From Periplaneta americana (Eukaryota; Arthropoda; Insecta; Blattodea; Blattidae), in contig NC_091120.1 of NCBI RefSeq assembly GCF_040183065.1, positions 183,484,396 through 183,548,395 on the forward strand: a stretch of DNA of 64,000 nt. Reading direction: 5' to 3'. Both the position numbers and the translations under genes were made by a program. Positions 1 through 64,000 of this stretch are shown in pieces. The stretch's first letter is position 1; each line of letters starts with the position of its first letter. The notes beneath the pieces were generated by a model that was not told where the DNA came from, ran no database searches, and saw only the letters and a list, made by a program, of their open reading frames with translations.

Positions 1-591
1 GGGCAGAAGTGAAGATTGAATTTACAGTACGTAAGGTACTCTTAGAGCAGGTACAGAATTATTTCAATATGAGTTACTAAGTATGAAGGACGAAACTGGT
101 AATTGGAATTAGTTGCAATAGTCTATAGTGCGATAATAGGCACAAAAGACCTGTATCGAAATGAACGGCCACCATTTTCAAAAATGTGTTTAAATATCCA
201 TATTATAATTATTTTTCAATTTCACTTCATTCTCTATATTGTACGCTAATGTGCTGTAGACAGTATAATATACACTGCATAATGAATACGTTCGCATGGA
301 TAACTCAGTTCGTGAGTAAAAACACTTACTGTTAATACTGTACTGTATTTTGATTAAACAAAACCTAATGACAATTATCACACTCAAAATCGCGATATTT
401 CCTACTTTACGTAAATGAACTACTTTTCTTCCCTCCTATACCTAATAAAGTTATCTGTTTGTATTTTACGCCAGTATCATCGAACTCCAGTCGTCGAAGG
501 GGTAGCAAATGGTGTTTCCGGGTCTCAATCATTAATCCAAAGGTATAGCTAGGTTAATATTAAAAATGTTAGTAAAAATAAAATGTCCCTG
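1..591 (+). mobile_element. TA-flanked TIR transposon, family 1, right part (copy 1)
   Basis: This stretch matches three other copies at 15248-16598, 35555-36656 and 44906-46133. It ends with the family inverted terminus (AAAATGTCCCTG) at 591, followed by TA. The left end lies outside the window. Positions 140-190 resemble the transposase C-terminal region that is better preserved at 45491-45731. TA duplication and this transposase type indicate the Tc1/mariner (IS630, DDE_3) group. Orientation is the same as the 44906 copy. Confidence 0.75.
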
Positions 592-984
592 TATTATACT
601 GTACAGTATTATATAGAAATATTAAACGAATTCGATACTTAATTTTGATAATGTATTATATTATTTTATAATATAATTTATTATATCTGAAATATATAAA
701 AAAAATATTATTACAACCAGTTTGCCACTGAGAAATATGGAAAAGCTGTTAACTTGAATTTATTTGAAGCAAAGCGTTACTGGATTATACAATAATGTAG
801 GCGATGTTTGGATCCTGTGTCTCAACTCTATTCTCAATTATTATCTCAGCGTATGCTCGATTACACTAACCTCTAGCGCTTGAAAGTGGAACTAAATGCC
901 GGCGCACAGAGAAACAAAACACAGGAAAATTCGCTCAGTGTCCATTCTTTATAATCCCTATTCGCTGGTTATACCTTGATGTAT
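592..984. other. AT-rich spacer, nothing recognised
   Basis: About 390 bases of AT-rich DNA between the transposon end and the segmental duplication. I see no exon, RNA gene or clear repeat. Confidence 0.4.
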
Positions 985-1767
985 GCTATTTAGTTTTACG
1001 TTCAGACATGATACAAAACATGACACATCACTCTCTACGGCATTTCCAGTGGGATTCCTTGAATTTCGGTTCGAATGTTGTGCTTGAAGTCTTGGTTCGT
1101 ATGACGTCGTTCTTGATACACTTTTTCCGTGAGTTAACCCCACAGGAAGAAATCAGTTGCTGATATATGAGTGATTGCACAGGCCAATTTATGCCGCCAA
1201 AGCGAGGAATTCGGAATACTGCACCCGGATATGACTTAATTTTTGCACAATTTGTAACTTAAATAGATGGAAGTGTAAGCCATTACGTAATACTTGAATT
1301 CTGAAGAACAGACCGGCGAGGAATCTGTTGGAACGCCGTTCTCACTCTCTTCGCACTTTCTGAACTACGTGCGGTTGTAGGGCGATGAGGAGTCTTCAGG
1401 ATGGTCTAACCCAGGGCTGGCTATTGACTTTTCGTTTAAGCGTCTTACCCGTACGGGCATATGAAAACAGGTTTGTTCCCTAATCCCTAGCGCAGGTATG
1501 CTCAAAATTGTAAAAGCTCCGATTACACGGATGATGCTGCACTGCATAACACAGACAGGGTACGGCCTGGGCTTCGCAACTACATTGCAGCACCGCCCGT
1601 GGCATCGCTCTCATACTCTTACAAATACAGATAATAAACTGAATTTGAAAAAGGAAAGAATATACACTGTAATATTCAGTTATTACATTGTGTATTATAT
1701 TTAATATAGTTATGATATTATATCATAGATAATGTTATTTTCATATTCCACCATACATTACGATAGA

Positions 1768-2077
1768 GTGCAAAGAAACATACAATAAGGCAATATACAT
1801 AGGTAAAGACAAATCAGATAGAGGCCTGGTAAGGGTAGAATTCAAGACATTGGACGACAAAATTGCAGTCATGAGGAACAAAAACAAACTCAAAGGAGAA
1901 GACTGCTACATTGACGCCGATCTCACAAGACAGGAAAGGGAGATACAGCAAGCACTCAGAACTAGAGCGAGAGAAGAAAGAGAGAAAGGTAACATCGTGA
2001 AAGTCAGCTACCAAAAGCTCCTAATAAATGATCAGTGGGTAAACTGGCAGACCCTGCTTCAACCACAAGCAACGTAA
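1768..2077 (+). pseudogene. LINE ORF1 remnant (C-terminal part)
   Basis: An open frame runs from the 5' truncation point to the stop at 2077. The visible part is highly charged: it reads GLVRVEFKT and then a basic/acidic helix rich in RQEREIQQALRTRAREE, ending in the motif YQKLLINDQW. This resembles the C-terminal part of the small ORF1 protein that precedes the endonuclease ORF in RTE-like LINEs. The 5' part is missing because the element is truncated. No independent host gene is implied. Confidence 0.6.
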
Positions 2078-2109
2078 ATCACCCCAAAACACTGACCAGG
2101 AAACACAAA

Positions 2110-4909
2110 AGAAACTCTGAACCAGAAATAATAATAGCGACCCTAAATGCACAACCCTCAGAACTTGCGACAGAGAGGAAGAACTGGACAATGCCTTAAA
2201 AGAAATAAAGTTCGACGTACTAGGCTTAAGCGAAGTTAGAAGAATGGGAGAATCAATAATAGAAAAAGAAAATGGTGATCTACTGTTTCACATAGGCACA
2301 ACCCCAGGCCAGAAAGGGGTGGGGTTCATTGTCAAAAGAGACCTAAAACACATGGTGATGGAACTAACGGGTATATCAGAAAGAATAGCAGTCCTAAAAT
2401 TAGCAACGAGAAATTCTCCAGTGACGATTATACAAGTGTACGCCCCTACAGAAGCAAGTAGCGAAGACGAATTAGAAAACTTTTACAAGAGTCTAGATAA
2501 CGCACTAGAAAAGTTCAAGTCACCAACGAACCTAATCATAGGCGACTTCAATGGCAAAGTGGGGTCACGCAGCCACGAAGATGAAGAACCAGTCGGACCA
2601 CATGGATTTGGGAGAAGAAATGACAGAGGAGATAGATTGGTCCAGTTTGCACAAGAGCACAGATTGAAAATAGCCAACACCTTTTTCAGGAAAAATCCCT
2701 AAAACAGATGGACGTGGAGATCACCCAACGGCAGCACGAAAAACGAAATTGACTACATCCTGAGCAACAGACAAAACTCCATAAGTGACATTCAAGTCGT
2801 AACAAACCTAAAATTCAGCACTGATCATAGAATGGTAAAAGCAACACTGAAACTAAAAAAAAGACGACGATGGAAGAAACATTCAAAACCAAGCATAGAA
2901 ATGTTAGACAATGAAGAATATAAGAGGAAAATGCAGAATCGGATGGCACAGACGGACTTCAGCACAGGAAAATGGCCACAAGAACTATATGACTCATTAG
3001 AGCACTGCATACTCCAATTATACGAAGACACTCAAAAGGCAGACAAGGCAAAGAAGCACAAGGGAAAGCTAAGCGAGGAAACCATAACACTAGTCAAACG
3101 TAGATCGGAGCTGTACCTCACGAGAGATGACTCGGAAAGAAACAAAGAAGAATACGCCAGGATAGATAAGCTAACAAAGAGAGAAATACGAAAAGACATC
3201 CGAAACCACCGAGCATCTTCTACGCGACAGATACTTGAATCTTACAAATCAGTCCGAAAGGCAAAAAGAGAGCTATATGGAGGCAAACAATGGATATTGG
3301 GAACCAAAGACCCGTCAGGGAACCGCATCACCTCAAGGAATAATATCATCGAAGCAGCCACAAAATACTATGAATCCCTATACACAAGTTCACTCCAGAA
3401 TCTTGCAACGAACCATATACCCAATACCAACCCCTCCCAGGTCACTCCTCCCATATTAGCCAGCGAAGTCAGGACGGCAATAGAAGAACTGAAGAACGGA
3501 AAAACTCCCGGCGAAGACGGTATACACAATGAATTCTTGAAGCAAGCCGCAGATCATCTGATACCGACCATCACCACTATCTACAACAAAATTCTGGACA
3601 CGGAGGAAATACCGGACCAGTGGAAATCAAGTACTATAATCCTCCTCCACAAGAAAGGCACAAAAGATGACCTAAACAATTATAGGCCAATAAGTCTCAT
3701 GTCTAACTTATATAAGCTGTTTTCGAAAACAATTACTAGAAGGTTAACGAAAACCCTGGATGAAAATCAACCTAACGAACAAGCGGGGTTCCGCTCAGGG
3801 TACAGCACGGCAGACCATCTCCAAACCGTAAGCCAGATCATGGAAAAGGCTGAAGAATTTCATTTAACAGTATACCTGGCCTTTGTAGATTATAGCAAAG
3901 CTTTCGATTCGGTTGAACACTCGAGTGTAATGCAAGCACTACATACGCAGAGAGTCGACAACAAATACATCACGATACTAAATAAACTGTATAATCAAAG
4001 CTGTGCCAAAGTGAAAACCGAGATCGAAGGACGACCATTCGGGCTCAAAAGAGGAGTGCGACAAGGAGACCCAATTTCCCCAAAATTATTCACAAGTGTA
4101 TTAGAAGACATTTTTCGCAAACTGAACTGGAACAGAAATTGTGGAATAAACATCAACGGCAGCAGACTAAATAATCTAAGGTTTGCTGATGACGTCGTAT
4201 TGTTCGCCAAATCACCCAGAGAACTGCAGTCAATGCTCCAAGATTTATGCAACGCCTGATGAATATGACCAAGACACAAGTAATGTCGAACGGGCCGGAG
4301 TCACCCATAATAATTGATGGTGCAGAACTACAATACGTATCTGAATACGTATACCTAGGACAGCTAGTCTCCTTTCATCAGAAGACAGAGAAGGAAATAA
4401 AACGAAGGATTTCTCTCGCGTGGAAGGCATTCTGGAGTCTCAAGTTCATCATACTGGAGGGAACACTCAGCAAGAAACTCAGAGTAGAAATATTGGAGAC
4501 CTGCGTAACTCCTGTACTGTTATATGGGTGCCAGACGTGGTCTCTTACTGCCAAACTTCGTAACAGTCTCCAAATATGCCAAAGAAAGATGCTGAGAAAG
4601 ATACTAGGCTTATCACTGAGGGACAGAGTTCCAAACGAAGTGCTACAAAAGATGGCAGCAATTAAAGATCCAGCACTGCAAGCCACCAACACCAAATGGA
4701 AGTGGGGAGGCCATGTTGCACGACTTAGAGACGAAAGATGGACGCAGAAAGTCACACTATGGGATCCCCGCATTGGCAAGAGATCACCCGGAAGACCAAG
4801 ACGAAGATGGGCCGACCTCTTCAGTGAACGAGTAGGAAGCCATTGGTCAAGCAGAGCAAGACATAGGGAAGACTGGAGAAACATAAGAAGACAAGTGAAC
4901 AGCGACTAA
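2110..4909 (+). pseudogene. LINE ORF2: endonuclease plus reverse transcriptase, broken
   Basis: The reading moves between frames. A frame break near 2155 splits the N-terminal endonuclease (next motif GLSEVRR). The endonuclease continues with YAPTE and IGDFNGKVG, then a nonsense TAA at 2701, then STDHRMV near 2820. The longest intact stretch (2832-4259, 475 codons) contains the reverse transcriptase: NYRPISLMSN, the catalytic FVDYSKAFDSV, RGVRQGDPISPKLF, and the catalytic LRFADDVVLFA. At about 4256 a small deletion shifts frame. The C-terminal domain continues at 4247-4909 (VLLYGCQTW, KRSPGRPRRRW). Key catalytic aspartates are present but the breaks make it non-functional. Confidence 0.9.
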
Positions 4910-5120
4910 AACCAGTGCGACAGAAACAAGCGAACAATACCAAAGTGTGCAGAATGTGAACCAAGTGAACAATTCCACTCTTACGCGGAGTAGCTCACCG
5001 CGTGAGACAAATAGAGCTCTCCCCCTATAGGAGGAGGCCTTTGCCCTTAACGGGACATTTTTTTAGGCTAATCATTTCATCATTTCATTTCATACATTAC
5101 GATCTTTTCAACATGTGGAT

Positions 5121-5315
5121 CAGTGGCGTATACTGGTTAAAGGGTTTGGGCTACCGCTGACCCTATTATTACACAAAATATATCTAACAATTACTTTAAT
5201 TTTAATTATTATGGTAAAACTAATAATACAAAATTATTACATTATGTTATATTATAAACTTTTTCTTTTGTAATTTCCTTGGGCTACCGCCGGTAGCCCG
5301 CAAAATACGCCCCTG
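5121..5315. mobile_element. 195-bp hAT-type MITE
   Basis: Termini CAGTGGCGTA and TACGCCCCTG are imperfect inverted repeats. They are bounded by a perfect 8-bp duplication ATGTGGAT (5113-5120 and 5316-5323). A second inverted motif, GGGCTACCG, lies inside. It interrupts the C-terminal region of the surrounding hAT transposase, so it inserted after that hAT element. Confidence 0.85.
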
Positions 5316-5323
5316 ATGTGGAT

Positions 5324-6231
5324 TCTTTTCTGCAAGTAATCGGAAATCTATTTCCAACAAATTTACAGCAATACGCATCTGACTCGAAAGATGCTCATCT
5401 GTTAATCGGGATCTATGTTTGGATTTAGCAACTTTCATTCTCTAAAATAATTCTTCGTACACGTATATCGAGGCAAAGATAACTAACATAGTGTTAGAGA
5501 ATAAGCTCATCTTAGGATATTTCGTTTTATTCATTTATTAATAATTCTATGCTTGTCAAGGCGTTCTGAATTCTACGTTACTTTGTAAATCAATTAACTC
5601 GTCCTGGAACTGCACTCTCACGGATTGTACTAAATTTACTATGAAAGGATTAACGAAAAGATTAATATCCTTTCCATACGTCTAAAATCACTAAATCCTT
5701 GTTCTGTGAATTCAAATTTGAGTTGTTCCAGTACAGAGATATAATTAACTATATTTTGTTCAGGCACCATACATCTCTTTACAACTTCACCATCCGTGAA
5801 GGGTTTTAGTGCCTTAGCTAATTCCCAACACACTACGTAACTTGCTCCTAAACATAGTCTCTAAATTGTTCGACTCTCTTTTATCATAACATGTACTTTT
5901 GTTGGAATAAAATCACCACAATAATAATAATAATAATAATAATGATAATAATAATAATAATTGTAATAGACCTAACAATAGTAATAACAATGCTGCTGCT
6001 AGTAATAATAACGTTGGTATATATTACAGAAAACAGCTTCCCTGTCACTTCGGCATGTTCTGGATGGCAGAGCGTATAATGTAATATTATGTTGCTCAGT
6101 AGTATTCCTGACAGCACCTTACAACATAGTAAACACTTTACCGAACGCAAAACAATTAATAGTCTTTCTCCCACACTGTACGGAATGGTCATTTGCTTAC
6201 AGAACGTTTTGACTCTGTCATTGTCCCGCAC
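5324..6231 (-). pseudogene. hAT transposase remnant (ZBED/GTF2IRD2-like)
   Basis: Three disconnected minus-strand pieces lie in the order expected for a hAT transposase. At 6231-6060 is a zinc-finger-like stretch (CLLCCKVLSG ... HYTLCH). At 5833-5640 is ELAKALKPFTDGEVVKRC, similar to the hAT core of GTF2IRD2/ZBED-type proteins. At 5438-5324 is the C-terminal dimerisation motif (KSKHRSRLTDEHLSSQMR). The middle of the catalytic domain is absent and an AAT microsatellite lies between the first two pieces. It belongs to the hAT element 1493-6352. Confidence 0.72.
5919..5962. repeat. (AAT)n microsatellite
   Basis: Near-perfect AAT triplets with a few GAT interruptions, inside the hAT element. Confidence 0.9.
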
Positions 6232-6711
6232 TGTTCGTGTGTTACTAAGTACTTGAACTGCCTTCCGCAGTCATCCGTCGAGCTTCGAACGAAGAACATT
6301 CGAAGGTTGTGATTACAGAACGTAATCGGGAGTCAGAGAATGAGCATACCTGCCCTAGCGGGAAGGACTGTTATCCCTCTTAAAGGTAGCGGCGAAGGGG
6401 AGAGTAGGGAGTTCATTTCGTACAGATCAGGGGTGAAGTAGCTTACCTACTACGTATCTCCATGGATGTCGCAAAGCACAAACCTGGAACCGAGTTCAAC
6501 AATGACTGGAAATTGTTACTCTTTTTTAAAGAATAATAGTAGGGAGATGGATAATGTCTTATTTGGAGATCATTCGCTTTTACGGTCGATTTGCTACAAA
6601 GTTCAACAAAGAGAGGGGTGGGAAAAAGGGTGCAGGGAGGGCTGCATCATGTAGGAATGGAATGGGTGTGGGAAAAAGAAGAGAATAACAGAAGGGATAT
6701 ATGGCGTAATG

Positions 6712-8747
6712 CAGGGCTGGGCACATTACGTGATTCTGAGAAATGAGCGCCGTTTACTTTGAAGAGCAATTCTCCAGAGCGGTATGACGCTTGCATACTG
6801 TACGTCACACGCTGTCATTGCAGTGGTTGACTCTGCAGTAGGATGGCGAACTTTGAAGGTGCACCCGCCCGAGAAGCTGTATGTCGGACGAAAACCTAAA
6901 TTATATCTTGAGATTGAACATGGCTAATTCATATGTTCGAAACATTAAACGACTTCTGCACATGAAACGACCTCATAAGTATCGGAAAACAACCACATAG
7001 TTATTTTGGTTATTGAGTTTGAAAAAGTTTTGTTTCAATAGCAAATATTTATTGATTTCAGATTGATAGAAGTACGATTTTGTTACAATAGTTTATTCAT
7101 ACAAAAAAGTGTAAGAGAATGTTTATTATTAATTTTGTTCTTGTGTTACTGATTTAAATCCTTTATTATTAGGCCCCGGGAAAAGTATTGCTATCAGCTT
7201 AGTATGCAACACAGCAATACCTGCTTTGAGAGGGATGGGGTAAACAACGATAGACAGCGTGACACTGCCAGTAGTGCAGTTTGGTTCATGAGAAATGAAG
7301 TAATAGCCTACATGAAAGTCTCATTATTAGTGCGTCCTTTTGACTATTTTCCAGTGATTAGCTATGAAACTTACAAAGTGATATTCTAATTTATTCTCAT
7401 TAAGAGACCTAAATATTTAATTGTACTTGACATACTGGTAATATTATTTACGTATTGATGCGTTGCAATGAACTATGACATGCATGTGCAAGACATGTAA
7501 CGTGTATCATAATGCGTTTCAAGAAACTTTGCAGATTTCTTCATATAACTTGCAGCATCTGTAACATATACCCGGTAGTAACACATTTTCGAATTGCACA
7601 CATGATGGCCATAGCAACTCCATAGCACTATCAAAAAGTTCACATATGGTGGAATAATTAACCCTCTCTAACACTTCACTCATTAAGAGATAGGGTCTAC
7701 AGCAACATTCCGCACTAAGGGCAGCCACAACCACATTTGCAACGTGACGTCCAACGGAGTCCATGCTTTCACCAATAGAAAGAAACCCATATCTTCTCAT
7801 TTTATAATTTACACTTCACTTCACACAGACATTTCTAATATGCATATTGCACATACTTCTTCCGCAGTGTTGCGTCTTTAGGAATTTGTCTTCCAGTGTA
7901 CTTTTCTGAAAAGTCACGGAGTTTCGCGTTTTATAATTGGTTTAACGGAATATTTGAAGCAATAAACGTGTCACACACATCTTCGAAATGTTCGTTCAAG
8001 TACTTGTGAAGGAGATTCCTGCTGTACCTTGCTTAAATTCTGTTATCTGTTACATGCTTATTGCTATTTATATGCTTCTTAACGTTGCATGCCATGACGG
8101 CTGCCAATTTCACAAAACAGTTCATTACCGTGGATGGAAAACACATTTCTCCATATTGACGAACATATTTCCTCAGTGCTTCTATCTTGCGTACTTTTGG
8201 TCTCGGCATTCTGAAGACCCGTGTTCATTTACTATTGACTGCGTTGTACTAAGCTACGCCGACACTTCTCCTACCTTCACAGTGATGCGTGCGAGAGTCC
8301 TCGGTTCATAAACATTAACTATACTACATCGCGCGTTTCCCTGTAAGCAATACTTTCTCCGGGGTCTGTTTATTATATATGTTTATATTATTAATACCAT
8401 TATGTAATTGTTAAAGCATTGTGCATATAGATTGTGTAAATAAGCTTAATTATTTGTGTGTGTGTGCGTGCGTGTGTATACTGTATGTGTGTAAGTGATG
8501 TTTATTTCATTAAATTGATAATAATGTTATAAAGTCTGTACTGTACAATGGATTGATGCAATATCCTTATAAACTATTATGTACTGACAGACTGAATCGT
8601 GGCTCTCGTTATATTAATGCAGGGAAGGTAGCTGTAATGCGAGTCCGCCACTTCGTGAGCGTTCTGCTCAGACTTGGAATTGAAGTGCCTTTCGGAGCGA
8701 GAGTAGCTCTGGCACGCTAAACGGAGCCGCTCTCATGCCCGGCTCTG
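6712..8747 (-). mobile_element. hAT transposon, 2.0 kb
   Basis: Starts CAGGGCTGGGCA and ends TGCCCGGCTCTG, hAT-like imperfect inverted termini. It is flanked by an 8-bp duplication with one mismatch (GCGTAATG at 6704-6711, GCGTATTG at 8748-8755). A CGGBP1-like transposase remnant lies on the minus strand inside. It sits in the left duplication copy and is absent from the corresponding place in the right copy (61275-61300). Confidence 0.87.
7519..8209 (-). pseudogene. CGGBP1-like hAT transposase remnant
   Basis: The minus strand starts at the ATG complementary to 8207-8209 and reads MPRPKVRKIEALRKYVRQYG, followed by a degenerate zinc-finger region (FCKL-like becomes FVKLAAVMAC) and a stop. 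The frame resumes at 7800-7519 with FLSIGESMDSVGRHVANVV and LLWPSCVQFENVLL, typical of the catalytic region of CGGBP1-like hAT transposases. The C-terminal dimerisation half is missing. Stops and frame breaks make it a pseudogene of the hAT element 6712-8747. Confidence 0.75.
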
Positions 8748-8895
8748 GCGTATTGTGAAGATGCGTTTAATTGATATCGAGAGGCAACAGATTGAGCTCC
8801 AATGTTCGGAAAAGTCCTCACTACATTTACAATCAATTTAATCTCACGCTTAACTGGGGGAGGTGTAATTACATAAATTCACGCTTAACTAGGGG

Positions 8896-9238
8896 ATGTG
8901 TGGCTACAGAAATTTTTGTAACGAAGACAGGAGAGCAGGTTTAGCGTGGCTAAGATTGAGGGCATGGAAGGGTAATCAAATTGTCAACGAAGAAGGAGAG
9001 CGCCTTTGTTCACTGTGCGGAGAAAAGGACTCCTGGACACATATTTTATTACAGTACGATGAATTGGAACATACCCGGAAAAAAATATCTACTACTCTCG
9101 ATGCTAAGTCAGAATAGGAGTTCGCTTGCATGTCTTGACCTCATGGGGAATAGAGAATGGGAACAAAAGACAGGGTTGTTCCTCTTGAAGGCGAGACAGA
9201 TTAGAACTCCAGCTGTTGAAGTTTGTGATGCGAACTGA
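8896..9238 (+). pseudogene. LINE C-terminal zinc-knuckle fragment
   Basis: Reads GLAWLRLRAWKG, then CSLCGEKDSWTHILLQYDE. This is the CxxC...H-type knuckle found after the reverse transcriptase in many insect non-LTR elements. After a frame break near 9110 the continuation (NREWEQKTGLFLLKARQIR) is in another frame up to the stop at 9238. There is no reverse transcriptase upstream, so it is a 5'-truncated scrap. No host function is implied. Confidence 0.65.
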
Positions 9239-9482
9239 CGAAGGGATACTCAATTATACACTTTTATGCCTGTTTAGGTTAGAATATATTCTATAATGTG
9301 TTTTGTTTGTCCCATTTTTATTTTAATCTGTGTGTTCTTTTGGAGAGTGGTTGGATCTAACTATAGGTGAGAGGGGTGAAACCTACAAAGTAGAACTTGT
9401 TTTGGGTACAAAGCACGTACGGTCAGAAGACCCGTGCATTGGATTTAAGAGATAATTATGATAATATAACATCTGTATGTAA
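9239..9482. other. Spacer, likely LINE 3' remainder
   Basis: Short AT-rich sequence between the LINE knuckle and the microsatellite. No coding signal. Confidence 0.35.
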
Positions 9483-9912
9483 TCTATCTGTCTGTCTGTA
9501 TGTCTGTCTGTCTACCTACCTACCTATCTATCTATTTACATATCTATCTATCTACCTATTTACATATCTATCTATCTACCTATTTACATATCTATCTATT
9601 TACCTATTTACATATCTATCTATCTACCTATTTACATATCTATCTATCTTTCTACCTATTTACATATCTATCTTTCTACCTATTTACATATCTATCTTTC
9701 TACCTATTTACATATCTATCTATCTACCCATTTACATATCTATCTATCTACCCATTTACATATATATCTATCTACCCATTTACATACCTATCTATCTACC
9801 TATTTACATATCTATCTATCTACCTATTTACATATCTATCTATCTATCTACCTATCTATCTACCTATCATCTATCTATCTGTCTGTCTGTCTGTCTATCT
9901 ATCTATTTATTT
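9483..9912. repeat. Complex CTAT/CTAC microsatellite
   Basis: About 430 bases of tetranucleotide repeats (CTAT, CTAC, CTGT at the ends) with an inserted TTTACATAT, giving a higher period near 24-28 bp. Long Tyr/Leu/Ile-rich open frames here are products of the repeat and not genes. Confidence 0.93.
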
Positions 9913-10420
9913 GTAAAAGATGTCGGGTGTAGGAAATATAATTTAAAGCAGCATTGTGATGTATTCCAGGCTGAAAAATATAAAGATATCATTTGTGATG
10001 AAAGGATGAATTTATTCACTCTACTTTAGGCACTCTTACACTAGTAAGATGACCTTGCCCTTCAGAGATTATCTGGAAGATATCATCATCACTATCAGCT
10101 TCGTGAATGTCCTCATTATATGTTCAATATTGTCCCGCAAGTTGAATGTGACACTGTTCCAAATTTTCAAATATTTCTTAAACATTGGAAGGAATACGTC
10201 AAAGTGTTTCCTGCCGCCGTACAGTGGAGGACAGTGGAATATATCAAAGGCGCCACTTTCTTTTCTTGACCAGAAGTGAATAGTCTACGATCAGAGTAAC
10301 ATCTCTTTTGAACACGCAGTAGTGAGTAAGTCTGCTGGAGGGAACTTACAAGTAGTAACAAAGAAGGCAACAACCGAAATACTGGCATTAAGATTTAAGT
10401 CGCTTGCTTGTCCGTTTCAG
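9913..10420. other. End of last intron of the upstream lipase
   Basis: Non-coding up to the acceptor TCCGTTTCAG at 10411-10420. From about 10255 it matches 61300-61472, the end of intron 7 of the downstream lipase. Confidence 0.7.
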
Positions 10421-10579
10421 GATGTCATGAAGCTGTACAACGAACTACCCAACGTGATCAAGCTCCACAAGGTGGAAAGTAAGGATTTCAACCACATAGA
10501 CTTCATCAATCACAAAGATATCGCCACACTTGTCAACAAGCCCGTCATAGACATCTTACGCCTGTATTGTACACAGTAG
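10421..10579 (+). CDS. Last exon of an upstream acid lipase paralogue (partial gene)
   Basis: After a CCGTTTCAG acceptor the frame reads 52 residues to TAG at 10577-10579, starting [15 protein letters not shown]. It holds the catalytic-histidine motif FNHIDF near residue 25 of the exon. It differs from the last exon of the complete gene (61473-61628) at 7 of 51 positions and has one extra C-terminal Gln, so the two are recent tandem duplicates. The seven upstream exons of this gene must lie left of the window: no copy of the preceding catalytic-Asp exon (YSDGD type) is visible in 1-10420, so this intron exceeds 10.4 kb. By family it is a secreted or lysosomal triacylglycerol/sterol-ester hydrolase. 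Whether the gene is functional cannot be judged from one exon. Confidence 0.9.
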   Translation, partial: DVMKLYNELPNVIKLHKVESKDFNHIDFINHKDIATLVNKPVIDILRLYCTQ

Positions 10580-10627
10580 TGGTCCTAATCTCATGTAATT
10601 CTGTATCAAATGAAACATATTTTAATT

Positions 10628-10633
10628 AATAAA
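10628..10633 (+). terminator. Poly(A) signal AATAAA of the upstream lipase
   Basis: AATAAA lies 49 bases past the stop codon. The paralogue has one in the same relative place (61680-61685). Confidence 0.6.
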
Positions 10634-10984
10634 TAATTTTAAAAAATCGAGAAAGGATGTTTTTTCCTCTCTCTCCCTCTCCCTCCCCTTCCCCCTCATG
10701 CAGGTAAGAGGGACCCGAAGGCTTACGCTGCAACCTGAGACTTGAAAGGTAATGTTACTGAACTTTTTAATTTGAATTTATTGAAATTACACATACATAT
10801 TTAAAATACATAGTTTGTACCCAAAAGAGCAAAATCATCGTGATTGGGGCAGTTCTAGAAGCCACATAATTTAATTTAAATCTTAAATAGAAATAGAGGA
10901 AAAACAAACTACTTGAAAAAGCAAAATAAAGAAAAAAATATCTATAAGAAAGAAGTCAATTAATGGACAGAATATTTTTTAGTA

Positions 10985-11226
10985 GGTTGTTTTACGACGC
11001 TTTAACAACATCTTAGGTTATTTAGCGACTGAATGAGATGAAGGTGATAACGCCGGTGAAATGAGTCCGGAGTCCACCACCGAAAGTTACCCAGCATTTG
11101 CTCTTATTGGGTTGAGGGAAAACCCCGGAAGAAACCTCCACCAGGTAACTTGCCCCGACCGGGAATCGAACCCGGGCCACCTGGTTTCGCGGCCAGACGA
11201 GCTAACCGCTACTCCACAGATGTGGA
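10985..11226 (-). mobile_element. tRNA-derived SINE, family A
   Basis: On the minus strand the head carries a tRNA-like promoter with B box GGGTTCGATTCCC, followed by a central GGTTTTCCCTCAACCC region. The tail is CTAAATAACCTAAG...GCGTCGTAAAAC. It matches the copy at 15905-16147. Confidence 0.85.
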
Positions 11227-11311
11227 CAGCAATGTTATATGAGTTAGATTTATTCTATACCAGGCCTGGGGGTAAATAACTCGATTCCATATCACCACAG
11301 TTTAGTATATA

Positions 11312-12781
11312 CAGTTGCGAAGCTTGGGATGATTTTTTGCCAACGAGTTGCATTTCTCGTGATAGTTGCTAGCCGCTTGGAGCGCTGTGAGTACTAGGAA
11401 CAATAGACTGTGTCACTGCCATCGCGATCTAAGGCAGGCCATGTGACTCGCTTAACCCGATCACGAAGGGCGGCTTTTCAACCATATAAATTAGTTGGAA
11501 TGCATAAAGAGTAACATATATTTCTCTAAAATGTAGTGTAATTGCATTAATAAAATTTAAAACAATGATTATGAGACACTTCAGACATAAATCACTTGCG
11601 AGTTAAGATGAAATATTATTTTTGGTGTGAAAATTACTTTGTTCGTATGTGTAATACTTGCCTTTATTTCGATTAAATATTGCGAAATTCTTGTACATTC
11701 ATTTATGCACGATTCAATAATTTTCAGTTGCACTGCACGAATATTTAGATATGTTGAAATTATACATTATGTTTACTGTACCAGTTGCCCTTTCTGTCTA
11801 ATTTTAGTGGTCTCCAATGCCCTGTCATTATAATTAAACATAATGTCATGTATGACACCCGTCACATTCTATTTGTCTGTATTTTAATACTACAATTGAG
11901 TACTGAATTATTGTATTTATCTACTACCTAAGAGACGAAGTAACACAATCGTACGTACACTAATTTCATAGGAGTGGTATGGTAAATTTCCTATCTACAA
12001 TTAAGGAAGGTAGATGTGCTAAATTGAAATCACAATATAAACTCTTTTTTATTAAACCTCAAAATAGCTTCCATTCTAAACTTGAAATGTTGTCGCGAAC
12101 AGATTATGTTAACATGTAAAATTCTCTTCACATTAAAATAACACAGTTTCGTAATTATTTCTGCAACATATTATGCAACAAGAAGTAAACGGAACTTATG
12201 GACACATTACACTAAATAAAGCTTAGCAATGATAAGCAATAAAGTTATAATATAATATTTCACTGAGCTCCATACACTGAAATAGAAAACCCGAACAAAC
12301 ATTACGGCCTGGTCTAGATCGAAAAAGCATTGACTGTGCCTTATTTCGCATTTTTTGTGAAAAGCTATGTAAACTGTTAAATGTTCGTTATGGGTTGTAA
12401 TAACTGTAAATGGCTAAAATACAATAATTTGAATAATAATAAAGGACAAGGAGGCGTTTATGGTGCCATAAATATTGTAAGAAAAAGAGGTCAGAGTTAT
12501 CCTTCTTCCGAAAGATCCAGGAAGGTGAGTTTATAGAATATAATATATATTTTATGAAAATAATATATAAACCTTATGTATTTCATATTTCAATAGTGGA
12601 AGGAAGGTGTTAATTTTTTCAAAAGAACACGATATCGAAAGTACAATGCATTTTATCGTCTGCTAGGGAAAGAGTTTGTGACGAGGCGATAGTAGCAATC
12701 CTGGTGGTGAGCAACTATCCATGGATGCATATTTCAACTGTCTATGTTTGCATATTTAGTAAGTATTGAGCTTCGTGACTG
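11312..12781. mobile_element. TA-flanked transposon with CAGTTGCGAAGCT ends
   Basis: Inverted ends CAGTTGCGAAGCT (11312) and AGCTTCGTGACTG (to 12781), with two mismatches, are both bordered by TA. The length is about 1.47 kb. A short frame near 12390-12530 (GCNNCKW... followed by GT) is Cys-rich but I cannot identify it. No full transposase is visible. TA target choice suggests a Tc1/mariner relative. Confidence 0.6.
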
Positions 12782-12938
12782 TATATAGTAGACTGTGTTA
12801 TCACCCCTTAACTTTTTACTCCACCTTCTCCGACTGACAAGCAAACTTTCTGATGGGGGCAGATAAAAAAATTAATTTTTTTCTTCCACCAGATTAATAA
12901 TGTCAAAAGAAATGGTTATACAAATTTTGGCCACTCGA

Positions 12939-13333
12939 CCGCAATTACGAGGGCCGTAAAAATAAATTCGTCAGGGGCCGTTAACAGAAAAAAAAACACA
13001 ATATCAAGGACAAATTTATTGGAACAGACAAAGCAATTGTTGAGCTATCTTTCAACATATTTTCCACCGGAACTGAGACATTTCTCATATCATGGGATCG
13101 ACAGAGAGAGGTGCAGACGCAGTCAAACGCTGGTTCCGATCTGAGGCGGCTGACTTCTACGACACAAAAATTGATCCCATTGTATGACAAATGTCTCAAT
13201 TCCAGTAGAGGATATGTTGAAAAATAGCGCAACAATTGCTGTATCTGTTTGAATAAATATTTCCATGTAATTGTGCTTTTTTCTTTAAACGGCCCCAGGG
13301 AAAATCACTTTCTGAACGGCCTCGTAATTGCGG
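12939..13333 (+). mobile_element. Mariner element, internally deleted
   Basis: Inverted ends (CCGCAATTACGAGGGCCG and its mirror ending at 13333) enclose about 395 bp. TA lies within the ends. The plus strand retains the last part of a mariner transposase (13115-13227). Confidence 0.7.
13115..13227 (+). pseudogene. Mariner transposase C-terminus remnant
   Basis: The plus strand reads VKRWFRSEAADFYDTKI, a hallmark of the mariner (SETMAR-like) C-terminus, then a one-base shift, then YDKCLNSSRGYVEK and a stop at 13225-13227. Only this end of the protein survives and the catalytic core is deleted. Confidence 0.8.
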
Positions 13334-14164
13334 TTTGCCTGTGAGACAGTAATGTTTTGGTGCGGTACGAACAGTCAAAAAGGTCAGTGAAGTATTGTAT
13401 CAAGCGAGCATTATATTTTTATGAACTTTCGGCTCTCGCTGGTCGTATAAAATCCACCACTGATGCACAGAGCTTTACTATATGTTTGTTTATAAGGCGG
13501 TATAGGTGAACTGGACATGGGCGGGAATTTATGCGTCCCTTTTACTTCCCTTCTTATGCCCAGGGCTGTTCCATATAATTTACGAATTTTAGTACGTTTT
13601 AGTTCCATAAAGAGGGAAGACAACAAAGAGAAACCGAACTATTGAATCCATTGCTAAGAACTGTTCTTAAATAATTCAGAGCTTAACTTCGGTTTCTGTG
13701 ATAACTCCTCTTCACAACAGAACAAACAAATATATTCTCTTTTCTCTTTTTTTCCTCATAATATTGTGAATTGTAAATCCGAAACTTCCGACTTTTCTTC
13801 ATCTAACATACAATTTCAGAAAACTAATATTGACACACCAGAATTAATAATGAAATACATCCCCGCATTTTATTGATCAAATCAGTCAGGTTGAACAAGG
13901 GAATATCGGTGATACTCTAATCGCTAGAAACTTGAAACAGAAGGAGGCAAGAACGACTTCGCTCAAGGACGACAATTGCCGATTAAAGCGACGTACTTAG
14001 AATTCACTACGTCCCAACATTATCGCTCGAGTTTCAATTTGAGCTCTTTTTGTATTTCATGCAAAGGCTACATCCTACTTACAGTCTCGTGAAACGTGTC
14101 TATGGCAAACAGCTAATATATATTTACACAGAGAAACGAGTGACATACCCCCAGGAAAACAGTC
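13334..14164. other. Upstream region of the lipase gene
   Basis: About 830 bases of AT-rich DNA before the lipase ATG. No transposon ends or other exons are recognised. A TATATATTT stretch is at about 14116-14124. Confidence 0.4.
14116..14124 (+). promoter_or_regulatory. Possible TATA-like element
   Basis: TATATATTT lies about 40 bases before the ATG at 14165. The spacing would leave a 5' untranslated region of only about 10-20 bases, so the real promoter may instead be further upstream. AT-rich context makes chance matches common. Confidence 0.2.
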
Positions 14165-14260
14165 ATGCTCAGGAACTTAAGTTTCATTGTACTTGTTCTC
14201 GCGTTGTACGAGGAAGTGAATGGTGACAGCAAAGACAATCCCGAGGCATTTCTGGACTTG
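14165..14260 (+). CDS. Lipase exon 1 (start codon, signal peptide)
   Basis: Thirty-two codons from ATG, ending ...NPEAFLDL before the donor GTGAGT at 14261 (phase 0). The residues after the ATG are a short hydrophobic secretion signal. No better upstream in-frame ATG is evident. The next exon continues the family pattern 'LD..MI..GYP' without a gap. Confidence 0.85.
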
Positions 14261-17200
14261 GTGAGTCTCCATACGTACTCTACTGCCAACAAGATAATTT
14301 TATTTTAAAAAGTTCAATATCAGTGAAATAATGTGATAAACTGACAACAGAGGGAAATCTCGATCGCCAAACGCGGTATCTTACTAAAAACAATTCCAAA
14401 TTAGTAGGTTCTCAAGTGTAGATTCCAGCATGCATTTTTTTTGGCGCAAAAGAGCAGCCATAGCAGATTGTACGGTCTAGGTAATACATCAGTTCTATTA
14501 ATACTTTGACAGTGACATTCCAGTTAATAGTTCGTATAGATACATACATGTATTATCATCATTTAATTCGAGAAAAATTCGTTCCGGCACCGGGAATCGA
14601 ACCCGGGACCTCTCAGCTCTGCGCGCTGAGTGCTCTTTCCAACTGAGCTATGCCGGGACACGATCCACTGTGCCGGCCGAACTCCTCTCGTTGTAATGTT
14701 TTACGGCCTTACTACCTGCACTTTAGACAATGTAAGTCATACATACCGATTCCCGGTGCCGGAACGAATTTTTCTCGAATTAAATGATGATAAAACACAT
14801 TGGCTACTTCATAGTAGTCGTGTAATATTCAATGAGGTAGGCGAGACCTCATATATAATGAATATGTGATGTACATACATGTATGTTACAATCAGAACGC
14901 GAAATTTGTCAAAACCCGAAGTTTCTAGGATATTATAGTTCTAACAATGTTCTTTATGAAATTCTAGTTGGCCACCGGCGTAGCTCGGTCGGTTAAGGCG
15001 CTTACCTGCGGATCCGAAGTTGCGTTCGGGCGCGGGTTCGATTCCAGCTTGGGCTGATTACCTGGTTGGGTTCTTTCCGAGTTTTCTCCAACCATAAGGC
15101 AAATGTCAGGAAATCTATAGCGAATTCTCGGCCTCATCTCGTCAAATATCATCTCGCTGTCACCAATTTCATCGGCGCTAAATAACCTCGTAGTTGCTAC
15201 AGCGTCGTTAAAGAACCAAGTAAAAAACAATCTAGGTTTGACTAATACAGGGACATCATTTTATTTTTACTAACATTTTTAATATTAACTTGCCTATACC
15301 TCTGGATCAACGCCGTTTGCTACCCCCTTCCACGGCTGGAGTTCGATGATACTGGCGTAATATATCAACAAATCACTTTACTAGGTATAGGAGGGAAGAA
15401 AAGTAGTTCATCCATTTACGTAAACTAGGAAATATTGCGCTTTTGAGTTCGATCACTTTCATTAGGTTTTTGTTTAATCAAAGTACAGTACTGTATTAAT
15501 AATGAGTGTTTTTACTCACGAAGTGAGCTGTCCATGTGGACGTAAGCTTATTCATTATGCAGTGTATATTATACTATCTGCAGCACATTAGCGTACAATA
15601 TAGAGAATGAAATTAAATTTAAAAATAATCATAATATGGATATTTAAACACATTTTTTAAAATGGTGGACGTTTATTTGGATACAGTCTTCAGTTCTTTT
15701 GTGCATATTATCGTACTATAGACTATTGTACCTAATTTCAAGTACCAGTTTCGTCCTTCGTACTAGTAACTCATGTTGAAATAATTCTGTACCTACTTTA
15801 TAAAAGAGTACATTACGTACTGTAAATTCAAGCTTCACTTCTGCCAGATCCGAAAAGATAAAATTACTCAGACATATATCTACTGTCCGTGCAAGGGTTT
15901 TTTTATTGGGTTATTTTACGACGCTGTATCAACATCTAGGTTATTTAGCGTCTGAATGATATGAAAGTGATAATGCCGGTGAAATGAGTCCGGGGTCCGG
16001 CACCGAAAGTTACCCAGCATTTGCTCGTATTGGGTTGAGGGAAAACCCCGGAGAAAACCTACACCAGGTAACTTGCCCCTACCGGGATTCGAACCCGGGC
16101 CACCTGGTTTCGCAGCCAGACGCGCTGACCGTTACTCCACAGGTGTGGACCCAAGGGGTTTTGTCGTAGCGTCGTAGAAAGGGGGAAATCACGTGACAGT
16201 TAATTACATAACGAGGCCCTTTCATTTAAATTATTTTAATTAGTTGTATAATATTACGTAGACGTCCAATTCCTAACAGAAATTAATGTTTTCAGAAAAG
16301 AGCTAAGACAGCCTAGGCACTAGCTGGCGAATAAAAGCTGGTGGGGGAAACCGGAATGCGACGTAGGCAAATGGACGACAGTATCTGTCCGAAAATGATT
16401 CAAAATTGAAAGCTCTTTCGTCACTGGAAAACGCGAACATATTTTTGGAACGTACTGTTTACTGTGACCGTAAGGCTACTATGACTGTATATGCGGTCTT
16501 GGATCTGTGTGGAGGACTGTTGAACTTCATTAGTAGAAGGGGTGGGAGTGAAGTACAGGTACAATAAAAATTGAAGTAAAAATAAAATGATGTCCCTGTA
16601 TAATTAAGTTAGATCTGGAAATAAATGATTGTTGTTAGTAAAAACCTGATGTAACGATTTCAGAACGTGTTTATGCATTTTTTGTTGAAGATCTGAATTG
16701 TTACTTCTTAAGAGGTTGTGGGAAAAATCTATATCCACCTACAAATTAATTTCAACAAATAAAATCACAGAAATTCTGGTAGGACTGATGTATGACATGT
16801 TCATATTATCCAATCAGAAACAATCTCTTACAACATGCCTTTGGTACATTAGATTTTTCGTTTATGGTAAATCAGTATCAGTCGCTACCAACTCGTTTCC
16901 ACTTTCACGTGTACACCCAGTTATTTCTTTGTGTTTGTGTGACTACCTACATCGACATCCTTCTAGTGCAATTTTTACAAACGGTCCACGTGTAATATAA
17001 TATATTTAGGCTATATGTGTTTATTTAAATATAAACAGTGAAACTGCCAAAGGTTAAATTATCGAAAAATGTGGTGATACAACAATGGATCGAGCATTTA
17101 CCAGAACTTAACAGCGATGCAAAGTGATTTTTTTGTCAATATTGTAATAAAAAGGTACTGTAATGTTGTTAAATATGTGTATGTAGAAGGTGAACTTGAA

Positions 17201-20200
17201 ACTATAATTGGACAGATGAATGCAAAGCCGGAAGGAAGATAAGCACAAGAATAAGAAGAAGGAGAATAAGATTAAGAGGTGTTGCTAGCTAGTACATCGT
17301 GAAACATCTACGTAGCCAGAAAGGAAGCCCAAGAAAATTTAAAGAAACAGGCGAAAAGGATGAAGCTGATTTCCGATGCAATGCATCCGGAGGTATCATC
17401 ATAATATGCATTCCGGGTGTCAACAGGGGAAAAGCCGACTTGCGAAAAATCATAGGAATCGTGCTTGAGACAAATGGCGACCACTTGTAGAGAATGGGAA
17501 CAAAGGATGGAATTTTGAATAAACTATATTGCAGGTAGGTTGACTGAACTTTAAAAACTGAGAGATTAGTTTAAGAATTGGTTTTTCTGAACCGACGCAA
17601 GCGACGTGCGAGATGCGAGGCACGCCTCGCACAAATCCGGACAACACGAGAGATAGTGAGTGGTTTCTATGAGCGTATTCCGAATCTCACCGGTGAGCAA
17701 TCCGATTGCATCACGGTGTTCCGAATTCCACCGATGACGTCATTGATGCTCCACCAGGTGTCGCACCGGTGCCATCAACTTGCAGAGGTGGTGGCAGTCT
17801 CCATCAGCCGCCATCAGTGAATCTGATTGGTTCTTGTATAGGGCGGGAATTAGCAGACGAATAACATCATGCACTGTTGTGTCATGGCGGTGTGTTCTGC
17901 TTTAATTCTGCTGTATTGTTTGTAATGAGCACAACGTAAAAACAATATGTTAATGGCTTATGAGCGAACATGTTAACGGACCCGTTATTACTGCCGGTTC
18001 AAAGAAATAAATTGTTTATGCTATCTTTTCTTTGAACGAGATGGGAGTACGAAAATTTCGCAAAATTTTGCTAGCGTAGCACAGACAACAACTTGTACAG
18101 TCGCCATGACAGCCATCGATCCTTCCAGCAGTTTTGTTCCTTATTTCGCTGCAACGTGACGTCATCGATGCCACCGGACCGGTAAGATTCGGAATACGCT
18201 CAACAGGACTAACTGCGAGACGCGAGGTCTGCGCACCTCGCAACTATAGAAACCATTCACTATCTCACGTGTTGTCCGGATTTGTGCGAGGCGGGCTTCG
18301 CATCTCGCACGTCGCATGCGTCGGTTCAGTAAAACCAAGCCTTAATTTCATCAACACCCAGTACTTAACATTTTCTTTCTTTAGATCCGAATTTGATGTA
18401 TGTATGTAACTTTTTTCAATGAGGTCCTGACGAAGGTAGGAAAGAGTCTTCAAAGTCCGGCATAACGATTAAACTATAATGATACTTTTCTTCGATCAGC
18501 CTGTGTGATATACTTCTTCGTTCCGTCGCCCTCGGTAGCGCAGTTGGTATAGCACTGGCCTTCTATGCTCGAGGTTGCGGCCGAGGTCGATGGCATTTAA
18601 GTGTGTTTGAATGCGACATGCTCATGTCAGTAGATTTACTGGCATGTAAAAACTCCTGCGGGACAAAATTCCGACATACCGGTGACGCTGATATAACCTC
18701 TGCAGTTGCGAGCGTCGTTAAATAAACCATAATTTAATCTTAATTTCTTCGTTCCGCTTGTGTAACATTTTCTAGACCTTCAAGTGTTGACAGTTGCTGC
18801 CCTCTCTCGCAATATCATTCATGGCACAGATCTTCTCATTACCATCAAATTATCTGCCAATTCTTCGTTCCTTCACGTTTCTCGACGTATCACACTCACT
18901 ATAAAATTTCTTCCATTATTTTCTTTTGCATACTGAACTTCTACAATCAATAAATTAATTTCTTAACAAATATGGTGGTGGTCATGGCACACCTGTAGTG
19001 TAAAGGAAAGAAGTAATTAGTAACACTACATTTGAACTGGATTTGGACTTCGTGTGTTTCTTCCTTCAACCAATGGACTTCAAATGTTCTTAGTAAGAAC
19101 ACTAAGAACCATAAGTTTTGATGCGTGATTAAATTATACTATGATTTATTTTTTCAAATATATTATTCTCAAACGGAAGACCGGATCCTATTTCACAATA
19201 TTCCGTCAAATTCTTAATTTTCGAATTTTTGGAGTTCAATTTTTGTTTCTGTCTAACCTTCAGTCCCATTGAACACAAAAAAATTTCTGAATATGTATGA
19301 TAAGAACTTTCTTGTATTAAATTTTAACGTACCTTGTTAACATGTTTCGACCTATTTTGGGTCATCTTCAGAACAGGGCGTTGTTGGTCTTGGCGCCTCT
19401 TGTTTCCTGTGAGGGTGCGTTCATAGTGTAGAGTCAAAGAGTGTATGTCTTTTGAAATTGAGTTGTGTGTTGAGAATATCGTTGGGGTGTGTTTTCGTGT
19501 GTCTGTATATTTCATACTGTTCTAGTGTGTTGAGTTTCTGGCTTTTTGGTTGGATATGCAGTATTTCCATGTCTGTGTTGATGTCTTTGACTCTACACCA
19601 CGAACGCACCCTCACAGGAAACATGAGGCGCCAAGACGAACAACGACCATTTCTGAAGATGACCCAAAATAGGTCGAAACATGTTAACAAGGCGACCCTC
19701 ACAAGTTTTAACATTGTAACTCATTTTCTTCCATTTTTCAGGAGAAGCAAATAAAGTTTTTAAATTATCGTGTAAATCAGTGTATACAGATAGTAACAAT
19801 AAGATTTTACATACGATTGGGAAGGTTTAGAGCTACAATGATAGTACTGGAAGAAAAAGAAACAATTTAAGACCATATTAACTAGCATAACTCAAAACCA
19901 TAAAAAATTGAGTTACAATGTTAGTATTTGGGAGGGTCTAAGATACGTTAAAATTTAACACAAGAAAGTTCTTATCATACATATTCCGAAGTGGTACAGT
20001 GTTAAAAGTTGTGTAATCAAGATGTATGTACAAAAAAATTATTAGGTACGCCAACACCAGTACTTAAATCACAATATCCATAATTGTGAATGAATTAAAA
20101 ATGATTATAAGTAACATGTTTAAAAACTGAACTAAGTTAGAAACAGGCCTACACTGAGGCAGGATAACAAAAAACGTTAACGTTTTCTAGGAACATACTG

Positions 20201-23200
20201 TCTAGCAGGTATGTAGCAGTAAGTTTCACAACTCTTGCTCCTGATTGGCAAGATTGTCCCTAACGTTTAAGGTGGGAAACGTTCTTCTTTATAACCATCA
20301 GACTATAAACAAGTTTATAAACTGTTTTCAAGGAATACGATCTCTCAGACAAGTACTCTGACGTTGCAGTCGGGGATGATAGTGTCCAACGGCTACCCCA
20401 TGGAGACGCACATTGTGGTGACTGAGGACGGCTATGCCCTGACTGTACAGCGTATTCCTCACGGCCGTGACAAGGGTAATTCCAAGGACAGCGACAAAGG
20501 AGTCGTGTTACTGCAGCACGGAATATCCGGCAGCTCCGTCATCTGGGTGTTCAATGGAAAGGACAACGCACTCGGTGAGATATTTCATTTTACTTACACA
20601 TGCGAATCTAATCTTCTAATTATATGTAACATGTAGTCATTTAAAATAATGCAAAGAATAAGGGGACTTTCATGTGACGGCATGAAAAAAGATCATAAAT
20701 TTGGAACCATTTTAAACTATAGGGGAGACTGTTGTACCTTTAAACACATTTCACATTTTATTTTTTTTTAATTCTGTGAAATGATATTTTTTAAATTAAA
20801 AAATGCTTTAATAGTACATTATGCAACGAGCTTCTTAATTACCATTATAGGCGAGTTTCATACGACTTTTTATGCTCGACCTATTTCTAACTTGATATTA
20901 TTAATTTTATTTGTATCTGACCTTGGCCAATGTCCCGTATGTTGTGAGATGTGCGCAGACGCGAAAGTATTGATTTTTTCCGAGGAACTGATGTCCACAT
21001 TGACCTTGCTAGGCCATAAGAACCTACAGAGATAACATTGAAATTAAATTAGACATTGAAAAACGAGATGACAAATTGAATTTATTTGAATATTATTTAC
21101 AATTAACGCTAATTATTATAGTAACAGAACATAACCTTCTGCGACAGTATTGGATTTCCAGCCTCCGTGACTTTTCGCTAATTCTGTTTCGATTGCATAT
21201 CCGAGAATAATCGATACTTGCGGTTTTATAACGGTAGAAAGCTGACCTGTCATTGGCTGAACAGTTGTAACCTGAGTCGTCATTGGCTGAAAGACATGAC
21301 CTTTAATGAGGTGTACTTTAATGACATGCATTAAAGGACTGCTACCAGGTGTATATATACCACATTTCGGCATGGTCGATCATAAATAATTATTGAAGAT
21401 TCCTTTACAACTTCGTTTATATATTTTCCTGTTCTACACATCTATTAAGGATGGAAAAAATAAAATGTAAAATGTTCAAAGGTACAACAGGTTCATGTAC
21501 CTTAGAACATACCCTCTTTTAAGTTGGAACACATGTAATATAGCAGGGAATATAGTTGTAAGAACTGACAACCATATTTAAAATGTATTTGCAATCATAA
21601 ACCAGAGCGGGCTTCTCTGATTGAGATTTTATTTCCTGGAGGAGCAATAACTGCTTCAACAGTTTTCTTCAAGGCATCCGGATCAATTGGGGGCCTCTTA
21701 ACTGCAGACTTACTTCGTGATATGATCTTAAAATAAAAGAAAGACAAAAACCAATAGTATTATGTACCTTGGAACATGTTCCATGGTACAAGATGTTCTG
21801 TGTTCAAAGGTACAAGAGGGTGCACGTCTAAACAAATGTGGCTACCAAAACTAGAGATTCGAATAAATCATGGAAATTAAAATGTGTTATTACTCACCAG
21901 ATGATACGGAACACATTGTACTTAATGGATGGTAACAAATACAATCTGGTTTTATATATATCATTGAACGAAATGTTTACTTTTGGTACTAAAACTATTC
22001 TTTCGTTCACAGAACTCACACTTTGCAATAAATCAAACCATAACTACGACCAGAGCTACTTAGCGGCTTTCCCTACAATCTACTTCAGTTTGAGTCCTCT
22101 AGGTAGTAGCAAAAAATAAAAAAAAAACAAAACAAAAAATGTTCAAAGGTATGCTATGCTGAAAGTACAACAGTCTCCCCTACACGCATGAAAAGTTAGA
22201 GCCACAATTTGATGCAATTTTTGAAGAGTGAAATTGATCACTTAGTAACATTTTAGAATGCGTAACATAACTTTGATGTTCATAGTTTTCTTTACTCCTA
22301 TTATACAGAGTGAACCGTAAGTAATGTCATTAATTTCCGGGGGTTATTCCTTGAGATATTTAAAAAAAGCTGAATTCAATTAGCTCGTTTTCCCTTCTTT
22401 TTAGAGATAAAAATTGCTGGGAAAGCTGTTCATTGAATTCCCAATATGCTCAGTGAATTTAAGAGAGCACTGAATTATGATAAAAGGAATTTTGTTTTGC
22501 CCTTTAAATGTTCAGCAATTTATGACTGGACACGGAAAATTTAATTCATATTTCGAACGTTTCAAAATTCACAACCCAAACGGCTCTTCATGTTCCTGTG
22601 AACACCCCACACAAACAGTCGACCACCTGTTATTGGAGTGTCCGCTACAAGAACGCAAGAGATACCGGCTAGAAACCCATCTTAGCATGTGCGATACAGC
22701 TTTCTTACCACCAATAACAAAAGTTTCTCTGAAGCAATGTTGCTTAAAGGAATTTCACAGATTTATTACAGATGTGTTTAAGACCTTGTAGAAGAATAGT
22801 AATTAGTAACAGTGTCCTATTTATTCTTCTTGGAGCCAAATTTGTAACTATTAAAAGTGTGGTTACTATGTTGAAGTGTATGTGTTGTAACGGATGCTTG
22901 ATTTGTTATGTATGTGAGTCATAGTTATGGGATGCTTGATGTCGTCGCAATGTCGTAATTATAGTTTGATTGTGTTTGTGTGACTATTGTGTATTAATTT
23001 ATGATGTATGGTAGTTAACATTTTAATATTAATACTATTCTACTATGGCAGATAAGTGCAATGGATTTAAGCTCCATATATAAAGTATTCCTGAAAACTT
23101 TTACTAGAAATAATGGCAACATGAGCCAATATAAATTTACAAGACAGAGCATCACCTATTATAGAACAATTAATCTATTTTCCGGAAAGCTGCATATTTG

Positions 23201-26200
23201 TATTATAGAAGTGTTACGTATGTGTGTTGTTAATTTGTGTGTATGTCTCAAATTGATGCCTGATGTTTGTTTTGCAATCGCAATGCCTAATTTACGGATT
23301 GTTTATGTTTGTTTACATCGCGTAAGCTAATTTAATTTTCTTTTCCATTTCTCTTTATGCTTAACTTTTTTGTGTAAAACTATAGCATACATATGTAAAA
23401 TAGGGCTAACCCCCATTGGAGATACAATGATAATAATTTGATTAGAACGAATGTAATTTTCGTTCTGCAAACGAATTGTATAATGTTATATAGAAAATTC
23501 AGTCAATGGCTTTCCCAAAACACGCTATGAAATGTTTGATATAAAACAAGCAAAAACGAGCAAAATTATGTAGAACAATTTTGTTAGAAATATCTCAATG
23601 AATAGCCATTTGAAATTAATGGTATTACTTAAGGTTCACACTTTGTACGTTAAGGATAGAACATATTATGATTCCATACATCTAAAAACAAACTATTTTG
23701 CGACCTTCAGTTTTGGACTAGTAGTTCTTAACAAGTAGAGATGGAACAATTCCTTTATAAACAAGATACTCGTATTAGTAGCCTGTAACCATGACGCGAG
23801 TTTGAATACATGTTGTCAGGGGAAGGAGTGAGCGTATAGTCTCGTTTCAGGCAACTTCGCGTCAATGGTAGCGGAAGTTTCATCTGTATTAATAAGATAG
23901 CCGTTAAACCATACCATTGTAACAGTGTTCCTGTGATTAGTGGCGCTAAAATGTTATTTCATTATCACAATTCAGTCTACTTAAAATGAAAATAATTTCT
24001 GTAAAACAGTTAAAGACATGCTTGCATGAAAAAATTAAAAAGAGTCTAATTCTTTTGGAAGACATGAAATAAAATCACTGTACTATTTTTTTTATCAGGA
24101 GGGAGGCAAAAATATTTTTATGCTCGACCATGACGAAATGTAGTAATTATACACCTGGTAGCAGTCCTTTAATGAATGTCATTAAAGTACACCTATTCAT
24201 TAAAGTTCAGATTTTCGATTATTCTCGGACAAGCAATCAAAACACAACTAGCAAACCGTCACGCAGGCTGGAAATTCAATTCTGTCGCAGAGGGTTATGT
24301 TCTGTTACTATAATAATTAGCGTTAATTGTAAATAATATTCAAATAAATTCAATTTGTCATCTCGTTTTTCAATGTCGAATTCAATTTCAAGGTTATATC
24401 AAGTTTATCTTACTAGATTATATCAAGGTCGTCGACATTCGTTGCCCTGAAAAAATCAATACCTTCGCGTCTGCGCACATCTCATAATTTACGAGATTGC
24501 ACAAGGTCAGTTTTCTCCCTAGTCACATAAGAATAACATGAATACTTACGAATAATTTCAAGTTAGAAATATGGTCGAGCATAAAAAGTTGTATGAAACT
24601 TGCCTATAATGGTAATTAAGACGCTCGTATGAAAATTATGAAACTCGCCTGCGCTCGTTTCATAACATCCTCGCGTTTTAATTACTATCATTATAGACTC
24701 GTTGCATAATGTACTATTAGTTCCAATATGATGTTAAAAGACGGATGTTTTATATCATGGTATTTACGAACAAAAGAGACTATATTACTACATAGAAACT
24801 GCTGAATAAATAACACGCAGTTTTCTGTAAGACAACTAGCGACATGTGTTTAAGGTTTCCAAACTTTGATAGAGTACCATCAGTTCAATTTCGAACCAAC
24901 CATGAGAATGATGTTGGGAAGGCTCCGAATTACAAGTCGGTAAGGTTATGGCACCGAACGTCTGAAGAAATTGTATCTGTTAACAAAGTCGTCTTAACCA
25001 TGAGTCTGTCGTTGGAATGGCTCCGAATTACAAGTCGATAAGGTCATGGCACCGAACGTCTGAAGAAATTGGATCTGTTAACAAAGTCGTCTTAACCATG
25101 AGTCTGTCGTTGGAATGGCTCCGAATTACAAGTCGATAAGGTTATGGCACCGAACGTCTGAAGAAATTGGATCTGTTAACAAAGTCGTCTTAACCATGAG
25201 TCTGTCGTTTGAATGGCTCCGAATTACAAGTCGATAAGGTTATGGCACCGAACGTCTGAAGAAATTGGATCTGTTAACAAAGTCGTCTTAACCATGAGTC
25301 TGTCGTTGGAATGGCTCCGAATTACAAGTCGATAAGGTTATGGCACCGAACGTCTGAAGAAATTGTATCTGTTAACAAAGTCGTCTTAACCATGAGACTG
25401 TCGTTGGAATGGCTCCGAATTACAAGTCGATAAGGTTATGGCACCGAACGTCTGAAGAAATTAGTTCTGTTAACAATGTTGTCTTAACCATGAGTCTGTC
25501 GTTGGAATGGCTCCGAATTACAAGTCGATAAGGTTATGGCACCGAACGTCTGAAGAAATTGTATCTGTTAACAAAGTCGTCTTAACCATGAGACTGTCGT
25601 TGTAATGGCTCCGAATTACAAGTCGATAAGGTTATGGCACCGAACGTCTGAAGAAATTGGATCTGTTAACAATGTTGTCTTAACCATGAGTCTGTCGTTG
25701 CAATGGCTCCGAATTACAAGTCGATAAGGTTATGGCACCGAACGTCTGAAGAAATTGGATCTGTTAACAAAGTCGTCTTAACCATGAATCTGTCGTTGGA
25801 ATGGCTCCTAATTACAAGTCGATAAGGTTATGGCACCGAACGTCTGAAGAAATTGTATCTGTTAACAAAGTCGTCTTAACCATGAGTCTGTCGTTGGAAT
25901 GGCTCCGAATTACAAGTCGATAAGGTTATGGCACCGAACGTCTGAAGAAATTGTATCTGTTAACAAAGTCGTCTTAACCATGAGTCTGTCGTTGGAATGG
26001 CTCCGAATTACAAGTCGATAAGGATATGGCACCGAACGTCTGAAGAAATTGTATCTGTTAACAAAGTCGTCTTAACCATGAGTCTGTCGTTGGAATGGCA
26101 CCGAATTACAAGTCGATAAGGTTATGGCACAGAACGTCTGAAGAAATTGTATCTGTTAACAAAGTCGTCTTAACCATGAGTCTGTTGTTGGAATGGCTCC

Positions 26201-29200
26201 AAATTACAAGTCGATAAGGTTATGGCACCGAACGTCTGAAGAAATTGGATCTGTTAACAAAGTCGTCTTAACCATGAGTCTGTCGTTGGAATGGCTCGGA
26301 ATTACAAGTCGATAAGGTTATGGCACCGAACGTCTGAAGAAATTGTATCTGTTAACAAAGTCGTCTTAACCATGAGTCTGTCGTTGCAATGGCTCCGAAT
26401 TACAAGTCGATAAGGTTATGGCACCGAACGTCTGAAGAAATTGTATCTGTTAACAAAGTCGTCTTAACCATGAGTCTGTCGTTGGAATGGCTCCGAATTA
26501 CAAGTCGATAAGGTTATGGCACCGAACGTCTGAAGAAATTGTATCTGTTAACAAAGTCGTCTTAACCATGAGTCTGTCGTTGGAATGGCTCCGAATTACA
26601 AGTCGATAAGGATATGGCACCGAACGTCTGAAGAAATTGTATCTGTTAACAAAGTCGTCTTAACCATGAGTTTGTCGTTGGAATGGCTCCGAATTACAAG
26701 TCGATAAGGTTATGGCACCGAACGTCTGAAGAAATTGTATCTGTTAACAAAGTCGTCTTAACCATGAGTCTGTCGTTGGAATGGCACCGAATTACAAGTC
26801 GATAAGGTTATGGCACAGAACGTCTGAAGAAATTGTATCTGTTAACAAAGTCGTCTTAACCATGAGTCTGTTGTTGGAATGGCTCCAAATTACAAGTCGA
26901 TAAGGTTATGGCACCGAACGTCTGAAGAAATTGGATCTGTTAACAAAGTCGTCTTAACCATGAGTCTGTGGTTGGAATGGCTCGGAATTACAAGTCGATA
27001 AGGTTATGGCACCGAACGTCTGAAGAAATTGTATCTGTTAACAAAGTCGTCTTAACCATGAGTCTGTCGTTGCAATGGCTCCGAATTACAAGTCGATAAG
27101 GTTATGGCACCGAACGTCTGAAGAAATTCGATCTGTTAACAATGTTGTCTTAACCATGAGTCTGTCGTTGGAATGGCTCCGAATTACAAGTCGATAAGTT
27201 TATGGCACCGCACGTCTGAAGAAATTGGATCTGTTAACAAAGCCGTCTTAACCATGAGTCTGTCGTTGGCATGGCTCCGAAATATAAGTCGATAAGGTTA
27301 TGGCACCGCACGTCTGAAGAAATTGGATCTGTTAACAAATTCGTCTTAACCATGAGTCTGTCGTTGGCATGGCTCCGAATTATAAGTCGATAAGATTATG
27401 GCACCGCACGTCTTAAAAAGTAGTAGTTGTTCACAATGTCGTTTCAACCATGGGCATGACGTTGGGAAAGCTCCGACTTACAGGTTGATAAGATTATGGC
27501 ACCGCATGTCTGAAAAACTTGGATTTGTTAACAATGTCGGTTTAACCAAGAGAATGACGTTGGCATGGCTCCTATTTACAAGTCGATAAGTTTATTGCAC
27601 CGCACGTCTGAAGAAATTGGATCTGTTAACAATGTCGTTTCAACCATGAGTCTGTCGTTGGCATGGCTGTGAATTACAAGTCGAAAAGTTTGAAGAAATT
27701 AGATCTCTAAACATGACGTAGAAGCTACAGACGTAGGTCAGACGACTGAGGCGCTTGCCTAGTTTTCCAGATTTGAGCTCGGGCGTGGGTTACATTCCTG
27801 CTTGGGCTGATTACCTCGTTGGACTTTTTGCGAGGTTTTCCCCAACCTTTAAGCAAATGTCAAGTGAACTATGGCGACACCTCAGCCTCATCTCGCTATT
27901 ACCATTCCAATCGGCGTTAAATAACTTTGTATTTGTTACAGCGCTGTCAAAATAACCAACTAAAAAGAAAGAATAACGTATACTGTTGGCCACAAGCGTG
28001 CCCTCGAAAATTGAACCTTCACATTTCCTATTATACGTGCAGGGTCTCCGAGAATCAGTGACGGGCTTTAGAGTGACTTTTATGAACAACATGAATATGA
28101 ACGTAAAATTAGTAACCCTACGCTCTATACACGCGTGCGTTATGTGCATTTCTACTCATCACGTAATTTTGAGATAAGGAAGTATAATTTATTTGATGTA
28201 AATATGAACGTTATTCACATTTCTTCTCATTCTATATTGAATTTATGACTATTTCATTCATCAATATTTGAATTCCTTTATTTTCAGTGGGGATAACGGA
28301 TGGTATTTCGAGCAAGAAAGAGTCATGTACTTGATGTATATTTTTGCTGTGAGTTTCAAATAGGAAAAATATGTTTATATATTTTACCTTAATCAGCCCA
28401 TTTGTCTGGTGGCAATTCCGTCATGCACTGCACGTTACGATATGATACATAACGGTTTCCCTAGGCTGGCCTGCTTGATAATAAAAAGAACTCACTACAA
28501 TCACATGATTATGAATTGTCACTATGACAACTTCAATCAGGAGGTGAGGTTTAACCTGGTTTGCATTGCATTTATTTGCATTCCATGGTATTCGTACATC
28601 GCTTCACAGTTAGAGTAAGGAACATATAAAAAAGTCTAAATAGTACAACAAAGTCTTCATTATAGTTATGGTCTAGTTGAAATATGAAGGGTGATTTAGA
28701 CCACACGCATTAGGATTTTTTCTCGAAAACTATATTATGCTAGTAGTTGGTCACAAAAAATTTTTGACAACCAAAACCTATGTAAAGAATCGATTGGTGG
28801 TAGTACCATTTGCCGTAACAAACTGAAAGTAGGGGTACCTGTGGTCAACTTCGAAATTTCAAATGAGAACATAGGTCATTGAAGGTACTATTGGAAACTA
28901 CATTTAAAAAGATACAACTTTTACTCGAGTTTTTTTTTTTCCAATTTTTATTGTTTACTCACAAAGCAACAAAAATTTTGTTTCTTCTCAGAAAATGTGT
29001 ATGTACTACGCGACCAAGGCGGGACCCGTCGTGGCAGAATGAGGAACTCCGTGCTCGCTGCGTATGTTTACTGCTAGAGTGTAGTCACATCCAGTACCTA
29101 GCGTTTCAATCTGATCGCAGTGCCGCGTGTAGGAAGACGTGTGTTTCGTAGCCAAGTGCGGAGCATTATTTATAATGCCATAAAGTTTTGTGATGAAGAA

Positions 29201-32200
29201 AAGACAACTGGTTTATTCCTACCTCTATCGAAGACAATACAGCGTGCTGCAGCTATTGTGAAGTTAAATAAGGAAGCAATTAGTAGAATAAGAAAGGAAG
29301 GTAAAGAATGTGAGGAGAAGGGTGTAGAAATATTGACACCGAATTAAGTTAGAGACCTCCTGCAAATAAGGCTGCATTAGACGACATGGACAAATCTATC
29401 ATAAGATGAGAAGTTCATAAATATTATAGTCTCTACAAAGAGCTTCCAACATTAGGAAAGTTGCATAAATTTTGTAATGAGAGAGAGAGAGAGAGATAGG
29501 TTTTAAAGGATGCAAGGCAACTTTACGAAAACTCATACCATTCATGGGGTTTTGCATTCAAAAAATGTAAAGATAAAAGGAAATATATAATAGAACGCTC
29601 TGATATATTTACAAGAACGAAATAAGGTTCCATACTCATTGCACTGTCCACAAATGTTGGCAAGACGTAAACGTATCAGAAGTTTATACTAATAGCAGTG
29701 CAGGTCAACGACTTATAGTAGCCCATGGTGGTGGTAGTGATGGTTTTATATTGGATGCATTCCTCATATATGACGCCGGAGTCCGGCCACTTTAAAATGC
29801 TAAGGTAAGAAATGTATATCAAATGAAATATTATATAAAATACAGTACCTACTTTAGTTTACGTTACTTTCGATTCATGTTCCCTCCTTTACGAACACCG
29901 ATTTTATTATGTGTTTTCTGAGTAGATTCCTATGTGTGCAAGCTTATGATAAAATAAAACTAAACAACAAAGTTAATTATATATACGAACATATAACATA
30001 AAGCGTGTTAATAATAATGAAAGAAGAGCGCAGTTCAGCATGTGCTTCATTTTGCATCTGATGCGGACTTTACAACACGGCCTGTATTGTGAAGAGAATC
30101 GCAGGGCCACCAAACAAAACGGTTCCCGCCTTGGACGCGTAGTACGTCCTGTACCGGTTGTAGGTACAGCGTAATTGTAAATGCTGCAGGTCTTGAAACC
30201 AAGTCACTTTCCACCGTCTTATTTTGCATAGAAACAGTGAATTTTGTTTATTCGTTCATATCACGTCGTCTCTCTTTGGGTTTGTTATTTGGAAAATTCC
30301 ATTAACAAATGAAGAAGCATTCGACATGTTAATGATACTTGAAGAATGCCATTGGAATTGCAGAGAAGGAGCACATATTTACGCAGAGAGCAATACATTG
30401 CGCGCCCATCATTTTTCCGTTTTCCAGCCTTTTGCAAAGCGTGTGCGTACAAACGGCGTGGTGCAACCGAAACACAACAGGGGTGAGCCTATCAGACGAC
30501 CTGCGAGGAATGAGAAAGAAGCTGCCGATATCCTCATTGCGGCGATAGTTAATACTCATGACTCCACAAGAGGGAGTACCCGTGACTCAGGATTGCACAA
30601 TGGTACAGCGTTTACAATTTTCAAAGACAACAAATTTCATCCATACCATATTCATCTCCATCAGGAACTTGGGGGACACGACTTCCAGACTCGTGTTGAT
30701 TTCTGCAACTGGCTTCTCGACGCGGACCGTGATTTCGAGCTCAGAATTCTGTGGACAGATGAGGAACTTTCAAAGTTAATGGTCAGATGAAACTGTACAA
30801 TTCCCATTACTAGTCTCCAGTTAATCCACACTGGCTACGTGAAGTGGACTACCAGCACGTGTGGAGACTCAACACCACCTCCTCGGACACCGAATCGTAG
30901 AACCATACTTTTTTATAGGAGAGCTTGAATGGTAGAATGTACGCACGCTTCCTCCGAAATATTTTGCACCAGTTGCTTCATGAGGCTTTCCTTGTGCTTC
31001 AGTTAATGTTGTGGCTTCAGCAGGACGGCTGTCAGGCTCACTTTTCACATAGGGTTCGGCGAGTTGTTAACCGGTTATTTCCCCTAAGGTGAATTGGACG
31101 AGGAGGACCAGTAGCTTGACTGGCCCGATCTCCTGACTTCGCTCCAAATGACTTCTACTTGTGGGGGAGAATTAAAGACATGGTCTCTCAGGTGCGTCGA
31201 GCAACTAGAGAGACATGAAACAAAAAATTATAGGAGCCTGTGTGTCTCTCTCAGGTGTGCAGAAATGCTGCGTGAAATCACGGATATTAGGAAATCAGAA
31301 CGTTGTTTAGCACAGGGTGGCGGATATTTTGAACAGTTACTATAAAGAGTGTACATACATTAACAACGTACAGTATTTCTCAGAAGATATCATGTTTGTT
31401 GCTTTGTGGGTAAACAGAAAAATTAGAATAGAAAAAAAGACAGTTTTAGTAAAAGTTGTTTCTTTTTAAAAGTAGTTTCCAATGATACCTTCAAAGACCC
31501 ATGTTCTCAATTTCAATTTCGAAATTGACCACAGCTACCTGTTACGGGAAGTGGCACTACTACCAATAGATTACTTGCATATGGTTTGGTTATCAAAATT
31601 TTTATGAACAACCAGTATCATATAGCTTTCGAGAAAAAAGGCTGATCCGGGTATTATGAAACATCCGGTATATATAAGAGTCTTACAGTATACTAGTGCA
31701 ACACAAGGGGTTACTGTCGATACTTAATACGATACAGAAATATGCATGCAGCATTGTTGAATATCATAACTTCACCTTCAGAATAGAAGGCATGAAAACT
31801 TAGGTAGTCCTATTCCTTTAATTTTGTTCTAAATAATGTTACGTTTTGAGTTTGATTAGGCCTATTTACTGCCATATAACGCACTACTTTCGATAGCACG
31901 ATAGATTTGTCGATGGAGTATACAAGTCATTTTTTCACGAGTATTTACGATATGAACTGCATTAGATGCAATGTTTTGACGATTACATACGGGGAAGTTC
32001 ATTAATGGAAAATATATTGAAGAGCCATAGGCATTATTTGTAGTTTTTTTAATGGTTCTACACGATTTTCTAGATTCGGTACCTACTATTATTTTTATTA
32101 CTCTTTCTTGTAGTAGGAATATACTCTTACTATATGTAGAATTTTCACAGATTATTCCAAAACTCATTACCGGTGGAAGTATGCAAAGTAGGCCTATATT

Positions 32201-35200
32201 GTTTTTAAGGTATATATATATATATATATATATATAAGTATATATGTATATTTACATATATATTATATCTTGCACAGATCTAGTAGCAAAACACTCGGAC
32301 TCGGTAGCTGGCCTTCTATGCTCGAGGTTGCGGGTTCTATTCCGGCCCAAATCGATGGCATTTAAGTGTGTTTAAATGCTACAGGCTCATGTCAGTAGAG
32401 TTACTGCCATGTAAAATAACTGCGGGACAAAATTCCGGCATACCGGCGATGCTGATATAACCTCTGCAGTTGCGAGCGTCGTTAAATAAACCAGAATTTT
32501 AAAAAATAGCTAAACATGGTGAATTTAGGTTGGGGATAATTTCTTTAATACGACTTTTTAAATTTAACATCATATCGATTTGTGAGCCAAGACGTTTAGT
32601 TGTTTCAATTAGGGACCTATTTTTAATATTATTGAGCTTGAAATTTACGAGGTTGAATTTGGTCCGGATTTAAATTGGATTATGTTAGTTCTGTAACAAT
32701 TTTATACTAATTTATTGGCTGAGAAGCAATCACATATTTTGAGAAGAATTGCCTCTGTTGAAAATTGGAGTGTGTTAGATATATTGGCTGTAATTACTAC
32801 ACTTGTATCACCTACAAATAATATGGGATGACCTACATTACATCTTTTATTAGAGGGGGCAAGATCTTTTTATGAACAGTAGGGTACCTAAAATTGATTC
32901 TTGTGGAATTCCATTATTAATAGTTCCAAAGAGTTCAATTTCCACTTTGCAATTCCCGCTCCGGCCACCACAATTTCCTTCACGTCTGGCCGGAGATCGA
33001 ACCGGCCGCTTGGATGGAAGACCAGCGCGCTAATTTCTTCACCTTAAATACGATTTTGTTCCCATCATGCATGAAAATTGTATAAGTTATCGTTGCATGT
33101 TGACGTCATCACATATGGTACTTTTATTTTTCCAGCATACATGCTCGCAGATCAAGGCTACGATGTGTGGATGCCCAACCTACGTGGTAATGAGTACTCA
33201 ACGATGTACACTCCTCAGAGAGACCCTCGGACAAAAGAGTTCTGGGATTTCAGGTAACACCTACAGCTCTTTCAGTTGACTCAGGAACAAAATGTATTTT
33301 TTTTCATGGTTCAGCTTATGCTTGCTCCCCGTCCGTTCATCGTCTCCTTTGTTTTCGCACATATTTTGATTCTTTGGTATCGATTACCCATTACTTTACA
33401 GTAGTTTATCAACTCTATTCCGATCTCCTTTGTGTTTACACCATAAGTTATAGACTTATTTTACACCAATTTATTCTCAGCCGTCTGTCCACGAGTACAT
33501 TTAATTAATCTTCCATACATCCAATCGAATAGAACCATATTTTCGTTTACCAATTCATTATCCAAGCTTGCTCTTCCATCCATAAAGAGAACTAGCCAGC
33601 CATTCAAATATTCACCCATCCAACCGCCAACACGTTTATACAACCATTCATCCGCCAATTCACTCATCTATCAGCACACCTACCCACTCACCAACATGCC
33701 CATCCATTAATCCATCCATCCATCCCTTCGTCCATCCATCCACCAAATACACATTTATCCAAAAATTCAACAATATACCCAAACATCTACCAATCCTCCG
33801 AATGTCCTTCATCAACCTGTCCATTGATATATCTATCCATCCGCCCAATTATTATTCCAGCCATACAATCATCCCTCCTCTAATTCAAACACTTAACCAT
33901 CAATAAATTTACCGAACCATTCTCCTGCCAAACGACCACCTACATAACTCTTGACCAATCCATCAAAGTATCGAGAGGAGAATTTTTGAGGAAAGAGAAA
34001 ATACCGAGAGAACAGAAAATGACGAAAGAAGAGAAGGTAACGGGGGGAAAAGGAAATAACAGAAGAAGAAAAAATAACGAGAGAAGAGAAACTGATGAAA
34101 GAAGAGGAAATTATGAAGGAATACGAAGTGCGAAGCAAAAGAAACTTACGAAAGAAGAAAAAATGAAAAAGAACAGAAAATAACGAAAGAGAAAGCGATG
34201 AGAGAAAAGAAAGTGACGTGAGAAGATAAAATGATGAAAGAAGAAAAATGACGAAGGAAGAGAAAATTTCGAAACAAAGAAAATAACGAGAGAGGATAAA
34301 TTGGCGGAAAAAGAGAAACTGACGAAAGAAGAGGAAATTATGAAGGAATACGAAGTTGCGAAGCAAAAGAAATTTACAAAAGAAGAAAAAATGACTAAAG
34401 AATAGAAAATGATGAAAGAAGAGAAAATGACGAAGGAAGAGAAAATTTCGAAAGAAAGAAAGGAGGAGAAATTGGCGGAAAAAGAGAAAATGACGAAAGA
34501 AGAGAAAATAACGTAGTTTCCTTGATTTTCTGGACAGTTCACAATATGTTCCGCACCAAAAAGAAATAGTGTTCCTAACATGGGGAGCTCCATATTCGGC
34601 ATAACACAACTTCCTCATATTAGGAACAGACTACAGTACGTTTGCAATTACTTATATTTCTCATTTGTATAATATCCACAAATTAAATAACACATGGGAT
34701 GAAAGCCCAACTGAAATTGATTCTATTATAATATTCAGATAATTACTTAAGCTTATATTTCTTCTATAATGAGTAAATGTGTGAAAGAGTTGAAAACTTC
34801 TGGCACAAACACAAACACAAACATAAACATAAACAGCAGACTGGCGCGAAGAAGGTAACGCTACGTGTGTTGGAATTTACAACTACAACACTTTCAAATA
34901 TTTATCTTAAAGTAGTATTCATCACCGTTAGGCTACAGCACTTCCTTAGCATACATTTCACATCTCCCCATATTAGGAACACTCCCCATATTCGGCTCAC
35001 TTCCAAGATTCAAACATGATTTTAAGTCAAATTGCAGCTTAATTATTTTAATTTAATAAGTTTGTATTGAAATCGTCTTAGATAACAGTATAGTCGTAAT
35101 GAACCATTACGTAAGCAAAAGTGTTTCAAAATCACATAATAAACTTTTTATTGCTTGCATCGACTTCAATAAATAGAAATTCTGGATGTTCTTAGAATTC

Positions 35201-38200
35201 ATTTGAAGACTGGTGAACAATTTTAAATGGTAAGTCCGATTGCACAAATACCGCAACACCACCTGCACGTTTACAGACATGATTATTTCTACAGAGGGCG
35301 TAATTATCTAAACTACAAGAGAATATGTTAGGAAAGACATTAACCACGTTTCAGAGATGAGAATAGCGTGAAAGGACAAGGGTAAAAAATAGATTGAATC
35401 TCAATGAAATGACAGAGAAAGCTTTGCGCACTTAAGTGGGCAACTTTTAAACTGTTAGGATGGAAGAGAAGAACATTTTTAACAAGCACGTGTTGAATGC
35501 TATAACACTGGTTATAATCCTGTAACACACTTTGTATATAAACATAGTAATGTACAGAGACATCATTTTATTTTTACTGACATTTTTAATATTAACTTGC
35601 CCATACCTCTGGATCAACGCCGTTTGCTACCCCCTTCCACGACTAGAGTTCCATGATTCTGGCGTAATATACAAACAAATCACTTTACTAGGTATAGGAG
35701 GGAAGAAAAGTAGTTCATCCATTTACGTAAACTAGAAAATATTGCGCTTTTGAGTTTGATCATTTTCATTAGGTTTTTGTTTAATCAAAATACAGTACAG
35801 TATTAACAATGAGTGTTTTTACTCACGAACTGAGCTGTCCATGTGGGCGTATTCATTATGCAGTGTATATTATACTGTCTACAGCACATTAGCGTACAAT
35901 ATAGAGAATGAAGTTAAATTGAAAAATAATCATAATATGGATATTTAAACACATTTTTTAAAATGGTAGCCGTTCATTTCGATACAGGCTTCAATTCTTT
36001 TGTGCATATTATCGCACTATAGACTATTGTACCTAATCCCAATTACAAGGTTCGTACTTCATATCAGTAACTCATGTTGAAATAATTCTGTACCTACTCT
36101 ATAAAAGAGTACCTTACGTACTGTAAATTTAATCTTCACTTCTGCCCGATCCAAAAAGATAAAATTACTCACACATACTATGTACTGTCCGTCCAAGTGG
36201 TTATATCGTAGTGTCGTAGAAAGGGGAGAAATCACGTGAGAGTTAATTAGCTACTTAACGAGGCCCTTTAATTTAAGTTATTTTAAACAGTTCTATAGTA
36301 TTACTTAAACGTCCAATTCCTAACAGAAATTAATGTTCTCAGAAAAGAGCTAAGACAGCCCGGCCACTAGCTGGCGAATAAAAGCTGGTGGGGGAAACCG
36401 GGATACGACGTAGGCAAACGGACGACAGTACCTGTGCGAAAATGATTCAATATTGAAAGCTCTTTCGTCACTGGAAAACGCGAACATATTTTGGAACGTA
36501 CTGTTTACTACGACCGTAAGGCTACTATGACTGTATATGCGGTCTTGGATCTGTGTGGAGGACGGTTGAACTTCATTAGTGGAAGGGGTGGGAATGAAGT
36601 ACATTAAAAAAATTAGGTACAATAAAAATTGAAGTAAAAATAAAATGATGTCCCCGTACAATGTACAAGTGGTTTAATATTTTAAATTGGATTCACACTA
36701 CAGAAGAAACATAATCCAGAGGACCGTGCCGCCTAGGTTTGTTGTGATTCAAGCTGTATGAGGACAGTACATACTTAGAAAGAATTAATTTATTTTGTAA
36801 TGCAAACTTCGCTTTCCTTTTCTCTGAAAAGAACAACTTTGCCTTATTTACGCTTTTAATACTTTTTATCCGTTGTTAGGTCCTACAAGATTCAAAAACT
36901 CATAGGTATGCTGTAATTTTCTAATTACGAAGTAAAGAAAAAAAATCATCCATTTTGAATCTTGCGTACACTACTTTTAATACTTGAATATAATTAATTG
37001 ATTAACTAGCGGACTTACTCGTGTTAATTATGTAAGATTTGTGCGGTTTAGAGCTGTTTCAGTGCTTCACGCACCATCCTCAAAGCCTACTAAATCACGG
37101 CGTCATCTCGAACTTCTCTGCCTGTTATGTGGGTGTGTTTGATTGTTGAAAGGCGTTGAAGAGTGGAGTCAAATAGTGTGTGTATACTGAAATTGATCTG
37201 TGTGTTGAGAATTTGATCGGGGTGTGTTTCAGTGTGTTTGTATATTTCGTACTGTTCTAGTGTGTTGAGTTTTTGGTTCTTGGGTTGTATGTGTAGGATT
37301 TCCATGTCCGCATTTGTGTTATTGTATGTATGGTTAGCATTAAAAATAGATAGGTTAAAACATACAAATCTGAGTCCTACTTAAAGACGTATTATTATTA
37401 TTGATTACAGTTTCAAACAACTCACTGACGTCATATTTATGTGTGAATTGTATCGACTACCAATTGCATTGCTGTCTTAAGACTAGACCCCACTGAATGG
37501 GGAAGCGATTATGAAGACGTTAACGGGACGAATAAAATTAACTACAATAAAAATGTTATTTCAAATTCAAAACATTCTTCAGTCCCAACTATGCTCAGCA
37601 ACCATGAACGCTTAACGCTTAACGCTTAACTATTTTATGCAATTACACGGATTCGATGTTTTCTCTACTTTATTTTGTGTTTGTCATGCATTTATAAAAT
37701 GTTCTAATTACGTTCATATATTTCTCGCTGTCTACTTAAGGACGATGATATAATCCATTTTTTTTAACTATAACGACTCGACCTACAGTCTCTTGATCAC
37801 AACTCGATACATCCACTTCGGGATCCATCTACTTATTTGCTCAACTTGTGTCACAGCCGTGGCGAAAAGGCCATGGTGCGCCGAGCCACTGTGTAAGCTG
37901 CAACGTGCATAGCACCTATGGAGGGAGGCGGACAACCGAAGGGGAAGTTAATGTTTAGGACGTGTAACGAAGAAAGAAATGAACAAGAAAACATAGGACA
38001 CATTATCACAACCTAAAATTAATTGTCTTCAGAATGTCTCTGCGACAAAGTTTCAAAATCAGGAATTATGTCACTTACTGCCAATCGTAGTTGATCACGA
38101 AGGTATTTGTCTGTCAGTCGTGATCTAAATTTGATTTGTACTATTTTCATTGTTGAAAATAATTTTTCACAAACGTAAGTTACAGCGAACATGGCTTCAA

Positions 38201-38391
38201 CAGAGCAAGCGAAAGAACGAAGCTTCAAATATTTATTTTTTTCCAAAGGTTTGAAAAGTTCAATGTCTGTCAAGTCCTTACATCTAGCTTTCATTTAACG
38301 TCACATTGTAAATCTGTGAGTTTAAATTGAAAATCTAACCGCATTATTCGTACATCTGCTGTAAAAGAATCGACGTACAGAGATGATAATG

Positions 38392-38453
<62 letters not shown>

Positions 38454-41400
38454 CCTTAACCTTTTAATGTTTCATCAGTAACATGTAACTTATAATGCCG
38501 TTTTATGTTATACAACCGTTTTCCTAGTAATATTTGTGAACAAATCATACATTTAATATTTTCATCATATTGTAAGCAAAAGAATGCATCCTCCCATCCT
38601 ACTTGAAACTTTCGTTTTTTATAGAGGTACATGGTTTCGAGAGAGATATTGCGACGATACGCCACTCGCAGGTCCGAGACAAATACAAATAGAACGGAGT
38701 TTGACTCCAGTGAGTAAGAGGATGGGGGTTGTAGGTAGGAAGCGAGAGAAAAGCACTGCAAGCCACAATGTGCTCGTGAGTCGCATTTTCGCCGCGGCTG
38801 ACTTATGATCTTCTACGCATTAACAGTGGCTAATTTTTCCAGCCTGGACGAAGGCAGTGTTTATGACTTGCCGGCTGTAATCGACTATATCCTGGAGAAG
38901 ACCGGAAAAGAGAAGATCATTTATGTGGGGCACTCCATGGGCACTACCTTGTTCTACATCATGATGTCTCAACGGCCCGAATACAACGAGAAGATCACGG
39001 TCATGATCAGTTTAGCCCCTATCGCCTACGCGTGTCATTCAAAAAGTGGTGTGGGTTATGTGCTGGGCTATCTTTACGATCCACTCAGCGTAAGTATCAG
39101 TCTGTTATAGCATTACTATTTCAGTACGCGTGGGAGTCAACCGAATTGATTGTGACGTTGACAAAATCTGATGATAAGCAGATACAGTCAACGCAAACTG
39201 CACATGTAGATATGACACTCTCTGTAAGCTCGGCTGACGTCAGACTGAGAGTGGGGATTACCCCGCTACAACTCATTACAAAAATATCAGTTCAAGGAGG
39301 CATGATTAGCATAACGTCATTCCTTTGGAATAGGAGCTGAAAATTTTGTGAAGGATGTTTACGAATTAGAATATTTGGAATGATTAAAAACATTTTATTT
39401 TGCATATTTGTTTGTTTTTTTTTTGTTGTTGTTGTTGTTGTTATTGTAGTAGATATCTGAGAAAACCTCTGGCATATATTTACATAATTTAACACTTTAT
39501 TATGACATTATCTGTAAGCTCGGCTGACGTCAGACTGAGAGTGGGGATTACCCCGCTACAACTCATTATAAAAATATCAGTTCAAGGAGGCATGCTTAGC
39601 ATAACGTCATTCCTTTGGAATAGGAGCTGAAAATTTTGTGATGGATGTTTACGAATTAGGATATTTGGAATGATTAAAAACATTTTATTTTGCATATTTG
39701 TTTGCTTTTTTTTTGTTGTAGTAGATATCTGAGAAAACCTCTGGCACATATTTACATAATTTAACACTTTATTATGACACTATCTGTAAGCTCGGCTGAC
39801 GTCAGACTGAGAGTGGGGATTACCCCGCTACAACTCATTACAAAAATATCAGTTCAAGGAGGCATGCTTAGCATAACGTCATTCCTTTGGAATAGGAGCT
39901 GAAAATTTTGTGAAGGATGTTTACGAATTAGAATATTTGGAATGATTAAAAGCATTTTATTTTGCATATTTGTTTGTTTTTTTTTTGTTGTTGTTGTAGA
40001 TATCTGAGAAAACCTCTGGCATATATTTACATAATTTAACACTTTATTATGACATTATCTGTAAGCTCGGCTGACGTCAGACTGAGAGTGGGGATTACCC
40101 CGCTACAACTCATTACAAAAATATCAGTTCAAGGAGGCATGCTTAGCATAACGTCATTCCTTTGGAATAGGAGCTGAAAATTTTGTGATGGATGTTTACG
40201 AATTAGAATATTTGGAATGAATAAAAAAATTTTATTTTGCATATTTGTTTGTTTTTTTTTTGTTGTTGTTGTTGTTGTTGTAGTAGTAGATATCTGAGAA
40301 AACCTCTGGCATATATTTACATAATTTAACACTTTATTATGACACTATCTGTAAGCTCGGCTGACGTCAGACTGAGAGTGGGGATTACCCCGCTACAACT
40401 CATTACAAAAATATCAGTTTAAGGAGGCATGCTTAGCATAACGTCATTCCTTTGGAATAGGAGCTGAAAATTTTGTGATGGATGTTTACGAATTAGGATA
40501 TCTGGAATGATTAAAAACATTTTATTTTGCAATTTTATTTTTGTTGTTGTTGTTGTAGACATCTAAGAAAACCTCTGGCATATATTTATATAATTTAACA
40601 CTTTATTTCAAATATGATATATATTTTTTATTTCAAAGATATTCTTGTCAGTAAATCGCTTTAAATTTATTTTACTAGCATCACCCGCCACGCAAGGAAG
40701 TGTTCGGCGAATTGATATCATTGCCATTAAGAACAACTCGGCATACATTCTCGATCTCACCATCAGATTTGAGACACATGCAGATCAACCGCATGAGGTG
40801 GACAGTGAAAAGAAACGGATCTATGAACCAACAATCCCGTTCTATAAAGATAAATATAGCCTGTCCCGCATTGATGTAATAGGTCTGATGGTGGGAGCAC
40901 GAGGTACCATACCCTTCTTCTTTGCCAACAAACGTAAAAACCTGGGCCTAACACACAGCATTGTGAAGGAAATAGCCATTAGTACCCTCAAAGAATCAGT
41001 TCGGATATTGAGAAATCACTTGTATGGGAGTGATAATGGAAATTTCAAGTTATCTTAACCGATGGCTGTTGGTGGTTTAGATATCAATGCCAATCAATCC
41101 GTACTAATATTTTTCTCGCGGTATATGGCATTCAAATCATTCTAACCTATCTGATGATATTCCCCCCCCCCTTTCTTAACTGTGAATGAGCACAAACCCT
41201 TCTTAAATGTAAATTTTTCTGACATTTTGTATATTCGATTCTCTAACAGTTTCAAATGTATATTATTTTACCTTTTAGGTGTGTTTCCAAATTATATGTA
41301 ATACGGTTTGTCAAATCTGGCAACATTTTCATAAGGGAAGCTATATTTATTATTATATATATGGATTCTGGTATTCTGGGGATTTGAAGTTGCGACCCAA

Positions 41401-44400
41401 TGAAGGAGAGCCCGACTCCTTAAAATATGGCATTAATTGTGTAAAAAAAAATTCATATTTAATAAATGTGAAACTCTTACATTCTATAACTAGCAAAGTC
41501 AAGTGCACAGGTTGTAACTTTAATAACGGCAACTATTTATTTATTTATTTATTTATTATTTATTACGTATCTTTCCTGCACGTTGTAATACGACAGATGC
41601 CATTGGCAATAATATACGATTGTCGTCTGGTCAAGTCTACTTACCAATCATAGAGTGGCGTTCAGGTTTAAAAGTTAAGCTAACAATCAATCTACGATTG
41701 TCGCCTGATCAAGTTCTTTTAATATTGATAGAGGGCAGTTCAGATTTAATAGCCTAGTAAACAAAATCCCTTTACGATTGTTGTCTGATCAATTCGATTT
41801 ACCATTGATAGAGGGGGTGTTCAGGTTTAAGAGTTTTGCTGTAACATGTTCTCCTCTGTAGTTCACGAACCATCAACAGTCGTGTATGAGCTTCGAATGC
41901 ATCTTTAGTGCGGTTTATACAGGGTGTTTCAAAAATACAAGGCATAATGTCAGGTATGTATTTCCCACATGTAGACAATCAAAATAGTTCATTACAACAT
42001 GTGTCCGGAAATGCTTTATTTCCGAGTTATAGCCTTCACAACATTGAAATTCACCGGAACCATACCTTATGTTTTAGAAGACACTCCACTGATCAATCGT
42101 CAACACATTCACTTCTTGCTTGCATGATGGCGCTCCTGCACACTTCAGTCGTACGGCTCGTCGCCGGTACTTGGATCGAAGGTTTCCTGATCGATGGATA
42201 GGTAGAGGTGGCCCAATTGCTTGGCCTCCACGCTCACCTGATCTGAACCCTCTCGATTTCTACTTGTGGGGCCATTTAAAATCATTTGTTTATTCGTCTC
42301 CGGTGCCTGATTTGGAATCCCTTCGGAATCGAATTGTGGCATGTTCTGAGGACATACGCAATACTCCTGGAGTTTGGGATCGTGTTTGCAGGTAAATGAG
42401 ACATCGATGCGAGGTCTGTATTCAAGCAGGAGGTGGACAGTTTGAACATCTTCTGTAATGACAACGACCTGCGGAAAGAAAAACGTTCCGGTGAATTTCA
42501 ATGTTGTGAAGGCCATAACTCGGAAATGAAGCATTTCCGGACACATGTTGTAATGTACTCTTTTGATTGTCTAATTGTGGGAAATACATACCTGAAATTA
42601 TGCCCCGTATTTTTTAAACACCCTGTATATTTCTTTTTTCGGCGTGATGAGCAGATAAAATGACACAAAATCATAAATCATCATTTTTTAAATTACGATT
42701 TTATATAAGTAGCCTATGAAAGATCTTTTACAAGTATAAACATTTCGTACTCTATAGACATCCTTTACATTATTTTGCAAAATTTTTATAAAATTTAACT
42801 TACAATTTAGTCCACATTTTGAAAAATGTTTCTCGATATGTCGGCCTATGTACTAGCGTCGTGCATTACAGACACTATGATCGGCTCAAGTTTATCGAAT
42901 TTGGCGAAGTTAGATATTCGCCTATGTTCGCTCTGCAGGGCGAAGCCTGTCCTATTTGTTTCATCATGTTAAAAAATATTCGCTGTCCTTCACTCCAGCC
43001 TCTTCATGTTTTAAGCCCTAAAAATTCCAGCACATATCTTGCGATTAGTTTTTCATGTGAAAATAGTTTTGAGAATACATCTGGAAGATATGCCAATATA
43101 CTTAGCCACATGTCATCAGCTGATGTGCAGGGAAAAGATGGCGAGAAACACCACGTTCATAGTGCTTTAAATCCCTCTTTTGTTGCTGAGAGTAGATTGG
43201 GAAGACGGTAGACAGGTAGGGTAATAAATTTTATAAAATGTCAGTACTGGGAGATCAAGTGAAAGGTGATTGACGTGTGTCATTTCCAAACTCTGAGATT
43301 TTCAGCTATAGTGTGATATGCAATTCGTTTTAATTTTATTTTTTCTTCTGTCCTTTTTGAAGGACCACAAGGGCAGATCTCGAGGACCACAGGTGGTCCA
43401 CGAAACATAGTTTGAGAAACGCTGTATACCTGAGAGTGATTTTCATAATATTACATTACTAGCCGTACCCGTGCGCTCCGCTGCACCCGTTAGAAATAAA
43501 TATAAAGTAATTACATAATTAAAATAGGACATTTGATCCTGGGAACATTCGTGTTTGATAGAGGGATAAATCGTTTAATATGTTACTTAATTTAAATGGC
43601 ATTCAAATAATTAAAATGCGATCATTTTGGTTCAGAGACACTCATTTGGTGCAATGACAATTCCTTTAACATGTTTCTTAATTTTTATTTCATGCAACCA
43701 CAGTTTAATGAAGATTGACATCATTTAGATTTAATGTGTATATTTTATTTTACTTGTTATAGGTTTCCATTGAATTATGGTAATAACTTAATTTTAACCA
43801 TTGTTTTCTACGAATTCAGTAAATGGCGCTTGGCCCACTATGGTTCTGAACCCTTCAAATAACTTAAATTATATTATATAATATTACATATTATATTATA
43901 TTATATTATATTATATTATATTATATTATATTATATTATATTATATTATATTATATTATATTATATTATATTATATTATATTATATTATATTGTTATATA
44001 TCAGAAGTTACTGCAATAACATTATAGCATTATGTCCATCTAAAGAAACTACACTTTCCAATGGTGAAATAATAATTAATTATACAAATCGGTTAATTTA
44101 GCTTCCGATATTACTTCATACAAACACAGAAACATTCTCTGTAGGCTATCTTTCATAGCTTTCGATTGTTGCTGTCCAAGGCCCCTTATAGACGAAGTCA
44201 TTTGTTTTTAATTCATTACACGGCCTTAGATGGCAATTATTTTAATTTTAAAACTCATTTATCTCATTAAATATCAGTCCTATAAAAATTTTTCAAGGAA
44301 TAAAACTTATCGCAAATTATTTTTAAAGAAACATTTGTTATGTAACATTTTTCACAAAAATCAATAATAAGCGAGATATTTCGATTTATTTAATTCAGGC

Positions 44401-47400
44401 CCCCTTATAACCCCCCTTTTAAATAATGTATTTTGAATGTCATATAGCCTAAAATCTAAGTTACAACGAACTTAATTTATATTCCAATTTTCATCGAAAT
44501 CTGTTCAGCCATTATCGCGTGAAAAGGTAACAAACATACAGACAGACAGACAGACAGACATACAAACAAAAATTTCAAAAAAGCGATTTTCGGTTTGAGG
44601 GTGGTTAATTATATATGTTAGGACCAATTATTTTTGGAAAATCGAAAATCACCAGAACAATTTCGGCTACAGATTTATTATTAGTATAGATTTACGAAAT
44701 GACGGACTCACAGCTTTGATGGTTGAAAGTCACAGTCTCGACCTAGAATGTTAAGAGCCGTTTATTATCCTCAAAATAGTATCATCATTCAATTTTCAGA
44801 TAATGTTCTAATTTCTTAGACATAATTGGGACAAATGTAAATGGTCTATAATTAATCTATATTTGAGTCTGAAGTTAAGTGAGTATTGATCTATAGTAGC
44901 TAATACAGAGACATCATTTTATTTTTACTTCAATTTTTATTGTACCCGAGTTTTTTAATGTACTTCACTCCCACTCCTTCTAGTAGCAGACTTCCACATA
45001 TAATCAAAGCCGCAAAGTCGTCTTACGGTGAAAATAAACAGTACAGAGTGAGTGAGTATAGTATGTTTCAGAAATATGATCACATTTTTCAGTGAAGAAA
45101 GAGCATTCATTCACTATTGAATCATATTTTCGCACAGGTACTGTGCGTCCGTTTAGTTACGTCGCTTCCCGGTATCCCCCACCCGTTTCTGCTGACCCCT
45201 CTGTAAAGGCTAGTTGCTGGGCTGTCTTAGCTCTTTTCTGAAAACATTTGCTGTTAGGAATGGACTTCTACCTAATATTATACAACTATTTAAAATAATT
45301 TAAATAAAAGGGCATCGTTAAGTAAGGAATTGTCACGTGATTTCCCCCCTTTCTAAGACTTTCCTACATAACCACATGGACGGGCAGTAGTTAGCATATC
45401 TGAGTAAATTTATCAATGCGGATCGATCAGAAGTGAAGATTGAATTGACAGTACATAACGTACACCGTTATAGAGTAGGTACAGAATTATTTCAACAGGC
45501 GTAGGATTATGGCTCCCCCATATCTCCTGATTTGAGTGCTTTGCATTATTTCTTTGGGTTTACTGTGAAACAGTTGTGTTTGCTAAACATCCTACAACAA
45601 TAGAAGAATTAAATAATTACATTCACGAAACCATACATTCAATTTCAGAAGATATGTTTGAAAACGTTTTTGATAATATGCACAAAAGATTTGAAGCCTG
45701 TATCGAAATGAACGACCACCATTTTCAATAATTTGTTTACATATCCATATTTTGATTATTTTTAAAATTTAAATGCACTGTAAATATTGTATGCAAATGT
45801 GCTTTAGACAGTATAGTATACACTGCATAATAAATACGTCCGATTGGATAATTCAGTTCGTGAGTAAAAACACTTATTGTTAATACTATACTGTATTTTG
45901 ATTAAATAAAAACCCGACTGAAATGATCAAACTCAAAATCGTAACATTTGCTAGTTTACGTAATGGATGAACTAATTTTCTTCCCTCCTATACCTAGTAA
46001 AGTTATTTGTCTTGTATTTTACACTAGTGTCATGGAAGGAGTAGCAAACAGTGTTTCCGGTTCTCAATCATTATTCCAAAGGTGAAGTCAGGTTAATATT
46101 GAAAATATTAGTAAAAATAAAATGATGTGCCTGTATTTAATACTAATGGTTACGTTTTCCAGAAACTCCTGAATCTGATCGGTCTTAGCCACATCAAACC
46201 AATGCCGCACGGTCTGTCAAAGATTGGCCAGTTACTCTGCATTGATACGCCCGTGATCAATCTCATCTGCCAGAAAATTGTAACATCAGTTCTGGAGATT
46301 GACATACAAGGCATTAATCAAGTAAGTAGCAGTAGTACTAGTAGTAGTAGTTTTATTTTGCCTGGCAGAGTTAAGGCCATAAGGCCTTCTCTTCCAATCA
46401 ACCAGGTTTCAATAATAGACATGAAATACAAAATAGTGATAGATTACAAAACAACAAAAGTAATCTTAAGTATTGAATAAATTAAACAGTCTGTGGTTAT
46501 CTAGTATTACATTTATAGCATTAACGTTTTCAGTACGTGTGTACCACTTTCAAATGCGAATGCCTGTTACATTTAAATAGGTCTGCTTGACTGTGGAATT
46601 GGAACATTCGTGAACATCATTGATGCCGTTAATAAACTACATAAAAACACATCGAGGATGAAATAGATAAAAATATATATGTTAACAATAGTTCACGTGA
46701 TCACTTCGATGACATGTTGTTAGAGTAGCCTTCTCTTAATGTGGATCATCGTAGTTAAATATTATAAGATCTATACTAATAATAAATCTGTAGCTGAAAT
46801 TTTTCTGGTAATTTTCGATTTTCCAAAAATAATTGGTCCTAACATATATAATTAACCACCCTGAAACCGAAAATCGCTTTTTTGAAGTTTTTGTTTTTAT
46901 GTCTGTCTGTCTGTATGTTTGTTACCTTTTCACGCGATAATGGCTGAACGGATTTCGATGAAAATTGGAATACAAATTAAGCTCGTTGTAACTTAGATTT
47001 TAGGCTATATGACATTCAAAATACATTATTTAAAAGGGGGGTTATAAGGGGACCTGAATTAAATAAATCGAAATATCTCGCTTATTATTGATTATTGTGA
47101 AAAATGTTACATAACAAAAGTTTCTTTAAAAATAATTTTCGATAAGTTTCATTCCTTAAAAAATTTTGTTAGGGCTGATATTTAATGAGATAAATGAGTT
47201 TTAAAATTAAAATAACTGCCATAAGGCCGTGTAATGAATTAAAAAACAAATGACTTCGTCTATAAGGGGCCTTGCACAGCAACAATCGAAAGCTATGAAA
47301 GATAGCCTACAGAGAATGTTTCTGTGTTTGTATGAAGTAATATCGGAAGCTAAATTAACCGATTTGTATAATTAATTATTAATTCACCATTGGAAAGTGT

Positions 47401-50400
47401 AGTTTCTCTAGATGGACATAATGCTATAATGTTATTACAGTAAATTCTGATATAATATAATACAATATAATATAATATAATATAATATAGTATAATATAA
47501 TATAATATTACATATTATATAATATAATTTAAGTTATTTGAAGGGATCAGAACCATAGTGGGCTAAGCGCCATTTACTGAATACGTAGAAAACAAGGGTT
47601 AAAATTAAGTTATTACCATAATTCAATGGAAATCTATAACAAGTAAAATAAAATATACAAATTAAATTTAAATGATGTCAATCTTCATTAAACTATGTTT
47701 GCATGTAATAAAAATTAATAAACATGTTAAAGGAATTGTCATTGCACCAAATGAGTGGTCTCTGGGCCAAAATGATCGCATTTTAATTATTTGAATACAA
47801 TTTAAATTAAGTAACATATTAAACGATTTATCCTTGTATCAATCACGAATGTTCCCGGGATCAAATGTCCTATTTTAATTATGTAATTACTTTATATTTA
47901 TTTCTAACGGGTGCAGCGGAGCGCACGGGTACGGCTAGTATCCAATAAAATGGTAAATGTTAAAATTAACTTGCACTGATATTGGATATTTTATAATATT
48001 TAACCACGATGGTCCACATTAAGAGAAGACTACTCTAACAACATGTCATCGAAGTGATCACGTGAACTATTGTTAACATATATATTTTTATCTATTTCAT
48101 CCTCAATATATTTTTATGTAGTTTATTAACAGCATCAATGATGTTCATGAATGTTCCAATTCCACAGTCAAGCAAACCTATTTAAATGTAACAGGCATTC
48201 GCATTTGAAAGTGGTACACACGTACTGAAAACGTTAATGCTATAAATGTAATACTAGATAAGCACAGACTGTTTAATTTATTCAATACTTAAGATTATAA
48301 CTTGCTTATCGGAAACTTCATACATAATGAAATTAACATAAAATTAGTTACCTTAGAAATTACATAAAATATAGTAGAAAATTACAAATAGTCAAGATCA
48401 GTTATATAACATAAGGAGAATATAAAATAAAGTAGAAAAAAATTACACATAATCAAAATCAGTAACATAACATAAGGGGAATATATACAATTTATAAGAC
48501 ATAAACTGCTCGAGATAAATTCGACGATTAATTCACTAGAGTTATAGTATACCGTTAATATACTAATAGAATACATGTGGGTTACAAGACATAAGAAGTT
48601 GAGAAGCAAAAACGTACTATATGGCATACAGATACAAATGATTAAGTAAAATATCAAGATAACAAAAAGAAAAAAAAAGGAGAGAGAGGAGAAAAAAATA
48701 ACAACTTGGTCATTTAAGATATTTAGAGACTTCCGCAAGAGTCTAGGTCTGTTCAATAAAAACATTTCTAAGTAGAGTGTACTTAAAAGATTTTAGACTC
48801 CGACTGCTCCTGATTTCCTGTGACAAGGAATTGCAGGAACGGACTGTGTGTATTGTGAACGAAGCAGAGTGGACAGATGTTTGATGATATGGAATTGATA
48901 GAACAAAGTTATGCTGTGAACGCGTATCACGGTTGTGGTGGGGTGCTAAAAGTGTGAAGCGAGGAACTAGGTAAATAGGTGTAGAATTATTTAGAACCTG
49001 ATACAGCAAACAGAGTGAATGAACTGAATGTCTCTCTCGTAATTGAAGCCAAGATAATTGTAAGAAATACTCGGAGACATGATCATAGCGACGGCTGTTA
49101 AAAAAGAAACGGACACAAGCATTATGAACACGCTGAAGCCCCAATGATAATTCAACACCAAGGTCTCTATAAAAAATGTCGCAATAGTCAAAGTAAGGTA
49201 TCACTAGGATATGTATCAAGATCTATATCAGTTTGGAAGGAAAGAAATTGTTCAGTCTTTTCAATGTTGCAAGATTGAGAAAGTTTTCTTACAGACATAT
49301 TTTTACACGTACATTCTAGCTGAGATTCGAGTCGAAATGAAAACCTAAGTTTTTAACGGTAGTACTGAATGGTATTATAGTATTACTTATGTCACTGTCA
49401 AAAGTGTATTAATGCTGATGGAAGATATTAATCTTTGATGTCCTAGTAGAATTACTCGCGTTTTACCTGGATTAAGGTTTAGCCCGCATTTTCTAGCCCA
49501 GCTGCTGACTAACGTAAGATCGTGATTTAATTTTGAAAGCCTATCATTAAGTGAGTTTGGTCGTGAATGTATATATATCTGTAGATCATCTGCACAGAGA
49601 TGATGCTGACAATATTTAAGAACAGTAGAGATGTCGTTAATGTAAATAGCGAAAAGTAGAGGCCCTAGTACAGATCCTTGAGGGATTCCTGCCTTCACGT
49701 CTCGCCATGAAGAAAACCGATAATTGTGAGACATACATTGGTGGCGATGGCGAAGGTAAGACTCCATCCACATGATTGCCGTGTCTGATAAATGCAACAT
49801 TTTAAGCTTTGCAATAAGAATATCAATATCGATAGTCTCAAATGCTCGAGAAACGTCCTGTAGTGATAGTACGGTCACTTCGCGTCTGTCCATAGCTTCA
49901 CGAGCATTTTCAGTGACCTTATGTAGGTAGTAGAGGTGCTATGATTTGGTCTGAAGCCGGACTGGAGTGGGTCAAGGAGATTATGCGAGTCAAGGTAGTC
50001 GGTGAGCTGCCTGTGGACTATACGTTCTAGTACTTTAGATAACGTCGGAAGAATACTTAGGCCTACTGGTCTGTAGTCGGTAGGAGTGGTAGGCTGAGTG
50101 ACTTTAGGGAGGGGTCGAATAAGTGCATATTTCCATTGTACAGGGTAAGAGGATGTGATAAGAGAAGCGTTGACGATATGTGTAAGAGATGGAAAAATAA
50201 TGTCGATTATTTTATTAAGCATTATTACGGTAATACCGTCGGTGTCTTGTGCTTTTGTTTTGATAGGTTTTAAAGATTTGATTACGTCTGTAGGAGATAC
50301 ATCAGACAGAAAAAAATTTCTCACGCATAGGGGGAGGTCGGGATATGAGTTAATTTATAACTTGTTGTTTTGTGACACTGTCAGGACAAATGGGTGGTGA

Positions 50401-53400
50401 TGAAGTATAATGGTCATATGTTCGTCGAGTGAAATGCTAATAGTCTCAGTCTGTGGTTTTTGTTTACCTAGACCCATTGTCCGTAGGTTTTTCCATAAGA
50501 TATTTGCTGTGGTTTCAGGTTCGATAAGTCTGTGGCTATGCTGGATTCTGGCATTACGTATTATTTGCGTCGTTCTGTTTCTCAGGCTTTTGTAATACTT
50601 CCCGTTATTAGCGGTTTTGTGACGCTTATAAGTACGAAAAGCCGCATCCCTTCTCGTCATTAGTTCTCTTATTATGTCGGTCATCCACGGGACAGGAAGT
50701 CTGGATACTCGTCTAGTCTTTATGGGTGCATGTTTGTTGTATAGTTGTAATACCACATAATTGAAATCTTCCACTTTCTCATTAACACTGTGCAAGCTCC
50801 AAATATAATTCCAAGACATTTCTAAAGCGTCAGCTGTAAGTTCAGTTTCATCAGTGTTATTCATGTCCCTGTAAGATATTATCTTGGATATCCGTTTAGG
50901 ACATTGAAGCCAGTATTCTACGTAAATTAAGTCATGTACTGAGGTACCGGGCACTGGTAGTTGTCCGTGTCTTAGGATTCTCTGTGGATGAATGGTCACA
51001 ATTAGGTCAAGTATTATGTATTAACATATATTTAAGTGTGGAGTGAGTTTTCTTATATTAATTGCAATTTTTACGAACAAAGGCTATTCATGTGCGATGA
51101 GATAATATTACAGAAAATAAAGCGAAAGTGGCAGAGAAAAACAAAACGCATGCAGAAAATGTATCTTTACTTTTGCATTGTTCACAACAAATTCCATACA
51201 TTCCCTTGAATAAGGGAATGGGTTTCGTTGGTAGAATCTTGACAGCTTTATTTTCCTGAACAAGATCTTCTAAGGGTTAGTGACACACAGAATGAACAGT
51301 AAATAATTTAATTACTTTCAAAGGGATATTCTTTGAGTTATTCAAAATAAATATGTTTAATACAATTTTACTCGTTCTTACTTATAACAATATTCTTCGT
51401 TAAATGTTGACGTCTCGTGTTGCTATGCATTCGCTTGCGTTATAGTCCAAATTCAACATCGGAATTATGATGGCGAACTTCCTAGTTGTCATTACAATAG
51501 AAATGAAAAAATTGTCTCGAAAACAATTACGTGTTTAATATTATGTGCCACATACGAGATAGACTATTAGATTCACAAAGTAGTTGTTCACCTGATGATA
51601 GTAAGAAATACTGTATCATATTTAAAATTTGCTCCAGTAACATCTTCTGACGTAGAACGAATATTTTCAGAGTACATTGATTTCTTCTCAACATAAAAGC
51701 AGTTTTTCGATAAAATTAAAATCACAATTGTATACTTTCTATGTTATTTTATATATATATATATGAATAAATTATTTTAGTGTTGGGGGTAACGAGGTTT
51801 ATAATTACATATTATTGTTTTTATATTATTTGCTTATTATTTTCTTATTCTAAGGCTGTGGACATTTGAAGCACATGTTTGGTTGCCTTCCGGATGTACA
51901 TGTTTGTCGTTCTAGTTCACTGACATTGAGAGATGAGCGATTACTTTTTATTCGGTAGAGATATAGTCCAAGCTCACACAACTTAACAGTTTTGGTACCA
52001 ACGTCCTAGCTCTGGTAATTATAATTTCATGTAGAATTCCTAACTATGCAGTTAAGAACAACATGAAATACAATTAAAATTAACGTAATGGTTGAAGAAA
52101 ACATATTGTTTACTTACTTCATTCTATTTTATTTACAGTCTTTCATTCCTGTGTATCTAAACAACGCATTTGGGGGAGCGCCCATCAAGCAATTGATGCA
52201 TTTAGTACAGCTCTATAATTCTGGTAAGCATTCATACAATTTCTCATTCAAAATAACATTTTCAGAATATGTTGGACCAATACTAAAGCCAGCGAGTAAA
52301 GTTTAGAGTATGGAAGATAGCATCTAGGAGGAAAAGTTAATTACCAGAATTGCATAAAAATACCTTTTCCAAAACCTTCTTAGTGCTGTACCATGTTACA
52401 AAAATATCTGTACATGCAGTAGCTAATGTTTGTGTCATTATGACAGTTATCTTTAAATAACTTGAAAACGATTAGAGATATCTCGAAACAGATTGCGCCA
52501 TTGTTTCTTTTTTTTCAGAAAATTTCACATGATTTTGAGTGCCTAAGTGACCCCTTTCCATTTAAAATGTCAAAATCGCATCCAAAATGGCGGATTTTGA
52601 GATAGCTGAGGGCTAGAATCGAATGTGTCACTGTAGAGCATTTGGTCTTACAAATACCGGTAACACCTATAGTAGTCGAAAATCAAGCATATGGAAGACA
52701 TTTATACGAGCCGTTCGGAGCAAAAGTGGTGTAAGTCAAAATTGGGTGATTAGGTTTAAAGTAAAAATTCTGTAAAATACATCGCAAAGTAGCAATTAAT
52801 ATATCCTTCTTGCTATCCACTGACTACTAATAGTTTAAAGGTCTGCGCACACCGACGCGGGATGCGGGAGCGGTAGCGAATGCGAAACCAGGCACCGTGC
52901 AAGCTCCTCTGGTGGCGATTGTTGTTACTAACTGCGGGACAGCAGCGATAGAGTTATGCTTGAAGCGTATGAATATACTTAACATCTCAGGTTAAATTAT
53001 TAGAAATATGGATGATCCTAAAAAGCGGAAAGGTAATGCAAATTGCTGTGTTATTGAGTGTAGTAATGCTTATAGGAACACACCAACCGATACTGTCTTT
53101 ATTCATTCCCAAAACAGAAAACTCAGGCTCAAAGACGCTAATTGTGGATCCATGCAGTACGCAGACGAAAGTAAATAAGGCTACACTGCTTGTAATCATA
53201 GTATTATTACATACTAGGCCTGATATAAACAATAGAATATAAGTTATATAGTATTATGTTTATAAATAACCATTAAGTTAACGACAGGAATTTATCATTT
53301 AAATTTAAAAAACTACATAATTACTGAGTTCTTTACATATATATTATGTATAATATTAGCAACAATAAATAATAACAAACGATCAATGTTTTCGTAATAT

Positions 53401-54749
53401 GACTGTTCGCCCTCATTCAATGATCTGAAATCTGATTTAAATGCCAAACAACTTCACTGATATTTCAGGAAGTTTGTAGTTACATTTTTACACTCCTCTA
53501 GCAGTACTGAACTTTCCACTGAGTCTATAAAATAATTAAAGATTGGAGATTGCTGGGTTTGCAGTGAAAGACCTGCCATTGGGCAGAACACTATGAATCA
53601 ATAAACCCATTCTTACTAATATTACAACTTTTTATCGGCAGAAAGCCGCATGTAATTTCTATATCACACATGACTAGTGAATGACTGCGAGCCTGTAGTT
53701 AATTAGGAATTGAGACACTGCGCGGCGCCACCAGTACGATTTTGAGACCCATGCACGGTGTCTTCGAGATATGAATCCATTCACACCGCAGCGACACAAT
53801 CCCGCCTATACTGTTTTCGCTGTAAGAAAAATCCTCATGTAAACATAAGCACGTGGCTGTCATATCGTGATTGGCTACCAGTCGAAACACTCACACGACG
53901 CAGGAAAATATAGTCCGTATTTGGAAACCACAATCTTGTATTATTTGAAAATAAAAAATTGAATTCTAGTTGTTAAACACGATGAAACATATAACTTCAT
54001 TCATATGTAAAACGATATGTAAAAGAAAAGCTACTTTTATATTTTGTTATTTACTATGAACGCGGATGAATACCAACAGTAATACCGAGGTAGTCTGTTC
54101 TTGTAACAAGCTGGCATCACTTGAGCTCGTAGTTCACGTAAGCACGTGGTACTGAAGTATGGCTTCTGTTATTAAACATAAAAGTGGAAAATCTCTCAAA
54201 AGCGGAGAAAAACAAATAGTTTTAAATGTATATAATAAGTTAAGTGAGTTGAATCCAACGTTACCTATTAAGCGGGACTGGAGCGTTTTCCCGCGTCCCG
54301 CATTCATGTTGGCAATGGCGACTGAACAGTTAATAGAGTGCGTTATGAGCGTTATTACAATTTCTGCCACTAGGTTCGCCTCGCAATGATGAATAGTTCC
54401 ATTACTAAACACTGTGCATCGTGAAAATTCTTTAATTAATTTTGCATTACTCATCGAGTACGAAGATTTTAAACATGCCAAGCATATTTCAGTCTTATTT
54501 GAGATTTATTGATGACTTGTTAAATAATAATATACAGATTTTCAGTGTGATTTAGTTAAATTTACAATTTTGTTTCTCCTAAGTCTGGATTTGTTAAATT
54601 AAAAATGTTGCTTTCAAAGTACATTCTTCATCTGGTTCATTTACTTTGGAAAATTGATTGTTTTCAGTTATGTGTTTTCCCTTCAGATTTCGTTCTCTCT
54701 AATTCGTTTTAATTGTGAAAGTGAACCACCGGTGTCTTCTACTTTCAGA

Positions 54750-54801
<52 letters not shown>

Positions 54802-56218
54802 CAGTAGTTATTGATGCAACAATAATAATAATAATATTGATTTACGTAAAATGTTATTGAAGCAAGGAAAAACAAGAATTGTTATTGCAAAAAAAACCTA
54901 TGATATAATGCAATAATTATCAACAAGTAGGTACAATAAAATAAATATGTTACTATTTTAACATACGTAATCAAGACAATCATGGATTGCATACCACTGT
55001 ATTAGAGGATGCGTGTTAAAGAAAACTTTACAAATTTTTCACCATCAGTGAAAGCAAAGACTTTATACTAACAAGATGGATGCTAGGAGCGCCACATGCA
55101 AGATGTCTCCCTATTATATCGTGCGAACCACTATAAGATGTCCGTCTTGTTAGTACAAAGTCTTTGATGAAAGCCACAGAGGGCGTAGTAATGAATGAGA
55201 ACATGTTGTAAGAAAAAATAATGTCTGTTCTCTTAACCGGATTTTCGGTTAACAATGGTTCTGCTGTGACAGCATGAGTGTAGTACTATATGAACGAACC
55301 TATGATCATCTTCGGAAACTACAAGAAGCATCCTATTCGCGACTGCGTCCCGCTTTGGTGTGAAGACAACAACGAATTTCGCAGCGATCGCGGGATTACA
55401 AGTTTCGCCGTCGCTCCCGCGTCCCGCGTCCCGCGTTGGTGTGCGCAGACCTTAAATAAATTGAATATTAATTGCTACTTTTCGCTCTATTTTACAGAAT
55501 GTTTACTTTAAACCTCATTACCCATTTTTGGCTTACACCACTTCTGCTCTGAACGGCTCATATGGTTCCAGACTTTAGCTTCATCCTGTATTACGTTTGA
55601 GTTTACGATGAACGTTTTGAGTACACTACAGTATGAGATAGCTCATATGTGCTTTATTATATTTGCTCACTGTCTATGAAAAGTTTCTACTCCACTGTTC
55701 GCGCAGAGGCGGCCAAACTAAAAATATACACCTGTAACAGATTTTATGTTGGAGTCAATTTGACTACGACATATTTTAGAATCCTGTATATTTTTCTAGT
55801 AACAAGCATTCACACAACTACAGTACTAGTAAAATCAATAGCTGTAATTGTATTTTACGTAGACGGGATTGTAACATTGTCTGCTGATATTTTTCAGGGC
55901 GTTTCTGTCAATATGACTACGGCAAATCTGAAAACCTCAAGCGCTACAACAGCACCCAACCACCCAGCTACAACATCAGTGAAACAAAAGTGCCTGTTGC
56001 TATACTCTACTCAGATGGCGATACTACCGCCGATGTAATTGTAAGTATAACTGTGTTGTGTCAGTAGAATAATTATTATGTAACCATGGCAGCCATATTG
56101 TAACACGTACCTTGTTTTATGTAACACTGTTGAGTGATAAGGGCAGCTATTTCCATAACGTTCAATAATAATAATACACCTATTATAAGTGATAAGGGCA
56201 GCTATTTCCATAACGTTC

Positions 56219-56268
<50 letters not shown>

Positions 56269-56309
56269 ACCTATTATAAGTGATAAGGGCAGCTATTTCC
56301 ATAACGTTC

Positions 56310-56362
<53 letters not shown>

Positions 56363-56403
56363 ACCTATTATAAGTGATAAGGGCAGCTATTTCCATAACG
56401 TTC

Positions 56404-56474
<71 letters not shown>

Positions 56475-56646
56475 ACCTATTATAAGAGATAAGGGCAGCT
56501 ATTTCCATAACGTTCAATAATAATAATACACCTATTATAAGTGATAAGGGCAGCTATTTCCATAACGTTCAATAATAATAATACACCTATTATAAGTGAT
56601 AAGGGTAGCTATTTCCATAACGTTCAATAATAATAATAATAATAAT

Positions 56647-56684
<38 letters not shown>

Positions 56685-56725
56685 ACCTATTATAAGTGAT
56701 AAGGGCAGCTATTTCCATAATGTTC

Positions 56726-56760
<35 letters not shown>

Positions 56761-58413
56761 ACCTATTATAGGTGATAAGGGCAGCTATTTCCATAACGTT
56801 CAATAATAATAATACACCTATTATAAGTGATAAGGGCAGCTATTTCCATAACGTTCAATAATAATAATACACCTATTATAAGTGATAAGGGCAGCTATTT
56901 CCATAACGTTCAATAATAATAATACACCTATTATAAGTGATAAGGGCAGCTATTTCCATAACGTTCAATAATAATAATACACCTATTATAAGTGATAAGG
57001 GCAGCTATTTCCATAACGTTCAATAATAATAATACACCTATTATAAGTGATAAGGGCAGCTATTTCCATAACGTTCAATAATAATACACCTATTATAAGT
57101 GATAAGGGCAGCTATTTCCATAACGTTCAATAATAATAATACACCTATTATTATTATCGAACATTATGGAAATAGCTGCCCTTATCACTCAACAGTGTTA
57201 CATAAAACAAGGTACGTGATACAATATGGCTGCCGTGGTTACTTAACACAAGAGTACGTGATATAGTAGGAGCCAGCGATTATGGCAGACGGATTTTTTT
57301 AATGTGAACTCCAGAGCGAGTTACTCACCGATGCAAGGTCGGCTTATATCTCCACAGCAGCGGTGACCAAAACTCGAGCTGCAGTGATTACATGCGACAG
57401 ACAGCCTATGAAGTAAGGAGACGGAGGAAAGGTACTCGGCATAAATCTACAACCAGTGGTGGTTCCTGTATTAACATCTTCACGGATTCTGACGGATTTC
57501 GAGGTGTTAGACTGACGGGGATACAATTGATGTGTTGGCAACACTGCATTGAGGTCACCTGCCAAAATCGCTGCCTCCGACTGTACAATACGGCTGCCGT
57601 GGCACGGGATCTGCCTTCCGGGCGACAGGCCGAGCATCAGCCGGTAAAATGCTGTCTACAACGGCGGAAGCAGAGATGGATTAAAACATACCCTACAGTA
57701 GATGTTGAAAGCGTCGTCCTTTCGCCTGTATACAAGCTTCATATAGCGAGAATAAGCTGTCACAAACTCGTCTAAACTCATCAACTGAAATGATTCTCAA
57801 TTCATGCTCAATATCAGCCTGGAGTTCTCTAATGAAGTGGTTTCCAAACTTTCTGAAGATTCGACTCACTTCGGTGAGACTTCTTTTGCGACCCCCCCCC
57901 CACCCCTCCTTGCCGTACAGGTACTAAACCCCAATAGAAAAATATAAATCCTTGTAAAATTGAAAATAATGATAATTTTACTCAAAACCAGTGGATACCA
58001 CCCAAAGTATGCCCAAACTGAATTATATTTGGTGCAAAAATTACATGAAATATTAGGTAAACATCATTTCCAGTAGACCAAACCATTATCACCGTGACGT
58101 TGTGGTAATAGTTGAATACAAAGTGGTAAATTCCATCAAAGAAAGGGCGTTGCAAACTTGTATTTTAAGTAAAATTTGTGAAGGTATAGGTTCGTTATAT
58201 GAAAATACTCTCTATCACACAAAAATGGCTTTCTTGTGGTAACGTGATGAAAAGATTTTTACATTTAGGAACATCATTTTTCATACACCTGACTTTTAAT
58301 AAACAAGACGAGAAATCGGAATCTATGCAAACCTATTTGCCAATTGAAGAATGTGATCCCAAAACTCATTCAGTCCATTTGGTCATTTTTTATTAATTGT
58401 ACATATATTATAA

Positions 58414-58445
<32 letters not shown>

Positions 58446-59490
58446 AGATTTCTGTCACATTTTAAACTTCTTTTCTTCCAAAACAACGCCAATCCTTATC
58501 TAAAATTTTGTGTTATTTTATAAATACCAGATCACTTATCTGTGGCGCGTTAGTATACCTCTTCACAGAACACCTTGTTATTCATAATCTTTTACAGTAT
58601 CCACCTCGCGGACAATTGAATTCCCAGTCACAAAGTATTAGGGGCTGCAAGACAATAAACACATTTAAAACAGCTTAAAAGATAACCTTCTTAGCATTTC
58701 ACTCCAATCATATTGACTTAAACTATCACTGTCAACATTGTTATACTCTATTTTATTTCAAGGAGTGCAGTTCGGTGGTTCCTTTGAACACACACTTACA
58801 GATTTATGACTTCCTACATAATCACCTCTGACAATTCCATCCTGTCCCCTCGTCCCAACATTGCACAGTTGCCACAATCCTGGTGACTCTCGACGGGATT
58901 CTTGGAATTCGGAAAAGACGCGGCAACTCTGCCTCCACGTGGATTTGACGGGAGCCTGTCAATTCTTCTGCACGAGAGTTGTGATTGGTTACTGAGAGGA
59001 GAAGACAAGATTTCCGTCACAGTAAGGAAGACATTTATTTATGACAACCAATTAGTAGGGAGCAGTAGAAGGTCTGTCGGCAAAGACCTTTCTATGAAAC
59101 TGCACTCCTTGAAATAAAATACAGTATACTCCTTCCTTTAGACATGCATCCTGATAGCGCTGTATTTTCAAAATTGTCTCATAATAATCTCTTTCTATTA
59201 TCTAATATTATTTGAAATATATTAACATTCTATGTATTTTAGCTTAATTCTGCTACATAGTTTGTATTTCAGTATTTAATTAATAGTTTATAGTATTTTG
59301 TTGTTTAATTCGTAAATAACTCTTGTATATATGTAACTCTTACCTAAATCAAATTGTTGAATTCTTTATAAATTCATACATATGTATGTATACTTTTTGC
59401 TGGTTGAGTGGAAGAGAAGGCCTTACGGCCTTAACTCTGCCAGCTAAAATAAATTATTATTATTATCATTATTATTACTATTACTATTAC

Positions 59491-59523
<33 letters not shown>

Positions 59524-61628
59524 CATCATATCACTTGAAAACAAGCTCAGTGAATTAAAAACTATTAGCCCAGTCCTTTCATAAAACTGGACTGAACGCG
59601 TTTTGAATAATAGTTTGCAAGACCAAGATTTAAAATTATAACAGCCAGAGGTAAAATTAACGGGTTTGCAAAGAAACTTGATTTTTGGTCAATATCATTT
59701 GACAAAAATATATTTGATTCATTCCAGTGTATTGAGGAGCTCATGGAAAATTTCGCTATTTATGGTAGGCAAATACTGTGTTTTACGGACATGCAACCGA
59801 GTTTCCACAATTTTAATCAACAACTTTCTGAGTAGGCTACATTCCGGAAGAAACTAAAAACAATTACGATTATCACGAAGAAGGTGAACCCGTTTTTAGA
59901 CGGTTGCGTTCAACTACAGTAGTTGAAATTCCAGAAACTATTAAGGAAAAGCTCATTTAAATATGTGTCTAGAAATGGAATGTTTAAATTATAGCCTACT
60001 TTTTTCACAGAGCGTAGACCAGTTTTGGATAAAAAGAATGCAAGAATACCTCGAGCTTGCAAAAATACCCAATTCTTAATTTTTTTTAATATTTGCAACC
60101 TTGTATTTATGCAAAATGAATTTCTCGTCTACAGCATGTTCACCATCAAAACAAAAGTGAGACATTTCATGAACTTTATAATAATACACACTGTGTGTGC
60201 ATGAAATGTTGAGTCCAAATGTGAGAATCTGCTTCTGAAAAACAGACATTAATAGCATTAATTATTTTTTGCATTATAACTACTGAAACAATTTTTATTA
60301 TGTTCAATATTGTTTATGTTTATGTTTCTAAATACAAAATAAATGCCCCGCAGGAGTTCTTTTACATGCCAGTAAATCTCTTGACAGAAGCCTATCGCAT
60401 TTAAGCAAACTTAAATACATCGACCTGGGCCGGAATCGAACCCATAACCCCTAGCACAGAAGGCCAGCGCTATACCTTAAAGTAAGCTATTTAGTTTTAC
60501 GTTCAGATCTGACACAAAACATGACAAATCACTCTCTACGGAATTTCCAGTGGGATTCCTTGAATTTCGGTTCGAATATTGTGCTTGAAGTCTTGGTTCA
60601 TATTACGTCGTTCTTGATACGCTTTTCCCGTGAGTTAACCCCACAGGAAGAAATCAGTTTCTGATAGATCAGCGATTGCACAGGCCAATTTATGCCGCCA
60701 AAGCGAGGAATTCGGAATACTGCATCCGTACACGACTTAATTTTTTGCACAATTTATAACTTAAATAGACGGAAGTGTAAGCCATTACGTAATACTTGAA
60801 TTATGAAGAACAGACCGGCGAGGAATCTGCTGGAACGCCGTTCTCACTCTCGCCGCATTTTCTGAACTACGTGCGGTTGTAGGACGATGAGGAGTCTTCT
60901 TGCTGAAGACTGACACATTTCTCCTAAATGCATAAAACCCCATTCAGGATGGTCTAACGCATGGCTGGCAATTGACTTTTCGTTTAAGCGTTTTACCCGT
61001 ACGGGCAAATGAAAACAGGTTTGTTCCCTAGCGGGAAGGACTGCCATCCCTCTTTAAGGGAGCGGTGAAGAGGAGAGCAGGGACTTCATTTCGTACAGAT
61101 GAGGGGTGAAGTAGCCTATCTACTACGTACCTCCATGGATGTCGCAAAGCACAAATCTGGAACTTAGTTTAAAAATGACCGGAGATTGTTACTCTTTTTT
61201 AAATAATAATAGTAGGGAGATGGACAATGTCTTATTTGGGGATCAGTCGCATTTGCTACAAAGTTCAACAAAGAGGAAAAAGGCGACCAATTTTTTTTTT
61301 TGGGCCAGAAGAAGAGAATAGTCTACGATCAGAAATGTCCTTTTGTACCTGCAGTAGTGTGTAATTCGGATATAGGGGAGATTAAAAGTAGTAACAAAGA
61401 AGTCACACAACCGAAATACTGACATTAATATTTAAGCCGGTATTCTAAAATCTGATTGCTTGTCCGTTTCAGGATGTCATGAAGCTGTACAACGAACTAC
61501 CCAACGTGATCAAGCTGCAAAAGGTGGCACACAAGGATTTCAACCACATAGACTTCATCACTCACAAAGATATCGCCACACTTGTCAACAAGCCCATCAT
61601 AGAAATTTTAAACCTATACTGTACATAG
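14165..61628 (+). CDS. Acid lipase (lysosomal/gastric lipase family), complete eight-exon gene
   Basis: By family it hydrolyses triacylglycerols or sterol esters in the gut lumen or lysosome. Eight exons join in phase to 402 residues, a normal family length. Residues 2-20 form a hydrophobic signal peptide ([10 protein letters not shown]). Residues 33-65 carry the AB-hydrolase lipase motif ([22 protein letters not shown]). HG at 82-83 is the expected oxyanion region. The nucleophile elbow is GHSMG with Ser171. Asp345 (YSDGD) and His376 (FNHIDF) complete the triad. N-glycosylation sequons NST and NIS are near residues 321 and 329. Introns are 6.1, 12.6, 5.6, 7.1, 5.8, 3.7 and 5.4 kb. No stops or frame breaks were found in any exon. 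The nearest relative is the tandem copy ending at 10579. Substrate specificity cannot be read from sequence. Confidence 0.93.
14547..14797. mobile_element. Palindromic element with tRNA-like core
   Basis: About 46 bases at the left end (ATCATCATTTAATTCGAG ... CACCGGGAATCG) recur inverted at about 14745-14793. The arms include the 3' half of a tRNA-like sequence. TACATACATGTAT occurs outside both ends (near 14541 and 14870). It looks like a small foldback element built on a tRNA-related sequence. Confidence 0.6.
14583..14658 (-). pseudogene. tRNA-like sequence (pseudogene or SINE head)
   Basis: The minus strand can form the acceptor stem (6 of 7 pairs), the D arm GCTC/GAGC, an anticodon stem TCAGC/GCTGA and the T arm CCGGG/CCCGG with TTCGATT. 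The seven-base anticodon loop GCGCAGA would place GCA at 34-36, but position 33 is C instead of the near-universal T. The first acceptor pair is also mismatched. It lies in a palindromic repeat, so I treat it as tRNA-derived and not as a working tRNA gene. Confidence 0.6.
14971..15235 (+). mobile_element. tRNA-derived SINE, family B
   Basis: The head contains A box TAGCTCGGTCGG and B box GGTTCGATTCC. A central TTTTCTCCAACCATAAGGC block and the tail GCTAAATAACCTCG...CAGCGTCGTTAAAGAACCA follow. A diverged relative is at 27725-27965. Confidence 0.88.
15248..16598 (-). mobile_element. TA-flanked TIR transposon, family 1 (copy 2)
   Basis: Inverted ends CAGGGACATCATTTTA and TAAAATGATGTCCCTG are each bordered by TA. 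The internal sequence is about 1.1 kb after removing a nested family A SINE (15905-16147). Orientation is opposite to the copies at 1-591 and 44906-46133. No intact transposase is present. Confidence 0.85.
15905..16147 (-). mobile_element. tRNA-derived SINE, family A, nested in family 1 transposon
   Basis: Minus-strand head with TCCACACCTGTGGAG and B box GGGTTCGAATCCC, a GGTTTTCTCCGGGG centre, and a tail ending CAGCGTCGTAAAATAACCCA followed by A-rich sequence. It is closely similar to 10985-11226. Confidence 0.88.
16599..17039. other. Intron 1 spacer, nothing recognised
   Basis: AT-rich non-coding DNA. No repeat boundary or coding signal was found. Confidence 0.35.
17040..17155 (+). pseudogene. 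hAT transposase N-terminal scrap
   Basis: The plus strand reads [23 protein letters not shown], then FCQYCNKKV after a stop. This resembles the N-terminal zinc-finger region of CGGBP1-like hAT transposases. Nothing else of the element is visible nearby. Confidence 0.4.
17575..18341. mobile_element. 767-bp MITE with ~90-bp inverted repeats
   Basis: The left arm (CTGAACCGACGCAAGCGACG through ATAGTGAGTGGTTTCTAT) recurs inverted at 18252-18341 with few differences. TTAA is present at both borders (17571-17574 and 18342-18345), the target of piggyBac-like and Kolobok elements. No transposase is present. The arms are unusually GC-rich for the window. Confidence 0.75.
18526..18744 (+). mobile_element. 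tRNA-derived SINE, family C
   Basis: Flanked by the 12-bp target duplication TTCTTCGTTCCG (18514-18525 and 18745-18756). The head begins CCCTCGGTAGCGCAGTTGG. The B-box region has lost a few bases. The tail is GTTGCGAGCGTCGTTAAATAAACCA-like. Relatives are at 32290-32500 and 60338-60478. Confidence 0.9.
19332..19380 (-). ncRNA. Hammerhead-ribozyme-like motif (Penelope type)
   Basis: Reading the minus strand: stem I strand CCCTGTT, core CTGAAGA, stem II GACC-loop-GGTC, core GAAA, a two- to three-pair stem III made by the palindrome ACATGT, then T (expected cleavage site), then AACAAGG, which pairs back with CCCTGTT (6 of 7 pairs, one C-A mismatch). This is the order of a type I hammerhead. One extra T sits between CTGAAGA and stem II. 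Minimal hammerheads in Penelope-like terminal repeats are reported in the literature. Activity is unproven. Confidence 0.5.
19430..19585 (-). pseudogene. Penelope-like ORF C-terminal remnant
   Basis: The minus strand reads [20 protein letters not shown], continuing [16 protein letters not shown] and ending HTLFDSTL. A second copy at 37150-37305 has the same pattern, ending HTLFDSTLQ. This matches the region just after the GIY-YIG endonuclease in insect Penelope-like proteins, as I recall the family. The reverse transcriptase and nuclease are absent. Confidence 0.65.
19996..20369. other. End of intron 1
   Basis: Non-coding, AT-rich. Two in-frame acceptors end at 20348 (TCTCTCAG) and 20369 (GTTGCAG). 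Confidence 0.5.
20370..20574 (+). CDS. Lipase exon 2 (N-terminal lipase domain, oxyanion region)
   Basis: Encodes residues 33-100 plus one base of codon 101. Motifs are [34 protein letters not shown] and [10 protein letters not shown]. The donor is GTGAGA at 20575. I chose the acceptor at 20369 because joining FLDL directly to [10 protein letters not shown] fits the usual family spacing. The upstream acceptor (exon start 20349) is also in frame and would add seven residues. The segment [11 protein letters not shown] is a short charged insertion between strands that varies among insect paralogues. Confidence 0.88.
20809..21386 (+). mobile_element. MITE family M, copy 1
   Basis: Starts AGTACATTATGCAACGAG and ends ATGGTCGATCATAAA. 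Other copies are at 24117-24719 (inverted) and 61853-62448. Shared internal marks are GTGCGCAGACGCGAAAGTAT, AACGAGATGACAAATTGAAT and the palindromic TTTAATGACATGCATTAAAG. This copy has an extra stretch containing CATTGGCTGAA twice. No coding capacity. Confidence 0.82.
21610..21735 (-). pseudogene. Pogo/jerky-like transposase N-terminal remnant
   Basis: The minus strand reads [20 protein letters not shown], then [17 protein letters not shown]. This resembles the start of pogo-type transposases (basic leader then a helix-turn-helix ending SIREA). Only this piece of about 40 residues remains, inside an element with matching TA-flanked ends. Confidence 0.5.
22315..23645. mobile_element. TA-flanked TIR element containing a LINE fragment
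   Basis: The left end CAGAGTGAACCGTAAGTAAT and the right end (inverted: CAAAGTGTGAACCTTAAGTA) share over 100 bp at moderate identity and are bordered by TA. The interior from about 22480 to 23440 is a LINE 3' fragment, so the element carries or was hit by a retroelement. Confidence 0.65.
22489..22791 (+). pseudogene. LINE (R1/Jockey-type) C-terminal fragment
   Basis: The plus strand is open for about 100 codons to the stop at 22791. It contains [18 protein letters not shown], then [18 protein letters not shown], a CxC...H...C knuckle found C-terminal to the reverse transcriptase in R1/TRAS- and Jockey-like elements. The following 650 bases up to GGGCTAACCCCCATTGGAG near 23405 look like its 3' untranslated region. 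There is no reverse transcriptase, so it is a 5'-truncated copy. Confidence 0.72.
23646..24116. other. Intron 2 spacer, nothing recognised
   Basis: AT-rich DNA with no transposon ends or coding signal that I can support. Confidence 0.35.
24117..24719 (-). mobile_element. MITE family M, copy 2 (inverted)
   Basis: The reverse complement of copies 20809-21386 and 61853-62448, from TTTATGCTCGACCATGACG to GACTCGTTGCATAATGTACT. It retains the internal palindrome TTTAATGAATGTCATTAAAG and the CTTCGCGTCTGCGCACATC block. Confidence 0.82.
24897..27715 (+). repeat. 98-bp satellite array, about 28 monomers
   Basis: The unit contains GTTATGGCACCGAACGTCTG, AAGAAATTGTATCTGTTAAC, AAAGTCGTCTTAACCATGAG and TCTGTCGTTGGAATGGCTCC. 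The first GTTATGGCAC is at 24945 and the last recognisable equivalent at 27591, 27 steps of 98. Monomers at 25040-27200 are nearly identical. The outermost ones, especially right of 27380, are diverged. Variant monomers recur in order at 686 bp (7 units), e.g. GGCACAGAACG at 26121 and 26807. The whole array sits in lipase intron 2. Confidence 0.95.
27720..27968 (+). mobile_element. tRNA-derived SINE, family B, diverged
   Basis: Head GTAGGTCAGACGACTGAGGC, degenerate B box GGGTTACATTCC, then GGCTGATTACCTCGTTGG, TTTTCCCCAACCTTTAAGC and a tail GTTAAATAACTTTG...CAGCGCTGTCAAAATAACCA. It lies directly after the satellite. Confidence 0.8.
27969..28683. other. Intron 2 spacer, nothing recognised
   Basis: Non-coding AT-rich DNA. 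Short open frames here have no recognisable motif. Confidence 0.35.
29120..29790 (+). pseudogene. DDE_3-type transposase remnant
   Basis: The frame 29120-29347 reads [40 protein letters not shown] and SRIRKEGKE, the N-terminal helix-turn-helix of a common insect IS630/Tc1-type transposase. After a stop, fragments in shifted frames continue the family order: [36 protein letters not shown], then a region like GQRLIVVHAGG. A GA-dinucleotide run at about 29482-29499 interrupts it. The DDE core after about 29790 is lost. Confidence 0.72.
30224..31345 (+). pseudogene. HTH (DUF4817-like) and DDE transposase remnant
   Basis: The open stretch 30224-30790 reads [20 protein letters not shown], then [58 protein letters not shown] and ILWTDE (first catalytic Asp region). 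Downstream in broken frames are [28 protein letters not shown] (second Asp), [14 protein letters not shown] (third catalytic position) and the terminal GGGYFEQLL to the stop at 31345. The order is complete for the family but several frameshifts and stops disable it. Confidence 0.85.
31673..32289. other. Intron 2 spacer with (TA)n
   Basis: No coding signal recognised. A (TA)n microsatellite lies at 32211-32236. Confidence 0.4.
32290..32500 (+). mobile_element. tRNA-derived SINE, family C, with internal deletion in the head
   Basis: Matches 18526-18744 (CTGGCCTTCTATGCTCGAGG, GACAAAATTCCGGCATACCG, GTTGCGAGCGTCGTTAAATA). About 14 bases between the A-box start and CTGGCC are missing, which would disable the promoter. 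Possible imperfect target duplication TAGCAAAAC/TAGCTAAAC. Confidence 0.85.
32520..32945 (-). pseudogene. Jockey-like LINE reverse transcriptase fragment
   Basis: The minus strand reads [13 protein letters not shown] (motif GIPQGSILGPLLF in active copies), then in a shifted frame [14 protein letters not shown], where active relatives have LFADDTS, so one catalytic Asp position reads Gly. It continues [17 protein letters not shown]. Several frame breaks. A fragment of a dead LINE, possibly the same family as 35050-35440. Confidence 0.68.
32946..33055 (-). repeat. tRNA-like / SINE head remnant
   Basis: The minus strand reads TTAGCGCGCTGGTCTTCCAT and GGCCGGTTCGATCTCCGGCC, a T-arm-like hairpin with B-box-like GGTTCGATCTCC. 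It differs from SINE families A to C and is only about 110 bp long. Confidence 0.45.
33136..33253 (+). CDS. Lipase exon 3
   Basis: The acceptor is TTTTTCCAG at 33135 and the donor GTAACA at 33254. It encodes [20 protein letters not shown], then [19 protein letters not shown], residues 101-139 plus two bases of Ser140. The [10 protein letters not shown] and FWDFS motifs are standard for the family between the oxyanion strand and the nucleophile helix. It enters in phase 1 and leaves in phase 2, matching its neighbours. Confidence 0.93.
33640..33905. repeat. Degenerate (CCAT)n repeat
   Basis: Runs of CATCCATCCATCC and related tetranucleotides with many interruptions, extending faintly back to about 33480. 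Confidence 0.7.
33975..34520. repeat. Polypurine tract with GAAAGAAGAGAAAATGAC repeats
   Basis: About 545 bases almost purely A and G on the plus strand, built of ~15-18-bp units such as GAAAGAAGAGAAAATGAC. A longer segment at about 34086-34160 recurs at about 34314-34390 (offset 228). The long Phe/Ser-rich minus-strand frame across it is a compositional artefact. Confidence 0.88.
34521..35049. other. Intron 3 spacer
   Basis: Non-coding. A small ACAAAC/ATAAAC repeat is at about 34803-34833. Confidence 0.4.
35050..35440 (-). pseudogene. Jockey-like LINE endonuclease fragment
   Basis: In broken frames the minus strand reads [43 protein letters not shown] and [10 protein letters not shown], the order of the apurinic-like endonuclease of Jockey-type LINEs (ETWL...RGGGVAIYV...EFLFIEV). 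Frame breaks and stops disable it. No reverse transcriptase follows in place. Confidence 0.7.
35555..36656 (-). mobile_element. TA-flanked TIR transposon, family 1 (copy 3)
   Basis: Ends CAGAGACATCATTTTA and TAAAATGATGTCCCCG, flanked by TA at 35553-35554 and 36657-36658. About 1.1 kb, colinear with 15248-16598 but without the nested SINE. No intact transposase. Confidence 0.87.
36657..37024. other. Intron 3 spacer, nothing recognised
   Basis: AT-rich, no feature supported. Confidence 0.35.
37025..37305 (-). mobile_element. Penelope-like element 3' fragment
   Basis: The minus strand carries the coding tail [20 protein letters not shown], ending HTLFDSTLQ, followed by TGAGGATGGTGC-loop-GCACTGAAAC, an architecture parallel to the hammerhead-like motif at 19332-19380. 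Here stem I is GGCT/AACC with one mismatch, so the motif is a weaker match. Confidence 0.65.
37306..38018. other. Intron 3 spacer
   Basis: No coding signal. A tiny CGCTTAA triplication is at 37608-37629. Confidence 0.35.
38019..38640 (-). pseudogene. hAT transposase, internally deleted (GTF2IRD2/ZBED-like)
   Basis: The minus strand from about 38640 reads [20 protein letters not shown], then [20 protein letters not shown] (a BED-like C2H2 finger), to a stop at 38456. An AAT microsatellite (38391-38451) follows, then at 38294-38019 [40 protein letters not shown] and [12 protein letters not shown], the C-terminal dimerisation domain. The entire catalytic middle is missing. It lies about 200 bp upstream of lipase exon 4. 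Confidence 0.78.
38391..38451. repeat. (AAT)n microsatellite
   Basis: Nearly pure AAT triplets between the two parts of the hAT remnant. Confidence 0.92.
38843..39089 (+). CDS. Lipase exon 4 (nucleophile elbow)
   Basis: The acceptor is TTTTTCCAG (ends 38842) and the donor GTAAGT at 39090. Codon 140 (Ser) is completed by the first base, then 82 codons follow: [20 protein letters not shown], then [20 protein letters not shown] with catalytic Ser171, then RPEYNEKI and [10 protein letters not shown]. Every family landmark is in place. Met follows the Ser (GHSMG) where many relatives have Gln (GHSQG). It leaves in phase 0. Confidence 0.95.
39206..40616 (+). repeat. Minisatellite, five ~275-290-bp units
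   Basis: CTGTAAGCTCGGCTGACGTC begins at about 39222, 39512, 39784, 40058 and 40348. Units carry the GGGGATTACCCC palindrome and a TGACGTCA site. Length differences come mostly from a (GTT)n tract in each unit. The small minus-strand frames repeated in every unit are by-products of the repeat. Confidence 0.95.
40639..41058 (+). pseudogene. R2-type LINE C-terminal (restriction-like endonuclease) fragment
   Basis: A clean open frame of about 137 codons ends at TAA 41056-41058. It reads [52 protein letters not shown] and [13 protein letters not shown]. This resembles the C-terminal endonuclease region of R2-clade non-LTR elements. A Leu-Asp pair (ILDLTIRFE) is where relatives have the PD-like catalytic step. 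No reverse transcriptase lies upstream, only the minisatellite, so it is a 5'-truncated copy with a surprisingly intact frame. Confidence 0.65.
41059..41613. other. Probable LINE 3' region and intron 4 spacer
   Basis: Non-coding. A (TTTA)n run is at about 41537-41565. Confidence 0.4.
41614..41845 (+). repeat. Three-unit ~78-bp tandem repeat
   Basis: TACGATTGTCGTCTGGTCAA-like starts at 41615, 41693 and 41773, each followed by ATTGATAGAG and GTTCAGRTTTAA. Confidence 0.8.
41920..42625 (+). mobile_element. TA-flanked transposon with ~145-bp inverted repeats, internally deleted
   Basis: Ends CAGGGTGTTTC and the inverted GTTTAAAAAATAC...CCCTG form arms at 41920-42062 and 42485-42625, bordered by TA. 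The arms share TTTCCGAGTTATAGCCTTCA (inverted in the right arm). A DDE_3 transposase C-terminal half lies between. Confidence 0.9.
42108..42458 (+). pseudogene. DDE_3 transposase C-terminal half
   Basis: From about 42120 the frame reads [40 protein letters not shown] and [17 protein letters not shown], including two of the three catalytic positions (D in HDGAPAH, the last acidic residue near PLDFYLW). A frame break near 42390 precedes the terminal [13 protein letters not shown] and a stop at 42456-42458. The N-terminal DNA-binding domain and first Asp are deleted. Confidence 0.85.
42626..43458. other. Intron 4 stretch with a possible hAT end
   Basis: An open frame at 42819-43211 has no motif I recognise. 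Near 43365-43435 the minus strand reads CAGCGTTTCTCAAACTATG and GTGGACCACCTGTGGTCC, like the terminus of a ZBED-type hAT element. The other end was not found. Confidence 0.35.
43459..44690 (-). mobile_element. Non-autonomous Helitron (copy 1)
   Basis: On the minus strand it begins TCTATACTAATAATAAATCT at 44690. It ends GTGCAGCGGAGCGCAC (hairpin) and then CTAG at 43459-43462. Host A and T flank the ends, as expected for insertion between A and T. It contains a long (TATTA)n tract at 43861-43991 and an ACAG run near 44541. There is no Rep/helicase gene. Related copies are at 46770-47938 and 63249-64000. Confidence 0.92.
43861..43991. repeat. (TTATA)n microsatellite inside Helitron
   Basis: About 130 bases of the 5-bp unit. 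The sister Helitron has a shorter version at 47455-47520, and the third copy lacks it. Confidence 0.93.
44691..44905. other. Intron 4 spacer
   Basis: Nothing recognised. Confidence 0.3.
44906..46133 (+). mobile_element. TA-flanked TIR transposon, family 1 (copy 4, with transposase tail)
   Basis: Ends CAGAGACATCATTTTA and TAAAATGATGTGCCTG, with TA on both sides (44904-44905, 46134-46135). It is in opposite orientation to the 15248 and 35555 copies. It carries a legible transposase C-terminus (45491-45731) absent from those copies. It ends 29 bases before lipase exon 5. Confidence 0.9.
45491..45731 (+). pseudogene. Tc1/mariner-type (DDE_3) transposase C-terminus
   Basis: The frame ending at TAA 45729-45731 reads [40 protein letters not shown] and HHFQ. 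This is the standard tail of insect DDE_3 transposases (CIE.NG.HFQ). Just upstream in another frame is [13 protein letters not shown], the degenerate SPDL.PLDYFLWG catalytic-region motif. This identifies family 1 as IS630/Tc1/mariner. Confidence 0.82.
46163..46321 (+). CDS. Lipase exon 5 (cap/lid region)
   Basis: The acceptor is TACGTTTTCCAG (ends 46162) and the donor GTAAGT at 46322. Fifty-three codons in phase 0, residues 223-275: [40 protein letters not shown] and [13 protein letters not shown]. This is the helical cap part of the family, with the expected Cys pattern (LLC...LIC). Transposons lie 29 bases upstream and just after the donor, yet both splice signals remain good. Confidence 0.9.
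46330..46400 (-). mobile_element. CR1/L2-like LINE 3' end
   Basis: On the minus strand: GGAAGAGAAGGCCTTATGGC, then CTTAACTCTGCCAGG and a triplet repeat tail (ACT)n. The same sequence is on the plus strand at 59408-59450 with an (ATT)n tail. The tail here begins within a few bases of the exon 5 donor. Confidence 0.75.
46461..46767 (+). repeat. Foldback element, left arm
   Basis: About 307 bp whose reverse complement is at 47985-48297 with only a few differences (e.g. both contain CACGTGATCACTTCGATGAC in opposite directions). A Helitron is inserted at the inner end of this arm. Confidence 0.93.
46770..47938 (+). mobile_element. Non-autonomous Helitron (copy 2)
   Basis: Begins TCTATACTAATAATAAATCT, ends with the hairpin GTGCAGCGGAGCGCAC followed by GGGTACGGCTAG. 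A at 46769 and T at 47939 flank it. It is colinear with copy 1 (43459-44690) and lies inside the loop of a foldback element. No coding capacity. Confidence 0.93.
47985..48297 (-). repeat. Foldback element, right arm
   Basis: Inverted partner of 46461-46767. With the Helitron removed, the spacer between arms is under 60 bases and itself has ATCCAAT/ATTGGAT ends, so the original element was a near-perfect ~670-bp palindrome. Confidence 0.93.
48300..51000 (-). mobile_element. Jockey/CR1-superfamily LINE, 5'-truncated
   Basis: The minus strand from about 51000 shows the end of the endonuclease ([10 protein letters not shown]), then the reverse transcriptase and C-terminal domain, then an AT-rich 3' region with a short repeated segment (48380-48480). 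It lacks the 5' part of the endonuclease and all of ORF1. Confidence 0.85.
48743..50999 (-). pseudogene. LINE reverse transcriptase ORF, broken
   Basis: Pieces in order on the minus strand: 50999-50355 ([10 protein letters not shown] linker, [20 protein letters not shown]); 50324-49875 ([49 protein letters not shown]); 49893-49387 ([40 protein letters not shown], then [10 protein letters not shown]); 49219-48743 (C-terminal [27 protein letters not shown]). The catalytic box is CADD in place of the usual YADD. Frame breaks near 50340, 49880 and 49300 make it inactive. Confidence 0.88.
51001..51564. other. Intron 5 spacer, nothing recognised
   Basis: AT-rich non-coding DNA. Confidence 0.35.
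51565..51725 (+). pseudogene. hAT C-terminal dimerisation scrap
   Basis: The plus strand reads [20 protein letters not shown], matching the hAT dimerisation motif (APVTS.DVERSFS.YK). Nothing else of the transposase is seen nearby. Confidence 0.55.
51726..52138. other. End of intron 5
   Basis: Non-coding, ending in the acceptor TTTATTTACAG at 52138. Confidence 0.5.
52139..52223 (+). CDS. Lipase exon 6
   Basis: The acceptor is TATTTTATTTACAG and the donor GTAAGC at 52224. Twenty-eight codons plus one base: [28 protein letters not shown]. This corresponds to the family motif P....H.PAGAS.KQL.HY.Q...SG leading into the last catalytic strands. Residues 276-303. It leaves in phase 1. Confidence 0.93.
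53008..53190 (+). pseudogene. THAP-like zinc finger remnant
   Basis: From the ATG at 53008 the frame reads [20 protein letters not shown] and AYRNTPTD. After a shift the continuation [11 protein letters not shown] and LWIHAVRR is in another frame. CCVIECSN...FP...WIHAVRR is the order of a THAP C2CH finger (C..C...FP......W). Such fingers are DNA-binding domains of P-, Kolobok- and some Harbinger-type transposases. It has at least one frameshift and a stop. Confidence 0.6.
54159..54389 (+). pseudogene. Possible transposase N-terminal scrap
   Basis: A frame from ATG 54159 reads [28 protein letters not shown], resembling the start of a helix-turn-helix transposase (SGEKQ.VLN.YN.L). It is followed at once by GCGGGA-type sequence like the ends of the surrounding transposon. 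Uncertain. Confidence 0.35.
54750..54800. repeat. (ATT)n microsatellite
   Basis: Near-perfect ATT triplets within intron 6. Confidence 0.92.
55055..55166. mobile_element. 112-bp hairpin MITE
   Basis: CAAAGACTTTATACTAACAA recurs inverted at the right end (TTGTTAGTACAAAGTCTTTG) with one difference. Nested in the TAA-flanked transposon. Confidence 0.65.
55898..56040 (+). CDS. Lipase exon 7 (catalytic Asp)
   Basis: The acceptor is TATTTTTCAG (ends 55897) and the donor GTAAGT at 56041. It completes Gly304, then 47 codons: [51 protein letters not shown] and the strand leading to SDGD are the family landmarks. Asp345 is the predicted triad Asp. Two N-glycosylation sequons (NST, NIS) are here. Phase 0 at the end. 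Confidence 0.94.
56080..57243. mobile_element. Foldback element packed with ~55-bp repeats
   Basis: Arms at 56080-56177 and 57146-57243 are inverted copies (GTAACCATGGCAGCCATATT in the left, mirrored in the right). Between them about 15 direct repeats of CACCTATTATAAGTGATAAG-GGCAGCTATTTCCATAACGTTC are separated by (AAT)n tracts of different lengths, from 4 to over 20 triplets. The repeat unit is itself the inner part of the arm. It starts 40 bases after the exon 7 donor. Confidence 0.92.
57244..57831. other. Intron 7 stretch, open frame without motif
   Basis: An open frame of 127 codons (57392-57775) and an overlapping minus-strand frame have no recognisable domain. GC content is higher than around it. 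Probably a transposon fragment. Confidence 0.3.
57832..58420 (+). mobile_element. Possible hAT (ZBED-type) end and fragment
   Basis: GGTTTCCAAACTTTCTGAAG followed by GCGACCCCCCCCC resembles the terminus of ZBED-type hAT elements (GGTTCCCAAAC...GCGACCCCC). The downstream frame 58199-58396 is weakly hAT-like. No second terminus found. Confidence 0.35.
58419..58446. repeat. Poly(T) tract
   Basis: About 27 consecutive T residues. Confidence 0.9.
58738..59130. mobile_element. ~390-bp MITE
   Basis: About 30 bp at the left (ACTCTATTTTATTTCAAGGA, GTGCAGTT) recur inverted at the right (CTGCACTCCTTGAAATAAAA). No coding capacity. Confidence 0.7.
59395..59527 (+). mobile_element. CR1/L2-like LINE 3' end with (ATT)n tail
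   Basis: GGAAGAGAAGGCCTTACGGC, CTTAACTCTGCCAGC, then AAATAAATTATTATT and a long (ATT)n. This is the plus-strand counterpart of 46330-46400. Such triplet tails form the 3' terminus of CR1/L2-type LINEs. Upstream boundary unclear. Confidence 0.75.
59590..60000 (+). pseudogene. Possible hAT (ZBED5-like) transposase scrap
   Basis: Broken plus-strand frames read [18 protein letters not shown] and NPFLDGCV, suggestive of the C-terminal half of ZBED5/SCAND3-like hAT transposases. Several stops and shifts. Confidence 0.35.
60001..60337. other. Intron 7 spacer
   Basis: AT-rich non-coding DNA, nothing recognised. Confidence 0.3.
60338..60478 (-). mobile_element. tRNA-derived SINE, family C, 3'-truncated
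   Basis: The minus strand reads AAGGTATAGCGCTGGCCTTC, then GGGTTCGATTCCGG-like (plus strand CCGGAATCGAACCC) and ATTTAAGT..., as in 18526-18744. The shared GTCGTTAAATAAACCA tail is missing. Confidence 0.82.
61473..61628 (+). CDS. Lipase exon 8 (catalytic His, stop)
   Basis: The acceptor is TGTCCGTTTCAG (ends 61472), identical over at least 15 bases to that of the upstream paralogue. Fifty-one codons then TAG at 61626-61628: [57 protein letters not shown] carries the predicted catalytic His376, 31 residues after Asp345, the usual spacing (29 in human gastric lipase). This closes the reading frame opened at 14165. Confidence 0.95.
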   Translation, partial: DVMKLYNELPNVIKLQKVAHKDFNHIDFITHKDIATLVNKPIIEILNLYCT

Positions 61629-61679
61629 TAGCGGTCTTAATCTCATGTAATTATGTATGAAATACAACATATTTTATTA

Positions 61680-61685
61680 AATAAA
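61680..61685 (+). terminator. Poly(A) signal AATAAA of the lipase gene
   Basis: AATAAA about 50 bases after the stop, at the same position as in the paralogue (10628-10633). Confidence 0.6.
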
Positions 61686-61852
61686 TTATTTTTAAAATCG
61701 TAAAGGATATGCTCCCTCTCTCTATATTGTATATCTCTCTCTATCTCTCTCTTTTTTTTCGAAGGGAGAAGGGACCCAAAGGGTTACGCTGTACCCTGGG
61801 GCTTGACAGTTATGACACTGAATTTTTTAATTTAAATTTATTGTAATTACAT

Positions 61853-62448
61853 ATTAGTACATTATGCAACGAGCCTATGATAGTAATTAAGACGCAAGTA
61901 TGTTTGTTTATGAAACGAGCGCAAGCGAGTTTCATAATATTCATACGAGCGTGTTAATTACCATTATAGGCCAGTTTCATACGACTTTTCATGCTCGACC
62001 ATATTTCTAACTTGAAATTATTCAGAAGTATACATTTTATTTGTATCTGACAGAAGATCGGAAGTGACCTTGTTCATAGCTCGAAATTGTGAGATGTGCG
62101 CAGACGCGAAAGTATTGATTTTTTCCGAAGAACAATAATGTCATTGACCTTGATGTAATGCAGAGAATATATAACCCGGAAATTGATTTAGAATTGAAAA
62201 ACGAGATGACAAATTGAATTTAATTGAATTATTATTTACAATTAACGCTAATTATTATAGTAACAGAACATAACCTTCTGCGACAGTATTGAATTTCCAG
62301 CCTCCGTGACGTTTCCCTCGTCTTTCGATTGCATATCCGAGGATAATCGAAAACCTGAACTTTAATGAATAGGTGTACTTTAATGACATGCATTAAAGGA
62401 TTGCTACCAGGTGTATAATTACTACATTTCGGCATGGTCGAGCATAAA
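61853..62448 (+). mobile_element. MITE family M, copy 3
   Basis: Same ends as 20809-21386. The left duplication copy lacks it: 10790-10805 reads directly from ACACATACA into TATTTAAAATAC. So this copy inserted after the lipase duplication, probably with a CATA duplication. Confidence 0.88.
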
Positions 62449-62620
62449 CATATTTAAAATACATAGATTGTACCCAAAAGAGCAAAATGTCCTGATTGAG
62501 GCAGCCACATAGAAGTGACATAACTTAATTTGAATTTTAAATAGAAATAGGGGAAAAACAAAATAAAGAAAAAATATCTATAACAAGGAATTCAGGTAGT
62601 GAATAGAGTATCTGCGAGGC

Positions 62621-62625
<5 letters not shown>

Positions 62626-62678
<53 letters not shown>
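62626..62678. repeat. (ATT)n microsatellite
   Basis: Pure ATT triplets, about 50 bases, at the right edge of the duplication. Confidence 0.93.
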
Positions 62679-62681
<3 letters not shown>

Positions 62682-62709
62682 CGTGTTATTTCCGTATTGG
62701 AAAAACAAC

Positions 62710-63168
62710 TCAGCCAGGAAGGTGAAACCCTAGTCATGTGTTGGGCTACTGCTCGAAATGGGATTTCGAAGCTTTACTGCAAACAGTCTTCGCAAGGCAC
62801 AAGAGGTTCACAGCAGAGGATGGGTCACCAAAAAGAGCGGATATTGTGGTAATCGATTGACGCAACCAAAGGACTCTTATTTTAGATCTGAAGAAAAATA
62901 TCAAAAGAAGAAAAACAAAACGGTTATTTTTCAACAGGACAATGCTACCCAACATACTTCCGAACGTTCAATGGACGCCATAAAGAAAATGTTCCAAGAC
63001 CTGATAAGCTGAGGTTAGTGGCGCCCTAAATCCCCTGATCTCAGTTATCTTTGGGGAAACTTAAAGCGTAAAGCGTATAAAAATAATCCACATTACTTTA
63101 GTAGAACAGAGGAACGCAATACGACAGGTAGTGACAAAAATTGCTCAAGCTGAACTGAAGGATATGTG
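62710..63168 (+). pseudogene. DDE_3-type transposase C-terminal remnant
   Basis: The frame up to 63012 ends KTVIFQQDNATQHTSERSMD, AIKKMFQDLIS, containing the second catalytic Asp (QQD). In shifted frames WRPKSPDLS, YLWGNLKRKAYKNNPH and a degenerate tail follow. The order matches insect DDE_3 transposases with LWGNLK.KVY.NNPH. Stops and shifts inactivate it. It is a different family from those at 30224 and 42108. Confidence 0.75.
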
Positions 63169-63248
63169 ACGTAATTTATTTGTTTAACATATGTACAGCG
63201 TGTCTCATTGCAGAACGTAATTTTTAGCAGTATGTGCAATATTTCGTA

Positions 63249-64000
63249 CCAGCCGAACCCGTGCGCTCCGCTGCACCTGTTAGAAATAAATGTAAAGTAA
63301 TTACATAATTAAAATAGGACGTTTGATCCAGGAAACATTCGTGTTTGATAGAAGGATAAATCGTTTAATATGTTACTTAATTTAAATTGTATTTAAATAA
63401 TTAAAATGCGGTCTATTTGGTCCAGAGAGCAATCATTTGGTGCAATGACAATATATTCCTTTAACATGTTTCTTAATTGTTATTACATGCAACCATAGTT
63501 TAATGAAGATTGACATATCATTTAGTTTTAATGTGTATACTTTATATTACTTGCTATATGTTTCAGAAGTTACTGTAATAACATTGTAGAATTATGTCCA
63601 TCTAGAGAAACTACACTTTCCAATGGTGGAATAATAATTAAGCAATTAATTATTTTCCGATATTACTTCACACAAACACAGAAACATTCTCTTAGGCTAT
63701 GTTTAATAGCTTTCGATTGCTGTTGTCCAAGGCCCCTTATAGACGAAGTCATTTGTTTTTATTTCAGTACAGCGCCTTAGATGACGTTGTTATTGTAATT
63801 TTAAAACTCATTTATCTCATTAAATATCAGTCCTATCAAAATTTTGTGTAGAATAAAACTTATTGGAAATAATGTTTAAAGAAACTTTTGTTATGTAACA
63901 TTTTCATGAAAATAAATAATAATCGAGATATTTCGATCTATTTAATCCAGGTCCTCTCATAACCCCCTTTTATATATAAAGTATTTTGAATGCCATATAG
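63249..64000 (-). mobile_element. Non-autonomous Helitron (copy 3), cut by window edge
   Basis: The minus-strand 3' end GTGCAGCGGAGCGCACGGG is present with the terminal CTAG changed to CTGG. The sequence follows copies 1 and 2 to the window edge, without the TATTA microsatellite. Confidence 0.88.

Follow-up and report, generated by a model that had tools for sequence, protein, structure and literature searches.

The locus at 19.3 kb of the analysed window (a stretch of 64,000 nucleotides of Periplaneta americana DNA) very probably represents the decayed 3'-terminal region of a Penelope-like element with a minimal type I hammerhead motif that is present twice, in opposite orientations; by the example of published elements, this motif would cleave the transcript at the junction of element units. 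The Penelope-like element at this locus has decayed, lacks its 5' part and has inverted ends; it is one dead copy of an element which is very common. The motif layout was found in two subfamilies of such elements.

The motif and the element at 19.3 kb

The type I hammerhead layout with one extra T before stem II, which had been claimed in the earlier note, is present at 19378-19332 of the minus strand. This copy of the motif (copy A1, 19332-19378) reads CCCTGTT-CTGAAGA-T-GACC(CAAAATA)GGTC-GAAACATGTT-AACAAGG. Stem I is formed by the strands CCCTGTT (19378-19372) and AACAAGG (19338-19332) with six of seven pairs. It is followed by the intact core CTGAAGA (19371-19365), by the extra T (U in the RNA) between A9 and stem II (19364), and by stem II GACC/GGTC (19363-19360 with 19352-19349), which has 4 bp and a 7-nt loop. 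The remaining parts are the GAA (19348-19346), the palindrome ACATGT as a minimal stem III (19345-19340) and the H17 position, which is T (19339); the cleavage site would lie between 19339 and 19338. The ACATGT palindrome is too short for closing within one molecule, and all three stems could therefore form in a dimer only.

The RNA folding prediction returned stems I and II of A1 with an ordinary energy (z -0.66, about -8 kcal/mol for the motif alone). A full motif descriptor, written after the motif had been seen, gave A1 as its sole match in the 64-kb window, and the same post-hoc descriptor found no match in 300 first-order Markov windows. The Rfam model RF00163 (Hammerhead_1) aligned its core columns to A1 with a score of 21.3 bits, which is 13 bits short of the gathering score of 34, the E value being 0.033 over 1.2 kb and 1.8 over the whole window. 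The gathering score is a curated cut-off and not a biological definition. The Rfam scan of the window showed no hammerhead at gathering level, and this sub-threshold match was the sole match to a hammerhead model. Taken together, the sequence, the model match, the fold and the descriptor support A1 as a minimal type I hammerhead layout, located where a Penelope-like element ends.

An inverted twin of the motif, missed by the earlier note, is located at 19646-19692 on the plus strand (copy A2). Its core and stem II are intact and its stem I is broken, with just two pairs, both adjoining the core. Unlike A1, its lowest-energy fold in the RNA folding prediction is not a hammerhead, and stems I and II are not formed. 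The letters of a type I core (CUGANGA...GAA, A15.1-U16.1 and H17) are complete in A1 and A2 and incomplete in copy B, which is described below. The two copies lie in terminal arms of 109 nt each, 94% complementary, which form the inverted repeat I1. The arm in sense orientation covers 19332-19440 of the minus strand, and the truncated element's 5'-terminal arm, which is inverted, covers 19584-19692 of the plus strand. What remains in the 143 nt between the arms (19441-19583, minus strand) is part of the C-terminal endonuclease region of the Penelope-like ORF. The stretch 19417-19573 showed 83% identity to 37153-37308 (minus strand), which lies upstream of copy B and is a fragment of the endonuclease C-terminus in the second subfamily. 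A stop occurs early in the endonuclease frame of the window copy; among relatives, for example in L049, this frame crosses the motif and closes in loop II.

Both arms extend about 50 nt beyond the motif. The distal end of the element past the motif (19285-19335, minus strand) showed 94% identity over 51 nt to an inverted copy at 19940-19990 (plus strand), which is the distal end of the inverted arm, set off by an insert. This insert of about 247 bp (19693-19939, no strand assigned) is a palindromic sequence, the inverted repeat I3, splitting the inverted or right arm; it has terminal inverted repeats at 19694-19741 and 19891-19938 with AAGG/AAGA at its borders, features which suggest a MITE-like insert. 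The outer inverted repeats (19269-19335 and 19940-20006) were also considered as a host palindrome hit by an insertion. This reading was rejected because the genome copies show the repeats to be the element's own ends, one arm of which is split by the small palindromic insert. A transcript through both arms is predicted to fold into a hairpin of -198.9 kcal/mol, in which A1 is paired with its A2 twin. Since this long hairpin buries the motif, the modelled fold indicates that the motif at the 19.3-kb locus is most likely silent in place.

The earlier note had also placed the motif in a Penelope-like terminal repeat, and this assignment was borne out. The element is Penelope-like by its sequence features, because reverse transcriptase and GIY-YIG motifs are found upstream of the motif in the relatives and because inverted terminal arms are present, both in the window and in 24 of the 37 first-subfamily loci holding an arm, where two arms occur in opposite orientation. 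The reverse transcriptase and the endonuclease of the relatives lie on the same strand as the motif; the window holds fragments only. The Pfam domain RVT_1 was above cut-off in L059, L114 (48.4 bits) and L115 (37.8 bits) and below cut-off in L041. A GVY...YIG motif and YVDD were found in one open frame in L114, L115 and L116. The Pfam GIY-YIG scores were below cut-off (18.7 bits in L036, while in L116 a related model reached 17 bits), and therefore the GIY-YIG half of this single-ORF assignment rests on the motif; in L070 and L114 Pfam GIY-YIG was absent. The second-subfamily locus L116 has inverted arms of 609 nt matching at 98.9%. A clean tandem unit was seen in none of L049, L114 and L115.

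A further copy of the motif, copy B (37045-37087, minus strand), belongs to the second subfamily. It had been described as having the same layout with a different stem II, and this part stands, with stem II GGTGC/GCACT (from 37075) and the extra T (37076) in place; but the core is TTGAGGA (37083-37077) with C3 changed to T, stem I (37087-37084 with 37048-37045) contains a single mismatch, and mutation has altered the palindrome of stem III (ACAGCTCT). Copy B scored 77.3 bits with the model R1, its own sequence being among those from which R1 was built. The location in a lipase intron, claimed for the motif, is borne out for copy B and is putative for the 19.3-kb copy. The Pfam search covered nine pieces, six of them from the window, and lipase domains were recognised in two window pieces at 20295-20633 and 38802-39107 of the plus strand; hence copy B lies between two lipase exons, and the first lipase exon recognised is downstream of the 19.3-kb copy. 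Elsewhere in the window, further reverse transcriptase fragments, probably of LINE type, were observed at 2703-4256 (plus strand, RVT_1 105.8 bits) and 49387-49935 (minus strand, 76.8 bits). A repeated stretch at 56145-57118, partly with a spacing of about 55 bp, contains many minus-strand copies of GGAAATAGCTGCCC.

Two subfamilies with one layout

The relatives of the first subfamily were sampled with a 70-nt query, which gave 42 matches in the assembly of the window (3.23 Gb, 91 contigs). From these, 38 stretches covering the 41 matches outside the window were taken. A total of 77 arms was found by nhmmer and 13 arms in duplicate stretches (L028-L035) were dropped; of the 64 arms left, two are from the window and 62 come from 37 of the 38 loci, with no arm found in L073. 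This sample is non-random. The query carried T at U4, and for this reason arms with U4=C are, if anything, under-sampled. A systematic T/C difference after AACAAGG between the arms of one element was considered and rejected. It probably stems from the query, whose last letter was the less common C, and the endonuclease side was not always the one with the C arm. For the second subfamily, 35,782 first-look candidates were obtained with a 49-aa query from the endonuclease C-terminus, and 150 matches among them were scored. Forty of the 150 scored ends were taken, all of which resemble the second subfamily. The alignment contains 38 rows, 37 from these ends and the window copy, as L084, L099 and L109 were dropped for a truncated or deleted motif.

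The consensus of the first subfamily is GTT-CTGAAGA-T-GACC(loop)GGTC-GAAACATGT-T^AAC, with a stem I of 3 bp only in nearly all copies, and that of the second subfamily is GGCT-CTGANGA-T-GGTGC(loop)GCACT-GAAACAGCTGT-A^AGCC. The structural conservation proposed earlier for the two window fragments was recovered at the level of the subfamilies, where all three stems differ and the core and the extra U are kept, as judged by comparison and not by a formal score. This stem replacement offers stronger support for the hammerhead reading than the slight covariation within the second subfamily. The core letters of CUGANGA and GAA are kept in 32 of the 38 second-subfamily rows and 33 of the 64 first-subfamily arms, and the extra T in 38 of 38 and 63 of 64, respectively. 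Stem II pairing is kept in 33 of the 38 second-subfamily rows. Everything tested is kept in 23 of these rows and in 24 of the 64 arms.

The covariation of the second subfamily was analysed with shuffled alignments. Among the 30 distinct sequences of the 38 rows, 95.6% of the cells were paired, which was not above the shuffles (112 of 500 reach this proportion), and the covariation score was reached by 84 of 500. Changes on both sides were seen in two pairs and three cells, and values as high came up in 18 and 21 of the 500 shuffles. The pairing was lost in the sliding controls, which is expected because the structure was taken from the consensus. A lack of stem II covariation or of any hammerhead model match had been named in advance as refuting the reading. 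The stem II covariation found is slight, and a model match exists, but it lies below gathering level, so the reading was refuted by neither, although each of the two results came close. The Rfam scan of 20 related loci (18 of the second subfamily and two of the first) gave no hammerhead match up to E 5. With the second-subfamily model, first-subfamily arms gave only weak matches (E 0.15 to 0.43), which came from three of 18 scanned loci. One weak match of this model, at position 1833 of L071, was read in sequence and rejected as chance-like; the other weak match is at 6824 of the window.

Two other explanations of the layout were weighed. That core-like letters came together by chance within an AT-rich repeat is already contradicted and is extremely improbable. 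The ordinary folding energy would suit it, as would a looser frame pattern without stem requirement, which matches 27 stretches of viral contigs; but none of these 27 matches forms even 3 bp of stem II, the full descriptor is found in none of the 300 Markov windows, and the layout is found in both subfamilies, each time at the same position in the same type of element. Viral contigs were also tried as a source of relatives and rejected, as none of the 27 pattern matches has a 3-bp stem II and no protein relative was found. Rfam showed no hammerhead at gathering level in the 16 of these 27 matches scanned.

It is likewise improbable, to a lesser degree, that the layout is a by-product of coding or regulatory sequence, namely of the endonuclease C-terminus, a start codon and a splice donor, and was never a working ribozyme in these subfamilies. 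The first-subfamily ORF running across the motif to its stop in loop II agrees with such an origin, as do the silence of the U4 to C change in the endonuclease frame, the donor-like AAG|GTACGT seen by eye just downstream of the motif and the result of the Rfam scan of the 20 related loci. The intact frames of the second subfamily, however, stop before the core, and yet the core, the extra U and stem II are kept there at the frequencies given above; stem pairs with changes on both sides also exist.

The U4 to C branch

Of the 64 first-subfamily arms, 35 have T at the U4 position of the core, 28 have C and one has G, whereas most neighbouring columns are near-invariant. The U4=C arms were derived from 18 loci, two of which also have a T arm; L040 and L058 were among the first-subfamily loci in which the T/C split was noticed. 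The two arms of a single locus differ at U4 in L064 and L066, with T in one and C in the other, as expected if the ends were copied from different template RNAs or if mutation followed later. In the overlapping endonuclease frame, the U4 to C change leaves the amino acid unaltered (TCT to TCC, ...SSED...). All 28 arms with U4=C have G at the first loop position, and the same G is found in seven T arms. The median divergence from the own consensus was 3.0% for the 28 U4=C arms, 3.7% for the seven T arms with loop G and 4.5% for the 24 T arms with loop C (window left out). The arm-to-arm divergences overlap among the U4=C and T groups.

The effect of a U4 to C change on hammerhead activity is severe. 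Because 28 of the 64 arms carry this change, which is silent in the endonuclease frame, the ribozyme core is eroded in part of the first subfamily, apparently in a still-amplifying branch. A multi-copy branch would then have fixed the silent change, and its spread would be no older than that of the intact branch, with amplification proceeding without catalysis or needing the fold alone; this reading is offered tentatively and is held to be rather unlikely. Core changes generally lower hammerhead activity, as described by Perreault et al. 2011 (PMC3088659). A branch of the U4=C type was not found among titles and abstract openings on hammerheads, Penelope-like elements and such genomes, a comparison to which Cervera and De la Pena 2014 and Lunse et al. 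2017 do not belong.

If true, the branch would be a natural experiment for amplification without hammerhead catalysis or with a need for the fold only, and it is of possible interest to specialists. The very many copies (the 35,782 candidates came from a single 49-aa stretch) and the branches with and without an intact core would allow a test by comparative genomics. The question whether core loss alters copy ends, tandem structure or amplification is testable by such comparison.

Proposed role and comparison with known systems

A working element would carry the motif where the end of one unit's ORF meets the start of the next unit. Pairing via the palindrome ACAUGU in a dimer, or the aid of an element protein, may allow the transcript to be cut at GUU^A, and by the example of published elements this cleavage would help in processing multimeric RNA near the template end. 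Donor-like sites were observed by eye at the predicted cut or a few bases past it, i.e. AAG|GTACGT at 19335-19328 of the minus strand of the window for the first subfamily, and CT|GTAAGC near 220-230 of the minus strand of L075 for the second. Because of this position, cleavage and splicing could exclude each other.

The proposed arrangement resembles that of PAc, a Poseidon element of Anolis. The PAc ORF starts at stem II, and its start codon precedes the cut site by 26 nt, as described in PMC11167929. The motif in both cases lies at the junction of pLTR and ORF, with an ATG at the start of stem II and a cut about 26 nt after the start codon. In the present families the extra U belongs to an ATG overlapping A9 and the first base of stem II, and the distance from ATG to cut is 27 nt as counted on the sequence. 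By analogy, the same geometry suggests the same role, which is the processing of multimeric transcripts, as a dimer or with protein. According to the account in PMC11167929, the PAc ribozyme cut only with added protein, and catalytic mutants left the in vitro insertion unaffected. The same source places the start of PAc reverse transcription 111-118 nt into the ORF and describes the stretch between the two start sites as an optional tail; here, two drops in conservation were seen over the 64 arms, one after position 81 and one near 119, counted from the ATG. The present elements differ from PAc in that the ATG frame is short, closing after 13 codons in the first subfamily and nine in the second, and in that the first subfamily's own ORF has its stop in loop II. 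Because the ATG frame closes early, the start-codon reading either needs splicing or is wrong for both subfamilies. The extra U was accordingly rejected as part of an ORF start codon in these families and kept as a parallel to PAc only.

Inverted pLTRs, as well as a pLTR spanning the first 12 ORF codons, have been published for Adineta, as described in PMC3846280. Minimal, possibly dimeric hammerheads in the terminal repeats of Penelope-like elements, which the earlier note had cited in support, are indeed published (Cervera and De la Pena 2014; Lunse et al. 2017, as cited in PMC6155905, PMC7229834 and PMC7761336). The motif resembles these in its type I layout, its minimal or absent helix III, its place in the terminal repeats of Penelope-like elements and the possible dimers. 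By the descriptions in the citing papers, it differs in its sequences, in the extra U and in the large U4 to C subset of one subfamily. Insertions of one or two nucleotides beside CUGAnGA are known in alignments according to PMC10085705. With respect to RF00163, the aligned core columns are shared, and the difference lies in the score (21.3 against 34 bits), the extra U and the very short stem III. The role of hammerheads in Penelope-like elements is called unknown in the review PMC7761336. The combination of a Penelope-like element with a hammerhead motif is already known from other animals, and the present elements provide a further example.
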